In this document: one piece after another, positions 1 through 64,000 of the stretch
How the letters are laid out: each line of letters starts with the position of its first letter
Position numbering within the stretch: position 1 is the stretch's first letter
Source: Sinorhizobium sp. BG8
Lineage (GTDB): Bacteria; Pseudomonadota; Alphaproteobacteria; Rhizobiales; Rhizobiaceae
Length of the DNA: 64,000 bases
Direction: 5' to 3'
Assembly: GCF_016864555.1 (NCBI RefSeq)
Contig: NZ_CP044012.1
Location: 926,501 to 990,500, forward strand
Translations under genes and position numbers: made by a program
The notes under the pieces: generated by a model
Databases searched by the model: none
Seen by the model: only the letters and a program-made list of their open reading frames with translations
What the model was told of the DNA's origin: nothing

Positions 1-510
1 CGCAAGCCACCTTACCGCTGCCGGGGCCGAGTCCTGCGGGGAAAAGCCGCCGGTGTAGAGCACCATCAATCCCTGAGCGACGACATTGGTCGCAAGCGTC
101 ACGATCATCGAAGGAATGCGCAGATACGCGACCCCGGCGCCGTTCACGACACCAAAGACCGCGCCGCAGAGAACGCCGATCGGGATGGCCAACACCGCGC
201 CCCCGGTGCCGATCCCGGCTGCCGCGCATGCCATCATCGCCCCCATGGTGACGACCCAAGGAACCGACAGGTCGATATGACCGAGCAGGATCACCAGCAT
301 CATGCCCGCAGCTATGACGCCAAGGAAAGAAGCGACCTTGAGCTGTTGCAGCAGGTATTCCAGGGACAGGAAATTGCGCGAATACAAGCTGCCGACGAAA
401 AGCAGAAGGAGAATACAGCCGAAGGCGGTCAGCACGGCGGGGTCGGCGCGGCGCAGCACCGCCGGCAAACGGGAACGCAACGCGAAGGGGCTTCCCGATG
501 CCTCGCTCAT
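1..510 (-). CDS. Ribose-type sugar ABC transporter permease (second permease, 3' part missing)
   Basis: Inner-membrane permease of the RbsC family, the second permease of importer A. The visible part (about 170 residues) starts MSEASG, has a basic N-terminal segment, a hydrophobic first membrane segment and the family hallmark GHIDLSVP near residue 80. The start ATG at 508-510 overlaps the TGA of the upstream permease (ATGA), so the two are translationally coupled. The gene runs off the window at position 1, so its C-terminal half is not seen. Two adjacent permease genes suggest a heterodimeric pore. The substrate is probably a monosaccharide but cannot be told from sequence. Confidence 0.85.
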   Translation of the reverse strand, partial: MSEASGSPFALRSRLPAVLRRADPAVLTAFGCILLLLFVGSLYSRNFLSLEYLLQQLKVASFLGVIAAGMMLVILLGHIDLSVPWVVTMGAMMACAAAGIGTGGAVLAIPIGVLCGAVFGVVNGAGVAYLRIPSMIVTLATNVVAQGLMVLYTGGFSPQDSAPAAVRWLA

Positions 511-1483
511 TGGAACCACTCCAGACGGTTGCGAATGCGGAGAAGCCCAATGGCGCCGATGCTCACGGCAATCATGAGCACGATACCCTGAAGCAAGGGC
601 TGCCACAGCGGATCGACATCGAAGACAAACAGCATGTCACCGGTCGTGCGCGCCGCAAAGGCCCCGAAGATCGCGCCGACGGCGCTGCCGCGGCCGCCGT
701 AGAGCGCCACTCCTCCGAGGACGACGGCAGCAATGGACCAGAGCGTGTAGCCGCCACCGCTCGCATAGGCGGCCTCGCCGGTATAGGTGAAGAAGGTTAG
801 GAACAACCCGCCCATGCCCGCTAGCAGCCCGCCCAGCGTGTAGGCTGCGAATTTTGCCCGGCGGATCGGGACACCGGACATAAAGGCGGCGGGCTCCGAA
901 GATCCCGCGGCATAGGCCGCCCGGCCGAGCGTCGACCGCCGGAACGGCAGCCATATCACGACAACGACGGCCAGCAGCAGCACCAGGCTTGAGGGGATGA
1001 CGCCAAACAGCCGGCCGGTCAGTGCGTCGGCGAGATCCTCATTGACCGAGCCGCCGGGAAAAGGCCTGAGCAGCAGGGCTATGCCGAAGTAGACGGCACC
1101 GGTGGCAATCGTCGCGACGATCGGCTGCAATCGGCCGTAGATGACCAGGAGCCCGTTGATTGCACCGCAGACCATTCCGGCTACCAGCACCCCAACGAGA
1201 CCGGCGGCAGTCTCCAACGGCGATCCAACGACGATCCAGGATGCAAGGCAGTTGGTCAGCACGAAGATCATCCCGACGGAAAGATCGATCCCCGCGGTGA
1301 TCACCACGAGCGCCTGTGCCATTGCGACAAAGGCGAGCAGCACGCCCTTGTTGGCGGCCGTCTGCGCCACGTTCGCGGTCAGGCCGGCGGGATGGTTGGC
1401 GATGTAGACCGAGAACATGAGCAGGAAGATCGCAAGCCCCATCAGGCTGCCGCGCTGCTCGCTCAACCAATAGCGCCATTCCT

Positions 1484-1487
<4 letters not shown>
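507..1487 (-). CDS. Ribose-type sugar ABC transporter permease (first permease)
   Basis: 326-residue polytopic inner-membrane protein of the RbsC/BPD_transp_2 family. The diagnostic segment ITAGIDLSVGM lies about residues 63-73, and the protein is hydrophobic throughout with the usual 8-10 membrane segments. It overlaps the ATPase gene upstream by 4 bp and the second permease downstream by 4 bp, so binding protein, ATPase, permease and permease form one minus-strand operon. Length is normal for the family. Family assignment is firm; the transported sugar is unknown. Confidence 0.9.
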
Positions 1488-3067
<1,580 letters not shown>

Positions 3068-3069
3068 GC

Positions 3070-3088
3070 CGGCGGCGCTGAGCCGCCG
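3070..3088 (-). other. Intercistronic stem-loop after binding-protein gene A
   Basis: A perfect 7-bp inverted repeat (3070-3076 pairing with 3082-3088, 5-nt loop) fills the gap between the binding-protein stop codon and the ATPase start. There is no T-tract, so it is more likely an mRNA-protecting or attenuating hairpin that keeps binding-protein mRNA in excess than a full terminator. The same arrangement recurs at other binding-protein genes in the window. Confidence 0.5.
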
Positions 3089-3122
3089 ACATGGTGTTCA
3101 CCTCGGGCGAATGCGGATGGAG

Positions 3123-4247
3123 CTATTGGTCTTCCTTGGTCTGCCCCATGATTTCCTGCGCGGAGAAATTGATACCGCAGGTCGGGAAGGAGTTACCGAC
3201 GAAGAAGTTGTCGGATTCCTTCGGATAGAAGTCCTCACCTTCCTTGAAGTTCGGATCCTCGACGATGGCGAGCGGCAGCTTGATCGATTGCGGGACTACT
3301 TGCCCCTCGAGCGCTGCGATCGCCGTCTTGATCGCGACGGCCACCTGCGCCGGTCCGGTACCGGCCGAAGAGCACTTGAGCCCCTTGTCGGCATATTGCG
3401 AGCAGAATTTGCGGAAGCCGTTCTCCGTCTCGCCACCGAAAGGCACGAAGGGATGATTGGCGTCCATCATCGCCTGGACGACCCCGGTATCGCCGCCCTG
3501 CGCGGTAATGCCGTCGAATGTCTTGTGCACGGCGATCGCGTCCGCAGTGGCTTTCTGGGCAGTCGGATCGTCCCACTTGCCCACGACCTCGACCACGTCC
3601 CAGTTTTTCCCGGTTGCGTCGAAGGTCTCGTGGATCCCGTTGTGACGGTCGGTATCGACGGACGTTCCCGCGACACCGCGCACTTCGAGGATCTTCCCGC
3701 CATTGGGCAGGTGCTTGGCCAGCCAGTTCGCCCAGAGCACGCCGAGGCCCTTCTGGTCGACGTTGACGTTGATCGCATCCTGGGTGTCGAGAATGTTGTC
3801 GAATGCGACGAGGACGACGCCCGCCTCCTTGGCCCTCTTGATGACCGGGCCGAAGGCCGTCGGGTTCTGGGCGTTGACGACGATCGCGTCATATCCGGAA
3901 TCGATGAAGTTGTTGATCGCCGAGATCTGTGCCGGCACGTCTTCGCCCGTCGAGACGACCTTGAACTCCTTCAGCTTTGCCGCGACTTCGGGCTGCGCGG
4001 AATAGGCCTTGGCCGTCTGGATCATCTGGATGCGCCATGTATTGGCGATGAAGCCGTTGGCGAGTGCGATCCTGTATGGACCTTCCTTCTTGGGAAACTT
4101 GAAGAACTGCGTTTCGGCTGCCCAAGGTGTAAAGCACTCCGGCTCGGCAGCGGGACCGCTGACAACCTCCGGTTCGGCGAGCGCCGTGCTGGACAGTAGC
4201 GTGAATGTCGCGGCGGTGAGAACGCCGCTGACGAATGCCTTGATCAT
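3123..4247 (-). CDS. Sugar ABC transporter periplasmic binding protein
   Basis: 374-residue secreted binding protein of the Peripla_BP_4 (ribose-binding-like) family and first gene of operon A. The N-terminus MIKAFVSGVLTAATF continues to an ALA-E signal-peptidase site near residue 24. The segment YRIALANGFIANTWR is the first strand of the sugar-binding fold. The start at 4247 is preferred to an in-frame ATG 36 bp upstream because a good ribosome site (GGGAGGG) lies just before it and the signal peptide begins there. It captures the sugar for the permease pair. The substrate is not predictable from sequence. Confidence 0.88.
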   Translation of the reverse strand: MIKAFVSGVLTAATFTLLSSTALAEPEVVSGPAAEPECFTPWAAETQFFKFPKKEGPYRIALANGFIANTWRIQMIQTAKAYSAQPEVAAKLKEFKVVSTGEDVPAQISAINNFIDSGYDAIVVNAQNPTAFGPVIKRAKEAGVVLVAFDNILDTQDAINVNVDQKGLGVLWANWLAKHLPNGGKILEVRGVAGTSVDTDRHNGIHETFDATGKNWDVVEVVGKWDDPTAQKATADAIAVHKTFDGITAQGGDTGVVQAMMDANHPFVPFGGETENGFRKFCSQYADKGLKCSSAGTGPAQVAVAIKTAIAALEGQVVPQSIKLPLAIVEDPNFKEGEDFYPKESDNFFVGNSFPTCGINFSAQEIMGQTKEDQ

Positions 4248-4715
4248 CGTATTCCCTCCCTGGATGTTGCCATTACGGGACATCGCATCGAGATGGACGG
4301 CTGACGGCGTCGCTGATGACAGCGGACTGCAGCCGCCTTGCGCATTTCACCCTATCTTCGGGATGGGGAAATGATCTGTGGGAATTCAGGGCATCGTCGG
4401 CCGTGGCGCAACGATGCGGTCAATTCGGCACCCCATGTCGATATGCTGGCCCGGTGACGTCAATCGGGCTCCTCCCCTTGGCGTCGCGGGCATGGTAGCG
4501 CTGTCAAATAGAATTGTAAAATCCTCTCAAAGGAGTGGCTGCGGTCGCCTTGGTCGGCCCGAGGTACCGTCTCCCGGCTGCCCCTGCACAGGAGGCGGAT
4601 CCACCATTGCGCGCAGTGCCCCAAAAGAAGAGCCAATGTTTCTCTGGCGCTTCTTGTTGGTTCACGTCATCCTGTTCTGGGAGAACACGCGGATTTGGCA
4701 ATTGGAGGATAGCCT
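4248..4715. other. Intergenic region between divergent importer A and the EF-G-like gene
   Basis: 468 bp between two divergent genes. It should contain both promoters, but I see no convincing -35/-10 pair. A TTGACA-like hexamer on the minus strand (4502-4507) lacks a matching -10 box. Open frames in it (for example 4378-4833) have no recognisable product and overlap the EF-G-like gene. No inverted repeat stands out. Confidence 0.4.
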
Positions 4716-6671
4716 ATGCGCTGCTTTACGGTACTCGGACCCTCGCAGACGGGAAAATCCACGCTCGTTGAAAAGCTGGGATCATTGGCCGCCGAACCGC
4801 GAACATCGACTTCCCCTTACGGATTGGGCCTGACGGAATTCGAGATCTCGGGCGAAACCTGGTGTGCGCTCGATACACCCGGATCGATCGAGTCCCTCGC
4901 CCATGCCCAGCACGCCCTGCTTGCCAGTGACGCCTGCGTGCTCTGCGTGTCTCCGTCACCGGACGCGGCCGTTCTCGCCGCTCCCTATCTGAGGGCGATC
5001 GAAGCCTCCGGTACGCCGTGCATCATCTTCGTAAACCGGATTGACGAGCCGAAGGGCCGGTTGCGCGACGTCATCGCCGCCCTGCAGGACTATTCGAGCC
5101 ACACGCTCGTGCTGCGCCAGATCCCGATCCGGGAGGGAGAGAAGGTGGTCGGCAGCGTCGATCTCATTTCCGAACGGGCCTGGCGATACCGGGAGGGACA
5201 GACCTCGTCCTTGATCGCTATTCCGGAAGAAGTGACGGAACGCGAACATGAAGCACGCACCGAGCTGCTCGAACATCTCTCGGAATTCGACGACTGGCTT
5301 TTGGAAGAGCTGATCGAAGATCGCGAGCCGGATAGCGCCGCAATCTATGCGATCTCTTCGCGCATCCTGAAGCAGAATAAGATCACACCGGTCTTCATTG
5401 GGGCGGCGAGCCACAGCAACGGCATCCTGAGGCTGATGAAGGCCCTGCGCCACGAGGCTCCGCCGGTCGAAGCGCTGCGGGGTCGGCTGGCGGAGGCAAG
5501 CGGGCTCGATGCCGCCGGCCTCATGGCCGCGACCTTCCATGGCTACCATCGGCAGAACGTCGGAAAGACGGTCCTGGCCCGTACGCTTGCAGACGGCGTG
5601 AAGCAGGGCGCGGCCATCGGTGAGGCCGGTCTTGGAACGCTGCAGGATCCAATATCGGCTCGCCCGATCGCAAACGGAGCGCTTGTTGCCGGGGCGATCT
5701 TCGCAGCGGTCAAGTCCGATCGGTTAGCCGTACCCGCGCTGCTCGCCTCCTCCGGGGCCGCGCCGCCGCCGGTCTGGACCGAACCGCCCACACCGATGCT
5801 TGAGCGAATACTCGTGCCGGGCAGCGAACGTGACGAGACCAAGCTGTCCGGCACGCTCGCAAAGCTCGCGGAAACGGACCGAAGCCTCGCGGTCTCGCAG
5901 GAGGAAGGCACGGGCGCGCATCTGATCTGCGTGCAGGGACCGCTGCACCTGCGCGATCTCAGTCGCACCTTGTCCGAAGTCTTTCATGTGGAAGTGACGG
6001 ATCAATCGCCGCGTCCGGTCTACCGCGAGACGGTGTCGAAGCCCTCCGACGTTCACTACCGCCACCGCAAGCAGACGGGTGGTGCCGGTCAGTTCGCCGA
6101 CGTAAAGCTAACCATCCATCCCAACGAACGCGGGAGCGGGTTCAGCTTTGCGGAGGTCGTCAAGGGCGGCGCGGTCCCGCGCAATTTCATACCGGCCGTA
6201 GAGGCGGGCGCGCGCGAGGCGATGGAAAAAGGCCCGCTCGGCTTCGGCGTCATCGACGTCGGGGTCACGCTAACCGATGGCCAGCACCATTCCGTCGACA
6301 GTTCGGAATTCGCATTCCGGGCGGCCGCCAAGATGGGCGTTCGCCAGGCACTCTCCCAGGCCTCGCCCGTCCTCATGCAGCCGATCAGCCGCGTGGAAAT
6401 ACACATCCCCTCGATCTACACCGGTGGTCTCGTCCAGATCGTTTCCGCACTCAAGGGACAGGTCCTCGGTTTCGACAGGGACGAGTCGGCCAAGGGATGG
6501 GATACCTTCCGGGCGCTCGTGCCGGGAAGCGCGCTCGAAGAACTTGCACGCTCGCTGCGGTCCGTAACCCAGGGCATCGGCTATTTCTCGAAGACCTTCG
6601 ATCACTTCGAGGAGCTCTACGGCAAGGAAGCCGACGCCATCGTCACGGCGCACGGCTCACACCAGAGCTGA
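4716..6671 (+). CDS. Degenerate elongation factor G paralogue
   Basis: 651-residue translational-GTPase-like protein, about 50 residues shorter than canonical EF-G. The P-loop GPSQTGKST is intact (residues 8-16), but the EF-G switch I region is missing. The G3 motif reads DTPGS (53-57), where EF-G has DTPGH with the catalytic His, and G4 reads NRID (107-110) instead of NKxD. Domains III-V are well kept: RKQTGGAGQFA, then DGQHHSVDSSEFAF in domain IV, then PISRVEIHIPS at the start of domain V. GGAGG sits 7 bp before the ATG. Known EF-G paralogues act in translocation, recycling or ribosome protection; with this G domain, normal GTP hydrolysis is doubtful. It stands alone, so its role is unknown. 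Confidence 0.85.
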   Translation: MRCFTVLGPSQTGKSTLVEKLGSLAAEPRTSTSPYGLGLTEFEISGETWCALDTPGSIESLAHAQHALLASDACVLCVSPSPDAAVLAAPYLRAIEASGTPCIIFVNRIDEPKGRLRDVIAALQDYSSHTLVLRQIPIREGEKVVGSVDLISERAWRYREGQTSSLIAIPEEVTEREHEARTELLEHLSEFDDWLLEELIEDREPDSAAIYAISSRILKQNKITPVFIGAASHSNGILRLMKALRHEAPPVEALRGRLAEASGLDAAGLMAATFHGYHRQNVGKTVLARTLADGVKQGAAIGEAGLGTLQDPISARPIANGALVAGAIFAAVKSDRLAVPALLASSGAAPPPVWTEPPTPMLERILVPGSERDETKLSGTLAKLAETDRSLAVSQEEGTGAHLICVQGPLHLRDLSRTLSEVFHVEVTDQSPRPVYRETVSKPSDVHYRHRKQTGGAGQFADVKLTIHPNERGSGFSFAEVVKGGAVPRNFIPAVEAGAREAMEKGPLGFGVIDVGVTLTDGQHHSVDSSEFAFRAAAKMGVRQALSQASPVLMQPISRVEIHIPSIYTGGLVQIVSALKGQVLGFDRDESAKGWDTFRALVPGSALEELARSLRSVTQGIGYFSKTFDHFEELYGKEADAIVTAHGSHQS

Positions 6672-6686
6672 CGCCCGGGAGAGTTC

Positions 6687-6716
6687 CGGGACGCGCCGTC
6701 CGTTGAGCGCGTCCCG
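6687..6716. terminator. Stem-loop between convergent EF-G-like and Liv binding-protein genes
   Basis: Perfect 10-bp inverted repeat (6687-6696 with 6707-6716, 10-nt loop) in the 61-bp gap between two converging genes. It probably acts as a bidirectional transcription end point, although a clear T-tract follows on neither strand. Confidence 0.6.
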
Positions 6717-6732
6717 AGCTTGGAAAAACGCT

Positions 6733-7998
6733 CTACTTGGCGATCTCGGCCTTCACCTTGCCGACCTCGTCCGCGCTCATCTCGGAGACCGTCGTGACCT
6801 CGCCACCGGTAATCTTCCACAGGCGGAACGGACCGGTGATGTCGCCGTAGGCGTCGAAGCTGACCGGCCCGATGACGCCTTCATACTTCACCGGCTTGCC
6901 TTCCTTGATCAGCTTGAGTGCCTTGGCAAACTCGTCCTTGCCGGCATGGATCGGCTCGCCGCCTGCTGCCAGCACTTCCGGAATTGCGGCCTTGATCGCG
7001 GCAGGATCTGCCTTGCCGGCCTTGGCAATCGCCAGCGCCACGATCGCGCCCGCATCATAGGAACGGTCCGCAGCCGGCGCTGAGGCTGCAATGCCGCCGG
7101 AGAACGCTTCGTAGTTAGCGTTGAAGTACTCCGTCGAGGCGGTCGGGCTGGTGCCGGACGACGTACCGTAAGCATTCTCAAGGTACTCCGCGCCAACGGC
7201 CTCGATGAACTCCTTCGCATTCATCCCGTCATTCAGGAGGAAGGCCTGCTTGCCGCCGCCCGAGATCCAGGCGCGGGCGATCGTCGCACCATCGACGGGA
7301 TAGCTGACAAGATAGAGTGCGTCCGGCTCACCGGTCATGGCGCTGCTTGCTTCCGCGGAGTAGCTCGCCTGCTTTTCGTTGTACGGAACCGTCGCCGTAA
7401 TCGTGCCGCCAAGTTTTTCGTAAGCGGCGGCGAATTCGCGAACCATGTTCACGCCGAAGTCGTTGTTGACGTGAATGACGGCAATCTTCTTGAAGCCCTG
7501 GTCCAGCGCATACTTGGCCGCGGCCGTGCCCTGCAATGCATCCGAGGTGATGGTGCGAAAGAAGACCCCGTTGGTCTTGCCCTGGCGGCCGAGCTCGGTG
7601 AGCGTCGGGGAAGAGGAAGCAGGCGATACCTGGACCACGCCAGCAGGTGCCGTGACCGAGGTCAGGATCGGGATGGAGACCGACGAGATGATGCCGCCGA
7701 TGATGACCGGCACCTTCTTGATGTTGACGAGCTGTGTCGCCTGGTCGACGGCGACGTTGCCCTGGCTCTGGCTGTCACGCGTGTCGGTAACGAGCTTGCA
7801 GCCGTCGACTCCGCCGGCCTCGTTGAAGTCGCGGAAGGCCATCTCGACGGATTTCGCGCCGGCCTGTCCGTAGGCGCCGGCTGGGCCCGTCAATTCCATC
7901 ACCATGCCGACGGTGATGTCGCAATCGGCCGAAAGTGCCGGTGCCGCCGAAGCGGCAAGCCCCGCGAAAATGGTCGTCAGAAGCAGTCTGTTCCTCAT
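6733..7998 (-). CDS. Branched-chain-amino-acid-type ABC transporter binding protein
   Basis: 421-residue periplasmic binding protein of the LivK (Peripla_BP_6) family. A signal peptide starts MRNRLLLTT and ends at ALSA-DCD. The mature start DITVGMVMELTGPAGAYGQ is typical of the family. The start at 7998 is chosen because GGGGA lies 6 bp upstream; an ATG two codons earlier (8004) overlaps the aldo/keto reductase stop as ATGA but has no room for a ribosome site. The permeases and ATPases that match it are on the other arm of the cluster (10280-13713). LivK-type proteins also bind amides, aromatic acids and other small carboxylates, so the ligand is open. Confidence 0.9.
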   Translation of the reverse strand: MRNRLLLTTIFAGLAASAAPALSADCDITVGMVMELTGPAGAYGQAGAKSVEMAFRDFNEAGGVDGCKLVTDTRDSQSQGNVAVDQATQLVNIKKVPVIIGGIISSVSIPILTSVTAPAGVVQVSPASSSPTLTELGRQGKTNGVFFRTITSDALQGTAAAKYALDQGFKKIAVIHVNNDFGVNMVREFAAAYEKLGGTITATVPYNEKQASYSAEASSAMTGEPDALYLVSYPVDGATIARAWISGGGKQAFLLNDGMNAKEFIEAVGAEYLENAYGTSSGTSPTASTEYFNANYEAFSGGIAASAPAADRSYDAGAIVALAIAKAGKADPAAIKAAIPEVLAAGGEPIHAGKDEFAKALKLIKEGKPVKYEGVIGPVSFDAYGDITGPFRLWKITGGEVTTVSEMSADEVGKVKAEIAK

Positions 7999-8000
7999 TG

Positions 8001-9047
8001 TCATTCCCCTTTGTTGAGATTGTATTTCATGATCATGCCGTGGCGCCCTTCCCGATCGCGCTCCAGCGTGTAGACGTCGCCTTCGAGCGGCTTTGCCTGA
8101 GCAAGGATTGCGTCGATCTCCGACTTGTCCCCGGATGACAGTTTGAGCGCGGCAATTGCGAGATTGGAGGCGAGGTGCTCGCGATTGCGTGCGCCCACGA
8201 TGACGGCTGCTACGCCTGGCCTCTCCAGCATGGCGGCGCTCGCGACCGTGGCGATATCGGTCTCGTGACGATCGGCAATGCGCCTCAGCGTCGAAAGCAG
8301 CTCCTGGAACAGGTCCCAGCCGCCCAGATCGTCGATGATCAGCTTGTATTTCGTGAGCGAACGATTCTCGAGCGGATGCTCCGGCTCGCTCCTTCCGAGC
8401 CATCGATCACCAAGGAAGCCGCCAGCGACCGTGCCGTAGCAGAAGAGTGCGAAGTTCTCCTGAGCGGCGAGCTGGACCATGCTTTTTTCAGGACGCCTGT
8501 CGAGCAGGGAATACTGCAGCTGCAAGGATGTGATCGGCACGCCTGCACCGACGATCGCCTGCATGTGCTCGGTGTCGAAGTTCGTCGCACTCACGTGGCC
8601 GATCTTGCCTGCATCCTGCAGCTCCTTCAGCCAGACGGAGGTCTCCACCCAGCCCGGAATGTCGTAAGCCCACCAGTGAAACTGCACCAGATCGAGACAA
8701 TCGAGATTGAGGCGCTTGCGCGACGTGTCGATGACCTTTTCGACATAGGCCTTGGTAATGTTCGGAAGCACTGCCAGGTCGGGCACGAACTTCGTGTGGA
8801 CGCGAATGCGGCTCAGCGCTTCCTCTCCGCGCAGCTTGCGGTAGGTCGTGCGGAAGCGCCCGATCAGTTCCTCGACGCCGGTGTAGATGTCGGCGCAGTC
8901 GAAGGTAGTGATCCCCGCGTCGGCAAAGGCGATCATGTCCTCGACGGCACTGTCCCCGTCGATCGCCCCGTGTCCGCCGGCGAGCTGCCAGCCGCCGCGG
9001 ATGACCCTGGAAATCTCGTAGTTCTCCGCAATCTTCCTGCGCTGCAT
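8001..9047 (-). CDS. Aldo/keto reductase
   Basis: 348-residue NAD(P)H-dependent aldo/keto reductase, a TIM barrel. The tetrad is visible: D50 and Y55 (DCADIY), K86 (HTKFV) and H124 (QFHWW). Length is normal. It lies between the small TIGR04076-like gene and the binding-protein gene on the minus arm of cluster C. It is clearly related to the reductase half of the fusion protein at 13710-15191: both share QFHWW, YGT-x2-GGFL and a KYK-x-ID-x3-GGW-x2-FQE block. The two probably reduce or oxidise related compounds brought in by this Liv importer. Substrate unknown. Confidence 0.87.
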   Translation of the reverse strand: MQRRKIAENYEISRVIRGGWQLAGGHGAIDGDSAVEDMIAFADAGITTFDCADIYTGVEELIGRFRTTYRKLRGEEALSRIRVHTKFVPDLAVLPNITKAYVEKVIDTSRKRLNLDCLDLVQFHWWAYDIPGWVETSVWLKELQDAGKIGHVSATNFDTEHMQAIVGAGVPITSLQLQYSLLDRRPEKSMVQLAAQENFALFCYGTVAGGFLGDRWLGRSEPEHPLENRSLTKYKLIIDDLGGWDLFQELLSTLRRIADRHETDIATVASAAMLERPGVAAVIVGARNREHLASNLAIAALKLSSGDKSEIDAILAQAKPLEGDVYTLERDREGRHGMIMKYNLNKGE

Positions 9048-9056
9048 GTATGGTAC

Positions 9057-9407
9057 CTATTCGTCGTTCAAGGGAACCGCGGTGGTCGCGGCATGGCTGA
9101 AGCGGCGCAGACCCTTGCGGGTAATCCTCAGCCGCGTCGAGCAATTCGGATCCGGGCAGGCGACCTCCGCATCGGTGCTCATCCAGTCATTGGGATGGGT
9201 CTTTCGCTGCTTGGCCGCGAGCAGCGGCAGGACCGAGGCAAGAGAATAGATCGAGATGCCCTGCCCCGGCGGCAGATAGAGCATTTCGCCCTGCAACTCG
9301 AAATGGTCGCCCGGCTTCGCTCCGCAATAGACGGCGCCGCCCTGGGGGATCACAACGTCAACGCGAAGGTCGAAGAGTTCGAAGAAATCATCCGGTTGTT
9401 CAGCCAT
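9057..9407 (-). CDS. TIGR04076-like small conserved protein
   Basis: 116-residue soluble protein of unknown function starting MAEQPDDFF. The pattern of a PGDHFEL segment followed by a central LPPGQG segment and a CPDPNC motif near residue 83 resembles the TIGR04076 family, whose members carry a conserved CPDP cysteine. The start at 9407 overlaps the 3' end of the GntR gene by 8 bp; an in-frame ATG 30 bp upstream is less likely because GGAAGG precedes 9407. Its place beside an aldo/keto reductase and a transporter suggests a metabolic helper. Assignment is by motif memory only. Confidence 0.6.
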   Translation of the reverse strand: MAEQPDDFFELFDLRVDVVIPQGGAVYCGAKPGDHFELQGEMLYLPPGQGISIYSLASVLPLLAAKQRKTHPNDWMSTDAEVACPDPNCSTRLRITRKGLRRFSHAATTAVPLNDE

Positions 9408-10251
9408 AATGGGCGTCCTTCCGTGGTGGTTCGGCATCGCGGTCGAGCCGGCCGCGGATGAGATCGAAGGACCGGCTGATGTCGTTCGACAGCGAGCGGA
9501 TCGCGCCCTCGGCGTCGCCGCGTTCCATCGCCTCTATCATCGCCCAATGGTGGTTCGTCGCGGCCAGCCCTCCCTGTTCATCGTGAATGTGGGCGGCCTT
9601 CCGGATGATGGCGCCGGACTGGAGCCACAGGCTTTCGACAATGGGGATCAGCACCGGCGAGTGAGCGGCATGATAGATGTGGAAATGGAAGCGCTGGTTC
9701 AGCGCGGACGTCACGTGCCCGATGTCCTGCCCATGCTCCTCGAAAGCCCGGTCGCAATCGACGTTGATCTGCCTGAGCTTTGCGAAATCGTCGGTAGTCA
9801 GCCTGGGCAAGGCGAGCGCAACCATTTGCCCTTCGATCAGGATTCGGGCACGAGCGAGATCATCGAGCCTTGCGCGCGTGATCAGGGGAACCCGAACCGA
9901 CCTGTTGGGTAGTGCTTCCAGGGCCTGCTCGGAAACGAGCCGTCCAAGTGCCTCGCGCACGGGCATTGTGCTGGTCTGCAGCCTCTCGGCGAGATCGACG
10001 ATGCGAAGGACATCTCCCGCGTCGAACATACCGTTGATGAGAGACTGGCGCAGCTGTCCGTAGACCCGGTCGTGGACGGTCTCGCGGCCGACGGGGGAGA
10101 GTGCATCCTCGCCGGTCATGCGCTTGGCCCTGGCGTTTGCAGGACGCAGCGGGTCGGTCGCGCAGTGCAAATCGTCCCCATGAACACTCCTCGTGACAAA
10201 CGCAGTTTCCGGTTGCTTTTCTCTTCGCTCTAAAGTTTGATCAAACATCAT
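9400..10251 (-). CDS. GntR-family (FCD) transcriptional regulator
   Basis: Up to 283 residues. A winged helix begins at about residue 57 (VHDRVYGQLRQSLINGMF) with the recognition helix TSTMPVREAL, followed by an FCD effector domain with metal-type His residues (HFHIYHAA). It divides cluster C and probably controls both arms. The start is uncertain. From 10251 there would be an unusual 45-residue extension, and the first codons would overlap a perfect 12-bp palindrome. A start at 10119 (MTGEDALS) gives normal length and leaves the palindrome as an upstream operator, but lacks a strong ribosome site. Confidence 0.85.
   Translation of the reverse strand: MMFDQTLERREKQPETAFVTRSVHGDDLHCATDPLRPANARAKRMTGEDALSPVGRETVHDRVYGQLRQSLINGMFDAGDVLRIVDLAERLQTSTMPVREALGRLVSEQALEALPNRSVRVPLITRARLDDLARARILIEGQMVALALPRLTTDDFAKLRQINVDCDRAFEEHGQDIGHVTSALNQRFHFHIYHAAHSPVLIPIVESLWLQSGAIIRKAAHIHDEQGGLAATNHHWAMIEAMERGDAEGAIRSLSNDISRSFDLIRGRLDRDAEPPRKDAHYG
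10235..10246. promoter_or_regulatory. Perfect 12-bp palindrome, likely GntR operator
   Basis: GTTTGATCAAAC is fully self-complementary and lies 34 bp before the livG start, at the divergent promoter region of cluster C. GntR/FCD regulators bind short palindromes of this kind next to their own gene. No binding has been shown; the assignment rests on symmetry and position. Confidence 0.5.
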
Positions 10252-10279
10252 TCATCAAATCAAGAGCCTTCCGTCCTTT

Positions 10280-11085
10280 ATGCAGTCGCTTCATTCACAC
10301 GCTGCCGAGACCATCGATCCGGCGACCGCCGTCCTTGAGGCGCGCAATCTGGTGAAGCGGTTCGACGGCATGGTGGCGGTGGACAGCATGTCGCTTCGCC
10401 TCGGGGCCGGAGAACTCGTCGGCCTGATCGGGCCGAACGGCGCCGGCAAGACAACCATGTTCAACCTGATCGCCGGGAGCCTGAAGCCGAGTGCGGGTGA
10501 AATCTGGATAGCAGGTCGCGAGGTCTCGCAGGAAAGTCCGGAGAGGCGCATCGCACGCGGGTCGGACGCACCTTCCAGATTTCGCGGCCCTTTGCGCAGA
10601 TGAGCGTGCTTGAAAACGTGCTCGTGGGAGCACAGGGACAGGACGGTGAAGGGTTGTTCGCCAATTTCCTCCGGCCGCGCCACGTCCGGCAGCAGGAGAA
10701 GGCGGCCATTGAAAAGGCTCGGGCGCTTCTGGATTTCGTGACTCTCTCCGCGCTGGAAAGCCAGCCGGCGCGCGTCCTTTCCGGCGGACAGCGCAAGCTC
10801 CTCGAGCTTGCTCGGATCCTTATGGCCGATCCTCGGGCCATCCTCCTCGACGAGCCGGCGGCCGGGGTCAACCCGGCCCTGCTCGAAACGATCATGGAAC
10901 GCATACTCGCGCTCAACGCCGAGGGTAAATCCATCCTCCTGATCGAGCACAACATGGACATGGTCTCTCGTCTGTGCTCGCGCGTTGTCGCCATGGCACT
11001 CGGACGCCCGCTTGCGGAAGGAACGCCCGCGGCGGTCGCCGGAGATCCCGCAGTAATCGAAGCCTATCTCGGGGGCGCTTCATGA
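10280..11085 (+). pseudogene. livG: LivG-type ABC ATPase, interrupted by a one-base frameshift
   Basis: ATPase of the branched-chain-type importer in cluster C. The first frame (10280-10603) holds Walker A GPNGAGKTT and reads normally to RRIARG, then goes out of frame at the GGG run 10559-10561. The second frame (from about 10562, with an internal ATG at 10600) continues with the segment before MSVLENVLVG, the signature LSGGQRK and Walker B ILLDEPAAGV. One extra G would give an uninterrupted 268-residue protein with the expected GVGRTFQISRPF junction. Either the gene is broken in this strain or the base was missed in sequencing. The livF start overlaps its stop codon. Confidence 0.85.
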
Positions 11086-11825
11086 CCGCGCCCGCCCTTA
11101 GCGTCCGAGCCCTCGTCGCGGGATACGAGCCGGACCTCCCGATCGTGCGTGGTATCGACCTTTCGGTGGCGACCGGCCAACTGATTGTCCTGCTCGGCCC
11201 GAACGGCGCCGGGAAATCCACCTTCGTCAAGGCGATAGCAGGTGTTGTGCCGATCCATGGCGGCACTGTCGAGCTTGCAGGGCGAGACATCACGCGCACG
11301 CCGGCCCACCGAAAGGTGGCCGAGGGCCTGGCCTTCGTGCCGCAAACCGAAAACATCTTCGCGACCATGTCGATCCACGAGAACCTGCAGATTGCCGCGG
11401 CCCTGCTGCCGAAACCGGTGCGATCGGAACGCATCGCCGGCCTCTACAAGCGCTTTCCCGATCTTGCCCGGGATTCCCGCCGGCTCGCCGGCGCCCTCTC
11501 GGGCGGCCAGAGGCAGATGCTCGCCGTTGCCCGTGCCCTCATCGTGGATCCCGCCGTGCTGATTCTCGACGAACCCTCGGCCGGTCTTTCGCCGAAGATC
11601 GTGGGCGAGGTCTTCCACATGCTGAAGGAGATCAATGGGGCCGGCGTCACCATCGTGCTGGTCGAGCAGAACGTGAAGGCGGCACTTGCGATCGCCGACC
11701 GCGCCATGATCCTCGTCGAGGGAAAGATCCGCCACACGGGCGAGGCCGCAACGCTGCTCGGCGATCCGGTCGTCGCGAAGCTCTACCTCGGCAGTGGGGC
11801 TGCCCCGAAAGAGGTGAAGCCATGA
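11082..11825 (+). CDS. livF: Branched-chain-type ABC transporter ATPase, LivF type
   Basis: 247-residue ATPase starting MTAPALSVRALVAGY. It has Walker A GPNGAGKST, signature LSGGQRQ and Walker B LILDEPSAGLSP, which is the LivF pattern. The ATG overlaps the livG stop (ATGA) and the gene overlaps livH by 4 bp, so the four transporter genes are translationally coupled. A start about 108 bp upstream is possible on paper but lies inside livG with no homology. It powers import together with LivG. Confidence 0.9.
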   Translation: MTAPALSVRALVAGYEPDLPIVRGIDLSVATGQLIVLLGPNGAGKSTFVKAIAGVVPIHGGTVELAGRDITRTPAHRKVAEGLAFVPQTENIFATMSIHENLQIAAALLPKPVRSERIAGLYKRFPDLARDSRRLAGALSGGQRQMLAVARALIVDPAVLILDEPSAGLSPKIVGEVFHMLKEINGAGVTIVLVEQNVKAALAIADRAMILVEGKIRHTGEAATLLGDPVVAKLYLGSGAAPKEVKP

Positions 11826-12733
11826 ACCCGCAATTTCTTATGGACGGCCTCATCGCCGGTGCGATGATCGGACTTGGTGCCGTGGGAGTGACCCTCACCT
11901 ACTCGATCCTCCGCTTCTCGAACTTCGCCCACGGGGAGTTCCTTTCCTGGGGTGCCTACATCGCGCTGGCGATCAGCAGCGGGCTCGGATATCTTTCGAC
12001 CGCCTTCAAGGCACCGATCGCACCGTTCTCCTTCGGCTGGTCCCTGCCGATAGCCGCCATACTCGCCATCGGCCTGACGGGGCTGCTTGCCCTTGCCGTG
12101 GATGCACTCCTGTTCGGTCGTCTTCGTGCACGTGGTGCCGCGGTGATCATCCTGGTGATGGCCAGTTTCGGCGCATCCCTGGCGCTCAGGAGCCTGCTCG
12201 AATTCATCTTCACCTCGAATCCGGCCTACTACACCAAAGCGCTCCAGATCGCGGTCGGTATTGGTGGCGGCCTGCGTGCCACCCCCGACCAGTTGCTGTC
12301 TCTCGGTCTTGCAGCGGTCGCGGTCGCCGCGGTCCATCTGTTGATGACCCGCACGGATATCGGCCGCGCCATGCGGGCCGTCAGCGAAAATCCGGCCCTT
12401 GCCGGCATTGCCGGCATTGATGTGCGCAAGGTGATCCGCACCGTCTGGCTGCTCGGCGCAGCACTCGCCTGCGTAGCTGGGATGATGGTCGGGCTCCTCG
12501 TCCAGATCCGCCCCTACCTCGGCCACGATCTGCTGCTGCCGCTGTTTGCGGCTGCAATTCTCGGCGGCATCGGCAGCGTTCCGGGCGCCATGATTGCAGG
12601 CCTTCTCGTCGGTCTTTCCGAGGCACTTGCGGTGCAGGTGGTCGGCGCCGAGTGGCGTGCCGCCGTTTCCTTCGTCATCCTCGTGGCCGTGCTTGTCGCG
12701 CGGCCTCGCGGCCTGTTCGGGAGACCGGCATGA
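11822..12733 (+). CDS. livH: Branched-chain-type ABC transporter permease, LivH type
   Basis: 303-residue inner-membrane permease of the BPD_transp_2 family. The N-terminal MDGLIAGAMIGLGAVGVTLTY, the FAHGEF segment and the C-terminal LGGIGSVPGAMIAG are LivH hallmarks. It overlaps livF upstream and livM downstream by 4 bp each. It should pair with LivM to form the channel. Confidence 0.9.
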   Translation: MNPQFLMDGLIAGAMIGLGAVGVTLTYSILRFSNFAHGEFLSWGAYIALAISSGLGYLSTAFKAPIAPFSFGWSLPIAAILAIGLTGLLALAVDALLFGRLRARGAAVIILVMASFGASLALRSLLEFIFTSNPAYYTKALQIAVGIGGGLRATPDQLLSLGLAAVAVAAVHLLMTRTDIGRAMRAVSENPALAGIAGIDVRKVIRTVWLLGAALACVAGMMVGLLVQIRPYLGHDLLLPLFAAAILGGIGSVPGAMIAGLLVGLSEALAVQVVGAEWRAAVSFVILVAVLVARPRGLFGRPA

Positions 12734-13713
12734 GCCTCGACATCCTCGCCTATGCGGCGTTTTTCCTGACCATGGCCCTGACCTACGCGATCATGTGCCT
12801 CGGCCTCAACGTGCAATGGGGCCAGACGGGTCTCTTCAATGTCGGGATTGCCGCATTCGTTGCCATCGGCGCCTATGCTTCCGCCTTGCTGACAACACCC
12901 GAGACGGCCGATCGGCTGGGCGGTTTCGGCCTGCCGATCGCCGTCGGCTGGCTTGGTGGCGCCCTTGCGGCCGGCGCCGTCGCCTGGCTGGTCGGCGCGC
13001 TGACCATCCGGCTTCGTTCCGACTATCTGGCGATTGCCACCTTCGGCGTTGCGGTATGCGTTCAGCTCTGCGTTCTCAACTTGCAATCGATCACCGGTGG
13101 GGCATTCGGCATCGGGTTCATTCCACGCCCGTTCGACAGCTATGCATCGGAGCCGCTCGCATTCGGGCTCGGCAACCTTGTCTTGATGACGGGCGTCGTC
13201 GTCCTGCTCTATCTCGCACTCGAGCACATGGCGAGGAGCCCCTGGGGCCGTGTTCTAAGGGCAATCCGCGAGGATGAGACCGCCGCCCAGGCGCTCGGAA
13301 AACGGGCGATCCGCTTTCGCTTGCAGGCATTCACCATAGGCGGCGCCATCATGGGACTCGCAGGTGCGGCACAGGGGCATTTCATCGGCTTCATCGCACC
13401 CGACAACTACATGCCCATCCTCACCTTCCAGGTCTGGGCCATGCTCATCGTCGGAGGATCCGGCAACAATCGCGGCGCAATCCTCGGCGCGGTCCTCGTC
13501 TGGGGCATATGGGCCCTGTCAGCGGCCGGCGTCTCCGCCTTCGTCCCGCCGGAACAGCAGGCTCGGGCCGCCTCGCTGCAGATCGTGGCGATCGGCGTGG
13601 GGCTCTGCCTCATACTCCTTCTCCGCCCCCGCGGCATCCTCGGTGAAATCAGCGTCCTGTCCCGGCTGGCCCGGCGTCGCGAACCGCAATCCTCCATGGA
13701 ACAAAGATCATGA
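12730..13713 (+). CDS. livM: Branched-chain-type ABC transporter permease, LivM type
   Basis: 327-residue inner-membrane permease with the LivM features YAIMCLGLNVQWGQTGLFNVG near the N-terminus and RSDYLAIATFG in the middle. The ATG at 12730 overlaps the livH stop, and the gene overlaps the downstream reductase-RidA gene by 4 bp. That ties the fusion enzyme to the transport operon. Confidence 0.9.
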   Translation: MSLDILAYAAFFLTMALTYAIMCLGLNVQWGQTGLFNVGIAAFVAIGAYASALLTTPETADRLGGFGLPIAVGWLGGALAAGAVAWLVGALTIRLRSDYLAIATFGVAVCVQLCVLNLQSITGGAFGIGFIPRPFDSYASEPLAFGLGNLVLMTGVVVLLYLALEHMARSPWGRVLRAIREDETAAQALGKRAIRFRLQAFTIGGAIMGLAGAAQGHFIGFIAPDNYMPILTFQVWAMLIVGGSGNNRGAILGAVLVWGIWALSAAGVSAFVPPEQQARAASLQIVAIGVGLCLILLLRPRGILGEISVLSRLARRREPQSSMEQRS

Positions 13714-15191
13714 CCTCAAAGCCCGAACGCATTGCGCTTACCGAAAACCTCGGGATCAGCCGTCTCGTGTGCGGCCTGTGGCAAGTCGCGGACATCGAGA
13801 AAAATGGTACGACCATCGATCCGGACACGGGGGCAGATGCGCTCGAGGCCTATGCCAAGGGCGGCTTCGACACCTTCGACATGGCCGATCACTATGGCAC
13901 GGCGGAGATCATCACCGGCCGGCTCCTGTCGCGCTACCCCACCCGCGAAGGACGCCCGGTCGCTTTCACCAAGTGGTGCCCCGAGCCCGGTCTCATGACA
14001 CGCGAGGTCGTACGGCGCGGCGTCGAGGAGCGCCTGACGCGGCTTGGTGTGGAAAAGATCGACCTCCTGCAGTTTCACTGGTGGACATTCGAACACCCGG
14101 CCTGGCTCGATGCCCTTCACGAAATGGAAGAAATGCGCCGGGAGGGCCTGATCGAGGCGCTTGGCGTCACGAACTTCGACGCTGCGCATCTGGCGGTTGC
14201 CCTGGCGGATGGTATACGTATCGCCACCAACCAGGTTTCTTTCTCGCTTGTGGACCGCCGCGCCGCCGGTTCCCTGTCGGAACTCTGCGCCAGAACCGGT
14301 GTTCGGCTGCTTGCCTACGGCACGCTTTGCGGCGGCTTCCTTTCTGAAAAGTGGCTGGGGCAGCCGGAACCGCAACAGATTCCGGACTGGAGCCGATCGA
14401 AGTACAAGCGCTTCATCGACACAGCGGGGGGATGGCAGGCTTTCCAGGAGATCCTGAGCGCCGCTGCCGCGATCGCGACGAAGCACGGCGTGTCGCTCTC
14501 CAACGTGGCGAGCCGCTGGGTTCTAGAGCACGAGGCCGTGGCGGCAACGATCATTGGCGCGCGGCTTGGCGAAAGTGAGCACCGAGACGACAATCTCAAG
14601 GTCTTCAGCTTCGCGCTCGATGACGACGACCGCATCGCCCTCGATGCGGCCTTCGCGGCGACCCGTCCCATTCCCGGCGACTGCGGTGACGAATACCGCA
14701 AGCCGCCGTTCCTTACGGCCTCCGGCGACCTCAGCCACCATCTCGACGCCATTCCCTCGATCTACAAGGCGCAGGCTGTTTCGGGGAAACCCGGCCGGTT
14801 CCGCGTCTCGTCGGGCAGCGTATGGGAACCGATCGCCGGCTACAGCCGTGCGGTGCGCATTGGCGAACGCATTCTCGTCTCCGGAACCACCGCCACCCAT
14901 GCCGCCGACCGCTGTGTGGCTCCCGGTGATGCGGGAGCACAGACGACCTATGTGCTGGACAAGATCGCAGCCTCGATCGCGGCACTCGGCGGAAGCATGG
15001 AGGACGTCGTTCGCACCCGCATCTACCTTCGCAACGCCGATCTCTGGGAGCCGGTGTCGCGCGCCCATGGCCGCGTCTTCGGAGAGATCCTTCCCGCCAA
15101 TACCCTGATCGAGGCGGGAAACCTCGTCGGCGACTACGAAGTGGAAATAGAGGCAGAAGCGATCTGCACGGAAGGCCTTCCTTCTCTCTGA
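13710..15191 (+). CDS. Aldo/keto reductase fused to a RidA-type domain
   Basis: 493-residue two-domain cytoplasmic enzyme. Residues 1 to about 325 are an aldo/keto reductase with tetrad D57, Y62, K88 and H123. Residues about 365-487 are a RidA/YjgF/TdcF-like domain (RAVRIGERILVSGT, then VVRTRIYL, then a LIEAGNL segment). Canonical RidA has an Arg in the PAR motif that binds the imine carboxylate; here the position reads PAN (Asn 464), so imine deaminase activity is doubtful and this is probably a Rid4-7-type domain. ATGA overlap with livM makes it the last gene of the plus arm. Fusing both folds suggests that a reactive carbonyl or enamine intermediate is processed in one enzyme. Confidence 0.85.
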   Translation: MTSKPERIALTENLGISRLVCGLWQVADIEKNGTTIDPDTGADALEAYAKGGFDTFDMADHYGTAEIITGRLLSRYPTREGRPVAFTKWCPEPGLMTREVVRRGVEERLTRLGVEKIDLLQFHWWTFEHPAWLDALHEMEEMRREGLIEALGVTNFDAAHLAVALADGIRIATNQVSFSLVDRRAAGSLSELCARTGVRLLAYGTLCGGFLSEKWLGQPEPQQIPDWSRSKYKRFIDTAGGWQAFQEILSAAAAIATKHGVSLSNVASRWVLEHEAVAATIIGARLGESEHRDDNLKVFSFALDDDDRIALDAAFAATRPIPGDCGDEYRKPPFLTASGDLSHHLDAIPSIYKAQAVSGKPGRFRVSSGSVWEPIAGYSRAVRIGERILVSGTTATHAADRCVAPGDAGAQTTYVLDKIAASIAALGGSMEDVVRTRIYLRNADLWEPVSRAHGRVFGEILPANTLIEAGNLVGDYEVEIEAEAICTEGLPSL

Positions 15192-15279
15192 GATCCGCTC
15201 CTTCGCAGACACACCTTGCTTCTTCCGACGAGCGAGCCATCGCGCTTTGAGAATCTTGGCCCCTGCCGGAGCTGGAGAC

Positions 15280-17037
15280 TTACGAGGCTCCGGCGCGCCA
15301 TTCGGCTTCCGGATCGCCGAACTGTGAATCGTGCAGCCGGCGATAGGCACCACCTTCCAGCGCCAGCAGTTCTGCGTGTGTCCCCTCTTCGACGACACGA
15401 CCGCCGCTCACGACGAGAATGCGGTCGGCGCGGGTGATGGTTGCAAGCCGATGCGCGATCACCAGTGTCGTCCGGCCTTCCGAAAGTTCTCCCAGGGACT
15501 GTTGGATCGCCCGTTCGGTCTCCGTATCGAGCGCCGACGTCGCCTCGTCGAGAATGAGGATGGCTGGATTTTTCAGGAAGATACGGGCGATTGCAAGCCG
15601 CTGCTTCTGGCCGCCCGAGAGTTTGACGCCACGCTCGCCGATGATTGTATCAAGGCCGAGCGGCAGGCCCGCGAGCACCGAATCCAGCCGCGCGCGGCGG
15701 GCGGCCTCGAGGATCTCCTCCTCGCTCGCATCGAGCCGCCCATAGGCAATGTTTTCGCGGATCGAGCCCGCGAACAGGAAGACATCCTGCTGGACGATAC
15801 CGATATTGCTCCTGAGAGAATTCAGCGTCATGTCGCGAATGTCGATCCCGTCGATCAGGATACCGCCGCCCGAAGGTTCGTAGAAACGAGGCAACAGCGA
15901 GCACAACGTCGTCTTGCCGGCGCCCGACGGACCGACGAGGGCGACCGTTTCGCCCGCTTTGATCGAAAGGTCGAGCCCGTCGAAGATCGGCCGGTCTGCG
16001 CGGTAGCCGAACTGGATCCCATCGAAGCGGACATTGCCCGTCAGCCGCGCGACATCGCGCGCGCCGGGACGATCGGCAATGTCCGGTCGCGTGTCTAGGA
16101 ATTCGGTGTAGCGCTGGAAGCCGGCAATCCCCTTGGGGTAGGACTCGATCACCGAATTGATCTTCTCGATCGGCCGGAAGAAGACGCCGACGAGCAGCAG
16201 GAAACCGACAAAGCCGCCCGCAGTCAGATCCCCGCGCAGCACAAAATAACTCCCCGACAGCATCACCACGACCTGAACGAAGCGCATGGACAGATAGCTG
16301 AGCGAGGAAGACGCCGCCATCACCTTGTAGGCCTGGAGCTTGGTGTCACGGTAGTTGCGGTTGTCCTCCGCGAAAAGGCGGCGCTCGTGGTCTTCGTTGG
16401 CGAAGGCCTGAACGACGCGGATTCCGCCCACGTTCTCTTCGATGCGCGCGTTGAAATCAGCGACCCGTCCATAAAGCGCATGCCAGGTGCCGGTCATCCG
16501 CCCGCCGTAGTAGGTCGTGACGATCGCCGTCAGCGGCACGATGACAGCGGTAATAATGGCAAGGGTCGGGTGCACCCAGAGCATCAGGAGGAAGGCGCCG
16601 ATCAATGTCATCACGGCAATGAACACGTCCTCAGGCCCATGGTGGGCGACTTCGCCTATCTCCTCGAGATCCTTTGTCAGCTTTGCGACCAGATGCCCGG
16701 TCTTCTGGTTGTCGAAGAAGCCGAAGGAGAGTTTCTGCAAGTGGTCGAAGGCCTTCCGCCGCATCTCTGTCTCGATGTTGATCCCGAGCATGTGGCCCCA
16801 ATAGGTGACGATCACCTGCAACGCGGCATTGATGACGTAGATCGCGAGGAGGCCGGCGGCGGCGAGCGAGATGAGCCCCCATTCACCCGTCGGCAGGAGG
16901 CGGTCGATAAAAAGCGTGATCGCCACGGGAAAGGCGAGCTCCAGCAGGCCCGACGCCACCGCGCTGCAGAAATCCAACAGGAAGAGCTTGCGATGCGGCC
17001 GATAGTAAGCAGAAAAGCGCTTCATCAGGTCGGACAT
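15280..17037 (-). CDS. MsbA/multidrug-type ABC exporter (membrane domain fused to ATPase)
   Basis: 585-residue half-transporter. Residues about 15-300 form six membrane helices of the ABC exporter type; residues about 340-575 are the ATPase with Walker A GPSGAGKTT, signature LSGGQKQ, Walker B LILDEATSALD and H-loop IAHRL. A good ribosome site (GGAG, 7 bp) precedes the ATG at 17037; an in-frame start 285 bp upstream adds residues with no relation to the family. It acts as a homodimer moving lipids or drugs outward. It stands alone between two import clusters. The substrate is not predictable. Confidence 0.9.
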   Translation of the reverse strand: MSDLMKRFSAYYRPHRKLFLLDFCSAVASGLLELAFPVAITLFIDRLLPTGEWGLISLAAAGLLAIYVINAALQVIVTYWGHMLGINIETEMRRKAFDHLQKLSFGFFDNQKTGHLVAKLTKDLEEIGEVAHHGPEDVFIAVMTLIGAFLLMLWVHPTLAIITAVIVPLTAIVTTYYGGRMTGTWHALYGRVADFNARIEENVGGIRVVQAFANEDHERRLFAEDNRNYRDTKLQAYKVMAASSSLSYLSMRFVQVVVMLSGSYFVLRGDLTAGGFVGFLLLVGVFFRPIEKINSVIESYPKGIAGFQRYTEFLDTRPDIADRPGARDVARLTGNVRFDGIQFGYRADRPIFDGLDLSIKAGETVALVGPSGAGKTTLCSLLPRFYEPSGGGILIDGIDIRDMTLNSLRSNIGIVQQDVFLFAGSIRENIAYGRLDASEEEILEAARRARLDSVLAGLPLGLDTIIGERGVKLSGGQKQRLAIARIFLKNPAILILDEATSALDTETERAIQQSLGELSEGRTTLVIAHRLATITRADRILVVSGGRVVEEGTHAELLALEGGAYRRLHDSQFGDPEAEWRAGAS

Positions 17038-17555
17038 CGTCAGGCTCCTATCGAATACATGCACATTTCGCCTGGGGACGAGACAATTCCCGCCACCGAA
17101 GCGTCGATGCCGGAGATCTGCGGCACTCCGCATTGCGCGTGACAGCCTGAATTGCTCTCTGGCAAAAGCAGGGAACCGCTGGTTTTTCCATTGGACTGAT
17201 GTCCCGATCAGACGCCCGAATGGTCCGCCCGGTTCCCGGATTGAACTCTCCCGATCACGCGCACCGCGAGCAAACGGGGGAAGGAGCCGTGACATATCGG
17301 AAGGCGAACCCCAAGGCAACAAACATGATCTTGAAAATCATGTTATTCGGCCCGATGGGCGAATTGGATGGACGCCGGGAGGCCGAGTTTCCGGTGTCGG
17401 CCCGCGGACGTTGTCTCTCAGCTTTCTATCAGTGTTCACTGCGCGGATGACGTGGCAGCGCCTTCCATCGGCGTTGCGCAACTGCCGTTGAAAAGCATGG
17501 GCGGCCCGATGTGCATCGGACCGCCGAAGCCCCTGGAGCCGGGAGTGGACGGAGC
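17038..17555. other. Intergenic region between exporter gene and kinase operon E
   Basis: 518 bp upstream of the exporter and downstream of the kinase gene, both on the minus strand. No convincing coding frame is seen. One inverted repeat is annotated separately. The exporter promoter must lie here, but no clear boxes are visible. Confidence 0.4.
17322..17344. repeat. 8-bp inverted repeat, AT-rich
   Basis: AACATGAT (17322-17329) is mirrored by ATCATGTT (17337-17344) around a 7-nt spacer, in the non-coding gap upstream of the exporter gene. It could be a regulator site for the exporter. There is no further support. Confidence 0.35.
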
Positions 17556-19265
17556 CTATGCCGGGCGCAACATCCGCTCCACGCAGGACGCAACCATTGC
17601 AAGAGAAACGGCGCCCGCGTCGGGATGACCGATGCTTCTTTCAGCCAACGGCCGTGCGCGGCCGAGCTTGGGAGTGAGGGCGGACGTCGCCTCGGCGGCC
17701 TTCCGGGCGGCGGCGGAGGCGTCACTCCAGGCATCGGTGAGCGGCCTGCCGGAGGCGGCGGACGCCTCCAGCGCCTCGACGAAGGGAACGAGCGCGTCCA
17801 CCAGCGTCTTGTCTCCCACCCGGGCACGACCGAGTCGGGTCACGCCGTCGAGCGCAAAGCGGGCTCCCCGGACGACGGCATCGTCGGCAATAGCCAGCTC
17901 ATCGCTGAGTGCATTGCTCCAGGAGCGCAGCAGCAGGCCCCAGATCGCGCCCGAGGTGCCGCCTGCACGATCGGCCCATGCATCGCCGGCGACAGCGAGC
18001 ACGCTTGCAGTACCTGCACCCGCTTCCACGGCCGCGTTGGCCGCATCGAGCGCTGCTGCCGAACCGCGCCGCATGCCCTGCCCGTGATCGCCGTCGCCAG
18101 CCTGAGCGTCGATCCGCCCAAGCTCGTCTTCCGCTTCCTTGAGCATCTCCGCGATCCCTGCAATGAGACCTGCAATACAGCGCCCCCCGGTCTTGCCGGC
18201 CTCCGAAGCGGGCGCAAAGGTCACCGCACCATCCTCGTCGGTGATCACTCCCTCCGCCGGTTCGGTCGCAAACGTCGCGCCGCGCCGCAACACCGGTGTG
18301 TCGCACGGCGCCGTCCAGTAGGCCTCCAATTCGTCGTCGAGCCAGAGCAATGTCAGCGAGCAGCCCTGCATGTCGAGGCTGGTGACGAACTCGCCGGCCT
18401 CGGGAGCCACAATCTCCAGCCCCGCCTCGCTCAGGAGCGAGGATATCGTGGTCCAGAGAACGAAGAGCTCCTCATACTTCGTCGAGCCGAGACCGTTCAG
18501 CACGACACCGACCTTGCGGGTCCCGGCGGGCCGTTCGGCAAGAAGCCTGTCCGTCAGCAACCGGGCAAGATCGGTTGCCGATACAGTAGCCTGCTCCTTG
18601 ATCCCGGGCTCCCCGTGGATGCCGAGCCCGATGGCCATCTGCCCCTTCGGCACCATGAAGAGCGGGGCGCCGGCCCCAGGCAGCGTGCAGCCGCCAAAGG
18701 AAACGCCGAAGGAGACCGTACGGTCGTTGGCGTGCCTGGTAATGCGCTCGACGTCGTCGAGCGAGAGCCCGGCTTCTGCGGCAGCGCCCGCGATCTTGAA
18801 CACTACGAGATCGCCCGCGATACCGCGGCGCTTTGCTGCCGCATCCGCCGGCGCGCTCGCCACGTCGTCCGTGACGGGTACGATGCGGACGTCGATACCT
18901 TCAGCGCGAAGGCGCTCGGCCGCGACCCCAAAGTTCAGAACGTCCCCGGCATAGTTGCCGAACCCGAGCAACACGCCCCCGCCCTGGTTCGCGTGCCGGC
19001 AGACGCGCGCCACGGCTGCCGTTGACGGGGAGGCGAAGACGTCGCCCGCCACCGCCGCATCGGCAAGGCCCGGCCCGACATAGCCGGCAAAGGCGGGGTA
19101 GTGGCCGGAGCCGCCGCCGACCACGACCGCAACCTTTCCCTCGGGAACCTTGGTCGAACGGACGACGCCGCCTTTGACCGGTCGGACATATCGGCTGTAA
19201 AGAGCGGCAAATCCGGCGAGAGCCGTTGTTGCGAACGTTTCGGGAGCGTCGAATACGGTCGTCAT
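17556..19265 (-). CDS. DhaKL-type ketose kinase (dihydroxyacetone/erythrulose kinase family)
   Basis: 569-residue ATP-dependent kinase with a DhaK domain (residues about 1-330) fused to a DhaL domain (about 360-569). DhaK contains GGGSGHYPAF and the GIHGEPG motif, whose His (about 217) binds the keto substrate covalently. DhaL contains the Mg-binding D386, D391 and D393 in DAQAGDGDHG. Relatives with this layout phosphorylate dihydroxyacetone or the tetruloses L- or D-erythrulose. The start at 19265 forms an ATGA overlap with the isomerase gene; a longer frame to 19799 is out of register with any family. It is the last gene of operon E. Confidence 0.87.
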   Translation of the reverse strand: MTTVFDAPETFATTALAGFAALYSRYVRPVKGGVVRSTKVPEGKVAVVVGGGSGHYPAFAGYVGPGLADAAVAGDVFASPSTAAVARVCRHANQGGGVLLGFGNYAGDVLNFGVAAERLRAEGIDVRIVPVTDDVASAPADAAAKRRGIAGDLVVFKIAGAAAEAGLSLDDVERITRHANDRTVSFGVSFGGCTLPGAGAPLFMVPKGQMAIGLGIHGEPGIKEQATVSATDLARLLTDRLLAERPAGTRKVGVVLNGLGSTKYEELFVLWTTISSLLSEAGLEIVAPEAGEFVTSLDMQGCSLTLLWLDDELEAYWTAPCDTPVLRRGATFATEPAEGVITDEDGAVTFAPASEAGKTGGRCIAGLIAGIAEMLKEAEDELGRIDAQAGDGDHGQGMRRGSAAALDAANAAVEAGAGTASVLAVAGDAWADRAGGTSGAIWGLLLRSWSNALSDELAIADDAVVRGARFALDGVTRLGRARVGDKTLVDALVPFVEALEASAASGRPLTDAWSDASAAARKAAEATSALTPKLGRARPLAERSIGHPDAGAVSLAMVASCVERMLRPA

Positions 19266-20218
19266 CGGTTGGTGTCCTTGTCGTCGCGCGGCAGGATGCG
19301 CCGCAGGTAGGCGCGGTTGGCGGCACTGACGGAAAGCCCGTCGCCCCCATAATGCTCGCACAGGAACGGACTGCAATATCCATGGGCGAGCGCCATGCGG
19401 ATGGCCGCGCGGTAGTTGATGATGCCGGTTTCCAGCGGCGCCGGATGCGTGACGATCACGCCGGAGGCGGGATCCTCCATGCGCGTGTAGTTCTTGACGT
19501 GCCAGTACTTCGCAAAGGGCGCCACCTTCGCCATCATCTCCTGCCAGTGCTCGACCGGCCGGTGCAGCCGGATGAGATTGCCGAGATCGGCGTTGATCCC
19601 GACATTGGCCAGCCCGACTTCCTCGACGAAGCGCACGGAACTGTCGGCGGTGCCGAGATAGGTATCCTCGTACATCTCCAGCGACAGCTCGATGCCGAGA
19701 TCCTCCGCGTGACGGCCGAGCGCGCGGATGCGCGCCACCGCCTTCTCCCACACCGCCGGATCGCCGGGGTTTCGCGCCCCGTCGACGGTCCAGAACCACA
19801 GCGCCTTCTTCTGATCGGTGGTGAGCGGCTCGAACAGCCCGAACGACACCGCCTCCGCCCCGACCGCCTTCGCCGTGTCGATCACCCGATGCCCGTAGTC
19901 GAGGTATTCATCGCCATGCACGGGATCGATGACGCTGCGGCGCGAGGTGGAGATCGCCGGGATGGTCAGGCCGAGCGAGCGCGTCAGCCGGACGAACTCG
20001 TCGCGCCGCGCCGGCGAAAGGTCGGCCAGCCGCAGCCAGCTGTCGGTCGGGTCGAGTTCGGTGAAACCCACCTCGACCACGTCCGAAAGCGTTTCGGCCC
20101 ATTCCTCCACCGACTGGTCCTGGACCGAACGGCCATCCGAAAGCATGTTCGGATACTGGATCATCGCCGCCGCGATCGGCCAGCTGTCTCGGTTCCACTT
20201 CCGTGTCGTGGCGTCCAT
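19262..20218 (-). CDS. Xylose-isomerase-like TIM barrel sugar (phosphate) isomerase/epimerase
   Basis: 318-residue AP-endonuclease-2-like TIM barrel. Metal-ligand positions are visible: Glu in LSLEMYED, Asp in NADLGN, His in YWHVKNY and Glu in FLCEHYGG. The ATG at 20218 has GGAGGG just upstream; a TTG nine codons earlier is less likely. It overlaps the kinase gene by 4 bp. It may interconvert the keto-sugar phosphate made by the kinase, as the tetrulose-phosphate isomerases do, but the substrate is inferred from context. Confidence 0.8.
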   Translation of the reverse strand: MDATTRKWNRDSWPIAAAMIQYPNMLSDGRSVQDQSVEEWAETLSDVVEVGFTELDPTDSWLRLADLSPARRDEFVRLTRSLGLTIPAISTSRRSVIDPVHGDEYLDYGHRVIDTAKAVGAEAVSFGLFEPLTTDQKKALWFWTVDGARNPGDPAVWEKAVARIRALGRHAEDLGIELSLEMYEDTYLGTADSSVRFVEEVGLANVGINADLGNLIRLHRPVEHWQEMMAKVAPFAKYWHVKNYTRMEDPASGVIVTHPAPLETGIINYRAAIRMALAHGYCSPFLCEHYGGDGLSVSAANRAYLRRILPRDDKDTNR

Positions 20219-20254
20219 CGCGCCCTCCGTAAACTCGTATTGCAAAAGAAGGCC

Positions 20255-20277
20255 CCCCGGCGCTCACACCGCCGGGG
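20255..20277 (-). other. Intercistronic stem-loop in operon E
   Basis: Perfect 8-bp GC inverted repeat (20255-20262 with 20270-20277, 7-nt loop) between the DenD-like gene and the isomerase gene. There is no T-tract. It probably stabilises or attenuates the message within the operon. Confidence 0.5.
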
Positions 20278-20294
20278 TGCCTGAGGGGAATTGA

Positions 20295-21278
20295 TCAGAT
20301 CGTTCCGCCAAGCTCATCGTCGATATGAACGCGGATGATCTCGTCGAAGGTCGTCTCGGCGGTAAATCCGAGGCTGAGCGCTCTCTGCGGATTGAAGTCC
20401 GCGGGCCACCCGGCGACGATTTTCTGGATGACCGGATCGGGTTCGCGCCGAATGAGCTTCACGGCCTTCGCGCCCGCAACGCGCTCCAATGCGGCGATCT
20501 CCTCGCCGACAAGCGCGGAAAGGCCCGGCATCATCAGATTGCGCCTCGGCCCGACAGTCTTCAGATCGAGTCTCGCGGAGTGCACCAGAAAACCGATTGC
20601 GGAACGCGGGCTGGCAAACCAGTGCCGCACGGTCTCATCTACCGGCAGAACCGCTTCCTGCCCGGCGAGCGGTTCGCGCAGGATGTTGGAGAAGAAGCCG
20701 GATGCAGCCTTGTTGGGTTTGCCGGGGCGAATGCAGATCGTCGGAAGTCGCAGACCGATGCCATCGAAGATGCCGCGCCGTGAGTAGTCGGATAGCAGCA
20801 GCTCCGCGATGGCTTTCTGCGTACCGTAACTTGTGAGCGGCGTCGTGAAGAACTCGTCGCCGATCCGGTCCGGGAACGGGGCACCGAACACAGCCACAGA
20901 GGATGCGAAGATGACTTTCGGGAAATAGGGCTCTTTCGTCCCTTCGAGCCGGATGGCTTCGAAGAGTGCCCTCGTGCCGTCGAGATTGACGCGATACCCC
21001 TTCTCGAAGTCAGCTTCCGCCTCCCCGGAGACGACGGCGGCGAGGTGGAAGATGATGTCCGGACGCGTTGCCACCAGTGCCTCGGCGGCGCCGGGAACAG
21101 CAAGATCCACTTCACTGGCGTTCGTGATGGACGAGAGCGAAGCAGGCGCGGCCGGAGCAATGACATCGACCAACGTCACCTTGTCCGTTTCTGCGCCCAG
21201 GGACAGACGATCGGCCGCGATCCGCTCTACCAGTTTTCGCCCGAGCATGCCGGCAGCGCCGACGACGAGTATGTGCAT
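20295..21278 (-). CDS. denD: DenD-like NAD-dependent dehydrogenase (extended SDR, D-erythronate dehydrogenase family)
   Basis: 327-residue extended short-chain dehydrogenase. It has the Rossmann motif GAAGMLGRK at residues 8-16 and a catalytic YGTQK (Y-x3-K). The block LRLPTICIRPGKPNKAASGFF is typical of the D-erythronate dehydrogenase group. Those enzymes oxidise C2 of a four-carbon sugar acid with NAD. The usual partners OtnK and OtnC are absent, so the true substrate may be a related tetronate or tetrose. The start at 21278 follows AGGAAAGG; an ATG eight codons earlier is less likely. The SMP-30 gene lies upstream. Confidence 0.75.
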   Translation of the reverse strand: MHILVVGAAGMLGRKLVERIAADRLSLGAETDKVTLVDVIAPAAPASLSSITNASEVDLAVPGAAEALVATRPDIIFHLAAVVSGEAEADFEKGYRVNLDGTRALFEAIRLEGTKEPYFPKVIFASSVAVFGAPFPDRIGDEFFTTPLTSYGTQKAIAELLLSDYSRRGIFDGIGLRLPTICIRPGKPNKAASGFFSNILREPLAGQEAVLPVDETVRHWFASPRSAIGFLVHSARLDLKTVGPRRNLMMPGLSALVGEEIAALERVAGAKAVKLIRREPDPVIQKIVAGWPADFNPQRALSLGFTAETTFDEIIRVHIDDELGGTI

Positions 21279-21338
21279 GTTTCTTACCTTTCCTGCGGTC
21301 ACGACCTCATGACCGATCCATTCTGTTGTCCGGCTGTG

Positions 21339-22259
21339 TCAGGCCCTTGGGAGAGCACCGCTGGCGTTGACGTAGACGCTGTAGAGGGAGGTTGTTCCGC
21401 AGATGAACAAGCGGTTGCGCTTGCGTCCGCCGAAGCAGAGATTGGCGACGACTTCCGGGATCGAAATCTTGCCGATCAGCGTTCCATCCGGCGAAATGCA
21501 ATGCACCCCGTCTGCGGCGCTGCTCCAGAGATTGCCGCCGGTATCGACGCGAAAACCGTCGAAAAGCCCTGCCGTGCACTCGGCAAAGACTTCGCCGCCA
21601 GACAAGGACACGCCATCCTCGTTGACCGAGAACCTGCGGATATGGTGCGCTCCGTCGCTGGAGTGGGTGGCGCCGGTATCCGCGATGTAAAGCAGCGATT
21701 CATCCGGAGAGAAGGCAAGTCCGTTCGGCTGCTGGAAATCATTGGCAACCAGGGTCAGCTCGCCGGATTCGGGTTCCAGCCTGTAGACATTGCAACCGCC
21801 GATTTCGTGCTCAGCTGCGTCTCCCTCGTAGTCCGTGTCTATCCCATAACTCGGATCGGTGAACCACAGGCTGCCGTCCGATTTCACCACCACGTCGTTC
21901 GGTGAATTCAGCCGCTTGTTCTGGAAGTGCGATGCAAGGACGCGCCGGCTGCCATCGAACTCTGTGCGGGAGACGCAGCGCCCGCCGTGCTCGCAGGTTA
22001 CGAGCCGTCCGTGCAGGTCTCTCGTATTGCCATTGGAGTTGAAGGCCGGCGAGCGGAAAACGCTGACGGAACCGTCAGTCTCGTCCCAGCGCATCATGCG
22101 GTCGTTGGGGATATCGGACCAGACCAGGTATCGCCCGGCCGGGAAATAGGCAGGCCCCTCCGACCAGCGGCAGCCCGTGAAGAGCTTTTCGACATGGACA
22201 TTCGGCATGACAAGCTTGCGGAAGCGTTCATCGAGGACGTTGAAGCAGGCGTCGAGCAT
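21339..22259 (-). CDS. SMP-30/gluconolactonase-family sugar lactonase
   Basis: 306-residue six-bladed propeller hydrolase of the SGL family. Markers are EGP in the first blade (SEGPAYFPAG), RLNSPNDVVV with the metal-binding Asn-Asp, and FSPDESLLYIADTG with the catalytic Asp. It hydrolyses sugar-acid lactones. Placed between the importer and the DenD-like dehydrogenase, it probably opens the lactone made by oxidation of the imported sugar, or takes up a lactone directly. Specificity is unknown. Confidence 0.85.
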   Translation of the reverse strand: MLDACFNVLDERFRKLVMPNVHVEKLFTGCRWSEGPAYFPAGRYLVWSDIPNDRMMRWDETDGSVSVFRSPAFNSNGNTRDLHGRLVTCEHGGRCVSRTEFDGSRRVLASHFQNKRLNSPNDVVVKSDGSLWFTDPSYGIDTDYEGDAAEHEIGGCNVYRLEPESGELTLVANDFQQPNGLAFSPDESLLYIADTGATHSSDGAHHIRRFSVNEDGVSLSGGEVFAECTAGLFDGFRVDTGGNLWSSAADGVHCISPDGTLIGKISIPEVVANLCFGGRKRNRLFICGTTSLYSVYVNASGALPRA

Positions 22260-22295
22260 GGTGTTGCACCAATTCTGTTTCGCAAGTGGCGTCGG

Positions 22296-23249
22296 TCAGC
22301 GGCGCGACATGAGCCGCTCGACAAGAACGGCGGCGATGATGATGGTTCCGATGGCCGTCCCCTGCCAGAAAGGCGAGACGCCCATGAGATTGAGCCAGTT
22401 GCGGATCATGACCATGATGAAGACGCCGATCAGCGTTCCGATGATCGTACCCCTGCCCCCAAAGAGACTGGCACCGCCGATAACCACGGCCGCGATCGCA
22501 TCGAGTTCCATCATGTTTCCGGCAAGGGGATCGATGGAGAGGATCTGGCCGGCGACCAGCGTGATCGCCACCGCCGACATGGCCCCCGAAACCGCATAGG
22601 GAACGATCTTGTAGAAGACGACAGACAAACCGGCGATGCGTGCCGCCTCGTAGTTCGAACCGAGCGCATAGATCGTACGGCCGCCCTTGGTGCGGTTGAG
22701 GTAAAACCAGCTGGCGCCGTAGAGGACTGCGAGAATGAAGACGTTCGCCGGGATCCCGCCGATCGAGCCGTAGACCAGCATGGAGAGGCCTTCCGGAATG
22801 TCGGAAATGGACTGCTGTCCCGATAGCACATAGGCGAGGCTGCGGCAGATCGACATCATGCCGAGCGTCACCACGAAAGGTGCAAGCCCGAAGACCGCTA
22901 CCAGAACTCCTGAGAACGCCCCTATGAGTGCCCCACAGGAGACCGCGACGGCAATTGCCAGCGGAAGCGGCATTTCGCGCATGGACAGGCCGAGGATGAT
23001 GCCCGTCAAGCCGGCGATCGAGCCAACGGAAAGATCGATCCCCCCTGTCAGAATGACGAAAGTCATGCCGATCGCGACGATGCCGATGACAACCGATTGG
23101 TCGAGCAAGTTGAGAAGATTGCTCGACGTCAGAAAGTAGGGCGACATCAGCGACAAAACCACAGCCAGCCCGAAGGCGAGCAGGATCATGCGGACCTCGT
23201 TGCCCTGGGCGATGCGACGGAGAGGTGCGGAAACAGTGATTGAGGTCAT
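22296..23249 (-). CDS. Ribose-type sugar ABC transporter permease
   Basis: 317-residue RbsC-family permease with ILTGGIDLSVGS (about residues 65-76) and the C-terminal GGASLFGGRGTI motif. It overlaps the ATPase gene by 4 bp (ATGA). It is the only permease in operon E, so it should work as a homodimer. Confidence 0.9.
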   Translation of the reverse strand: MTSITVSAPLRRIAQGNEVRMILLAFGLAVVLSLMSPYFLTSSNLLNLLDQSVVIGIVAIGMTFVILTGGIDLSVGSIAGLTGIILGLSMREMPLPLAIAVAVSCGALIGAFSGVLVAVFGLAPFVVTLGMMSICRSLAYVLSGQQSISDIPEGLSMLVYGSIGGIPANVFILAVLYGASWFYLNRTKGGRTIYALGSNYEAARIAGLSVVFYKIVPYAVSGAMSAVAITLVAGQILSIDPLAGNMMELDAIAAVVIGGASLFGGRGTIIGTLIGVFIMVMIRNWLNLMGVSPFWQGTAIGTIIIAAVLVERLMSRR

Positions 23250-25135
23250 GTCGCTATCCTGATCTGATGGCTGAAATTCTGCAGAAGAAGCGTTGCCAGC
23301 GCGTCCTTCATCTCGGCCGGGTCTGGTGGAGAAATGCCGGGTTCGAACAGGAATCCGGCCGTTCCCAGATCGTGATCGTGCGGATTGGAAAGCCGGAAGT
23401 GCATCACGGTCTGTCCGTTCGTGCCCGGCTGCATGCCTTCGACCGGGCTCGCCAGAGACGCGGCGACCGGATTTGCGTTATTTGCTACGATGGACCCTGA
23501 CGCGAAACCGAGCGCGCGTTCCGCGCCGTTCGATGTGAGCAGGCATATGAAGTTCTCCTCGCCGCGCAGGATCCAGAAACCCGCACAACCGAACCGCTGA
23601 GACAGCGCGTTGAGAACCTTCGCCTGGCCCGCCGTGGAACTGCGCGGCGCGGCAAAAAGGGTCAGCGTTTCTTCGTTCAGGAGGCGCGTGGGTATCGTGC
23701 CCAGTGTTCGTCCGTCGCTGATCGGAACAATGTTGTCGCTGAGCGCCAGCAGTTCCTCGAAATCGGAGGAAACGAGGAGGATCGAAACGCCCTCCTCCGC
23801 CACGCTTCGCAGCAGCTGGTAGATCTCGGAGCGGGCGGCGATATCCACCCCCTTTGTCGGCTCGTCGAGCAGGAGAATGTCGGGCTTCAGCAGCAGGCAA
23901 CGCATCATCAGGATCTTCTGCTGCATGCCGCCGGAAAAATTGAGAAGGTTTGCGTCCTCGAGACGAGTGCGCGGCATGTCCAGCCGATCCGCAAGTCTAC
24001 CGATCTCGGACACCAGGTTGCGCCTGCCCAGCCGCCACCCTCGCCGCCTCGCCATATCGACAAGGGTAAGGTTTTCCATCACCGAGAAGTCCGGCACGAT
24101 GCTCTGGCGGCGTCGATCTTCGGCCACATAGCCGATCCCCGCCCGGATTGCGTCGATCGGCGCGGAAGCGCGAAACGGTTCTCCCCTCAGGCGGATCTCG
24201 CCCTCGCTGATGCGACGGCTGCCGAAGATCCCCTCCAGGGTCTCGGAGCGTCCGGCGCCGACAAGGCCGCCAAGCCCCAGGATCTCTCCCTTGCGCAGGC
24301 TGAACGACACATCACGGACGGCGGCGCCATCGCCGATGTGCTCCACCTGCAGGACGACCGGCGTACCATCGAAGTTGCGCTCGCCATCCACGGGACCGAT
24401 TGGCGCCACGTCTCGCCCAACCATCAGCCGTATCAATTCCGCCTGGTTGAGCTCCGCCGTCTTGCGGGCGAGCGCCACTGTCTTGCCATCCCTCAGGACG
24501 GTAATGCGATCGGTGATGGTAAAGAGCTCTTCAAGCCGGTGAGAAACGAAGACGATCCCCTTTCCTTCGCGTCGCAGATGATCGATCGCCTCGAACAATC
24601 GGCCGACCTCACTTGGGCTCAATGCCGTCGTCGGTTCGTCGAAGATGATGATGCGCGACTTGAGCGTCAGCGCCCGGGCGATCTCGAGCATCTGCCGCCG
24701 CGCAGCGGTCAGGTAGCGTACAGGCTCATCGAGAGGAATGGCGTCAGCAAGCCCGAGACGCTCCAGCGTCTCAACGGTTGCGGCTCGGATCGCCTTGCGG
24801 TCGATCGGCGCGGCATGACCGTAGAGCGGCAGCAAGACGTTCTCGAAAGCGCTCAGATCCGGCGCCATATTCGTCTCTTGCGTGACGATCGCGATGCCGG
24901 CACCAAGGGCCTCACGTGGCTCCTTGAAATTGACCGGCGTACCCGCGAGCTCGAGGCTGCCGCTATCGCTGCGCACATGGCCACATATGATGCGTGAAAG
25001 CGTCGATTTTCCCGCGCCGTTGGATCCGAACAGCGCATGGACCTCGCCATAGGCAAGCTCGAAATTTGCGTCGGATAGCGCCTTGGCACCGCCGAAGGAC
25101 TTCGCGATGTTCGATGCAACAAGTAGCGGTGTCAT
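23246..25135 (-). CDS. Sugar ABC transporter ATPase with extra C-terminal domain
   Basis: 629 residues, about 125 longer than normal RbsA/MglA proteins. Two NBDs are present: Walker A GSNGAGKST and Walker B IIFDEPT in NBD1; signature FSGGMQQK and Walker B LLLDEPTKGVD in NBD2. After about residue 500 an additional alpha/beta region follows (VLNALSQRFG, then FWILRG, then GTAGFLF, then AEMKDALATLLL). It has no place in known sugar ATPases and looks to me like a GAF-type sensor fold. The reading frame is continuous and overlaps the permease by 4 bp, so the extension is real sequence of this gene. It may gate ATPase activity by a cytoplasmic ligand. Confidence 0.85.
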   Translation of the reverse strand: MTPLLVASNIAKSFGGAKALSDANFELAYGEVHALFGSNGAGKSTLSRIICGHVRSDSGSLELAGTPVNFKEPREALGAGIAIVTQETNMAPDLSAFENVLLPLYGHAAPIDRKAIRAATVETLERLGLADAIPLDEPVRYLTAARRQMLEIARALTLKSRIIIFDEPTTALSPSEVGRLFEAIDHLRREGKGIVFVSHRLEELFTITDRITVLRDGKTVALARKTAELNQAELIRLMVGRDVAPIGPVDGERNFDGTPVVLQVEHIGDGAAVRDVSFSLRKGEILGLGGLVGAGRSETLEGIFGSRRISEGEIRLRGEPFRASAPIDAIRAGIGYVAEDRRRQSIVPDFSVMENLTLVDMARRRGWRLGRRNLVSEIGRLADRLDMPRTRLEDANLLNFSGGMQQKILMMRCLLLKPDILLLDEPTKGVDIAARSEIYQLLRSVAEEGVSILLVSSDFEELLALSDNIVPISDGRTLGTIPTRLLNEETLTLFAAPRSSTAGQAKVLNALSQRFGCAGFWILRGEENFICLLTSNGAERALGFASGSIVANNANPVAASLASPVEGMQPGTNGQTVMHFRLSNPHDHDLGTAGFLFEPGISPPDPAEMKDALATLLLQNFSHQIRIAT

Positions 25136-25151
25136 GATGATGAGACATCCG

Positions 25152-25183
25152 GCCCCGCAACGGCTCTGCTGCCGCCACGGGGC
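25152..25183 (-). other. Intercistronic stem-loop after binding-protein gene E
   Basis: 6-bp GC arms (25152-25157 with 25178-25183) enclose a further GC-rich region in the 65-bp gap between the binding-protein stop and the ATPase start. No T-tract. It is weaker than the others of this class in the window. Confidence 0.4.
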
Positions 25184-25200
25184 TTACTGGAGTGAGAAGT

Positions 25201-26181
25201 TCAGAGGTCGTTGGCGAACACGTTCAGCTTGATCGTGTCGAGGTTCTCGTCGGCATTGCTTGACGTGACCGCCATGATCGGAACGAGAACGTCCTTCTCA
25301 GGCGCCCCGCCCGAAAGCGTCTTCGACAGAGCCTCGGCCGAAGTCTTCCCCATCAGGTAGGGCTGTTGCATGCCCGAGCCGACAATCTTTCCGTCCCGGA
25401 TCGACTGCAGCAGCTCGGGCGTGCCGTCAAAGGCAGCAACGAGCACGGAGTCCGCCTTTCGCGCTGCTACCACGGCACGGTAGGCGCCGATCGCCTGCTG
25501 GTCGGACTGGACGAAGATGATGCGCAGGTCCGGATTTGCCGTCAGCATGTCCTGGGCGAACCGGAAGGACTCGTCGGCCGTGAAAGTCTGCATCTGCTGC
25601 ATCGGCACTTCCTTGGTCATGCCGATTGCCGCCATCGCTTCGCGGAAGCCCTTCGTGCGGGCCTGCCCGTTCTTGCGAGCCTGCGGAATTGCGATGATGC
25701 CGAAGGATCCGTCGGTCCAGCCCTTCTCCTTGAGAACGGCTGCCGCCGCATCACCGATTGCACGCGCACCACCCGGATTGTCTGAAGTCACGAAGCTTGC
25801 GTAGTCGCCGGATTCCGTACCGATATCGCAAATGACCACCGGTATGCCTGCCTTCGCGGCAAGGTCCAGAACGCTCGGCGCGGTCGAACTATCCGTCGGA
25901 GAGATGACGATTCCGGCGACGCCGCGGGCGATCGCGTCCTGGGCATTCTTGAGCTGCGTCTGCCCGTCATTGTTGGAATCGAGCGTTACAGTGCTGTAGC
26001 CGCCCTCCTTCGCACCCGCTTCGACGCCCGACGCAACGTATCGCCAGAACGATACGCTGAGTGATGGCGTGATGTAGGCGATCTCCTTCGATGCGGCGCG
26101 CGCAACCGTGGCGCCTGCGCCCAGCACGCCCATTGCAATGGTGGAGCTCAGCAGAATGCCGAGAAAAATGCGTCTCTTCAT
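25201..26181 (-). CDS. Sugar ABC transporter periplasmic binding protein
   Basis: 326-residue Peripla_BP_4 protein and first gene of operon E. The signal peptide MKRRIFLGILLSS ends near ARA-ASKE. The mature part starts IAYITPSLSVSFWRY, typical of ribose/galactose-binding relatives, and NNDGQTQLKNAQDAIARG is the helix that follows. GGGAGGA precedes the ATG. With tetrulose-type enzymes downstream, the ligand may be a four- or five-carbon sugar, polyol or sugar acid. Confidence 0.88.
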   Translation of the reverse strand: MKRRIFLGILLSSTIAMGVLGAGATVARAASKEIAYITPSLSVSFWRYVASGVEAGAKEGGYSTVTLDSNNDGQTQLKNAQDAIARGVAGIVISPTDSSTAPSVLDLAAKAGIPVVICDIGTESGDYASFVTSDNPGGARAIGDAAAAVLKEKGWTDGSFGIIAIPQARKNGQARTKGFREAMAAIGMTKEVPMQQMQTFTADESFRFAQDMLTANPDLRIIFVQSDQQAIGAYRAVVAARKADSVLVAAFDGTPELLQSIRDGKIVGSGMQQPYLMGKTSAEALSKTLSGGAPEKDVLVPIMAVTSSNADENLDTIKLNVFANDL

Positions 26182-26281
26182 AAAATCCTCCCTAACAATT
26201 CAATCGTCGAGCCCCGGCACAGCTTGGACGGCTGCGCTCCTCCGCAAGTCGACTGGTGGCGACTATGACAGCACACCGAAA

Positions 26282-26308
26282 TTACCGCAATGGTAAAACT
26301 GTATACCA
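26282..26308. promoter_or_regulatory. Overlapping inverted repeats between operon E and its GntR gene
   Basis: TTACC at 26282-26286 mirrors GGTAA at 26292-26296, and TGGTA at 26291-26295 mirrors TACCA at 26304-26308. They lie in the 219-bp divergent promoter region. TGGT/ACCA half-sites fit FCD-type GntR regulators such as the one encoded at 26401. This is inferred from symmetry and position. Confidence 0.5.
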
Positions 26309-26400
26309 AATTGAATTTTTTTCGTGACGGGCGTAGTGTGATGTTGACGACCGATCCGTACCGGCGAATTTTATGGGATTCGCGTCTGCTGGGAGATTTC

Positions 26401-27132
26401 ATGCCGAATTCACGACTTGACGAGCTGGAGCGCAGTGGGGAGGAGCTGGCCGTCGCCCGCAGTTCGCTTGCCGAACGCGCGGCCGAACGTTTGCGCGAGT
26501 GGATTCTGCTGGGGAAGCTACCGCCGGGACAGATCCTGTCCGAGCGAGAATTGTCGGAACGACTGCAAGTCTCACGCACACCCTTGCGCGAGGCAATCCG
26601 GTTGGTCGCCAATGAAGAGCTGATCGAAATGCAGCCGAACCGCCGGCCGCGGGTGGCCGATCCGCCCCTGGAGCGGCTTCGCGACCTGTTCGAGGTGCAG
26701 GCGGCGCTGGAATCGCTGGCGGGACGCCTTTTCGTGGAACGCGCCAGCGATGAGGCGCTTGCGACAGTGATAGAGATACAGCGACGCCTTCAGGAAACCT
26801 CGAATGCCCCGGACGTGCTGGAGTTCTTCAAGCTCGACATGGCCTTTCACCGTGCCATCGTCGAGGGCGCCGGCAATTCCGCACTTGCGGAAACGCATCG
26901 ACAATACAATGCGGCGCTGTTTCGTGCTCGCTTCATGTCATCACGGCAGATGCGTTGGCGCGATGTGACGATGGCCCAGCATGACGCAATCGTGGAAGCT
27001 CTGATTGCCCGCGACGCCCAGGCCGCGGACATGGCGCTCACCGCACATCTGCAGCGCGGCAAGGCCAACGTGGCAACCCTCCTGTCCGAACTGGCATCGG
27101 AACCAAAACAGAAGAGAAAGCAGAAGCCATGA
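26401..27132 (+). CDS. GntR-family (FCD) transcriptional regulator
   Basis: 243 residues. The winged helix (about residues 22-85) contains ERLREWILLGKLPPGQ and the recognition helix VSRTPLREAIR; the FCD domain follows with MAFHRAI and MAQHDAIVEAL carrying probable metal His residues. The start at 26401 has GGGAG 5 bp upstream; an in-frame ATG at 26290 would run through the operator region. Divergent from operon E, it probably represses the binding-protein promoter and is released by a pathway intermediate. Confidence 0.88.
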   Translation: MPNSRLDELERSGEELAVARSSLAERAAERLREWILLGKLPPGQILSERELSERLQVSRTPLREAIRLVANEELIEMQPNRRPRVADPPLERLRDLFEVQAALESLAGRLFVERASDEALATVIEIQRRLQETSNAPDVLEFFKLDMAFHRAIVEGAGNSALAETHRQYNAALFRARFMSSRQMRWRDVTMAQHDAIVEALIARDAQAADMALTAHLQRGKANVATLLSELASEPKQKRKQKP

Positions 27133-27157
27133 CGCGAAACATCATGGCTTCATGGTG

Positions 27158-27183
27158 AACGGCACAGCGAACGCCATGCCGTT
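27158..27183. terminator. Stem-loop between convergent GntR and permease genes
   Basis: Perfect 7-bp inverted repeat (27158-27164 with 27177-27183, 12-nt loop) in the 60-bp gap between converging genes. No strong T-tract; a weak terminator candidate. Confidence 0.35.
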
Positions 27184-27192
27184 GTCTCCGCC

Positions 27193-27999
27193 TTATCCCC
27201 TGCCCGCCTTCTGCTTGAGCTTGATCGAAATCAGCAGGCCAAGCACCAGCAGGAATACGACGAGATTGATCAGCGTCGAGAGCGCATAGAGCTCCGGCTT
27301 GACACCGTAGCGCAGCGCGCCCCACGCGACCGAAGGCATGGTTGGCGTCGCGCCCAAAAGATAGAAGGACACGTCGAGGCCGTTGAGCGACAGCACGAAT
27401 GCGGTGATCAGGCTGCCCATGATGCCCGGCCACGTGATGGGTAGCATCACCTCCATGAAGGAGCGCAGCGGCGAAGCCCCGCAAACGATGGCCGCCTCGT
27501 TCATCCGCCAGTCGTATTTGTAAAGCATCGCCGCCATGATGAGGAAGCAGAAGCTGAAGCAATGCACGGTGTTGGCGATGATCGCCGTCAACATGTTGCC
27601 CTGCAATTCGAAGAGCAGGTAGTAGAGCGCCATGCTCGAAATGCCGAGCAGGATTTCCGAGACGAACAGCGGTGCCGCAAAGAAGATGGCGTAGAAAAGC
27701 GCCCGCTTCCCACCGAACCGCAGTACGCCCACGGTCGCAAGAAAGCCGAGCACTGTGGACAGCACCGCCGTGCAGGAGGCAAGCAGCAGGCTGTTCAGGA
27801 ATGCGCTCTGATAGACGGTGTTGGTGGAGAGCCGCACATAGCTCGCCATGTTGAATTCCGGCGGATAGGGAAAGTTCGGCCGGCTGGAAAGCGAGGCGAA
27901 CAGGATATGCACGATCGGCATGTAGAGGAAGGCGAAGACGACGACGACAAAGATCGCCAGCGACCACTTGATCACGGTGTCGGAGAAATTCGGGGTCAT
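27193..27999 (-). CDS. Polyamine-type ABC transporter permease, PotC type
   Basis: 268-residue inner-membrane permease of the BPD_transp_1 family with about six membrane helices. The EAA loop reads AAIVCGASPLRSFMEVMLPI. Length and the single N-terminal transmembrane anchor fit PotC/PotI. It starts 1 bp after the PotB-type gene ends and closes the importer operon F. Confidence 0.88.
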   Translation of the reverse strand: MTPNFSDTVIKWSLAIFVVVVFAFLYMPIVHILFASLSSRPNFPYPPEFNMASYVRLSTNTVYQSAFLNSLLLASCTAVLSTVLGFLATVGVLRFGGKRALFYAIFFAAPLFVSEILLGISSMALYYLLFELQGNMLTAIIANTVHCFSFCFLIMAAMLYKYDWRMNEAAIVCGASPLRSFMEVMLPITWPGIMGSLITAFVLSLNGLDVSFYLLGATPTMPSVAWGALRYGVKPELYALSTLINLVVFLLVLGLLISIKLKQKAGRG

Positions 28000-28000
28000 C

Positions 28001-28864
28001 TCACTGCCTCCCCAGCCCGGTAAAGCCCGTCCGGCGCAGGTCGACGCCGAAGCTCAGGATGGCAAGCGCCACCGCCGAAAACAGGAAGAGCACAACGCCC
28101 ATGGCGGCACCGAGCGCCCAGGTCCCTGACTCCCCGAACTGCTGTGCCATCGACATGCCGTAGAGCGTGCCGTTCAAGCCCCCGAGGAACCGCGGCACCA
28201 GCGAGGCGGAAAGCGTCGGGATGAAGGCCAGCATGAAGCCGACAATCGTGCCCGACAGATTGAGCGGCCAAACCACCTCCGTAAACACCTTGAAGCGGTT
28301 CGCCCCGCAGGCGCTCGCGGCATGCGCCAGACGAAAATCGAAGTTTATCAAGGACAGATAGATCGTCGTCACCACCAACGGCAGGTAGAGGTAGAGAAAG
28401 GCGATGAAGGACGCTGCGTTGGAATACATGATCATCCTGAGCGGAGCCGCCCCCATGCGGATGAGGGCTCCGTTCACGAGCCCCGCCGGCCCGAGCATTC
28501 CCTGGAGCGCGATGAGACGCAGTACCTCGCCAGAGAGGAAAGGGATCACCAGCAGCAGCGAGAAAATGATGCGGTAGCGTCCGCCATAGCGGACGATGAA
28601 ATAGGCGATCGGCCAGGCGATGGTCACCAGTGCCACAGCAACACCTACCGCCATCGCGAGCGACCGCAGGAAGAAGGTGATGTAGGCGCTTTCGGTTGCC
28701 AGGGTCCCATAGTTCATCAGCGTCCATTCGCGAACGATCTTGTAATTCTCCGTTTGCCAGAAGCTGAGCACTACCAGTGCGATCAACGGGAGGACGAAGA
28801 AGAGCAGAAGAAAGCCGCTCGGGATATCGAGCATAAGGCGGCGATGCATTGTCTCGTTCTGCAT
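28001..28864 (-). CDS. Polyamine-type ABC transporter permease, PotB type
   Basis: 287-residue inner-membrane permease of the BPD_transp_1 family. The N-terminal anchor LLLFFVLPLIALVVLSFW is followed by five more helices and an EAA loop (HAASACGANRFKVFTEVVWPL). It is 2 bp from the ATPase gene upstream and 1 bp from the PotC-type gene downstream. It pairs with PotC. Confidence 0.88.
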   Translation of the reverse strand: MQNETMHRRLMLDIPSGFLLLFFVLPLIALVVLSFWQTENYKIVREWTLMNYGTLATESAYITFFLRSLAMAVGVAVALVTIAWPIAYFIVRYGGRYRIIFSLLLVIPFLSGEVLRLIALQGMLGPAGLVNGALIRMGAAPLRMIMYSNAASFIAFLYLYLPLVVTTIYLSLINFDFRLAHAASACGANRFKVFTEVVWPLNLSGTIVGFMLAFIPTLSASLVPRFLGGLNGTLYGMSMAQQFGESGTWALGAAMGVVLFLFSAVALAILSFGVDLRRTGFTGLGRQ

Positions 28865-28866
28865 GC

Positions 28867-29943
28867 TCAGCTCCCCGCCTTGAAGATGTGGCAGTCGGCC
28901 GGATTCCAGGAAAGCAGAACCCTCTCCTGGTTCGGGAGTGGATCGTTGCGCTTCGGCTTGACGGCGATCACGGTGTCGCCCCTGTCGGTTTCAAGCACAT
29001 ATTCGAGGAATGGACCGCGCAGCACGACATCGACGACCCGGCTAGGAATACCCGTGCCGCCATCGACTTTCTTCGAAATGTCGAAGCGCTCGTTCTTGAC
29101 GAAGATCTCGACGGCATCGCCAGCCCTGAAATCCTTGCCTGCCGGCAGTTCGAACTCAAAGTCGTGGCGCGCAAGTCTCACCGTTTTGCCGTCAGGGCCT
29201 ATTGTGCCCTGGAACTTGCTCGACTTGCCGACGAAGCGAGCGACGAAGGGCGTTTCCGGGTGATCGTAGATTGCTTGCCGTTCCCCGAGCGCCTCGAGGC
29301 GGCCATTGTTGATGACCGCGATCCGGTCGCTCATGCTGAGCGCCTCTTCCTGGTTATGCGTCACATAGATGAAGGGAATGCCCAGCTGCTTCTGATAGCG
29401 GCGGATCTCGATCTCCATCTCCTGGCGCAGTTCGCGGTCGAGATTGGCGAGCGGCTCGTCGAGGAGCAGCAATGTCGGACGTGCCACCAGACCGCGTCCC
29501 AGCGCCACGCGCTGCTGCTGCCCGCCCGAGAGCTGGCTCGGGTAGCGGTCGAGCAGCGTGGTCAGCGAGAGCACGCCAGCCACCCATTCCAGCCGCTCGT
29601 CGATGACCGCCTGCGGCTCCTTGCGCATACTGAGGGGAAAGGCGAGGTTTTCGCGAACGGTTCGATGGGGGAAGAGCAGGAATTCCTGGAACACCATGCC
29701 GATACCGCGCTTGTGCGGCGGCAGTTCCGTGACGTCCTTGCCTTCGAAATGGATGCGGCCTTCGGTGGGACGGTCGAGGCCAGAAATCAGGCGCAGCAAG
29801 GTGCTCTTGCCCGATCCGCTCGGCCCGAGGATGGCGATGAACTCCACCTTGGCAATGTCGAGGCTGACGCTGTCGAGCGCCCGCACCGCACCATAGCGAC
29901 GCGAGACGTTGTCAATTCTGATATAGGAACCGCTCTGGCTCAT
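28867..29943 (-). CDS. Polyamine-type ABC transporter ATPase, PotA type
   Basis: 358-residue single-NBD ATPase with Walker A GPSGSGKST, signature LSGGQQQR and Walker B LLLLDEPLANLD, followed by a TOBE domain in the last 100 residues. The ATG at 29943 gives the normal PotA length (MSQSGSYIRI); a longer frame to 30102 adds unrelated residues. It energises the PotB/PotC-type pore. Confidence 0.9.
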   Translation of the reverse strand: MSQSGSYIRIDNVSRRYGAVRALDSVSLDIAKVEFIAILGPSGSGKSTLLRLISGLDRPTEGRIHFEGKDVTELPPHKRGIGMVFQEFLLFPHRTVRENLAFPLSMRKEPQAVIDERLEWVAGVLSLTTLLDRYPSQLSGGQQQRVALGRGLVARPTLLLLDEPLANLDRELRQEMEIEIRRYQKQLGIPFIYVTHNQEEALSMSDRIAVINNGRLEALGERQAIYDHPETPFVARFVGKSSKFQGTIGPDGKTVRLARHDFEFELPAGKDFRAGDAVEIFVKNERFDISKKVDGGTGIPSRVVDVVLRGPFLEYVLETDRGDTVIAVKPKRNDPLPNQERVLLSWNPADCHIFKAGS

Positions 29944-29962
29944 GAAACAGACCTGTGCTGAT

Positions 29963-29994
29963 GGCGGCCTGGGGACAGAAGCGCCCCGGCCGCC
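29963..29994 (-). other. Intercistronic stem-loop after binding-protein gene F
   Basis: An 11-bp GC-rich stem with one bulged T (29963-29974 with 29984-29994, 9-nt loop) in the 79-bp gap between the PotD-type stop and the PotA-type start. No T-tract. It probably protects the binding-protein end of the message. Confidence 0.5.
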
Positions 29995-30022
29995 GGACTT
30001 GAGAGGATGAAAGGGCTGATCG

Positions 30023-31180
30023 TCAGGCCGCCTGCACGTTCGACCATACACGTTCCCACTTCTCGGGCGAGGACGGCTGATCGAACATGAAGAGGTCGGC
30101 AATCTCGCTCGAGCGGTCCATGAGGAAGAGCTTGCGCTCGTCTTCGGTCGAGATGGAGCGCAGATCGACCGTGGTCGAGCAACCCGCCACTTCGCCGATC
30201 TTCTTCATAACCGGTGCAGAGATCATCATGTCGATGAAGCTGCAGCAAAGGTCGAGCTTCGGGCCGTCCTCGACGCCCGAGGTTACGAGCCAGGTATCGA
30301 CCCAGCCGAGCCCTCCCTCCTTCATCTTCAGCGCATGGCGGAAGTCGACGGCCGGTGCGCCCTGGCTTTCGGCAGTCAGCAGTTGGCGGAAGACCTGCGC
30401 GAATTCGGTGGCGGCTACGACGGCGCCGCTCTGGAGGAGCTGGAACAGGGTCGGATTGTCCTGGTAGCGGGTCAGCAGCAGTGCCTTCTGCTGGATCAGC
30501 AGCTTCTCCACCTCGGCCAGCTCCTCATCCGTCAGGACGTAGGGATTGAAGGACTTGCCGTCAGGACGCGGCTTTGTGCGGCTGCCCATGCGTTCGGTGA
30601 CGAGAAGTGCGGCGAGCGCAATGTTCTCCTCGAAGCGGGAGCTCGTCGAAAGCATGCCGGTGTAATCGGCATTGAACATGCATTCGAGCGTCTCGGTTTT
30701 TTCGGGTGCGACCTTGCCGGCGTCGTAGGTAATGCCATAGGCGCCCCAGCAGAAGGGAAAGCCGATCTTCTTGCCGGTGGCAGGATCGGAAAGAACCTTG
30801 AAGGCGTCGGCCTGGAACTCCGGCAGATAGCCGGCCGCACCCGGAACCTTCGAATAGTCCACGTCACGCAGCAATTTTTCCCGGTAGTAGAGCTGCGGCC
30901 AGAAGCCGTCAGCCTGCACGAGATCGAATTCCTTCGAACCACCGACACGCAGCTTGTTGTAGGCCTCGGAGTTGCCGTCAAAGAAGGTCGGAACGAACTT
31001 GACCTTGTTGGTCTCCTCGAAGGCGGTGATGTAGTCGGGAAGAAGATAGGCTTCCCACATGAGGGCCCGCACCTTGTCGGGCGCAGCCCAGGAGGGCCGA
31101 ACGAACGGCATGGCGAGCGCCGCCGTGGTCCCGGCGGCCAGGATGGATCGGCGTGTAAATTTCTTGTCGAGCATGGTCAT
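30023..31180 (-). CDS. Polyamine-type ABC transporter binding protein, PotD-like, Tat-exported
   Basis: 385-residue periplasmic binding protein of the SBP_bac_8 (PotD/PotF) family. The N-terminus carries a twin-arginine pattern (KKFTRRSILAAG) and a hydrophobic stretch ending near SWA-APD. The mature region begins VRALMWEAYLLPDYI. Export by Tat implies folding in the cytoplasm. Neighbours (PotABC-type genes and a class III aminotransferase) suggest an omega-amino compound or polyamine as ligand. The ATG at 31180 follows AGGGGATC closely; a second ATG six bases downstream (31174) is equally possible. Confidence 0.87.
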   Translation of the reverse strand: MTMLDKKFTRRSILAAGTTAALAMPFVRPSWAAPDKVRALMWEAYLLPDYITAFEETNKVKFVPTFFDGNSEAYNKLRVGGSKEFDLVQADGFWPQLYYREKLLRDVDYSKVPGAAGYLPEFQADAFKVLSDPATGKKIGFPFCWGAYGITYDAGKVAPEKTETLECMFNADYTGMLSTSSRFEENIALAALLVTERMGSRTKPRPDGKSFNPYVLTDEELAEVEKLLIQQKALLLTRYQDNPTLFQLLQSGAVVAATEFAQVFRQLLTAESQGAPAVDFRHALKMKEGGLGWVDTWLVTSGVEDGPKLDLCCSFIDMMISAPVMKKIGEVAGCSTTVDLRSISTEDERKLFLMDRSSEIADLFMFDQPSSPEKWERVWSNVQAA

Positions 31181-31291
31181 GATCCCCTTGTTGGTCTTTG
31201 TCTGTCATGTAGCGCGCTTTCTGCACGTCTTGTCATTCCCAGTACTTCCGGCGGCGCGGCCGCCGAAAGCGTATCGTAGAAGGGCGGTGTA

Positions 31292-32623
31292 TCAGGCGAT
31301 GCCGTCCGCTTCGATCGTGCCCAGCACCTCGTCCAGGACGTCGAGCGCGTGGGCCATATCCTCCAGGCTGCAATCAAGCGGCGGCTTGACCTTGATGAGA
31401 TTTCCCAGCCCCGCGTACCGGCTCTCGCCGAAGAGGACACCGCGGTCAACACCACGGCGATAGACTTCGCTCGCCGCCTTGCGGGCGGGCTCCTTGGTCT
31501 CGCGATCCTTGACCAGCTCGATCGAGACGAAGAGACCGGGGCCACGGACGTCGCCGATCAGCTTGCGCCGCTTCGCCATTTCATGCAGGCGCTCGGTGGC
31601 ATACTCGCCGAGTTCGTGCGCCCGGTCGCAAAGCTTGTCCGCGATGATCGCGTCCACCGTGGCGACCGCTGCCGCCATGGCGACCGGGAAGGAACCGAAG
31701 GTCAGGGCGTCCTCGCCAGAGTCGAACTTCGCGAGCTTTTCGCTGGCGAAGATGCCGGCCAGCGGGAAGCCGCCGCCGATGCCCTTGCCGAAGGTCATGA
31801 TGTCGGGAACGATGCCATAGAGATCAGCGGCAAACATCTTGCCGGTGCGGCCGAAGCAGCTCTGGATCTCGTCCCAGATGAGCAGGATACCGCGGCGGTC
31901 GCAGATCTCCCTGACGCCCTTGAGATAGGAAACGGGCAGCACGATGTGGCCGCCGTTGCCCATGATCGGTTCCATCATGATCGCTGCAACGCCGCCATCG
32001 ACACCCCGATCGATCGTATCTTCGAGCAGCGAAAGGCAGAGCTGCACATCCGTCTCGGCATCGAGCCCGATACGCGGGCGATAGGGATCGGGGTGCGGCA
32101 CGCGCGTGAAGCGCGGCTGGATCGGCAGGAACGGGTTATTCGGGTGAGGCCAGCTCGCGGCCATCGTCGTGATCGAGCGGCCGTGGTAGGCGTCCTGCAG
32201 CACGATCAGATTCTGCGCGCCGGGGCGGTTCTTGAAGGCAAGCTTTATGGCCATTTCGACGGCGAGGCTGCCATGAAGCGCGTAGCCGATGCGATTGAGG
32301 TCTCCAGGAGCGATATCACGCAGCTTCGAGGTCAGCGTCAGCAACGGCTTTGTGTTGAAGTTCGGCCGAGCGTGGGTGATTTCCCGAAGCTGGGCGATGG
32401 CTGCCTCAACGACACGGGGGTCATTGGCGCCAAGATTGTTCGACCAGGCCTGGGAGGTGCAATCGAGGTAGCGATTTCCCTTGTCGTCCCAGACATGAGA
32501 GCCGCGCGCCCGAACCAGCGTGATTTTGGTGTTATCTCCTTCGACAGGATCATGGATAAGGGAGAGCTTTCCCTCTTCGATCCGGTATTCGTCCGATTTT
32601 ACAGATAGTTGCGCGGCATTCAT
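31292..32623 (-). CDS. Class III (omega-amino acid / GABA type) aminotransferase
   Basis: 443-residue PLP enzyme. The cofactor-binding Asp lies in LLIWDEIQ (about 251) and the Schiff-base Lys in TFGKGIGGGFPLAG (about 280); the YHGRS segment that contacts PLP phosphate is present at 146-150. It transfers the terminal amino group of a diamine, GABA or another omega-amino acid to a keto acid. The start at 32623 has AAAGGAAA 5 bp upstream; an ATG 13 codons earlier is less likely. First gene of operon F and divergent from the LysR gene. Confidence 0.87.
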   Translation of the reverse strand: MNAAQLSVKSDEYRIEEGKLSLIHDPVEGDNTKITLVRARGSHVWDDKGNRYLDCTSQAWSNNLGANDPRVVEAAIAQLREITHARPNFNTKPLLTLTSKLRDIAPGDLNRIGYALHGSLAVEMAIKLAFKNRPGAQNLIVLQDAYHGRSITTMAASWPHPNNPFLPIQPRFTRVPHPDPYRPRIGLDAETDVQLCLSLLEDTIDRGVDGGVAAIMMEPIMGNGGHIVLPVSYLKGVREICDRRGILLIWDEIQSCFGRTGKMFAADLYGIVPDIMTFGKGIGGGFPLAGIFASEKLAKFDSGEDALTFGSFPVAMAAAVATVDAIIADKLCDRAHELGEYATERLHEMAKRRKLIGDVRGPGLFVSIELVKDRETKEPARKAASEVYRRGVDRGVLFGESRYAGLGNLIKVKPPLDCSLEDMAHALDVLDEVLGTIEADGIA

Positions 32624-32672
32624 CGATGTTTCCTTTCGTCTCAGGTGACGTGGATTAAGCAACGGAAGCGCG

Positions 32673-32701
32673 TTGACAACAAGGACGATTAGCGAAACTA
32701 T
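32673..32701 (+). promoter_or_regulatory. Candidate sigma-70-type promoter of the LysR gene
   Basis: An exact TTGACA (32673-32678) is followed after 17 bp by AACTAT (32696-32701). Transcription would begin almost on the start codon, implying a leaderless or nearly leaderless message. The -10 box matches only half of the consensus. Confidence 0.4.
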
Positions 32702-32707
32702 TAATTC

Positions 32708-33610
32708 ATGTCACTTATGAATATCCAGCTGCGTCACATCCGTTGCCTGCTCGCTGTTGCAGGCGAAAAGAGCTTTGCGCGCGCCGCCGAAAAGCTCGGA
32801 GTTTCGCAGCCCGCCTTGTCGCAAACCATCATCCAGCTCGAAGAGACTTTGGGTTTCGACATTTTCCAGCGCACCACCCGCAGCGTCACTCTCACGGAGA
32901 ACGGAGAAGCGCTTTGCGAGTATGCCCAGAAGCTCAATCGCTCGACGGAAACGTTCTACAAGGAGGTGAAGTCACTCCAGCTTTCGATCCACAATGCGCT
33001 GCGCGTCGGGTACCTGATTGGAACGGCCGTCGAATTCATTCCAAGGATCACGCAGGAATTCGAGCGCCGCCGCCCGAATGCTTCGCTGGAGTTCGTCGAG
33101 TATGATTTCAACAATCCCGATGCGGGTCTCGCTGCCGGGAGGGTCGATTGCAGCATCTTTCGACCACCGGTCGACACGCCGGACATCAACATCGTGGAAA
33201 TCGCGCGCGAGAAGTGCGTCGCGTGCATGCACGATGGTCATCCCCTCGGACTTCAGGAAACAGTCCAGGTGGAGCAATTGCTCGACGAGCCCTTCATCGC
33301 CGCCCCCGGTACGGGTATCTGGCGTGAGTACTGGCTTGCGGGCCAGCACCGTAACGGCCGCGAGGCCCGCGTCGTGTTCGAGGCCGCAACCGTCGACTCG
33401 GAACTGCAGGCGGTTGCCATGCGCAAGGGGATCAGCATAACCGCCGAAAGCACGGCACGCTTCTATGCCCGCCCCGGCGTCGTCTTCCGCACCATCTCCA
33501 ACATGGATGAGTGCATCATCGCCATCGGCTACCGACATCGGGCCAGCCCCCTGATCCAGGAACTCATCGACATCGCTCGAGCGATAACCCGCAAACAGAA
33601 TTCGGAATGA
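32708..33610 (+). CDS. LysR-family transcriptional regulator
   Basis: 300 residues (297 if the ATG at 32717 is used, which gives the usual MNIQLRHIRCLLAVA opening). The HTH spans about residues 20-45 (SFARAAEKLGVSQPALSQTI), followed by a LysR substrate domain from about residue 95. There is no visible ribosome site before either ATG. Divergent from the aminotransferase gene, it most likely activates operon F with the imported amine or its product as co-inducer. Confidence 0.88.
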   Translation: MSLMNIQLRHIRCLLAVAGEKSFARAAEKLGVSQPALSQTIIQLEETLGFDIFQRTTRSVTLTENGEALCEYAQKLNRSTETFYKEVKSLQLSIHNALRVGYLIGTAVEFIPRITQEFERRRPNASLEFVEYDFNNPDAGLAAGRVDCSIFRPPVDTPDINIVEIAREKCVACMHDGHPLGLQETVQVEQLLDEPFIAAPGTGIWREYWLAGQHRNGREARVVFEAATVDSELQAVAMRKGISITAESTARFYARPGVVFRTISNMDECIIAIGYRHRASPLIQELIDIARAITRKQNSE

Positions 33611-33838
33611 CCGGGTGTCCGCGAGGATACCGTCGCGGGTAACTGATCCGCCGCCTCGAGGGCGAAACGAAGCTGGCCTCGACCGTGAAACTCGAGACCA
33701 GAAATAGTTGAACGGAATCAGTCGATTCTTGCACCGGGTGTCAAGGCACGTCACGCCCCTTCAGGACCACAAAAGCGCGCAAGACATTCATGACGCCATT
33801 TCCGGCGATAAAGCTTCGGCCAACTGAAGCGACGAATT

Positions 33839-35464
33839 TCACGCCCTTTCCAGCATGGCTTCCGCCGCCTTTTCCGCGATCATTATCACGGGGGAATTCG
33901 TGTTCCCGGAGACGATCGTCGGCATGATCGAGGCGTCGACGACGCGTAGTTTTCCAAGGCCGTGCACGCGCAGCTTCGGATCCACCACCGCCATCGGATC
34001 GCTCCCCATCTTGCAGGTACCGACCGGGTGGAAGATCGTTGTCGCGATGTCGCCGGCCCGGCTGATCAGTTCCTCGTCGCTCGTATACTCCCTTCCGGGA
34101 AGCATCTCCTGCGGACGGAACCGAGCGATCGTCTTCGTTGTCATGAGGCTGCGGGCGTGGCGGATCGACTTTGCCGCGAGCAGCCGGTCGCCGACGGTCG
34201 ACAGGTAGTTGGGGCGAATCTCCGGCGCGCGCGCCATGTCGCGCGCGGTGACGTGCACCGTGCCGCGGCTCTCCGGTCGTAGGTTACAGACCGAGACGGT
34301 CACCGCCGGGTAGCGGTGCAAGGGTTCGCCGAGGCGGTCGGTGCTGAGCGGCTGGACATGATACTCGAGATCAGCCGTGGCGACGGCCGGATCACTCTTG
34401 GCGAAGATGCCGAGCTGGCTCGGCGCCATGGAGAGTGGTCCCGACCTCATCAGAGCATATTGCAGGCCCATCCCGGCACGGCTAAGGAGATTGTGGTAGA
34501 GCTGGTTCAGCGTTCGCGCGCCCTCGATCTTGAAGACCGTGCGGATCTGCAGATGATCCTGCAGGTTCTCGCCGACACCCTGCAGTTCGTGATGGACCTC
34601 AATGCCAAGGTCGGAGAGCACGTCCGGCCGACCGACACCCGACAATTCCAGGATCTTCGGCGAGTTGATGGCGCCGGCCGACAACACGACCTCGCGCGTT
34701 GAACGCGCGATGCAGAGCCGTCCATTCAGGCGAAAACGCACGCCGGCAACCGCGCTGCCCTCGAATTCCAGAGCTTCGGTTTCGGCCCCGGTCAGAACGC
34801 GCAGGTTCTTGCGCTTCATGGCGGGGCGCAGGAAGGCTTTTGTCGTGTTCCATCGCAGACCGCCGCGCTGGTTAACCTCGAAGTAACCGGAACCCTCATT
34901 GTCGCCGGTATTGAAATCATCCGTCTTGGGAATGCCGAGTTCCTCCGCCGCGTCCCTGAAGGCATCGAGGATCGGCCATGAGAGCCGCTGGCGCTCGACA
35001 CGCCATTCCCCGCCTGCGCCGTGCACGGCAGTTTTGCCCCGGTAGTTGTCTTCCGATTTCAGGAAATAGGGCAGAACGTCGTTCCACCCCCAGCCGCCGT
35101 TCCCGGCCTGGCGCCAGCCGTCGTAGTCGGCGGCCTGACCGCGCATGTAGATCATGCCGTTGATGGATGAGCAGCCACCCAGCACCTTGCCCCTTGGGTA
35201 GGGCAGTGAACGTCCGTTGAGCCCCGCCTCCGAGGCCGTCTTCATCATCCAGTCGGTCCGCGGATTGCCCATGCAATAGAGATAGCCGATCGGCACATGA
35301 ACCCAGTGATAACGATCCGTCCCGCCAGCTTCGAGCAGCAATACCCGGTTCTTCGGGTCGGCCGAAAGACGGTTTGCCAGAACGCAGCCAGCCGAACCGG
35401 CACCCACGACGATGAAATCGTAGCTGCCTTCGTCCACCGGTGTTTCAACTGCTGAGATGGTCAC
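33839..35464 (-). CDS. GMC-family FAD-dependent oxidoreductase
   Basis: 541-residue glucose-methanol-choline oxidoreductase. The FAD motif VVGAGSAGCVLANRL is near residue 19, GMC signature 1 is near residue 85 (GKVLGGCSSINGM), and the catalytic His-Asn pair lies in FHPVGTCKMG and GNTNSPV. It oxidises an alcohol to aldehyde or ketone. The ATG overlaps the kinase stop by 4 bp, so it is the last gene of polyol operon G. It could oxidise the polyol or an alcohol side product. No signal peptide. Confidence 0.87.
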   Translation of the reverse strand: MTISAVETPVDEGSYDFIVVGAGSAGCVLANRLSADPKNRVLLLEAGGTDRYHWVHVPIGYLYCMGNPRTDWMMKTASEAGLNGRSLPYPRGKVLGGCSSINGMIYMRGQAADYDGWRQAGNGGWGWNDVLPYFLKSEDNYRGKTAVHGAGGEWRVERQRLSWPILDAFRDAAEELGIPKTDDFNTGDNEGSGYFEVNQRGGLRWNTTKAFLRPAMKRKNLRVLTGAETEALEFEGSAVAGVRFRLNGRLCIARSTREVVLSAGAINSPKILELSGVGRPDVLSDLGIEVHHELQGVGENLQDHLQIRTVFKIEGARTLNQLYHNLLSRAGMGLQYALMRSGPLSMAPSQLGIFAKSDPAVATADLEYHVQPLSTDRLGEPLHRYPAVTVSVCNLRPESRGTVHVTARDMARAPEIRPNYLSTVGDRLLAAKSIRHARSLMTTKTIARFRPQEMLPGREYTSDEELISRAGDIATTIFHPVGTCKMGSDPMAVVDPKLRVHGLGKLRVVDASIMPTIVSGNTNSPVIMIAEKAAEAMLERA

Positions 35465-36990
35465 GCCGCAACTCCCGTCGCCAGTTGTCCGATTGCCGAA
35501 AGCCGCTGCCAGAGCGGCGCCATAACCTCCGCAATCTCCCTGTAGAGGGCATAGCGTCGGTTGTAGTGGGCAGCAAGGGCGCGGTTCGGCTGATAGTGCC
35601 TGTCTATCCTCACCATGGCGCTTGCACCTTCCGTGAAATCGGCGAAGAGACCGACACCCGTTCCCGCCGCGATCGCCGCTCCCAGGGCGCCCGTTTCGCG
35701 TGAGACGGCAACAGACACCGGCATGCCCAGTACATCGGCGAAGATCTGGGGCCAGAGGCTGCTGCGTGATCCGCCGCCGGACAGCACGGCCGAGTCGAAG
35801 GTAGCGCCCGCCTTGCGGATCGTCTCGATATGCTGGCGATGGCCGAAGGCCACACCTTCCAGCACCGCGCGGATCAGATGCCCCTTGGCGTGCCAGCCCG
35901 CAATTCCATAGAAGCCCGCTCGCGCATGACCGTCCTGCTGGGCGCCGTAAAGATAGGGGTGATAGAGAGGGTCGTCAGGTGCCGGCGCGATTGCGGCAGC
36001 CAATGCACAGCAGTCGTCGAACGGCGATGTGCCGTCCGTATGACCGTCCGCAAACAACTCCCGCACCAGCCATTCAAGATTGGCCGCCGACGTTGCGCTG
36101 TTTTCCATCGCCATGTAGCGGCTGCGATCGAAGGTCGAGGACATGAAGACCGGCCCGTCGAGCACGGGGCCATCCATGATCACCTGGTTGATGCTCCAGG
36201 TCCCCGCGATGATCGAGGCGCTTCCGGTACACGAGACGCCCGAACCGAGCGCCGATGCAACGACGTCGAATAGGCCGCCGACTACCGGCGTGCCACTCGC
36301 CAAGCCGGTTTCTGCCGCCACCTCTTCGGTCACCCGCCCTGCAATGTCGGCGCTCTCGAGAAGCCGCGGCAACAGGTCCATGCAGTCGGAAAGCCCATAG
36401 GCAGCCATGAGCGTTTCGTCATAGCGGCGCGCCGCGAGATCAAGTAGGCCCGCGCCCGACATGTCGGATACTTCGCTCACGCGCTGGCCGGTCAGCCGGT
36501 TGACCACGAAATCCTTGGAGAAGAAGACCGTGCCGATGCGCTGGAACAGCTCCGGCCGATGGCGTTTCAGCCATGCGAGCAACGTCGGCGTCTGGGAGGG
36601 CCAAGGCCGCTGGCGGGCAATCGGGGCGGTCCTGTCGCCGACCCCTTCGACCGCCCATTCCTCGACGAGACCGGTTGCGCGCGTATCGAGCGACTGGATT
36701 CCGATGAGAGGCTCTCCATCCCGATCGAGCGCATAGAGCCCGTTGCCATGGCCGGCGCAGCCGATCGCGGCAATGTCGGTCGCCGCGATACCCGCCTTTT
36801 CCAGGCAGGCCCTGATCACGCGCTTCGCGTTGGCCCAAAGCTCGCCCAGGTCGCGTTCAACATGGCCGGGGCATGGCATGCGGCTATGGCCCTCCTCCCC
36901 TGCATAGGCCACTTCCCTGCCCGTCCGGTCGAAGATCACCGCCTTTATGACGGTGTTGCCGGCGTCGAGCCCCAACAGATAGTTTCCCAT
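35461..36990 (-). CDS. FGGY-family carbohydrate/polyol kinase
   Basis: 509-residue ATP-dependent kinase with the actin-like fold. The phosphate-1 motif GLDAGNT is at residues 7-13, IAAIGCAGHGNGLY is in the first domain, and SGGGSRSSLWPQIFADVLG in the second forms the adenosine site. GGGAGGGG precedes the ATG at 36990. Together with a GlpD-like dehydrogenase and a SorC regulator, the gene set resembles erythritol (ery) operons, so a tetritol or pentitol substrate is plausible. It overlaps the GMC gene by 4 bp. Substrate not proven by sequence. Confidence 0.87.
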   Translation of the reverse strand: MGNYLLGLDAGNTVIKAVIFDRTGREVAYAGEEGHSRMPCPGHVERDLGELWANAKRVIRACLEKAGIAATDIAAIGCAGHGNGLYALDRDGEPLIGIQSLDTRATGLVEEWAVEGVGDRTAPIARQRPWPSQTPTLLAWLKRHRPELFQRIGTVFFSKDFVVNRLTGQRVSEVSDMSGAGLLDLAARRYDETLMAAYGLSDCMDLLPRLLESADIAGRVTEEVAAETGLASGTPVVGGLFDVVASALGSGVSCTGSASIIAGTWSINQVIMDGPVLDGPVFMSSTFDRSRYMAMENSATSAANLEWLVRELFADGHTDGTSPFDDCCALAAAIAPAPDDPLYHPYLYGAQQDGHARAGFYGIAGWHAKGHLIRAVLEGVAFGHRQHIETIRKAGATFDSAVLSGGGSRSSLWPQIFADVLGMPVSVAVSRETGALGAAIAAGTGVGLFADFTEGASAMVRIDRHYQPNRALAAHYNRRYALYREIAEVMAPLWQRLSAIGQLATGVAA

Positions 36991-37036
36991 TCCGAACCCC
37001 TCCCAAGGTTCCACTGTTGCGCAGTTCCAGCGGGCA

Positions 37037-37879
37037 TCAACCCTGCTGATAGAGTGCAAAGGCCTCCTCGCCTTCCGCATCCTTGTGGATGATCGCCATC
37101 AGTCCGCGTACGACGGCGCTCGGATTGGCGTGCTGGTAAATGTTGCGCCCGTAGACCATGCCCATTGCGCCCTGCCGCATCAAGGCGGCAGATTTGGCAA
37201 ATACGGCGAGCAGGTCTTCCTTTCCACCGCCGCGTACAAGCACGGGGCAGCGCGCGGCCTCCACCACACGGTGGAAGTCATCCGGGTTCGTCGTCGGATC
37301 AGCCTTGACGATGTCCGCGCCCATCTCCCGGGCAAGCCGGGTCAGTGTTACGATCTTGTCCGCATCGCCGTCGACCATGTAGCCACCTCGTTCCGTCACC
37401 GGCTGCATGACGAGCGGCTCTATCATCAACGGCATGCCGTATTTCTCACAGTCGGCTCTAACACGTGCGATGTTCTGCACGCACTGACGGAAGAGATCCG
37501 GCTCGTCCGGTAGCATGAAGAGGTTCACGACCACGCAGGCTGCATCCATCTGCAACGCACCGACGAGTGGCTCGGCCTCGTTCTGGAGCACGGCCCACAT
37601 GTCGCGATGGCGGATGCGGTTGTAGGGATTGCCCATGTCGATGCGCATGACGAGCGCGGGCTTGTCCTTCCCGGGCAGATCCTGGAGCAGGTCGGCCTGG
37701 CCGTAGTTCATCTGGATAGCGTCAGGCCTGGCATCGACCAGCGCCTTCATCACGGCGGGCATGTTCTCCAGCCCGTCCAGGAAGGACGGCTCGTTGCAAA
37801 CGCCATGATCGATCGCCACGTCCAGGCAACGGCCGTTGCCGAACAGCCGGTTCATCCGGACCTTGCGGTTGTCTCGCAT
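37037..37879 (-). CDS. DhnA-type class I aldolase (DeoC/FbaB/LacD fold)
   Basis: 280-residue TIM-barrel aldolase. The opening LDVAIDHGV resembles class I fructose-bisphosphate and LsrF aldolases. ADIVKADPT contains the probable Schiff-base Lys (192), and LVRGGGK is the phosphate-binding loop. It would cleave the keto-sugar phosphate formed by the kinase and dehydrogenase. GGAG lies 6 bp before the ATG. The gene starts inside the last 28 bp of the dehydrogenase gene, showing tight coupling. Confidence 0.82.
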   Translation of the reverse strand: MRDNRKVRMNRLFGNGRCLDVAIDHGVCNEPSFLDGLENMPAVMKALVDARPDAIQMNYGQADLLQDLPGKDKPALVMRIDMGNPYNRIRHRDMWAVLQNEAEPLVGALQMDAACVVVNLFMLPDEPDLFRQCVQNIARVRADCEKYGMPLMIEPLVMQPVTERGGYMVDGDADKIVTLTRLAREMGADIVKADPTTNPDDFHRVVEAARCPVLVRGGGKEDLLAVFAKSAALMRQGAMGMVYGRNIYQHANPSAVVRGLMAIIHKDAEGEEAFALYQQG

Positions 37880-39600
37880 AGTTCACTCCTTTGTTTGTTC
37901 CTTGCGGAAAGGGTGCCCTCCGCAACGCCGTGACGGTCGTTGAGAAGGCTGAGAAAACGGCCACGCTCTTGGGCCTTGCGCTGCGCCGGCCAGTCCTTTT
38001 CGGCGGCGAGGATGTCGAGGACGGCATCGGTCATGTCGAGGCTGAGCTCACCGGTGATGGCAAGCGTCGTGCGCCGCAGGAGAAGGTCGTCCAGATGCTC
38101 AACCGCTTCGCTGCGGATGAGGTGCACCATCTCCCGTGCGCTGTATCCCGCATGCAGGAGGTCCTCGTCCGTTTCCATGGCGATGAACGAGGCAACACCC
38201 TGCGCATCCGTGCCATAGCGCGAAAAGAGCGTGGACGAGCGATCGACGGAAAGACCCGTCGCGCTGGAAAGCCGGCGAACCCAGAGGTCGGGATTTTCGG
38301 GAAAGGCACGTCCGCCCCCGAAGGTGCGCTCCGCTGTGTCAACGAGGCGGGACCGGCCGAGCCGCTCCAGCGCCATGTCGGCGGCGAGCTCTCCGAAAGA
38401 GCGGAACGTCGTCCACTTGCCGCCGATCATGCAGAGCACCGGCGGCCCGCCGTCGCGGCCTTCGAGCATCGTGCAGAAATGATCGCGCGGAATACGCCCG
38501 GTGAAACTGTCCTTGCTTGCGGGAAGCGGACGCACGCCCGCGAACTGGAAAACGATCTCTTCCGGTCGGATGCGAACACCCGGCAGAACGAAGGCGAGCG
38601 ATTGCAGGATATAATCCCGCTCGTCCGCCTCACAACGCACCGCGCCGGGGTCGTCGACCCGGATATCGGTCGAACCGACCAGTACCTTGCCGAGATAGGG
38701 AAAGAGGATGCAAATGCGCCCGTCGTCGTTCTCGTAGTATATCATGTGGCCGTCGAGCATGTCGCGCAGGCCCGCATTGTCGATGACCAGATGCGACCCC
38801 TTCGTACCGCCCATCAGCGGCGCAGGACGTGCATCCACCGAGAAAAGCGTATCATTCGCAATATCGATCCAGCCGCCGGTGGCGTTCACGACGAGCCGTG
38901 GCTGGATCGGAAGCACCTTGCCGGACACGTCGTCACGCAGAGCAAATTCGCCGGCACCGGCGTGTTCGAAGGTCGCGTAGTTCAGTGCCATGGCATTGGG
39001 GCCAGCGGACAGGGCGTCGCGCAACAACTCGATACCGATGCGTTCGGGATGGCTTACCCATGCATCGTAGTAGGTCGCGGAGCTGCGGATCGCTGGATTG
39101 AGCCCCGGCCACTTCTTCAGCGTTGCCTTGCGACCTCGAAACTGGTGGCGCGGCATCAGCGCACGCGTGCGCGTCAGGAAATCGTAGATCCCGAGGCCTG
39201 CCTTGATGGCGACCGCGCCCCTCCGGCTTGGGCGACGCGTGAGGCCGAGAAACCGCACGATGCCGTTGGCGAGGCCGGAGAAGACATCGAAGATCGGCAC
39301 CGTGGTCGGCAGCGGGGCTACGTAGTGAGGAGCGTTGCGCAGCAGCCGATCACGCTCGGCAAGCGATTCCCGCACAAGGCTGAACTCGCCGTTTTCCAGA
39401 TAGCGCAGGCCGCCATGCACCATGCGCGAGAGAGCGGCGCTCGCCCCGGAGCAATAGTCATTTTTCTCGACGAGCAGCACGTTCACGCCCTGCAACGCCA
39501 ACTCGCGGAAGACGCTGAGCCCGTTGATGCCGCCGCCGAGGACGCACACGTCCACGTTCGGGCTCCGGCAAAGCCCGTCAAATGTCTCTGCACGGTTCAT
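37852..39600 (-). CDS. GlpD/EryB-like FAD-dependent sugar-alcohol-phosphate dehydrogenase
   Basis: 582-residue flavoprotein of the glycerol-3-phosphate dehydrogenase family. The FAD motif CVLGGGINGLS is near residue 20, followed by SRMVHGGLRYLE, which contacts flavin and substrate; the C-terminal GlpD cap domain is present. Family members oxidise polyol phosphates and pass electrons to quinone at the membrane. Next to an FGGY kinase and an aldolase, it probably oxidises the kinase product rather than glycerol-3-phosphate. It is 12 bp from the aldo/keto reductase gene. Confidence 0.85.
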   Translation of the reverse strand: MNRAETFDGLCRSPNVDVCVLGGGINGLSVFRELALQGVNVLLVEKNDYCSGASAALSRMVHGGLRYLENGEFSLVRESLAERDRLLRNAPHYVAPLPTTVPIFDVFSGLANGIVRFLGLTRRPSRRGAVAIKAGLGIYDFLTRTRALMPRHQFRGRKATLKKWPGLNPAIRSSATYYDAWVSHPERIGIELLRDALSAGPNAMALNYATFEHAGAGEFALRDDVSGKVLPIQPRLVVNATGGWIDIANDTLFSVDARPAPLMGGTKGSHLVIDNAGLRDMLDGHMIYYENDDGRICILFPYLGKVLVGSTDIRVDDPGAVRCEADERDYILQSLAFVLPGVRIRPEEIVFQFAGVRPLPASKDSFTGRIPRDHFCTMLEGRDGGPPVLCMIGGKWTTFRSFGELAADMALERLGRSRLVDTAERTFGGGRAFPENPDLWVRRLSSATGLSVDRSSTLFSRYGTDAQGVASFIAMETDEDLLHAGYSAREMVHLIRSEAVEHLDDLLLRRTTLAITGELSLDMTDAVLDILAAEKDWPAQRKAQERGRFLSLLNDRHGVAEGTLSARNKQRSELCETTARSG

Positions 39601-39612
39601 GATGACAGTCCG

Positions 39613-40608
39613 TTATCCGTCCATGTTGGCCAGTTTCGCCGAAAGGGCTGCATCGACGGCCGCAAGGTCTTCGGCGTCGAACCGCAGCGTGCCGGCGCGG
39701 GCATTGTCGAGCGCCTGTTCCGGGTTGCGTGCGCCGCATAGCGCAAACGTGATGCCCGGCTGCGCAAGCGTCCATGCGATCACCGTCTGCGCGATGCTCG
39801 CACCGTGCCGTTCCGCAACGGGCCGGATCGCATCGGAAAAATCCTTTGCTTTCTGCCGGTTGGCGACGGAGAAGCGCGGGTTGTTCTTGCGCTGGTCGTC
39901 ACCGGAGAAGACGCGGTCCGGTCCAATGGTGCCGGAAAGAAGGCCGAGCGCCAGCGAGGAATAACTGAGCGTCGACACCCCGTTTGCAAGGGTGAGCGGC
40001 AGCAGGTCCGCCTCGATCTTGCGATCGATCATGCTGAACCGCTCCTGGATCGCATCGAGCGATCCCTTCGCGATGTACTGCTCCAGTTCCGACCGGTTGA
40101 CATTGCTCGCACCGATCGCGCGGATCTTGCCCGCCTGTTTCAGTTCCTCAAGCGCCGCGACGGTCTCCTCGACCGGTGTCGTCGCGTCCTGCCAATGGGT
40201 GATGTAAAGGTCGATATAATCCGTGCCGAGCCGGCGCAGGCTTTCCTCCACCTCGTGCACGATTGAGTCCCGGCCGAGATAGCGGTGAACCGGCTTGCCA
40301 TCCTGATCGAAGAAGTGACTGCCTTTCTGCGTGTGCCAGACGAGGCCGCATTTGGTCGCGATCACCGCCTTGTCGCGGCGCCCCGAGATCGCCTTGCCGA
40401 CGATCTCTTCCGACCGGCCGAGCCCGTAGGCCGGCGCGGTGTCGATAAGGGTGACGCCGGCATCGAGCGAGGCCTGGATCGCCGCAATGGATTGCGCCTC
40501 GTCGGTTCCGCCCCACATCCAGCCGCCGATCGCCCAGGTGCCGAGCCCCACGGCTGACGCCTTGACGCCGGAGCGTCCGATCTCGCGGATCAACTGTTCG
40601 CCGCTCAT
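39613..40608 (-). CDS. Aldo/keto reductase (IolS/YajO-like)
   Basis: 331-residue TIM-barrel oxidoreductase. The segment LIDTAPAYGLGRSE contains the catalytic Asp and Tyr, IATKCGL the Lys and LYITHWQD the His. It is not closely related to the two reductases of cluster C. The ATG overlaps the SorC stop by 4 bp (ATGA). In operon G it may interconvert an aldose or ketose and the polyol. Coenzyme and substrate are unknown. Confidence 0.85.
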   Translation of the reverse strand: MSGEQLIREIGRSGVKASAVGLGTWAIGGWMWGGTDEAQSIAAIQASLDAGVTLIDTAPAYGLGRSEEIVGKAISGRRDKAVIATKCGLVWHTQKGSHFFDQDGKPVHRYLGRDSIVHEVEESLRRLGTDYIDLYITHWQDATTPVEETVAALEELKQAGKIRAIGASNVNRSELEQYIAKGSLDAIQERFSMIDRKIEADLLPLTLANGVSTLSYSSLALGLLSGTIGPDRVFSGDDQRKNNPRFSVANRQKAKDFSDAIRPVAERHGASIAQTVIAWTLAQPGITFALCGARNPEQALDNARAGTLRFDAEDLAAVDAALSAKLANMDG

Positions 40609-41615
40609 GCCGAAATCCCTTCCTCGGATGCAATTTCAAGAATGCGCGAGCCGGTCGCCTCATCGGTCACGAGCGTGTCGAGATGGTTGCCGCGCAGGAC
40701 GCTGAGGATCGGGCCTGCCTTGTTCGGTCCGCTCGCGACGCCGATCTTCATCGGGATAGAGGCAAACTCCGGCAAGGTGAGCGAAACCAGCGAGCGGTTG
40801 AGACTGTAGTCGCAGACCCGGCCGTGATCGTCGAGAAGGTGGGCAAGCAGCTCGCAGCTCGCGCCCGAGCGCTCGATCGCCACCCGATCCGTGCTGGAGG
40901 ACGGATGAAGGTCGTAGTAGCTCGAGTCGTCCGTCAGGATCGAGCCGATGCCGACCACCGCCACCTTCGCCTCGCGCGCCCGTTTGAAGACATCGGCGAC
41001 GGAGCGCATGTTGATCAGCATCGCCCGCTGCTCCGCATCGTCGGCAAACAGTGGTGCGTGGATCTGGTAGGAGCGTCCGCCCAGCCGATCGGCCATCAGC
41101 GTCGAAACGTGGTTGACGTCCGTATAGTGCTTGCCCTGCACGCATCCGGTCGCCGGGATCACCTCGACATCGAAACGACGGGCCGGCTGCAGACCGGCGA
41201 CGACAGCGCTGACGCCCTTGCCGCCAGTGATGCAGATCGTGTCGCCATCGGCGATCTCCTCGATCAACAGGCGGGCCGCCGCCTCGCCGACGGCCTGCAG
41301 CGCGGTCTGCGGATTGTCGGAAACGGTCGGCACCACGACGGCGCGGCTGATGCCGCCGAGCGCCAGAAGACGCTCCTCCATGTCCACCAGAGGCTCGATT
41401 GGCGACTTGATCTTGATCTCGACAAGGCCGAGCTGGCGGCCCCGTTTGATGAGTCGATTGACGGTGGCGTGCGAGAGGCCAAGCTGGTCTGCGATCTGCG
41501 CCTGTGTCAGGCCTTCCAGAAAGTGCAGCACGAGTGCCTGGTGCATCTGGCGCGCGATGACGATCTCTTCGCGCGGCGCTGTGGTCGTCTTGGGTTTCAG
41601 TTTGGCGATCGGCAT
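40605..41615 (-). CDS. SorC/DeoR-family sugar-binding transcriptional regulator
   Basis: 336 residues. The N-terminal HTH (about residues 33-60) contains EGLTQAQIADQLGLSHATVNRLI. The remaining sugar-phosphate-binding domain has the SorC pattern (TICITGGKGVSAVV, then GIGSILTDDSSYY). EryD of erythritol operons belongs to this family. Encoded within the operon, it should respond to a phosphorylated intermediate and act at the promoter before the binding-protein gene, where a long palindrome lies. Confidence 0.88.
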   Translation of the reverse strand: MPIAKLKPKTTTAPREEIVIARQMHQALVLHFLEGLTQAQIADQLGLSHATVNRLIKRGRQLGLVEIKIKSPIEPLVDMEERLLALGGISRAVVVPTVSDNPQTALQAVGEAAARLLIEEIADGDTICITGGKGVSAVVAGLQPARRFDVEVIPATGCVQGKHYTDVNHVSTLMADRLGGRSYQIHAPLFADDAEQRAMLINMRSVADVFKRAREAKVAVVGIGSILTDDSSYYDLHPSSSTDRVAIERSGASCELLAHLLDDHGRVCDYSLNRSLVSLTLPEFASIPMKIGVASGPNKAGPILSVLRGNHLDTLVTDEATGSRILEIASEEGISA

Positions 41616-41616
41616 A

Positions 41617-42605
41617 TCAGGCGGCCTTCCGCTTGTGCAGGAAATGGTCGATGGAAACAGCGGCGAGCAGAATGCACCCCTTGATCATGTCCTGCCAATA
41701 GACCGACACGTTGAGCAGGATCAGCGAACTGGTAACGACCGAGAGAAGCGCTATGCCAAGGATGGCGCCGAGGATCGTACCCGAGCCGCCATTGAGCGAC
41801 GCACCCCCGATGACCGCCGCCGCGATGATGTTGAGCTCCATGCCGACGCCGAAGGTGGGTGTCGCCGCCCCGAAGCGGGACATGTAGATGACACCTGCAA
41901 CACCGGCGAGAGTTGAGCACAGCACGGTCACCCAGAACTTCACCTGGTTGGTCTTGATGCCGGAGTAGAGCGCGGCCTTCTCGTTGCTGCCCGTGTAGAA
42001 GACCTTGCGGAAGGCGGTCGCCCGCCGCAGCAGGAAATCGAACAACACGACCACTGCGACGAAGATCAGGATGACATAGGGAATCCCGTGGAACGTGCCC
42101 TGCCCCACCGCCTTGAACCCTGCCGGCAACGTGAAGAGCGACAGCGGCGTGCCCTTGGTGATGATGAGGCAGAGGCCGCGAACGATCACCATTGCCGCAA
42201 GCGAGGTAATGAAGTGGTTGAGGCCGACGACCGTCACGAAGAAGCCCATGATGCCGCCGATGGCGCTGCTCGCGAGGATGCCGACGAACGAAGCCGTCCA
42301 GGGATCAAGCCCCGCGAGAAACAGCGAGCCGGAAAGCACCATCGCGAAACAGACGACAGAGCCGACCGCCAGGTCGATACCCCGACGATAAGCAGGATCG
42401 TCATGCCCACGACGACGATGCCCTCCACGGAGAAGCTCATGAGCATGGCGCGAAAATTGCCAAGTGTCAGGAAGTGCGGCGAGGCGAAGCTCATGATCAC
42501 GCAAAGCGCAAGGATGATCACGATCAGTCCCGCCTCGCGCATCGTGCCGATGCGTTTCCAGGACGATGTCTTCGGCGTGCCCGCCACGATCGTATCGATT
42601 GCCAT
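41617..42605 (-). pseudogene. Ribose-type sugar ABC permease, interrupted by a one-base frameshift
   Basis: RbsC-family permease of operon G. Translation from 42605 (MAIDTIVAG, ribosome site GGGAG) reads correctly through MTILLIVG and then leaves the frame at the CCCC run 42380-42383 (GGGG on the coding strand). The frame ending at 41617 carries the rest, from GIDLAVGSVV to the C-terminus. One additional G restores a 329-residue protein with the expected family motif GGIDLAVG. Without it the importer has no pore. A sequencing deletion in the G run is the simplest alternative to a true mutation. Confidence 0.85.
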
Positions 42606-42630
42606 TCCCGTCTCTCCCGTCGCTTTCCCG

Positions 42631-44157
42631 TCACGCTGCATGGTTTGCCGTCCTTGTCGTGCCCACTCCCGAGGCTAGGCGGATCACGGACTCCTCCGTC
42701 ATTTCGTCGCCACTGATCTCGCCGGCGATGCGTCCCTCCCGGACGACGAGGGCACGGTCGCAGAGCCCGATCAGTTCCGGCATTTCGGATGAGATGACGA
42801 CGACGCCGATTCCCGAAAGCGCAAGCTCCCGCAGCAGGCGATGGATTTCCGCCTTCGCGCCGACGTCGATACCGCGCGTCGGCTCGTCCATCAGGATGAC
42901 CTTCGGCTTCACCGCGAGCTGCTTGGCGATCGCAACCTTCTGCTGATTGCCGCCGGAGAGCGATTTCACCTGCGCATCGACCCCTCCCATGCGCACACCG
43001 AGCCGCCGCGCGAAATCCTCCGCAAGTGCCGCCTCCGCGCGACCGTTCAACAGGCCGACCGAGTTCGTCAGCGACTTCAGATCCAGCACGGAGATGTTCT
43101 GCGCAACGGAGAGTTCCAGAAACACGCCGGAACCCTTGCGGTCTTCGGAGAGATAGACGATGCCGGCCTTCACCGCGTCGGAATAGGAGCGGATCGGCTG
43201 CACCTTGCCGTGCAGGCGCACTTCACCTGCTGTGCGTGGCCGAAGGCCGCAGATGCCTTCGGCAATCTCCGTGCGGCCGGAGCCGATGAGGCCGCCGATA
43301 CCGAGGATTTCGCCCTTGCGCAGGTCGAAGCTCACGCCATGGAAGCGCTCGCCGTCGCCGATGCTCTCCACCTCGAGGATTGTCTCGCCGGACGCTTCGT
43401 CCGCACGGAGCTTCTCCGGATAGAGCTGCGTGATCTCGCGCCCGACCATCCGGCGCACGACGACGTCAGGCGTAATGTCGGCGATGCGGTCGGTGCACAC
43501 ATAGCGGCCGTCACGGAACACGGTGACCCGGTCGCATAGGCTGAAGATCTCGGCCATGCGGTGGCTGATGTAGATGATCGATATGCCGTTTTTCTTGAGG
43601 TCGCCGATGATCGCGAAGAGTTGCTGTGCCTCTGTCTCTGTCAGTGCCGCGGTCGGCTCGTCCAGGATCAGTACGCTGCAGTCGAGCGTCAGCGCCTTGG
43701 CGATCTCGACGAGCTGCTGGCTGGAGATCGGCAGGTCCCCGACCTTACGACGGACATCGATGGCGGCGAGCCGGTTCATAACGACCTGCGCATCCCGCTC
43801 CAGCGCACGGTAATTCATGAAGGGGACCCGGCGGCGGTTTGTCGCCGCCATGAACATGTTTTCGGCAACGGTCGCGTCCGGGCACAGCGCTATTTCCTGA
43901 TGCACCAGCCCGATGCCGAGCGACTGGGCGACAGCGGGCGATGAAATGCGGACGGCCTTTCCGTCCAGGCGGATTTCACCCGAGGTCGGCTGAAGAACGC
44001 CGGCGATGATGTTCATCAGGGTCGACTTGCCGGCACCGTTCTCGCCGCAGAGCGCATGCACCTCACCGCGCTCCAGGGCGAAGTCGACATCGGTCAACGC
44101 CTTCACCGCCCCGAAATGCTTGGTAACGCCATGAATGGTGAGCACCGGCTCCGCCAT
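42631..44157 (-). CDS. Ribose-type sugar ABC transporter ATPase (double NBD)
   Basis: 508-residue RbsA-type ATPase. NBD1: Walker [10 protein letters not shown] and Walker [15 protein letters not shown]2: signature LSGGNQQK and Walker [12 protein letters not shown]. The start at 44157 ([11 protein letters not shown]) has a strong GGGAGGGGGA ribosome site. The frame stays open upstream to 45285, but that part is the binding-protein gene read in the wrong frame. It is 25 bp from the frameshifted permease. Confidence 0.9.
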
Positions 44158-44182
44158 TGTCTCCCCCTCCCTTTCCCTTGGA

Positions 44183-44210
44183 GCCATCCGCACTCGAAGG
44201 CGCGGATGGC
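44183..44210 (-). other. Intercistronic stem-loop after binding-protein gene G
   Basis: Perfect 9-bp inverted repeat (44183-44191 with 44202-44210, 10-nt loop) in the 68-bp gap between the binding-protein stop and the ATPase start. No T-tract. Probably a message-stabilising hairpin. Confidence 0.55.
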
Positions 44211-44225
44211 GCGCGTGCGAAGCAC

Positions 44226-45254
44226 TTACTCCTCGATGCCCTTCGTACCGCGACGCTGCAGGTACTTGTCCCAGTAGAAGTCGTCGGCATTCTCCGCCGT
44301 CACTATGGAAAGGCCGTTGTCGACGACGGGAACGCTCATCGCGTTGAAGCCTGAGCGCTTGGCGTCGTTCATCGGGTCGATCAGTTCCGGATGCTTGGCG
44401 AGCCACAGGAGCATGAAGCCCATGTAGCCCTGCATGCCCTGGTTCGGGTTGATTGAACCGAAGACTTCGCCCGCCTTGATCATGTCGAGGATATTGGCGT
44501 TGACGTCCGCACACATGACGAGAACCTTGCCGCCGCTTTCCTTGCTGGCCTGTGCCGCACCGATCGCCGAGTTGGCCTCCGGCATGAAGACCGCCCCGAG
44601 ATTCGGATTGGCCTGGATGATGCTGAGCAGACCCTGATAGGCCTTGGTCGGGTCCTGGTTGGAGGCTGCGCGGCCGACCAGCTTCATGTCCGGCCACTTC
44701 TCCTCCATGCGACCGATGAAGGCTGTGATACGCTTGTCGTGGTTGTCCTGCCCCGGGTTCTCGAGGACCGCATATTCTCCCTTTCCGCCCATCTTCTCGG
44801 CGATCGCGTCGGCGGCATAGATGCCTTCGCGGGTGTTGTCCGAGGTGATGAAGGAAACGCGCTTGGAAAGCGGCGAGTCTGCCGCAAAGGTCACGACGGC
44901 CGTGCCCTGGTCGATCGCACGATTGATCGGCTCGATGAAGGGATCCGAGTTCATCGGATGGACGAGAATGCCCGCCGGGTTCTGCGCCAGCGCCTGATCG
45001 AAGGTAGCGATCTGCTTGTTGACGTCGTACTCCGGCGTGCCGGTGTATTCCGTCTCGCAGCCGAACTGTTGGCCGGCCTGCTTGAACATCTCGTAGACGG
45101 GGAACCAGTATTCCACCCCCGAGACCATGACGTTCATGACGTATTTTTCGCCCGGCTTGCAGCGGAACGGATTTTCCGTGTCGGCCGACGCAGTGCCGGC
45201 AAATAGCGTTGTTGCAAGGACCGCCATTGCGGTCGAGCTGATAAATTTGCGCAA
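44226..45254 (-). CDS. Sugar ABC transporter periplasmic binding protein (TTG start)
   Basis: 342-residue Peripla_BP_4 protein and first gene of polyol operon G. The start is a TTG at 45254, read as [13 protein letters not shown]. It is chosen because a strong ribosome site (GAGGAGG) sits just upstream and the signal peptide starts there, ending at ASA-DTE. The longer frame from 45398 passes through the promoter. The mature part has cysteine-containing segments ([17 protein letters not shown]) that could form a disulfide. It binds the sugar or polyol handled by the operon. Confidence 0.87.
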
Positions 45255-45359
45255 GATTCCTCCTCGAGGCCGAAGCCCCTCCCAAAAGCCCGAGGGCGTC
45301 GAGATGACGCCGCTGATCTCAGTGAATTCCGGAATTCCTCCTCGAAATCCGGTAGGAGC

Positions 45360-45388
45360 AACTAAATGGATTAAACCTTGCGTGTCAA
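45360..45388 (-). promoter_or_regulatory. Candidate promoter of operon G
   Basis: On the minus strand TTGACA (45383-45388) is followed after 17 bp by TTAGTT (45360-45365), about 105 bp before the TTG start codon. The -35 box is exact, the -10 box weak. The long palindrome lies just upstream of the -35 box. Confidence 0.45.
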
Positions 45389-45398
45389 TATAATTCAC

Positions 45399-45420
45399 GC
45401 CATGAAATATATTTCATGGC
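45399..45420. promoter_or_regulatory. 22-bp perfect palindrome upstream of operon G
   Basis: The 11-bp half GCCATGAAATA (45399-45409) is followed directly by its exact complement TATTTCATGGC (45410-45420). It lies 10 bp upstream of the candidate -35 box. The SorC-family regulator of operon G is the natural candidate to bind it, and the position suits an activator. Binding is inferred from symmetry and position. Confidence 0.6.
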
Positions 45421-45790
45421 TTTGCGACTACATCTTGCAGGCGAGATGACAAATCCGACCGACCGAGCCCTTCTCGATCGGAGAGGCGACCCAGACTGCC
45501 TGCCTTGTGAGCTCGACGGATCCCGACCTTCGCCGATCAGAAGCCCCTTCCAGCAATTCGCCGCTACCGACTACGGGATGCTCAAACGTGTCGCGGATCG
45601 CGAACTTGCGGCGTTCCGACGCTCATTTCAGGCGGAGATATTCAGGAAAAGGCTTCATTGCCAGGGCAAGCAGATCTGACGCCCAGATGGCGCATCTCTA
45701 CTAATGGCATAGCCCCGACGGCGCCCTGAATTCGAAGACAGCCAGCAGTCGCCCCGACCTTTCCCAGGACAACCTATTGAGGCTCAACGC

Positions 45791-46564
45791 CTAGTTCGCG
45801 CGGAAAATTTCCAGCGCGACTATCTGTGCAAGCGTGCGTGCAAGTTCGTCGATCAGTTGCCTCTCATGCGTCTGGAAACGCGAACTCGGCGTAGGGACCG
45901 AGATAGCGTAGAGATCGCCCTGGAGGTCGTAGAACGCTCCGCCAACCGCCGACACGCCTACGGTGTGCTGGTCTCTGTCGAAGGCAACGCCCGTTTCCCT
46001 TACCGTTTCGATTTCGTCCTGATACGCCTGCAGCAGCGCAGGGTCCTCTGCAATGGCTGGCTGCTCCTCCGCCAAACGGGCAAGAACCTGCTTGTCACTC
46101 AGCTTGGCGAGACAGGCTTTCCCGTTGGCCGTGTCACACAAGGGAAAACTCTCTCCCACGAAAGACACGGTGCGCAGCCTGTGGGTACCCGGAATCTGGT
46201 CGACGAACACAAGACGCTTAGAGCGAAACACCGCGAGGTCCACGGTCTCTTTCGTCCGGCGTGCCAGGTCGACCAAATAGGGTCTCAACATTTCGAGGAC
46301 ATCTATACGGGCCGACTCCGCGAGGGCACCGATCTCCGGCCCAAGGCGAATGCCACGATCCGGGCTCGCCGCTATTACGAATTGCTCGGCCTGGAGAGCG
46401 CCGACGATACGCTGCACCGTGGAGCGCGGTAGACCGACCCGGTCTGCAATCTGCCCGAGACTCAGGCCGTCGCTTTCGTTCTTCAGGCTTCGCAGGATCG
46501 CGGCAGCGCGCGCGATCACCTGAATGCCTGACCTTTCATCATTGCTTTTGACTGCGTCACTCAT
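45791..46564 (-). CDS. IclR-family transcriptional regulator
   Basis: 257 residues. The HTH is at about residues 15-75 (AAILRSLKNESDGLSLGQIADRVGLPRSTVQRIV), followed by the IclR effector domain (VDLAVFRSKRLVFVDQIPG, then CDTANGKACLA). It is the last gene of operon H on the same strand as the BKACE and Liv genes. Likely target: the promoter before the cyclase gene, with an aromatic or short carboxylic acid as effector, as usual in this family. Confidence 0.88.
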   Translation of the reverse strand: MSDAVKSNDERSGIQVIARAAAILRSLKNESDGLSLGQIADRVGLPRSTVQRIVGALQAEQFVIAASPDRGIRLGPEIGALAESARIDVLEMLRPYLVDLARRTKETVDLAVFRSKRLVFVDQIPGTHRLRTVSFVGESFPLCDTANGKACLAKLSDKQVLARLAEEQPAIAEDPALLQAYQDEIETVRETGVAFDRDQHTVGVSAVGGAFYDLQGDLYAISVPTPSSRFQTHERQLIDELARTLAQIVALEIFRAN

Positions 46565-46602
46565 TGAGCAAAACCTCGAATACTGTTCGCCTGCGCCCCG
46601 GT

Positions 46603-47541
46603 TCAGAAACCTACCTGATCTCCCCCCTTCAGACCCAGGATCTGCCGCGCCTCGGCGGGAGTTGCGATCTCATGTCCGAGCTCTTGCAGGATTGTCCTTA
46701 TCTTGCCAACCTGCTCCGCATTGGAAGTGGCGAGCTTTCCGCGTCCGATATAGAGAGAATCTTCCAGACCCACACGAACCGAACCTCCGAGTATGGCCGA
46801 TTGGGTGGCGAAAGGCATCTGGAAGCGCCCGGCCGCCAGGACAGACCAGCGATAGTCGTTGCCGAACAATTTGTCGGCCGTGCGCTTCATGAACATGAGA
46901 TTGTCGAGGTCCGGGCCGATACCGCCCAGAATACCGAAGATCATCTGGACAAAGAACGGCCCCTTGATGAGACCACGGTCCACGAAGTGCGCCAGATTGT
47001 AGAGGTGGCCCACATCGTAGCATTCGTGCTCGAACCTGGTGCCATGTTCCTCGCCGAGCGTCTTCAGGATCCGTTCGATATCCCTGAAAGTGTTGCGGAA
47101 AATGAAATCGTCAGTGCCTCGAAGATAAGGCTCCTCCCACTCGTACTTCCAGCTGGAATACCGATCCGCCAGCGGATAGATGCCGAAATTCATCGACCCC
47201 ATGTTCAACGAGCACATCTCCGGTTTCGCGACTATCGGGGCCGCCAGCCGATCCTCCACCGTCATGTTCAGGCCACCGCCTGTCGTGATGTTGATGACAG
47301 CATCCGTCGCCTGCTTGATGCGCGGCAGGAACTGCATGAACACCGCCGGATCCGGTGTGGGTCGGCCATTGTCGGGATCACGTGCATGCAGGTGAAGAAT
47401 GGACGCCCCGGCCTCCGCAGCCTCGATGGACTGGCGGGCGATATCATCCGGCGTAAACGGCAATGCATCGGACATCGTCGGCGTATGGATGCCGCCGGTC
47501 ACCGCACATGTGATGATAACTTTCCTGGATAGATCAGTCAT
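46603..47541 (-). CDS. BKACE-family enzyme (beta-keto acid cleavage, DUF849)
   Basis: 312-residue TIM barrel of the 3-keto-5-aminohexanoate cleavage enzyme family. The Zn ligands lie in ILHLHARDP (H50, H52), with a Glu in VRVGLEDS. Family members condense a beta-keto acid with acetyl-CoA and yield acetoacetyl-CoA plus a shorter product. Known subfamilies act on 3-keto-5-aminohexanoate, dehydrocarnitine and other beta-keto acids. Here it sits with a Liv importer and two dehydrogenases that could supply the beta-keto acid. Substrate unknown. Confidence 0.87.
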   Translation of the reverse strand: MTDLSRKVIITCAVTGGIHTPTMSDALPFTPDDIARQSIEAAEAGASILHLHARDPDNGRPTPDPAVFMQFLPRIKQATDAVINITTGGGLNMTVEDRLAAPIVAKPEMCSLNMGSMNFGIYPLADRYSSWKYEWEEPYLRGTDDFIFRNTFRDIERILKTLGEEHGTRFEHECYDVGHLYNLAHFVDRGLIKGPFFVQMIFGILGGIGPDLDNLMFMKRTADKLFGNDYRWSVLAAGRFQMPFATQSAILGGSVRVGLEDSLYIGRGKLATSNAEQVGKIRTILQELGHEIATPAEARQILGLKGGDQVGF

Positions 47542-47621
47542 CGCAATTCCTTTCTCGAAGTGGCGGACAATCCCCGCCGCCGAATACAGGTTCGGGGCGA
47601 CGGAGCCGGCCGGACAGGTTG

Positions 47622-48623
47622 TTATTGAAAGACCACGCGCCGACGGATGGGCACGAGTGAGATCCCCGTGCGCTCGGTGACGATCCCCCAGATGCCGCGG
47701 GGTGCCTTGAGCATGATCACAATCGCCAGTGCGCCAAGGACCAGAAGATATGTCGTGCCAAGGTCGGCCAGTGTTTCGCGCAACAAGAAGAACACCAGAG
47801 TTCCGATGATCGGCCCTTCGATGGTTCCGATGCCGCCGATAACTGCGATGAAAATCACGAAGGCGGTCCAGTCGTTCACGCTGAACGCCGCATCAGGCGA
47901 GATGCGCAGCTTTTGCAGGAAGATGAACGAGCCGACCATTGTCGTCAGACCAGCAACGCTGACATAAACCGTCATTTTGGTGAGCCATGAATTGATACCA
48001 AGGCTTTCAGAGGCAATCTCGCTGTCACGCAGGCCGGTCAACGCAAGGCCCATTTTCGAGCGCAGCAGCAGCACGACGAAGAGCAGTGCCGCAACGGCGA
48101 GTGCCAGACCCGTCCAGTAAATCAGGATTTCACGCCATTCCCGGCTGCTGGCGATCCCGCTGATCACGGAGGTGGGCAAGCTCGATCCCGAGCCGCCGCC
48201 CAACGCGGAAACCTGGGCGAAGGAAAGCCTCAGCACCTCCGCGAATACCCAGCTGCCGATTGCAAAGTATGCGCCATAGAGCCGGAAGAGCAGAACACCG
48301 ATCGGGGCAGCGAGCACAGCGCCAAGCAGGCCCGCGACGGGGATTGCCATCAACGGGTCCATACCGAGGAAGATCGCCAGTGCAAAAAGCATGTAGCCAC
48401 CAAAGCCGACAAATGCCTGCTGTCCGACCGAGACGAGGCCGCAATAGCCCGCAAGCAGGTTCCAGAGACTTGCAAGTGCAAGGAACGAGAACATCTCTCC
48501 AAGCAGGCGGATGTTGGCGCGGCCCGTCAGCCAGGGAGCGACGATCAGGGCAATGAGGACCAGGCCGGCAACAATCGAGGTCGCGCGGCTGGCGGGGGTG
48601 AAGCGTTCAATTCGAAACCTCAT
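47622..48623 (-). CDS. livM: Branched-chain-type ABC transporter permease, LivM type
   Basis: 333-residue inner-membrane permease of operon H with the LivM features LWNLLAGYCGLVSVGQQAF and the C-terminal GGIGTIEGPIIG. The start at 48623 is 5 bp from the livH stop; a longer upstream frame reads through livH in the wrong register. The C-terminus ends in a basic tail (RRRVVFQ). Confidence 0.88.
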   Translation of the reverse strand: MRFRIERFTPASRATSIVAGLVLIALIVAPWLTGRANIRLLGEMFSFLALASLWNLLAGYCGLVSVGQQAFVGFGGYMLFALAIFLGMDPLMAIPVAGLLGAVLAAPIGVLLFRLYGAYFAIGSWVFAEVLRLSFAQVSALGGGSGSSLPTSVISGIASSREWREILIYWTGLALAVAALLFVVLLLRSKMGLALTGLRDSEIASESLGINSWLTKMTVYVSVAGLTTMVGSFIFLQKLRISPDAAFSVNDWTAFVIFIAVIGGIGTIEGPIIGTLVFFLLRETLADLGTTYLLVLGALAIVIMLKAPRGIWGIVTERTGISLVPIRRRVVFQ

Positions 48624-48628
48624 GTCTG

Positions 48629-49492
48629 TCAGTCCATTCTTGGAAACAGGCCGCGCGGCCTGAAGGCCAGCACAATGAAAAAAACGATGTGACCGGCGAG
48701 GATTTGCCAGCCAGGAGAGATCTGAGCGCCAATCGCTTGGGCGACACCCAGCACGACGCCCCCGGCAAGGGTTCCCCACAAATTACCGAGGCCCCCGATA
48801 ATGACGGCCTCAAACCCGAAGATGAGCCTGGCCGGCCCGGAGGCGGGATCGAAGTTCGTCCGGATGGCGAGGAAGATGCCGGCGATGGCGACGATCCCGA
48901 GGGAAAGTGCCATTGCCATCCCGAAGATGTGGCGGCGGTCAATCATCATCAGCTGGGCAACTTCACCATCGTCGGAGGTCGCGCGGAATGCCCGCCCCAG
49001 GGATGTATGGAAGAACACCCGGTCGAGACCGAAGATCACCAGAACCGACACGGCGAACATCAGCAGCGGAAGGACGCCGATGGTCAGTCCCGAGAACAAA
49101 TCGAGGCTTGCGGTTTCGAGGGCGCCAGCTGGCAGTCTCCGGCTGTCGGCAGTGAAGCCGAGAAGCAGCCCGTTCTGCAACAGGACCGAAATTCCGAACG
49201 TCACCAGCAAAGGCGACAGTAGGTCCTTGCCGATGGTGGGGTTGAGCAGGAACCGCTGCAGCAGATATCCGACTGCCGCCATGATCGGGACGACGAGCAG
49301 CGCCGAGGCCAAGGGATGCAGTCCCGTTGCCTGCACGACGACCAGGGCAATGTATGCAGCCAGCACAATCAGGTCGCCATGGGCGATATTGACGAGGCGC
49401 ATGACACCAAAGATCAGCGACAGACCGGCTGCGAACAGGGCATAGAGGCCGCCCAGCAGGATTCCTTGAATGATTGCATTGATCCAATCCAT
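48629..49492 (-). CDS. livH: Branched-chain-type ABC transporter permease, LivH type
   Basis: 287-residue inner-membrane permease. The N-terminal GILLGGLYALFAAGLSLIFG, the NIAHGD segment and GGLGNLWGTLAGG near the C-terminus are LivH hallmarks. It lies 5 bp from livF and 5 bp from livM in operon H. Confidence 0.9.
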   Translation of the reverse strand: MDWINAIIQGILLGGLYALFAAGLSLIFGVMRLVNIAHGDLIVLAAYIALVVVQATGLHPLASALLVVPIMAAVGYLLQRFLLNPTIGKDLLSPLLVTFGISVLLQNGLLLGFTADSRRLPAGALETASLDLFSGLTIGVLPLLMFAVSVLVIFGLDRVFFHTSLGRAFRATSDDGEVAQLMMIDRRHIFGMAMALSLGIVAIAGIFLAIRTNFDPASGPARLIFGFEAVIIGGLGNLWGTLAGGVVLGVAQAIGAQISPGWQILAGHIVFFIVLAFRPRGLFPRMD

Positions 49493-49497
49493 GGAGA

Positions 49498-50202
49498 TCA
49501 GGTCCCGAAGTAGGCGGCCGTGACTTCGGCTCTGCTGAATTGAGAGGGCTCGCCGGCCAGGGAGACTTTCCCCTCCTGCATGCAGACGAAGCGATGGGCA
49601 AAGGAGAGCGCCCGGGAGACGTCCTGCTCCACCAGAACTGCCGACACGCCACTCTCGACGATGGTCGGCAACACGGCGTAGATGTCCTTGATGACCACCG
49701 GAGCGAGGCCGAGTGAAATCTCGTCGAAGAGGATCACCTCAGGGTTGGCCAACAGGGCCCTTCCGATGGCCACCATCTGCTGCTGCCCTCCCGAGAGGGC
49801 CATGCCCGGATTTTTCCGGCGCTCCGCCAGAATGGGGAACAGCGAATAGACGCGTTCCAGCGACCAGTTGCCTTGTCTCGCCCGCTCGCCCCCTATGATG
49901 AGGTTTTCCTCGACGGTCAGCGACCTGAAGAGACGGCGGCCCTCCGGAACGAGCGCAATTCCCTTCTTCGCAATTCTGTCCGGTCGTTGACCTCCGATCT
50001 CATTTCCGTGGAGCCGCACCATGTCGCTGCGGCAAGGCACCAGACCTGTGATGGCCTTGAGCAGTGTGCTCTTGCCTGCCCCGTTCGCACCGATGAGCGC
50101 CAGGACTTCTCCACGATGCAGGGTCAGATCGACCCCGAACAGCGCTTGAAAATCATCATAGCCCGCCCGCAAGCCATGGGTGGAAAGGAGTGCTTCAGGC
50201 AT
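49498..50202 (-). CDS. livF: Branched-chain-type ABC transporter ATPase, LivF type
   Basis: 234-residue ATPase with Walker A GANGAGKST, signature LSGGQQQ and Walker B VILFDEISLGLAP. The usual Pro of the DEP motif is replaced by Ile here. Start MPEALLSTHG at 50202 overlaps the livG end by 8 bp. It works with LivG on the LivHM pore. Confidence 0.88.
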   Translation of the reverse strand: MPEALLSTHGLRAGYDDFQALFGVDLTLHRGEVLALIGANGAGKSTLLKAITGLVPCRSDMVRLHGNEIGGQRPDRIAKKGIALVPEGRRLFRSLTVEENLIIGGERARQGNWSLERVYSLFPILAERRKNPGMALSGGQQQMVAIGRALLANPEVILFDEISLGLAPVVIKDIYAVLPTIVESGVSAVLVEQDVSRALSFAHRFVCMQEGKVSLAGEPSQFSRAEVTAAYFGT

Positions 50203-50929
50203 GTGCCACCTCTCCTTCAATGCCCATGTAGATTGCGGCAACCTCCGGGCTTGCCATCGTCGCAGCCGGTTCTCCTTCGGCAATCTTCCGACCGAAGTCG
50301 ACAACAGCGATTCGATCCACCACGGCAAGCAGCGCATGGACAACGTGCTCAATCCAGATGATCGAGACGCCCTCGGCCCGCACACTTCTGATCGCGGCAA
50401 CGAGTTCGACGCACTCCGGCTCCGTCAACCCACCCGCGATCTCATCGAGAAGCAGGAGTTTCGGTGAACTTGCGAGTGCGCGCGCCATCTCCAGGCGTTT
50501 GCGTTCCAATAGCGTCAGTCGACCGGCAAGCACGTTTGCCTTGCCGGACAGCCCCGTCAGCTCCAGTACGTCGACAGCCTTCGCCGCACCCGCGCTTTCC
50601 GTCGAGCAGCCACCAAACGTCGCGCCGATCAACACGTTCTCGTATGTCGTCATCCCGACAAAGGGGTGAGGTATCTGGAATGAGCGCCCGATCCCCCGAT
50701 GACAACGCTGACGTGCAGGCATCCTGGTCACGTCCGTTCCGTCAAATCTGATCGTCCCGCTGTCCGGCATGGTGGTGCCGGCGATCAGGTTAAACAGCGT
50801 CGTCTTGCCCGCACCGTTCGGACCGATAATGCCCAAGGCTTCCCCTGCATCGACCGACAGCGTCACGTTATCGGTGACCTGAAGAGCACCGTAGCGCTTG
50901 CTGACGGCATTGAGTTCTATGATCGGCAT
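50195..50929 (-). CDS. livG: Branched-chain-type ABC transporter ATPase, LivG type
   Basis: 244-residue ATPase with Walker A GPNGAGKTT, a degenerate signature region (LTLLERKRLEMARAL) and Walker B LLLLDEIAGGLTEPE, with Ile in place of the DEP Pro as in its LivF partner. Intact here, unlike the livG of cluster C. First ATPase gene after the binding protein. Confidence 0.88.
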   Translation of the reverse strand: MPIIELNAVSKRYGALQVTDNVTLSVDAGEALGIIGPNGAGKTTLFNLIAGTTMPDSGTIRFDGTDVTRMPARQRCHRGIGRSFQIPHPFVGMTTYENVLIGATFGGCSTESAGAAKAVDVLELTGLSGKANVLAGRLTLLERKRLEMARALASSPKLLLLDEIAGGLTEPECVELVAAIRSVRAEGVSIIWIEHVVHALLAVVDRIAVVDFGRKIAEGEPAATMASPEVAAIYMGIEGEVAHA

Positions 50930-50950
50930 TCAACTTCCCTCAAAGGTAGG

Positions 50951-50970
50951 CTGCCCCTGAAACGGGGCGG
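50951..50970 (-). other. Intercistronic stem-loop after binding-protein gene H
   Basis: A 7-bp stem with one G-T pair (50951-50957 with 50964-50970, 6-nt loop) in the 56-bp gap between the binding-protein stop and the livG start. No T-tract. Confidence 0.45.
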
Positions 50971-50985
50971 CCCCGGCACGCGAAC

Positions 50986-52269
50986 TCAGAGCAATGTGAG
51001 TTCACCGCCAACAGGTATCTCGGGAGCCGTCTTGTTGGTTGTGATGACCAGTTCGGCCTTGCCGTTGACGTTCTGCCATTGGCCGGCGACCAGAGGCGTC
51101 TTCGTCACGTTCTTCACCGGCCCCTTTGACCAATCGACCGAGCCAACGATTGTCTTCATGTTGGTGGTCTTGATCGCATCGATGACCGCCGCGGGATCCT
51201 CGAGATCCGCGCTGCGCTTCACAACGTCGGCGACAACTTCGAACAGCGCGTGCTTGAACCCAATAGGCTGCGTCCATGGCCGGTTTGTCGCCTTGACGTA
51301 GCCTTCGGCCAGGTCCTTCGAACTTTCACCAGTCAGGCTGGAAGAGAACGGATGATTTGGCGACCACCAGATTTCCGACGAAAGGCCGATCCCCCGCTCG
51401 CCCAGCGATTCAATCACCGAGGGAAACAGCAGCGCTTTGCCGATGGTCACGATCCTAGGCTTGAGGCCCTGCTGGCCCGACTGGCTCCAGAACGTGGCGA
51501 AATCCGGCGGTATCATGTTGCCTGTTACAATCTCCACGCCAGCCGCCTTGAAGGCAGAGATCTGCGCGGAAAAATCGTCCGACATCGGCTGGTATCGGTC
51601 GGGGTCAGTCAACGTGTAACCGGCCTGCTTGAGTGGCTTCGGGAATCCACGTTCGGGATCACCCCAGGCATTTCCGTCGGCGTCGTTCGGAAACAGGCCA
51701 CCAACGTTTCTCGCGACGTTGGGGTTGTCCCAGAGCGAAAGGAAGGCGCCGATCACGTCCTCAAGCCCCCAGAAGAAGTGGTAGGTGGACTCGAAGCCCT
51801 GCTCGGGATTGCCGTTTCGCCCAAAGAAGTACGGCTGCCACGGGCAGTCCGTCGTGATGCAAGGCGTGCCGTTGGCTTCGGCCTGGTCGGAGACAGGATT
51901 GACAGTATCCGGCGTCGATGCCGCGACGATGATGTCGACTTCGTCCTTGAGGATCAGGTCGGCAGCGACCTCCGCCGCGCGGTTCGGATTGGACTGGCTA
52001 TCCTTGGAAATGACTTCAATCGTCCAGGTCTTGCCGTTGTTCTCGACCGCCGAGAGAGACTTTTTGATGCCGTCCAGAATGTAGTCGTTCGCCTCGGCGA
52101 ACCCTGCCAAAGGACCCGTAACCGGGCTCACATGACCGACCTTGATCGTCGGTGTTTCGGCATAAGCACGCGTAAAACGAAGGATCGCGGGTGCGGCGAG
52201 AGCCACGCTCGTTGTCCCTATGAAATTTCGCCGGCTGATGCCGGTTCCTCCCGAATTTCTGAAGCGCAT
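50986..52269 (-). CDS. Branched-chain-type ABC transporter binding protein, Tat-exported
   Basis: 427-residue LivK-family (Peripla_BP_6) periplasmic protein. The N-terminus carries a twin-arginine pattern (ISRRNFIGTT) with a hydrophobic region ending near AYA-ETP. The mature part begins TIKVGHVSPVTGPLAGFAE. GGGAGG precedes the ATG. It should bind the compound degraded by the enzymes of operon H, probably a carboxylate or amide rather than a branched-chain amino acid. Confidence 0.88.
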   Translation of the reverse strand: MRFRNSGGTGISRRNFIGTTSVALAAPAILRFTRAYAETPTIKVGHVSPVTGPLAGFAEANDYILDGIKKSLSAVENNGKTWTIEVISKDSQSNPNRAAEVAADLILKDEVDIIVAASTPDTVNPVSDQAEANGTPCITTDCPWQPYFFGRNGNPEQGFESTYHFFWGLEDVIGAFLSLWDNPNVARNVGGLFPNDADGNAWGDPERGFPKPLKQAGYTLTDPDRYQPMSDDFSAQISAFKAAGVEIVTGNMIPPDFATFWSQSGQQGLKPRIVTIGKALLFPSVIESLGERGIGLSSEIWWSPNHPFSSSLTGESSKDLAEGYVKATNRPWTQPIGFKHALFEVVADVVKRSADLEDPAAVIDAIKTTNMKTIVGSVDWSKGPVKNVTKTPLVAGQWQNVNGKAELVITTNKTAPEIPVGGELTLL

Positions 52270-52326
52270 ACCATCCTCCCAGATTGGCTCTCAGATACAA
52301 TTCATTGCGGCAGTGTTTTCGAGGCC

Positions 52327-53244
52327 TCAATCGACCGGCTTGAACTCCTTTAGATATCGAGCCACGCGTGACCTCAGCGCCTGAGCCTCCTCCTCACTCC
52401 ACGAACGAAACCCTTCTCCAGATTTCATTCCAAGCTTCCCGTCATTGACCAACCCCTGCAGATAGGGCGACGGACCGGGCTCCCGGTTCAGGTGCTTGAG
52501 AACGACCCTATGGATGTCCAGGGTGAGATCAGTACCGACCAGATCGGCATTCTCCAGTGGCCCCAGGACCGCGAGCCGGCGTCCGAAACTCGATTTGACG
52601 ACCGTGTCCACCGTTTCCGCATCGGCTATCCCCTCGGCGACGATTGCGATGGCCTCGCGCCACAAGGCATGCTGCAGACGGTTGCCCACGAACCCCGCCA
52701 CATCTCTCTTGACGTGGACCGGTGTTTTCCCGACGGATGACAGCAAAGACATGACTTTGTCGATGATTTCCGGATCGGTTCGCTCCGTTCCGACCACTTC
52801 GACAAGCGGCACCAGGAAGGGTGGGTTCCACCAGTGCGTACCGAGTATCCGTTCCGAGGTCTGGAGACCTTCTGCAATATCCGTGATCGGGATGACTGAC
52901 GTGTTCGATGCCAGCACGGCATGGCGAGGTGCGAGGCGGACAAGTTCGGCGAAGATCGAGCGCTTCAACTCCAGTTTCTCGGGAGCGGCCTCGATAACGA
53001 CGTCGGCCACAGCGACGGCAGCGGCCAGATCAGAGTAGCCGGCGACGCGGTCCTGTGCGCCGTCTGGCAGACCAAGATCGATCAGGTTCCTTGCAATTCG
53101 CGAGCCGAGCGTATCAAGCGCTGGTTGACTGGCGTCAAAGACCCTGACGTCATGGCCGCCGACGGCGAAGACCTGAGCAATCCCATGCCCCATCAGTCCG
53201 GCACCGATCACCGCGATGTTCTGCTTCTTAACCGACATCGTCAT
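52327..53244 (-). CDS. 3-hydroxyacyl-CoA dehydrogenase-family NAD-dependent dehydrogenase
   Basis: 305 residues. The Rossmann motif GAGLMGHGIAQ is at residues 14-24; the catalytic His is in GTHWWNPPFL, preceded by SNTSVIPI. The size and layout fit HbdA, L-carnitine dehydrogenase and L-gulonate dehydrogenase relatives, which oxidise a beta-hydroxy acid or its CoA ester to the beta-keto form. That product would suit the BKACE enzyme of the same operon. It overlaps the SDR gene by 4 bp. Confidence 0.85.
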   Translation of the reverse strand: MTMSVKKQNIAVIGAGLMGHGIAQVFAVGGHDVRVFDASQPALDTLGSRIARNLIDLGLPDGAQDRVAGYSDLAAAVAVADVVIEAAPEKLELKRSIFAELVRLAPRHAVLASNTSVIPITDIAEGLQTSERILGTHWWNPPFLVPLVEVVGTERTDPEIIDKVMSLLSSVGKTPVHVKRDVAGFVGNRLQHALWREAIAIVAEGIADAETVDTVVKSSFGRRLAVLGPLENADLVGTDLTLDIHRVVLKHLNREPGPSPYLQGLVNDGKLGMKSGEGFRSWSEEEAQALRSRVARYLKEFKPVD

Positions 53245-54047
53245 CCCGCCGTATAGCCGCCGTCGGCGTAAAGGGTGTGCCCTGTGTAGAAATCCGATGC
53301 CCGGGAGGCGAGGAACAGGAGTGGCCCGGCAAGATCATCTGGCTCACCCAGGCGACCCTTCGGTACCCGGGCAAGGAAACCCTTGCGAACCTCCTGTGCT
53401 TTCTCTGTGTCTTCGAACATCCAGGCGGTCAAAGGCGAGCGAAACACCGTGGGCGCAATGGCATTGACCGTGATGCCGGTAGGGCCCCACTCGCAACCCA
53501 GTGCACGGGTAATGCCGTCGACGGCAGCCTTGGACGCACAATACGCGGAATATCCGGCGGGGTGCCCCAACAGGCCTCGTGCGGAAGACATGAAGACGAC
53601 CTTGCCTCCATCCCCTTGCTCCAGCATGCGCTTGCCCACCGCACGGGCCATAAGCCAGCTCTGCGTGACGTTGGCGTCCATAACGTCGAGGAAGCGCGCG
53701 GGCGCCATCTCGGTGATCTTCGCCACGTCGTTCTTGCCTGACGCGACCACCAGAATGTCCACCCGGCCAAAATGAGAAATCGTGTCGGATACAATTGCCT
53801 CACAATCTGCCTCGCTGCTCGGGCGGCGATTGAGCGCAAGGACCTCGGCACCGACCTCCTTGCAGGCGGCTTCCGTTTCGGCGAGCGCATGTTGATTGCC
53901 CGCGACGAGTACCAGCCTTGCTCCCGCTCCTGCGAGGATGCGTGCGGCAAGCGCACCGAACGCTCCTGAAGCTCCGGTTACAATTGCAACCTTGCCGCTG
54001 ATGTCGAACAGTTTGTGTGGTTGGCGAATTGCATCTTCCGCAATCAT
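53241..54047 (-). CDS. Short-chain dehydrogenase/reductase
   Basis: 268-residue classical SDR. The cofactor motif TGASGAFG is near residue 24, the Ser of the triad is in MSSARG and Y-x3-K is in YSAYCASK. The C-terminal GHTLYADGGYTAG is typical. The ATG at 54047 overlaps the cupin stop (ATGA) and the gene overlaps the hydroxyacyl-type dehydrogenase. It is a second redox step in operon H. Substrate unknown. Confidence 0.87.
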   Translation of the reverse strand: MIAEDAIRQPHKLFDISGKVAIVTGASGAFGALAARILAGAGARLVLVAGNQHALAETEAACKEVGAEVLALNRRPSSEADCEAIVSDTISHFGRVDILVVASGKNDVAKITEMAPARFLDVMDANVTQSWLMARAVGKRMLEQGDGGKVVFMSSARGLLGHPAGYSAYCASKAAVDGITRALGCEWGPTGITVNAIAPTVFRSPLTAWMFEDTEKAQEVRKGFLARVPKGRLGEPDDLAGPLLFLASRASDFYTGHTLYADGGYTAG

Positions 54048-54394
54048 TGGACGGCTCCTGCAGGATAGGGAATGACGACAAGCATCTTGCAGGTGTGGTT
54101 CGACCGGTTGACGATCTCGCGCACCTCGCCTGGCCACACGGTGCAGCTGTCCAGTGCCTTGAGCACGGTTTCCCTGCCATCGACGATGATGGTCATCTCA
54201 CCTTCAAGGACCACATAGACTTTCTCGAATGGCGTGGAGTCCGGTCCCGCCCCGCCACCGGGGAGGAACTGGGATAGCCCTACCCACTGGTTCTTGGGTC
54301 CGCCCTCTTCAAATCCCTGTAGCCTCAGTCCGAAGCAGCCACGGTGGTTTGGCGCCTCATAGGGCTGGGCTTCGTCAAACCGCTTTGTGAACAT
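54044..54394 (-). CDS. Small cupin-domain protein
   Basis: 116-residue single-domain cupin. Barrel motif 1 (FEKVYVVLEGEMTIIVDG) lacks the usual two His, while motif 2 (SCTVWPGEVREIVNRSNH) keeps one His near its end, so metal binding is uncertain. The TGA overlaps the SDR start. It could be a non-enzymatic binding protein or a small isomerase in operon H. Confidence 0.75.
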   Translation of the reverse strand: MFTKRFDEAQPYEAPNHRGCFGLRLQGFEEGGPKNQWVGLSQFLPGGGAGPDSTPFEKVYVVLEGEMTIIVDGRETVLKALDSCTVWPGEVREIVNRSNHTCKMLVVIPYPAGAVQ

Positions 54395-54441
54395 GTCTCC
54401 TCCCGTTCACTCCGTCGTATGTCGGGCTGATGCCCGTTGGT

Positions 54442-54477
54442 GGCGGCGTCGCCAAATCCTCAATTGACGACACCGCC
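54442..54477. other. Imperfect stem-loop between cyclase-family and cupin genes
   Basis: 10-bp arms with one mismatch (54442-54451 with 54468-54477, 16-nt loop) in the 113-bp gap inside operon H. No T-tract. It may reduce read-through from the cyclase gene. Confidence 0.35.
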
Positions 54478-54507
54478 TATCTCGCCGCTATGGAAAGCTT
54501 AGAGGCG

Positions 54508-55347
54508 TCAGAAATTGTCACCCTTCTCGATGCGGTAGTTCTGATCCTTGTCGATCATGGCGACCAGGCGAATGATGCAACCATCGCCGCGGTCCCAGTT
54601 GATCGGGAAGAAGGCGAATGTGCAGCGCTTGCCCGTCACGGCGTCCAGATCGCCACCAACGTTTTCGATGCCGAGAATGCCAGCCTTGAAAATCTTCTGG
54701 TGAACCGGCTCCCATTCAGGGAAATCGTCCTTCCAGTCGCGGCCACCGGACCATTCCTTGTACTCATCGGCCAGATGAGGCAGCAGCGGACCATTGCGCT
54801 GGGGACCAATGGCCGTGGCAAGCGGATGGTCGTTTGCCTGGGTGTCATGACCAACGACCTTGACGCCCTTCTCGATCATCCAGTCGGCAGCGGACGGCAC
54901 GAAACCGGGGCAATAGGGGAAGTAGTCACCATCTTCGTACTGCTTGTGCCAGCCGGTATTGATGATCAGCACGTCGCCCTTGCGAATTGCGTGGCCGCAC
55001 GCCTTCTCCAGATCGTCATAGGTGATCGGTTCCCACTTCTTCTTGGGGATTGAAACGACGATCCCGGATCCGAAGAAATGCGGCAGCGGCACCTCATCGA
55101 TGAAAGGGGTGCCCTGCACGACGTGTGCCGGTGCGTCGATGTGTGTCGTCACATGCATCGTGGTCGTGATGGTTTGGGAAAGCACACCAGACTTGGCCAT
55201 GTAGTGCATGCGCTCGATACGAACGTCTCGAAAATACGGCCAGTTCGGGCACTGATAGCCGAACCTGTGGGAGAGATTGTAGAACTCGATCCCCATCGGG
55301 TTTTCGAGGTTATCCTGAAATTCGATCCCACGAACGGTAATTGACAT
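54508..55347 (-). CDS. Cyclase-family (kynurenine formamidase-like) hydrolase
   Basis: 279-residue metal-dependent hydrolase of the cyclase family. The signature H-x3-TH-x-D-x-P-x-H is visible as MHVTTHIDAPAH (H65, H69, D71, H75). Relatives hydrolyse formyl-amides, cyclic amides or lactones. GAGGAGG precedes the ATG at 55347; an ATG 16 codons upstream is less likely. As the first gene of operon H it probably carries out the first attack on the imported compound (ring or amide opening). Confidence 0.85.
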   Translation of the reverse strand: MSITVRGIEFQDNLENPMGIEFYNLSHRFGYQCPNWPYFRDVRIERMHYMAKSGVLSQTITTTMHVTTHIDAPAHVVQGTPFIDEVPLPHFFGSGIVVSIPKKKWEPITYDDLEKACGHAIRKGDVLIINTGWHKQYEDGDYFPYCPGFVPSAADWMIEKGVKVVGHDTQANDHPLATAIGPQRNGPLLPHLADEYKEWSGGRDWKDDFPEWEPVHQKIFKAGILGIENVGGDLDAVTGKRCTFAFFPINWDRGDGCIIRLVAMIDKDQNYRIEKGDNF

Positions 55348-55759
55348 GCAGAAATCCTCCTCGCCGCGCTGTGCGTGGCGTAGCATCCGGTCCAAAGTTT
55401 CGGGCTGGCTCCTCCCAGAGCGCCTGTACCTTTATACGGTACATCTGTATCGTTTATTGTCAAGCCCGAGAAAGAAGAAGGAACGCATCTCGCGTCCCTA
55501 GCCGAGCGAGGCCAATTTCCGCAGCACCAAACTCAAGCGTGTTGGGCACTGGCAGCGCCGGACGGCTTTAACGCGAATTCGTAGAAAGAGGGTCTCTGGG
55601 TGTTTCCCCCTCCCGATGGATACCCATGTCGATCGTGGGCCCAGGGTCTTCATCGGCGGGCGGCCAGGGGACGTATCGCGCCCACGTTCTGCATTTGATG
55701 CTCGACGTCCGCATCGCCGCCTTGCCGGCCAAGTGACCTCTCTCGGCCGAACGATACTA
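55348..55759. other. Promoter region of operon H
   Basis: 412 bp before the cyclase gene. On the minus strand TTGACA lies at 55458-55463. Downstream of it, GTACC (55426-55430) mirrors GGTAC (55438-55442), a small inverted repeat that could bind the IclR regulator. No -10 box at good spacing is seen, and no gene is convincing in the rest. Confidence 0.4.
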
Positions 55760-56122
55760 TCAGGTCCGCTCGAGTGGATTTTCCCCGCCCTCTGCTTTGA
55801 TCAGATCGAGCAGGCCAGGTAATTGTCTGTCAAGCTCATCACGCCTTAATGTCGCGGCCCGGCTGTTCCCACGATCTACCTGCCGGATCAGCCCCGCTTC
55901 CCGGAGGACGCGAAAATGGTGCGTCAAGGTCGCCTTGGTCACAGGCAGGCCAAACGAAGCACAGGTTCGCTCTGTGCCTGACGGGGCCTGCGCCAATTCC
56001 GCAACGACACGCCGCCGCAGCGGATCCGCCAGCGCTGATAAAACAGCGCCGAGCGTAATCTCATTTTCTGATGGATGACCCTGACTATCCAATCTCACAC
56101 TCCAAGGTACGACTTGAATCAT
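55760..56122 (-). CDS. ArsR-family transcriptional regulator
   Basis: About 120 residues. The winged helix occupies the whole length: SALADPLRRRVVAELA, then FGLPVTKATLTHHFRVLREAGLI with the recognition helix, then the wing. There is no ArsR-type metal Cys motif; it belongs to the group that represses small oxidoreductase genes. The ATG at 56122 lies inside the inverted repeat before the divergent gene; a GTG at 56098 is an alternative start. It probably represses the monooxygenase-domain gene and itself. Confidence 0.83.
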   Translation of the reverse strand: MIQVVPWSVRLDSQGHPSENEITLGAVLSALADPLRRRVVAELAQAPSGTERTCASFGLPVTKATLTHHFRVLREAGLIRQVDRGNSRAATLRRDELDRQLPGLLDLIKAEGGENPLERT

Positions 56123-56144
56123 ACCTATGGTGCAAGGTATGATT
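56117..56144. promoter_or_regulatory. 9-bp inverted repeat, likely ArsR operator
   Basis: AATCATACC (56117-56125) mirrors GGTATGATT (56136-56144) around a 10-bp spacer. A further GGTAT-type half-site follows at about 56149-56155. The repeat lies between the divergent ArsR and monooxygenase-domain genes, where an autoregulating ArsR repressor would bind. Confidence 0.55.
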
Positions 56145-56168
56145 TACACCATACCAAAAGGAGTACTT

Positions 56169-56519
56169 ATGTCGAGCGTAGCGTTTGAATTGCCGGCCCA
56201 GGCGGAGAATGAAACCGGCCCCTATGCACTTGCAGGAAAGGCCCGCGCCAAGGCTGGAAAAGCGGACGAGCTCGAAGCCACTTTGATCGCTTTGGTGGGA
56301 CCTACCCGGGAGGAGGAAGGAGCATTGCAATACCATGTGCATCGCGATCGGGCGGACCGGGAGCTCTTTGTTTTTTATGAGGTCTGGGCAAGTGTCGGCC
56401 ACCTCGAGGCACATCTCGCAAAACCCTATATCCAGGCCTTCCTGAAGAATCGCCACGAGCTGCTTGCCGGCGAAATGGAGATCAGTTGGCTGCAGATGGC
56501 GAGCATCTACCCGGCGTAG
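56169..56519 (+). CDS. Antibiotic-biosynthesis-monooxygenase (ABM) domain protein
   Basis: 116-residue protein with one ferredoxin-like ABM domain (residues about 18-110; core segments ALAGKARAKAGKADELEATL and REEEGALQYHVHRD, then FVFYEVWAS). Family members are cofactor-free monooxygenases or quinone/heme-interacting proteins such as YgiN. The start at 56169 has AAAAGGAG 5 bp upstream. Divergent from the ArsR gene with a shared operator; this pairing usually means induction by a reactive compound. Confidence 0.82.
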   Translation: MSSVAFELPAQAENETGPYALAGKARAKAGKADELEATLIALVGPTREEEGALQYHVHRDRADRELFVFYEVWASVGHLEAHLAKPYIQAFLKNRHELLAGEMEISWLQMASIYPA

Positions 56520-56906
56520 GATCTCTGAACAGCGTTCGAAATGAAGAACCACTAAGGCTTTGCATGGAATGCAAGGCGTGGCCAAGTTGGCGCAGGGTCT
56601 GGGCTACCAGGAAAGCCGTTGCGCGACTCCGAGCATGGTCGTCCCGGCGACCATGTTTGCCGCAAGGTGGCGGTTCAATCCCTAAGGCCAGGCGACAGCT
56701 GGTTGCGCGATGAGAAAGCCGGGGCCGGTTGCGCGAGGCAAAGGCCGGCCCGCCAGATGAGGAACATCCCATCAAGACAGACGGCGGGCCCTTTGCATTC
56801 GTCAAAAAAAGCATCATCACGATAATTCACTAAATTTATGGATTTTATCAATTGACTCCTCCTGTGATTGGCGAAACGATGGGCGCCATCTTTTCTGGAG
56901 GACATG
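56520..56906. other. Intergenic region before the oxidase gene, AT-rich end
   Basis: 387 bp. The last ~100 bp (about 56800-56860) are clearly richer in A and T than the surroundings and probably carry the promoter of the oxidase operon. No gene is supported in the remainder. Confidence 0.4.
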
Positions 56907-58112
56907 ATGGCGCTCGACAGCGTAAAACCCAAAGTCAAACCTCGTACCCAGTTCCTGACCGAAGAGCTGCTTCGCACCCTGAGGAGCCGAGCCGCCGAGT
57001 ACGATCTGGCGAACCGTTTCTTCCACGAGGATCTCGATGATCTGAAAGCCGCCGACTATCTCACGGCGGCGGTGCCGACCGAGTTCGGTGGCGGCGGTCT
57101 CACCCTGCCCCAGGTGCTCCGTGAGCAGGCACGATTGGCCTATCACGCCCCTGCGACGGCGCTCGCCTTGAACATGCACCTCTACTGGGTCGGGACCGCA
57201 GCCTATCTTTGGCGACGCGGCGATCATTCGACGGACTGGATTCTCAAGGAAGCGGTTGCGGGCAGGATTTTCGCCGCCGGACATGGCGAGCCTGGCAATG
57301 ACCTCGGCCTCGCCGGATCGAACGTGGATGCAGAGCCGCTTGGCGACGGCAGCTATCGTTTCCGCGGTCGCAAGATCTTCACGTCCCTGTCCCCCGTCTG
57401 GGATTGGCTCGGCCTCCACGCGCTCGACTCAAGCGACCCGGCCCACCCGAAGGTTGTCCATGCGTTCATCCGCAGGCAGGACCCTGGTCATCACACGAAC
57501 GAGACCTGGGATTCCCACGGCGTGAGGGCAACGAAGAGTGACGACACGATCCTGGAGGGTGTCGTGGCGCCGAAAGAGTATGTGACGCGGGTCCTGCCCG
57601 CGGGCCCGCCAAACGATCCCTTCATCGACGGGATCATCGCTTCGGCCCTCCTGCCGATCGCGGCGGTGTACTACGGAATCGCCCATCGTGCCTTCGACAT
57701 CGCGGTCGAGACCGCCAAGAGCAGGGTCTCACCCGCGCTTTCCGGGCGAACCTATGCCCATCACCCGCAGACGCAGGTCGAGATCGCCAAAGCGTCGATC
57801 GAGCTCGACAGTATCTGGGCCTATCTCGAACGAGTGGCGCAGGAGTGGACCGAAGGCGTCGATCATGGGCTTCTCTGGCCGACGAAGCTGCTCGGCGCGA
57901 AGCAGCACGCGGTCGACGGCGCTCGCCGCATCGTCGACCGGGCGACCAAGGTTGCCGGAGCCAGTTCCCTCCTCAGGCGCAACGAGCTCGAACGCCTGAC
58001 GCGCGACGTGCGGTCAGGTCCGTTTCATCCACCGAACAGCGACGCAACGCATGATCTCATCGGCCAGATTCATCTGGGCGTCTTTCCCCCGGTCGCGCAG
58101 GCGGCCGAATGA
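56907..58112 (+). CDS. Acyl-CoA-dehydrogenase-fold flavin-dependent oxidase/monooxygenase
   Basis: 401-residue protein of the acyl-CoA dehydrogenase fold. The N-terminal helical domain (residues 1-110) contains PTEFGGGGLTLPQVLREQARL; the beta-domain contains AGHGEPGNDLG; the C-terminal helices follow with YAHHPQTQVEIAKASIELD. The layout fits DszC/SfnB-like monooxygenases better than true acyl-CoA dehydrogenases, because no clear catalytic Glu is seen. GGAGG lies 5 bp before the ATG. The next gene is an AhpD-like protein, a frequent partner of such flavin enzymes. Confidence 0.8.
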   Translation: MALDSVKPKVKPRTQFLTEELLRTLRSRAAEYDLANRFFHEDLDDLKAADYLTAAVPTEFGGGGLTLPQVLREQARLAYHAPATALALNMHLYWVGTAAYLWRRGDHSTDWILKEAVAGRIFAAGHGEPGNDLGLAGSNVDAEPLGDGSYRFRGRKIFTSLSPVWDWLGLHALDSSDPAHPKVVHAFIRRQDPGHHTNETWDSHGVRATKSDDTILEGVVAPKEYVTRVLPAGPPNDPFIDGIIASALLPIAAVYYGIAHRAFDIAVETAKSRVSPALSGRTYAHHPQTQVEIAKASIELDSIWAYLERVAQEWTEGVDHGLLWPTKLLGAKQHAVDGARRIVDRATKVAGASSLLRRNELERLTRDVRSGPFHPPNSDATHDLIGQIHLGVFPPVAQAAE

Positions 58113-58139
58113 CACCCGCAACACTCAAGGAGAAACTCC

Positions 58140-58715
58140 ATGCTTGAAAAGGTAGCGACATCGTCGCAATCCCCCGCTCGATTCCGTCTGCCCCCGCCAT
58201 CGCCAACGGAACTGCCGGAAGATGTCCGTACTCTTGTGGAGGCAAATCACGAGGAGAACTGGATTCGGTCCTTGTCGGTCAACGGCCCGACCGCGAAACG
58301 CTTCGTCTCCTATTTTGCGAGCCTTTTCGACCCGGGGAACGGACTGCTGCCGATTGCCGAACGCGAGCTGATCGCCGTCGTCGTCTCCTCCACCAACGGC
58401 TGCGGCCTCTGCGAGATCCACCATACCAACGCTCTGGGCGACGCACTCGGCGATGCGGAAAAAGCACGGCGCATCGCGCTCGATGTCCATCTCGCGCCAC
58501 TGACGCCCCGAGAAAGGGCGCTTGCCGAGTTTGCCGCCAAGGTGACGCAGGAGCCGAAATCGGTGACGCCCCATGATTTCGAAGACCTTCGCGCCGCCGG
58601 GCTTAACGATGCGGAGATCGTCGAAGCGCTCGAGACCAGCGCCTGGTTCAACCACACGAACCGCATCTTCATCTCGCTCGGGGTCTGGCCGGACGAATCT
58701 TACTTCGGGCGGTGA
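58140..58715 (+). CDS. AhpD-like alkylhydroperoxidase / carboxymuconolactone-decarboxylase domain protein
   Basis: 191-residue all-helical CMD-fold protein. The redox motif CGLCEIHH (C88, C91, H95) is intact, as in AhpD-type peroxidases, preceded by AERELIAVVVSS. It would reduce a peroxide using its Cys pair. It starts 27 bp after the flavin oxidase gene, so it probably protects against peroxide formed by that enzyme or acts in the same pathway. Confidence 0.83.
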   Translation: MLEKVATSSQSPARFRLPPPSPTELPEDVRTLVEANHEENWIRSLSVNGPTAKRFVSYFASLFDPGNGLLPIAERELIAVVVSSTNGCGLCEIHHTNALGDALGDAEKARRIALDVHLAPLTPRERALAEFAAKVTQEPKSVTPHDFEDLRAAGLNDAEIVEALETSAWFNHTNRIFISLGVWPDESYFGR

Positions 58716-58795
58716 CCTTGGCGCGCGCCGCGCTCAAGTCCGCGGCTACGCAGATCGGAGCCGACACCCCTCACACAATTGCGGATCGTGGCGCA

Positions 58796-58818
58796 GATCC
58801 GGGACCTCGTCCCGGATC
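58796..58818 (+). terminator. Strong GC stem-loop after AhpD-like gene
   Basis: Perfect 10-bp arms (58796-58805 with 58809-58818) with only a 3-nt loop. It is 80 bp after the AhpD-like stop codon. No T-tract follows; it may work with the second hairpin to end or process the message. Confidence 0.5.
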
Positions 58819-58855
58819 GCCGAACAAACTCGACTGAATTTGCAACGACGGACAC

Positions 58856-58886
58856 CATCCACCGGCACGACGGGTGCCGGTGGATG
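58856..58886 (+). terminator. 13-bp perfect stem-loop after AhpD-like gene
   Basis: Arms 58856-58868 and 58874-58886 pair perfectly around a 5-nt loop, followed by a short T-containing stretch. Terminator candidate for the oxidase/AhpD-like transcript, or a leader structure of the following binding-protein gene. Confidence 0.55.
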
Positions 58887-59020
58887 TCATTTCACCTGAA
58901 TACGACCGGTTCTCGTTCAGGCCGCAGAACCGGCGGTAAGGATTGCCGCAGCCGATTATGACCCCGCGAACCGTGCCTGATGCTCCCCTCGATTGAAAAC
59001 ACCAGCTGGAGAATTCCATC

Positions 59021-60361
59021 ATGTCGTTGAGACTGAACCCATTTTCGTTTGGAGACCTTACACAGAAGCGCATGATCGACGGTCATCTCGACCGTCTGGA
59101 CACGAGCGGCATCTCACGGCGCGATTTTCTTGCCCTCGCCTCGGCCGGTGTTGCCGCGGGTGCAGCGGCGGGCGCCTGGGGCCTTCCATCCGTGGCGGTC
59201 GCGTCCCCCTCGGGTAAGCTTGCCTACCTCGCCTGGACGAGCCGCGTCGAGTTCATGGTGCAAGCGAGCAAGGCGACCCAGGATGCCGCTACAGTCTTCG
59301 GTCTGGACTACACCTATCTCGACGGCCAGATCGACAGCCAACGCCAACTCAACCAGTCGGAGGAGCAGTTCGGCACCGGCGCAACCGCGCTGATCCTGCA
59401 CGCACCCGACGGAAGCGCCGTCAAGCGCATCGCGGAACTGGCGGGACAAAACCAGGCCTATTTCGCCAACGTCTGGGCGACGCTGCCCTGGTTCACCCCG
59501 TTCGAGGCCAATGAATACTACACGCTCTACGGGGTACCCGAGGAGTTTACCGCTCACCGCGGCGTGACCGTAGAACTCCTGAAGGCCGTGACGGAGCGTT
59601 TTGGAGGCGGCAAGATCGTCGGCGTCACCGGAGTTCCAGGCTTTTCCACGGATCTCGTGCGCAGCCGCGGACGAGACGACGCCTTCAAGGACTTTCCGAA
59701 AACGAAACTCGTCGACCAGCTTCCGGGCAATTTCAACCGTGAGGATTCGCTGCGGGCGACCCAGGATCTGCTGACCCGCAACTCCGACATCGTCGGAGTC
59801 GTTGCGCAGAACGACGACCAGGCGCAGGGCGTCATCGCGGCGCTTCGCGCTGCGGGTATCCGTGCGGGCGAAGACGTTCTCGTCGTCGGCGCAGACGGGA
59901 CGGCGGAGGGCGCCCGGGCAGTGAAGAGCGGTCAGCAGCTCGCCACCAGCGCGAACGGTCCCGCCTTCCAGGCCGGCTTCTTTGCTGCGCGTCTCTACGA
60001 CGTTCTCAACGGCTGGAAGCCCCGCGCATCCGAACGCCTGCTTAACTGGCATTCCGTTATTACAAAGCAGAACAATGTCGACGTCTACCTGCAGCGCTAT
60101 GTCGACAACGGCGACGTCAAACCCTTTGACTACAAAAAGATGTCGAAGGTTGCCCATCCGGACGACTGGGACCCGCAGAACCGAATTACCCCACTCGACA
60201 TCGATGTCGAATGGGCAGGTATCGAAAAGCCGCCTGGCTGGGAGTATCCCAAAGCCTATCTCGACGCCAAGAGCAACGGCGAATGGGAAGCGGTGACGCG
60301 TGAGTATGCGGACCACTACAAGATCCCCTTCTTCGGACCTTCCCCGAACGCAGCGGGATAA
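59021..60361 (+). CDS. Sugar-type ABC binding protein, Tat-exported (first of tandem pair)
   Basis: 446-residue Peripla_BP_4-type binding protein. The N-terminus has a long 30-residue leader, then SRRDFLALASAG, a twin-arginine signal, and a cleavage region near VAVA-SPSG. The mature part begins KLAYLAWTSRVEFMVQASK. It is the paralogue of the next gene with the same length (446) and the same leader motif HLDRLDTSGISRRDF. GGAGA precedes the ATG. Tat export implies a folded or cofactor-bound protein. The ligand is unknown. Confidence 0.87.
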   Translation: MSLRLNPFSFGDLTQKRMIDGHLDRLDTSGISRRDFLALASAGVAAGAAAGAWGLPSVAVASPSGKLAYLAWTSRVEFMVQASKATQDAATVFGLDYTYLDGQIDSQRQLNQSEEQFGTGATALILHAPDGSAVKRIAELAGQNQAYFANVWATLPWFTPFEANEYYTLYGVPEEFTAHRGVTVELLKAVTERFGGGKIVGVTGVPGFSTDLVRSRGRDDAFKDFPKTKLVDQLPGNFNREDSLRATQDLLTRNSDIVGVVAQNDDQAQGVIAALRAAGIRAGEDVLVVGADGTAEGARAVKSGQQLATSANGPAFQAGFFAARLYDVLNGWKPRASERLLNWHSVITKQNNVDVYLQRYVDNGDVKPFDYKKMSKVAHPDDWDPQNRITPLDIDVEWAGIEKPPGWEYPKAYLDAKSNGEWEAVTREYADHYKIPFFGPSPNAAG

Positions 60362-60744
60362 TCCGGGCCGCTAAGCTTTTTCCGGAACGCTCATCCGCCA
60401 GTGCCCGCAAACGGGTGTCGGATATGGCTCTCTGTTCTCTCGACCGGCGCCGAAATTCCCTTTCCGGCGCCGCCTGCATCCGGTGGAAGCGAATTGATGA
60501 ATGCAGCTTCGCCCGCAGCCCTCACCGCTCTTGAACCGCCCTCTGTTCGCAGAGCCGCAGGCAGGGACTTTGAAAGGGCATGAAAACGTCACGCGCCCCT
60601 CGGAGCCGAACGGATTTTTGTTCAGGCGCTTGCCGGCAGGAGAGAAATTTCAAATCGCATGCACAAACCGAATTGTATTCTACACTTAATCTATCGTTTT
60701 TATGTATTTTGATCGCAATCAAATTCAACCTTATGGAAGCAGCG
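60362..60744. other. Intergenic region between the two tandem binding-protein genes
   Basis: 383 bp. An 8-bp GC inverted repeat (60445-60452 with 60465-60472) follows the first gene. The last ~100 bp before the second gene (about 60650-60740) are markedly AT-rich and probably hold a separate promoter. No gene is supported. Confidence 0.45.
60445..60472 (+). terminator. Stem-loop after binding protein J1
   Basis: CGGCGCCG at 60445-60452 pairs with the same self-complementary sequence at 60465-60472 across a 12-nt loop. No T-tract. Terminator or stabiliser of the first binding-protein message. Confidence 0.4.
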
Positions 60745-62085
60745 ATGCCAAACAGGCTCACACCACGCCATCTCCCTGACTTTACTCAGAAAAAAGTCAT
60801 CGACCATCACATGGATCGCCTCGATACGTCCGGCGTGTCTCGCCGGGATTTCCTGGCACTTGCGACCGCGGGCATCGCTGCCGGGGCATTTGCCAGTGCA
60901 GCGGGAATTCCGAATGTCGCGGTCGCGGATCCATCCGGCAAGCTCGCCTATTTTGCCTGGAGTGCGAGCACGGAATACAACCAGTTGGTCAGCAAGGGCG
61001 CAGAGGCGGTCGCCAGAGAATACGGCTTCAACTACGTGCTTCTGGACGGTCAGATCGACAGCACGCGCCAGCTCAACCAGTTTGAACTCCTGACCACCGA
61101 GCAGGCGCAGGGCGGCTTCTTCAATATTCTGGATGGAAGCGCGCTGAAGCGCGTTTCCCAACTCGCGAATGAGTCGAAAACCTACTTCTCGGCCATCTGG
61201 GAAGCTCTGCCCTGGTTCACTCCCTTCGAGGCGGGAGATTACTATACGCTCTACGCAGTTCCGGAGGAGGACAAGGCCCATCGCGGTGTAACGGCGGCGG
61301 TGCTCGACACCGTGACCCAGAAATTCGGCGGCGGAAACATCCTGGCACTGACGGGAACGCCCGGGAACTGGTGCGAAAACTCGCGCAATCGCGGTCGGGA
61401 CGCGGCCTTCGCCGACTTCCCCAAGACGAAACTCGTCGACCAGTTGCCGGGCAAGTGGCTACGCGAGGAATCCCTGCGCGCCACTGAGGATCTTCTGACG
61501 CGAAACGACAACATTGTCGGCCTCATCACCCAGAACGACGACGAGGCTCAAGGCGCGATTACCGCGTTGCGCCAGGCCGGCTACACGCCCGGCGAGGACG
61601 TTTTTGTCGGTGGTGCGGATGGAACGTCGCTCGGTGCCCGGGCAATCAAGGCCGGATTGCAGCATGCCACCAGTGGCAACAGCCCGGTCTATACCGGTGC
61701 CCTGTTCGCAGCCCGGATTTATGACGTTACCCATGGATGGCGTCCCCGGGCGTCGGAGCGCATGCTCTACTGGCGTCCGACCATCGTCACCAAGGACAAC
61801 ATCGACGGCTATCTCGAGCGCTATGTCGATAACGGATCGGTCGAGCCCTTCAACTACCGCAAGCTCTCGAAGGTACTTCATCCCGACGACTGGGATCCCC
61901 AGGCCGATCTCTATCCAATCGACATCGACGTGCATTGGCGCGGCTACGAAAAGCCGGCGGGTTGGGACTATCCGCAATCCTACAAGGACGCGCGTGCAAA
62001 CGGCGAGTGGGAAGCCGTGAAACAGGAATATCAGGACCACTACAAGATCAAGTTCGATGGACCGTCGCCGAACAAGGCGGCCTGA
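60745..62085 (+). CDS. Sugar-type ABC binding protein, Tat-exported (second of tandem pair)
   Basis: 446-residue paralogue of the preceding binding protein. The start MPNRLTPRH at 60745 aligns without gaps to the first protein; frames open further upstream run into the AT-rich promoter. The Tat motif is VSRRDFLALATAG. Long shared segments include KYKTY-like ligand loops, HPDDWDP and NGEWEAV near the C-terminus. The pair probably serves the single ATPase/permease set downstream, giving it two ligand specificities or affinities. Confidence 0.87.
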   Translation: MPNRLTPRHLPDFTQKKVIDHHMDRLDTSGVSRRDFLALATAGIAAGAFASAAGIPNVAVADPSGKLAYFAWSASTEYNQLVSKGAEAVAREYGFNYVLLDGQIDSTRQLNQFELLTTEQAQGGFFNILDGSALKRVSQLANESKTYFSAIWEALPWFTPFEAGDYYTLYAVPEEDKAHRGVTAAVLDTVTQKFGGGNILALTGTPGNWCENSRNRGRDAAFADFPKTKLVDQLPGKWLREESLRATEDLLTRNDNIVGLITQNDDEAQGAITALRQAGYTPGEDVFVGGADGTSLGARAIKAGLQHATSGNSPVYTGALFAARIYDVTHGWRPRASERMLYWRPTIVTKDNIDGYLERYVDNGSVEPFNYRKLSKVLHPDDWDPQADLYPIDIDVHWRGYEKPAGWDYPQSYKDARANGEWEAVKQEYQDHYKIKFDGPSPNKAA

Positions 62086-62096
62086 TCCACGCTAAC

Positions 62097-62120
62097 GAGG
62101 CGCCTACCCGTAAGCGCCTC
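62097..62120 (+). other. Intercistronic stem-loop after binding protein J2
   Basis: Perfect 7-bp inverted repeat (62097-62103 with 62114-62120, 10-nt loop) starting 12 bp after the binding-protein stop and before the ATPase gene. Same arrangement as at the other importers in the window. Confidence 0.5.
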
Positions 62121-62220
62121 CATTGCTTCAACACTGCCGTGTTCGATTGCGCTTCCTGGTCACGCCGGGAAGAGCGCTCGTGCGCATTCGGATCCGCGAG
62201 CGCGCCAAAGGAGAACCAGG

Positions 62221-63861
62221 ATGAACATTCGTTCCTCGCCGCCAGCCGTACCCCTAGCTCCGGTCTTCCAGGCATCTGGATTGTCCAAATCCTACGGTCC
62301 GAACATCGTGATCGAGGATATCGCCTTCGAGATCCCCGACAATCAGGTCGTCACGCTTGTCGGAGAGAACGGGGCTGGCAAGTCGACGATCTTCAACATC
62401 ATGAGCGGTCTTGTCTCGGCAGATCGCGGTTCGATGACGCTGCACGGCCGCGACTACGCGCCGAAGGATTATGCGGGGGCCGTGGCACTCGGCGTGTCGC
62501 GGGTGTTTCAGGAACAGGCGCTGGTCCAGAATATTCCCGTTTATGAAAATCTGCTGCTTGGCCAGGACCAGCGCTTCCTGAAACTCGCGCAGATCGTCGA
62601 CAAGTCGGCAATGATTACTGCCGCCGAACGGATCATCGAAGAGGCGGGCATCGACGTCGATGTGAGGCGCAGGACGGGCGACTATGATTTCTCGAAACGC
62701 CAGTCGATCGAAATCGCGCGCGCCTGCCTTGCCCCGACCCTGATCGGCGGCGCGGGGAAGCCGCTCGTTCTCCTCGACGAACCGACCTCTGCGCTCGACA
62801 GGCGCGACGAGGAAGCATTCTTCAAGCTCGTCGCAAAGGTCAGGACACGGGGATCGCTGCTATTCGTTTCCCACCGCCTGAGCGAAGTGCTTCAGATCTC
62901 CGATCTGATCTATGTCCTCAAGGACGGCCGGCTGGTGGCGAAACTCGATCCGGCGTCGACGGATGAGCATACTCTTCACGGCCTCATGGTCGGCCGCGAG
63001 CGCGCCATGGACTATTATTTCGAGAAGCGCCAGAAGACGGTGACCAACGCGGCAAAGGTTCTTGCAGCAAATGGCGTCAGGGTCTCGGAGCTCGATCCCG
63101 CGCTGGACCTGTCAATCCGGGAAGGCGAAGTGGTCGGAATCGGCGGACTTCTCGATTCCGGGAAGTCGGCCCTCGGAAAGGCGATCGCCGGCGTTGATCC
63201 ACCGCTATCGGGCAAGGTGGAATTTGCCGGTTCACCCGCGATTGCGCCGGACATCAAGCATCTTGTCAGAGCGGGCCTGGGATATGTCGCCGCGGAGCGA
63301 CTTGTCGAGGGCATAGTTCCTGCCTTTTCGGTCTCCTGGAATCTGACGACCGGTAGCGGAAGCGATTTGTTTTCCACCCGTCTGGGCTTCTGGCGACGGC
63401 GAAAGGAAGTCGAGGTAACAAGGCAATTCGTGAAAAGCCTTGGCATCCGCTCGGCGACACCCGATCTCGCTTGCGCACGCCTGTCTGGAGGAAATCAGCA
63501 GAAGGTCGTGCTCGCCCGCTGGCTGGCGCGCCAACCGAAGGTGCTGATCCTCGACAACCCGACACGCGGCGTCGATGCCGGCGCGAAACAGGAAATCTAC
63601 CGCCTTATACGCGATCTGACGGACCAGGGGGTCGGCATCCTGCTGATCACCGACGAGCTTCTCGAGCTCATCGGGCTTTCGAACCGCATCCTCATCATGC
63701 AGCGCGGAAACATCGTGTCGGAAGTGCCGGCGTCACCCGACGCCAAACCGACCGAACACCAGCTCGTCGCGCTGATGCTGCCGCAGGGCGGTGACGAACC
63801 CGGATTCCACGGCCGTGAAGCGGCCAAACCCCATTCCCCCGTTGCGGAGAACGTCCAATGA
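62221..63861 (+). CDS. Ribose-type sugar ABC transporter ATPase (double NBD)
   Basis: 546-residue RbsA-type ATPase with a proline-rich N-terminal leader. NBD1: Walker [10 protein letters not shown], degenerate signature (FSKRQS), Walker B LVLLDEPTSALD. NBD2: Walker A GLLDSGKSA, signature LSGGNQQK, Walker B LILDNPTRGVD, where Asn replaces the catalytic Glu. AAAGGAGA precedes the ATG. It overlaps the permease gene by 4 bp. The altered NBD2 suggests that only NBD1 turns over ATP efficiently. Confidence 0.88.
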   Translation: MNIRSSPPAVPLAPVFQASGLSKSYGPNIVIEDIAFEIPDNQVVTLVGENGAGKSTIFNIMSGLVSADRGSMTLHGRDYAPKDYAGAVALGVSRVFQEQALVQNIPVYENLLLGQDQRFLKLAQIVDKSAMITAAERIIEEAGIDVDVRRRTGDYDFSKRQSIEIARACLAPTLIGGAGKPLVLLDEPTSALDRRDEEAFFKLVAKVRTRGSLLFVSHRLSEVLQISDLIYVLKDGRLVAKLDPASTDEHTLHGLMVGRERAMDYYFEKRQKTVTNAAKVLAANGVRVSELDPALDLSIREGEVVGIGGLLDSGKSALGKAIAGVDPPLSGKVEFAGSPAIAPDIKHLVRAGLGYVAAERLVEGIVPAFSVSWNLTTGSGSDLFSTRLGFWRRRKEVEVTRQFVKSLGIRSATPDLACARLSGGNQQKVVLARWLARQPKVLILDNPTRGVDAGAKQEIYRLIRDLTDQGVGILLITDELLELIGLSNRILIMQRGNIVSEVPASPDAKPTEHQLVALMLPQGGDEPGFHGREAAKPHSPVAENVQ

Positions 63862-64000
63862 GCCTTGCCCTTGAGTCCGAAAAACCGTCTTCCCTGCGTG
63901 CCGTCACCAACGCGCTTGGCCGCGTCGAAAAAAGCCTGTGGTTCCCGCTGGGTGTGGTTGTCACGCTTTTCATCGTATTTTCGCTGTCGACGTCCTCTTT
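63858..64000 (+). CDS. Sugar ABC transporter permease (5' part only)
   Basis: The ATG at 63858 overlaps the ATPase stop (ATGA). Only 47 residues are seen: a short polar N-terminus (MSLALESEKPSS) and the first hydrophobic segment (FPLGVVVTLFIVFSL). Position and start of a membrane helix fit an RbsC-type permease. The rest lies beyond the window. Confidence 0.75.
   Translation, partial: MSLALESEKPSSLRAVTNALGRVEKSLWFPLGVVVTLFIVFSLSTSS

Follow-up and report, generated by a model that had tools for sequence, protein, structure and literature searches.

Gene organization of the locus

The window, that is, the whole stretch of 64,000 nucleotides of Sinorhizobium sp. BG8 DNA that was analysed, contains a single open reading frame of 493 codons with an ATG start at positions 13710-15191 of the plus strand. 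The encoded protein matched two Pfam families, the aldo/keto reductase (AKR) family PF00248 (E 2.2e-58, residues 18-313, profile positions 1-288 of 291) and the Rid family PF01042 (residues 373-485, E 5.2e-21, 75.3 bits with a cut-off of 27.3), and so the fusion of a reductase with a RidA-type domain proposed in the sequence-only reading was confirmed. With NCBIfam, both halves gave matches below cut-off only, and the Rid domain scored 49.9 bits with TIGR00004 (Rid family detoxifying hydrolase), under its cut-off of 106.25. As judged by sequence, the protein belongs to the AKR superfamily by the PF00248 fold and the tetrad, and to the Rid family by PF01042 and the Rid fold. The features of the gene were as follows:

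13710..15191, plus strand: AKR-Rid fusion protein, 493 aa, one open reading frame with PF00248 and PF01042, conserved over its full length
13761..14648, plus strand: aldo/keto reductase domain, residues 18-313 (Pfam), with the tetrad D57/Y62/K88/H123 and fold matches to solved AKRs
14673..14747, plus strand: reductase tail or linker, residues 322-346, near-invariant (PGDCGDEYRKPPFLTASGDLSHHLD), recognised by conservation
14826..15164, plus strand: Rid (YjgF/YER057c/UK114) domain, residues 373-485 (Pfam), with the invariant motif P462-A463-N464-T465, E479 and a fold match to 3i7t

The genes next to the fusion were those of a Liv-type importer together with a second reductase:

6733..8004, minus strand: Liv-type substrate-binding protein (SBP), start inferred (PF13458)
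8001..9047, minus strand: AKR2, a second, stand-alone AKR (PF00248), 37% identical to the AKR half of the fusion
9057..9407, minus strand: protein of the TIGR04076 family (58.1 bits, cut-off 33), its start chosen inside the ORF 9057-9437
9400..10251, minus strand: GntR/FCD transcriptional regulator (PF00392 and PF07729)
10280..11085, plus strand: LivG-type ATPase, two half ORFs, frame interrupted near 10561-10603 (PF00005, BCA_ABC_TP_C)
11082..11825, plus strand: LivF-type ATPase (PF00005) with a start inferred inside its ORF
11822..12733, plus strand: LivH-type permease (PF02653)
12730..13713, plus strand: LivM-type permease (PF02653) with a start chosen inside its ORF

The cluster is divergent, with the SBP, AKR2, TIGR04076 and GntR genes on the minus strand and livG, livF, livH, livM and the fusion on the plus strand. 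The ATG of the fusion overlaps the livM-type stop codon by 4 bases, and the fusion is therefore the last gene of the liv row; downstream of it lies, on the opposite strand, an ABC exporter as judged by sequence. AKR2 is located about 5 kb from the fusion in the source genome. Comparison of the SBP gave distant Liv/GABA-type matches and, in the PDB, amino-acid binders only, from which no substrate could be named. The LivG of one relative (L009) is encoded in one frame and matched the livG of the window in two frames; the split in the window reflects either a genuine pseudogene or an error in the sequence. A gene for an EF-G-like protein (GTP_EFTU, EFG_III, EFG_IV and EFG_C; 4716-6671, plus strand) also adjoins the cluster in the window, and it was labelled in none of the other loci of the neighbourhood comparison.

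Conservation and distribution of the fusion

A scan of genome contigs, which used short patterns and covered genomes from every phylum, gave 323 relatives, and the best 80 of these were all full-length fusions in one frame. Likewise, a one-frame full-length fusion was found in 102 of the 117 collected loci (the window's own region, L001, among them), the other 15 (L002-L008 and L110-L117) being AKR-only or Rid-only paralogues that had been collected as such. Identity among the aligned relatives of the fusion went as low as 57%. The join is thus old and conserved and not an artefact. A stop codon missing in this strain only, which would have undone the sequence-only reading, was excluded by this conservation across genomes. 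That the fusion is an annotation curiosity, produced by such a missing stop codon or by an assembly error in the source strain, could be suspected from the broken frame of livG just upstream, where a local sequence error is possible; however, the identical join is present in 101 other loci, and we dismiss this explanation as extremely improbable.

The source genome carries one copy of the fusion. The draws of genomes from the family, the class and the phylum, in all of which the own genome is counted, gave matches in 28 of 151 genomes at E 1e-50 (the fusion in 22, AKR2-type matches only in the other six), in 9 of 385 at E 1e-75 and in 7 of 398 Pseudomonadota genomes at E 1e-75, respectively, and all seven of the last were Alphaproteobacteria. 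When an alignment was used as the query, 20 of 198 genomes of another family of the class matched at E 1e-80. The fusion is therefore patchy within the Alphaproteobacteria. One record titled Mycobacterium sp. KBS0706 (L065) carries a fusion 78% identical to the window protein, and it was taken for a probably misnamed alphaproteobacterium because both the match and the gene order resemble those of Inquilinus loci.

The lone exception met was a remnant on an Ensifer adhaerens plasmid (L151), which matched only residues 197-486. This 3′ part of the fusion gene (9001-9870 of that locus) stands beside D-hydantoinase-like and cysteine-desulfurase-like genes, as judged by eye.

Conserved residues in both halves

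For the conservation counts, the 131 full-length hits, some of which are overlapping views of one genome, were reduced to 103 distinct sequences. Asp57, Tyr62, Lys88 and His123, the AKR catalytic tetrad, were kept in all 103, as was R285. In the Rid half, P462, A463, N464 and T465 (Pro-Ala-Asn-Thr) and E479 were each present in 103/103, and W372, E373 and H453 were likewise invariant (103/103 each). Position 378, which by our own reading of the alignment would correspond to Tyr17 of RidA, was Y in 91 sequences, F in 10 and H in two. The mean frequency of the top residue was 0.80 over residues 1-320, rose to 0.87 in 321-372 and was 0.84 in 373-486; residues 322-346 were largely invariant, yet the model confidence was low in the blocks covering 331-350. 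The dN/dS values from eight pairs with relatives were about 0.06-0.13 in both halves, and they are rough, as dS reached at least 0.95 in every pair for either half. One chain within an import cluster thus holds two conserved, intact-looking sites.

This conservation bears on the view that the Rid domain is a non-catalytic structural module, which trimerises and thereby scaffolds three reductase domains. The catalytic Arg is absent from the domain, and Rid proteins typically form trimers according to PMC4433059, both of which would suit a scaffold; however, W372, E373, H453, N464, T465 and E479, which sequence comparison places in the putative pocket, are needlessly invariant for such a role, and the Rid and AKR parts have equally low dN/dS. 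We consider a purely structural role unlikely.

The Asn at the position of the RidA Arg

In RidA, the Arg presumably binds the carboxylate of the substrate. At the equivalent of this catalytic Arg105 all 103 distinct fusions have Asn464, in agreement with the Asn that the sequence-only reading had placed at the Arg position of the PAR motif, and by this residue the domain falls outside RidA. With invariant E479 and N464 it corresponds instead to an Arg-less Rid (Glu kept, Arg replaced) as defined in a survey by Niehaus (2015; PMC4433059). The survey states that the Arg is essential for RidA activity, describes four Rid subfamilies, Rid4-7, without it, and calls the activities of Rid4-7 completely unknown.

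A Rid tree, built by a quick search without bootstrap, included 12 domains from fusions and 23 stand-alone ones. The stand-alone rows came from the collected loci only, and for inclusion a match needed at least 25 bits, a span of at least about 95 residues and an ORF shorter than 420 aa; the L151 remnant was excluded. The fused domains formed one side of the tree (SH-aLRT 97). On the neighbouring branch stood eight stand-alone Rids, seven of which (two of them near-identical) have Asn-Thr at the motif; the eighth, from the source genome, has Ala-Thr. The forks relevant to the Arg question had SH-aLRT values of 86 and 91. Because seven of the eight neighbouring stand-alone Rids share the Asn, it was most likely inherited rather than produced by loss of the Arg through the fusion, and a recent loss found no support in the tree. 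The earlier wording, that the domain "has lost" the Arg, is consequently not upheld: all 103 distinct fusions carry the Asn, as do 7/8 of the nearest stand-alone Rids, and PMC4433059 describes Rid4-7 as Arg-less. As to the subfamily, our guess would be Rid6.

Counting the fusion, the source genome has 10 Rid loci. It also encodes a three-Rid-domain protein in one 413-codon open frame (L175-L177; G000:C2:817889-819046). In L145 (264-1803), an Asn-type stand-alone Rid (RPTNT) borders a fusion cluster and lies beside a gene that looks, by eye, glyoxalase/cupin-like.

Predicted structure and comparison with known proteins

The single-chain model of the whole fusion had a pLDDT of 88.5 and a pTM of 0.90. 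All VIA rows for this full model were AKR-type matches to residues 1-349, and the Rid half was for this reason folded alone (single-chain model; pLDDT 88.1, pTM 0.84). The AKR half matched many solved AKRs; Z values of its top ten VIA rows ranged from 28.0 to 30.3. Its fold and tetrad are shared with AKR11-type reductases (AKR11B4, 3n2t; IolS, 1pyf) and with DepB (8hwn), for which VIA gave, in this order, Z 29.1, 28.4 and 28.7, rmsd 3.0, 2.9 and 2.7, and 302, 302 and 292 residues. The best sequence match was also 3n2t (77.7 bits). The three proteins are 23-27% identical in these VIA alignments and match the AKR half alone.

For the Rid half, the best PDB match and closest solved relative was 3i7t (Rv2704), with E 6.6e-14, rmsd 1.4 and 40% identity in the fold alignment, and with PVTS at the motif. 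Like the fusion, Rid4-Rid7 proteins and Rv2704 have the Rid fold, the conserved Glu and a residue other than Arg at the RidA Arg position, but they are small stand-alone proteins, whereas the fusion carries its Rid domain C-terminal to an AKR. The imine and aminoacrylate deaminases RidA and RutC have the same fold and belong to the same family, yet the essential Arg of RidA is Asn in the fusion.

Other Rid fusions reportedly include tandem 3x-RidA proteins and RidA domains in DUF71 proteins; these are multidomain like the AKR-Rid protein, in which, however, the partner is an oxidoreductase. That Rid domains occur in multidomain proteins is noted in PMC4433059. The sequence-only reading had called the arrangement rarely described, which fits the literature matches listed: no AKR-Rid fusion was described in their titles and abstract openings, most subscription journals lying outside this set. 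The AKR-Rid family is a new combination of known kinds of components.

Conservation of the gene neighbourhood

For 105 fusion loci with flanks, the neighbours of the fusion were compared. AKR2 and TIGR04076 genes were each found in 92 of these loci, the SBP gene in 93, LivG, LivF and LivH genes in 98 each, the LivM gene in 99 and the GntR gene in 81, and all eight core neighbours occurred together in 81/105; some of these loci end at a contig edge, and the score threshold for GntR misses divergent regulators. In one neighbour survey, ORFs with low third-position GC were excluded, and so L202 yielded no neighbours there. Some loci had no core gene among the eight, namely L077, which is cut by a contig end, and L131, L138, L140, L143 and L148. 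By eye, the fusion adjoins a flavin-monooxygenase-like gene in L138 and glycine-dehydrogenase-like genes in L140, and in L148 it stands beside amino-acid and polyamine transporters.

A second recurrent setting was seen in L148, L205, L207, L209 and L140, where the fusion is near a polar-amino-acid-type ABC transporter; a polysaccharide-deacetylase-family gene was also present in L148, L207 and L209.

A tree of AKRs placed the AKR halves of 18 fusions together on one side (SH-aLRT 100); 33 AKR2-type rows were adjacent to them (90), and outside stood four further AKRs encoded by the source genome. Further AKR2-type matches on plasmids without the fusion were H18, H20 and H21.

The TIGR04076 protein was considered as a clue to function and dropped, as the one paper listed (PMC8667426) offers redox or iron-cluster roles as guesses only.

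Proposed function of the fusion

We tentatively propose, with somewhat less than even confidence, that the fusion is a catabolic enzyme with two activities, the AKR carrying out a carbonyl step and the Arg-less Rid handling a reactive, probably carboxylate-free imine or enamine. The importer would bring in an amino-acid-like or aromatic-amine compound, and the AKR half may use NAD(P)(H) to interconvert a carbonyl and an alcohol on this nitrogen-containing compound. With Glu479, and with Asn464 replacing Arg, the Rid half would hydrolyse or tautomerise an imine, enamine or like reactive product, probably a substrate without an alpha-carboxylate (imine/enamine or enol). Covalent linkage, and perhaps also Rid trimerisation, could keep the reactive product close. 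A carbonyl reaction coupled to the handling of a reactive intermediate is the best reading of the arrangement. Counting against the proposal are the fusion loci that have none of the core genes, the broken livG frame of the source genome and its lack of tryptophan 2,3-dioxygenase and kynureninase genes (see below).

In strain S33, a Rid6 protein of the nicotine cluster has been proposed to remove the enamine or imine of an amine oxidase, which is itself a prediction (PMC7688666). The Rid5/6-like Y3550 of another organism is described as not a functional RidA deaminase (PMC7221256); by analogy, this would be in line with either a different substrate or an absence of imine activity.

The conserved fusion fixes one partner activity for an Arg-less Rid, and its gene neighbourhood restricts the chemistry to compounds that are amino-acid-like or aromatic amines; the long-standing gap in the function of Rid4-7 thereby becomes directly testable.

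Association with tryptophan breakdown

A tryptophan 2,3-dioxygenase (TDO) match of at least 100 bits was found in 9 of 119 fusion loci (L041, L055, L074, L078, L084, L130, L198, L199 and L201), and in the stretch examined for the other 110 there was none. The TDO of L041 was identified as TIGR03036 (421.8 bits) and its neighbour as the kynureninase TIGR01814 (268.4 bits), both over cut-off. Convergent Rid-TDO-CoA-ligase rows were one arrangement, with kynU confirmed by name in L041 only; L084 has the convergent TDO and CoA ligase without the Rid. In L199 the gene following the fusion, in the same orientation, is TDO; in L198 TDO lies beyond the binding-protein gene. In G037 a co-directional livGFHM-kynU-TDO (kynA)-fusion row was found, with 119 and 76 bases between matched stretches. 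NCBIfam named a neighbouring monooxygenase bifunctional salicylyl-CoA 5-hydroxylase/oxidoreductase, which we presume, from its kynureninase neighbours, to be a 2-aminobenzoyl-CoA enzyme. A hydrolase considered as a candidate formamidase (KFase2) bears the NCBIfam name hormone-sensitive lipase, and so no formamidase is claimed.

Within the family sample of 151 genomes, TDO was present in 19/22 fusion genomes vs 57/129 others (Fisher p 3.4e-4), leaving three of the 22 without it, and kynureninase in 18/22 vs 63/129 (p 0.005), kinship being ignored in both comparisons. Of the 19 genomes with both TDO and the fusion, four (G037, G066, G079 and G150) had the two genes no more than 5 kb apart, against about 0.04 expected by random placement, where the 5-kb limit was set afterwards, two of the four share one genus and phylogeny is ignored. 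The source genome itself has no TDO, no kynureninase at E 1e-40 and, for a monooxygenase of the salicylyl-CoA/2-aminobenzoyl-CoA type, partial matches only, to the C-terminal half of that enzyme.

These data raise the alternative that the fusion works inside tryptophan/kynurenine catabolism proper, for example by removing a reactive carbonyl or imine that derives from kynurenine, and not on a separately imported compound. TDO and, where checked, the kynureninase and CoA-ligase/monooxygenase pathway are adjacent in at least four arrangements, as this would predict; the absence of TDO and kynureninase from the source genome and of TDO from the examined stretch of 110/119 fusion loci, however, leaves it improbable. 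From the same absences it follows that the chemistry is usable with or without the pathway, or that the link is limited to certain lineages.

A flavoprotein in the place of the fusion

Four fusion-less Liv-AKR2-TIGR04076 clusters (L150, L153, L154 and L155), which had been picked by their reductase and without the flavoprotein as a query, all contained a DAO-family-like flavoprotein. That of L150 belongs to the DAO family PF01266, and its best NCBIfam match was L-pipecolate oxidase (296.6 bits, below the cut-off of 600); those of L153, L154 and L155 matched it with 356, 348 and 755 bits, respectively. The gene lies directly after livM, the place of the fusion elsewhere, in L150 and L155, and beside the SBP gene in L153 and L154. 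Loci of the L150 layout (L230-L233) were also found by a flavoprotein search, the flavoprotein itself being the query. In one genus, the slot after livM is occupied by the flavoprotein in G072, G591, G635 and G678, while G700 and G703 carry the fusion; G703 also has a more distant flavoprotein elsewhere in its genome. None of the 105 fusion loci had an L150-type flavoprotein at 150 bits or more. An 87-bit flavoprotein match lies beside the fusion in L198, and other flavoproteins, as judged by eye, in L134 and L208; mutual exclusion is therefore not strict for the wider family.

Five of the eight nearest stand-alone Rids (with a near-identical pair among the five) were located in flavoprotein loci, L153, L218, L219, L222 and L236; four of the five came from the flavoprotein search, three from its 20 short loci and one from a longer stretch. 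DUF3830 was found in seven flavoprotein clusters (absent from L153) and in 0/105 fusion loci.

The fusion might accordingly be regarded as functionally replacing the combination of a flavin amine oxidase with a stand-alone Asn-type Rid; both arrangements would yield the substrate of AKR2 and TIGR04076 from one imported compound. The exchange of fusion and flavoprotein in the slot after livM within one genus (G700 and G703 against G072, G591, G635 and G678) and the absence of the flavoprotein, at 150 bits, from 105/105 fusion loci speak for this. However, AKRs are not known to oxidise C-N bonds; the DUF3830 counts suggest that the substrates may differ, and L230-L233 were retrieved by the flavoprotein itself. 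We think this substitution quite unlikely.

Returning to the bifunctional enzyme proposed above, a more specific version, to which we give low confidence, is that the Asn-type Rid branch partners amine-oxidising enzymes on carboxylate-free imines or enamines, and that the fusion would be a nicotinamide-dependent, self-contained pair feeding aromatic-amine (tryptophan/kynurenine-type) catabolism. If true, partnership with amine oxidation would be the first function for that Rid branch.

As a separate observation, the pair of TIGR04076 protein and AKR2-type reductase was seen outside fusion clusters too, in L150, in L153-L158 and on a haloarchaeal plasmid (L161).
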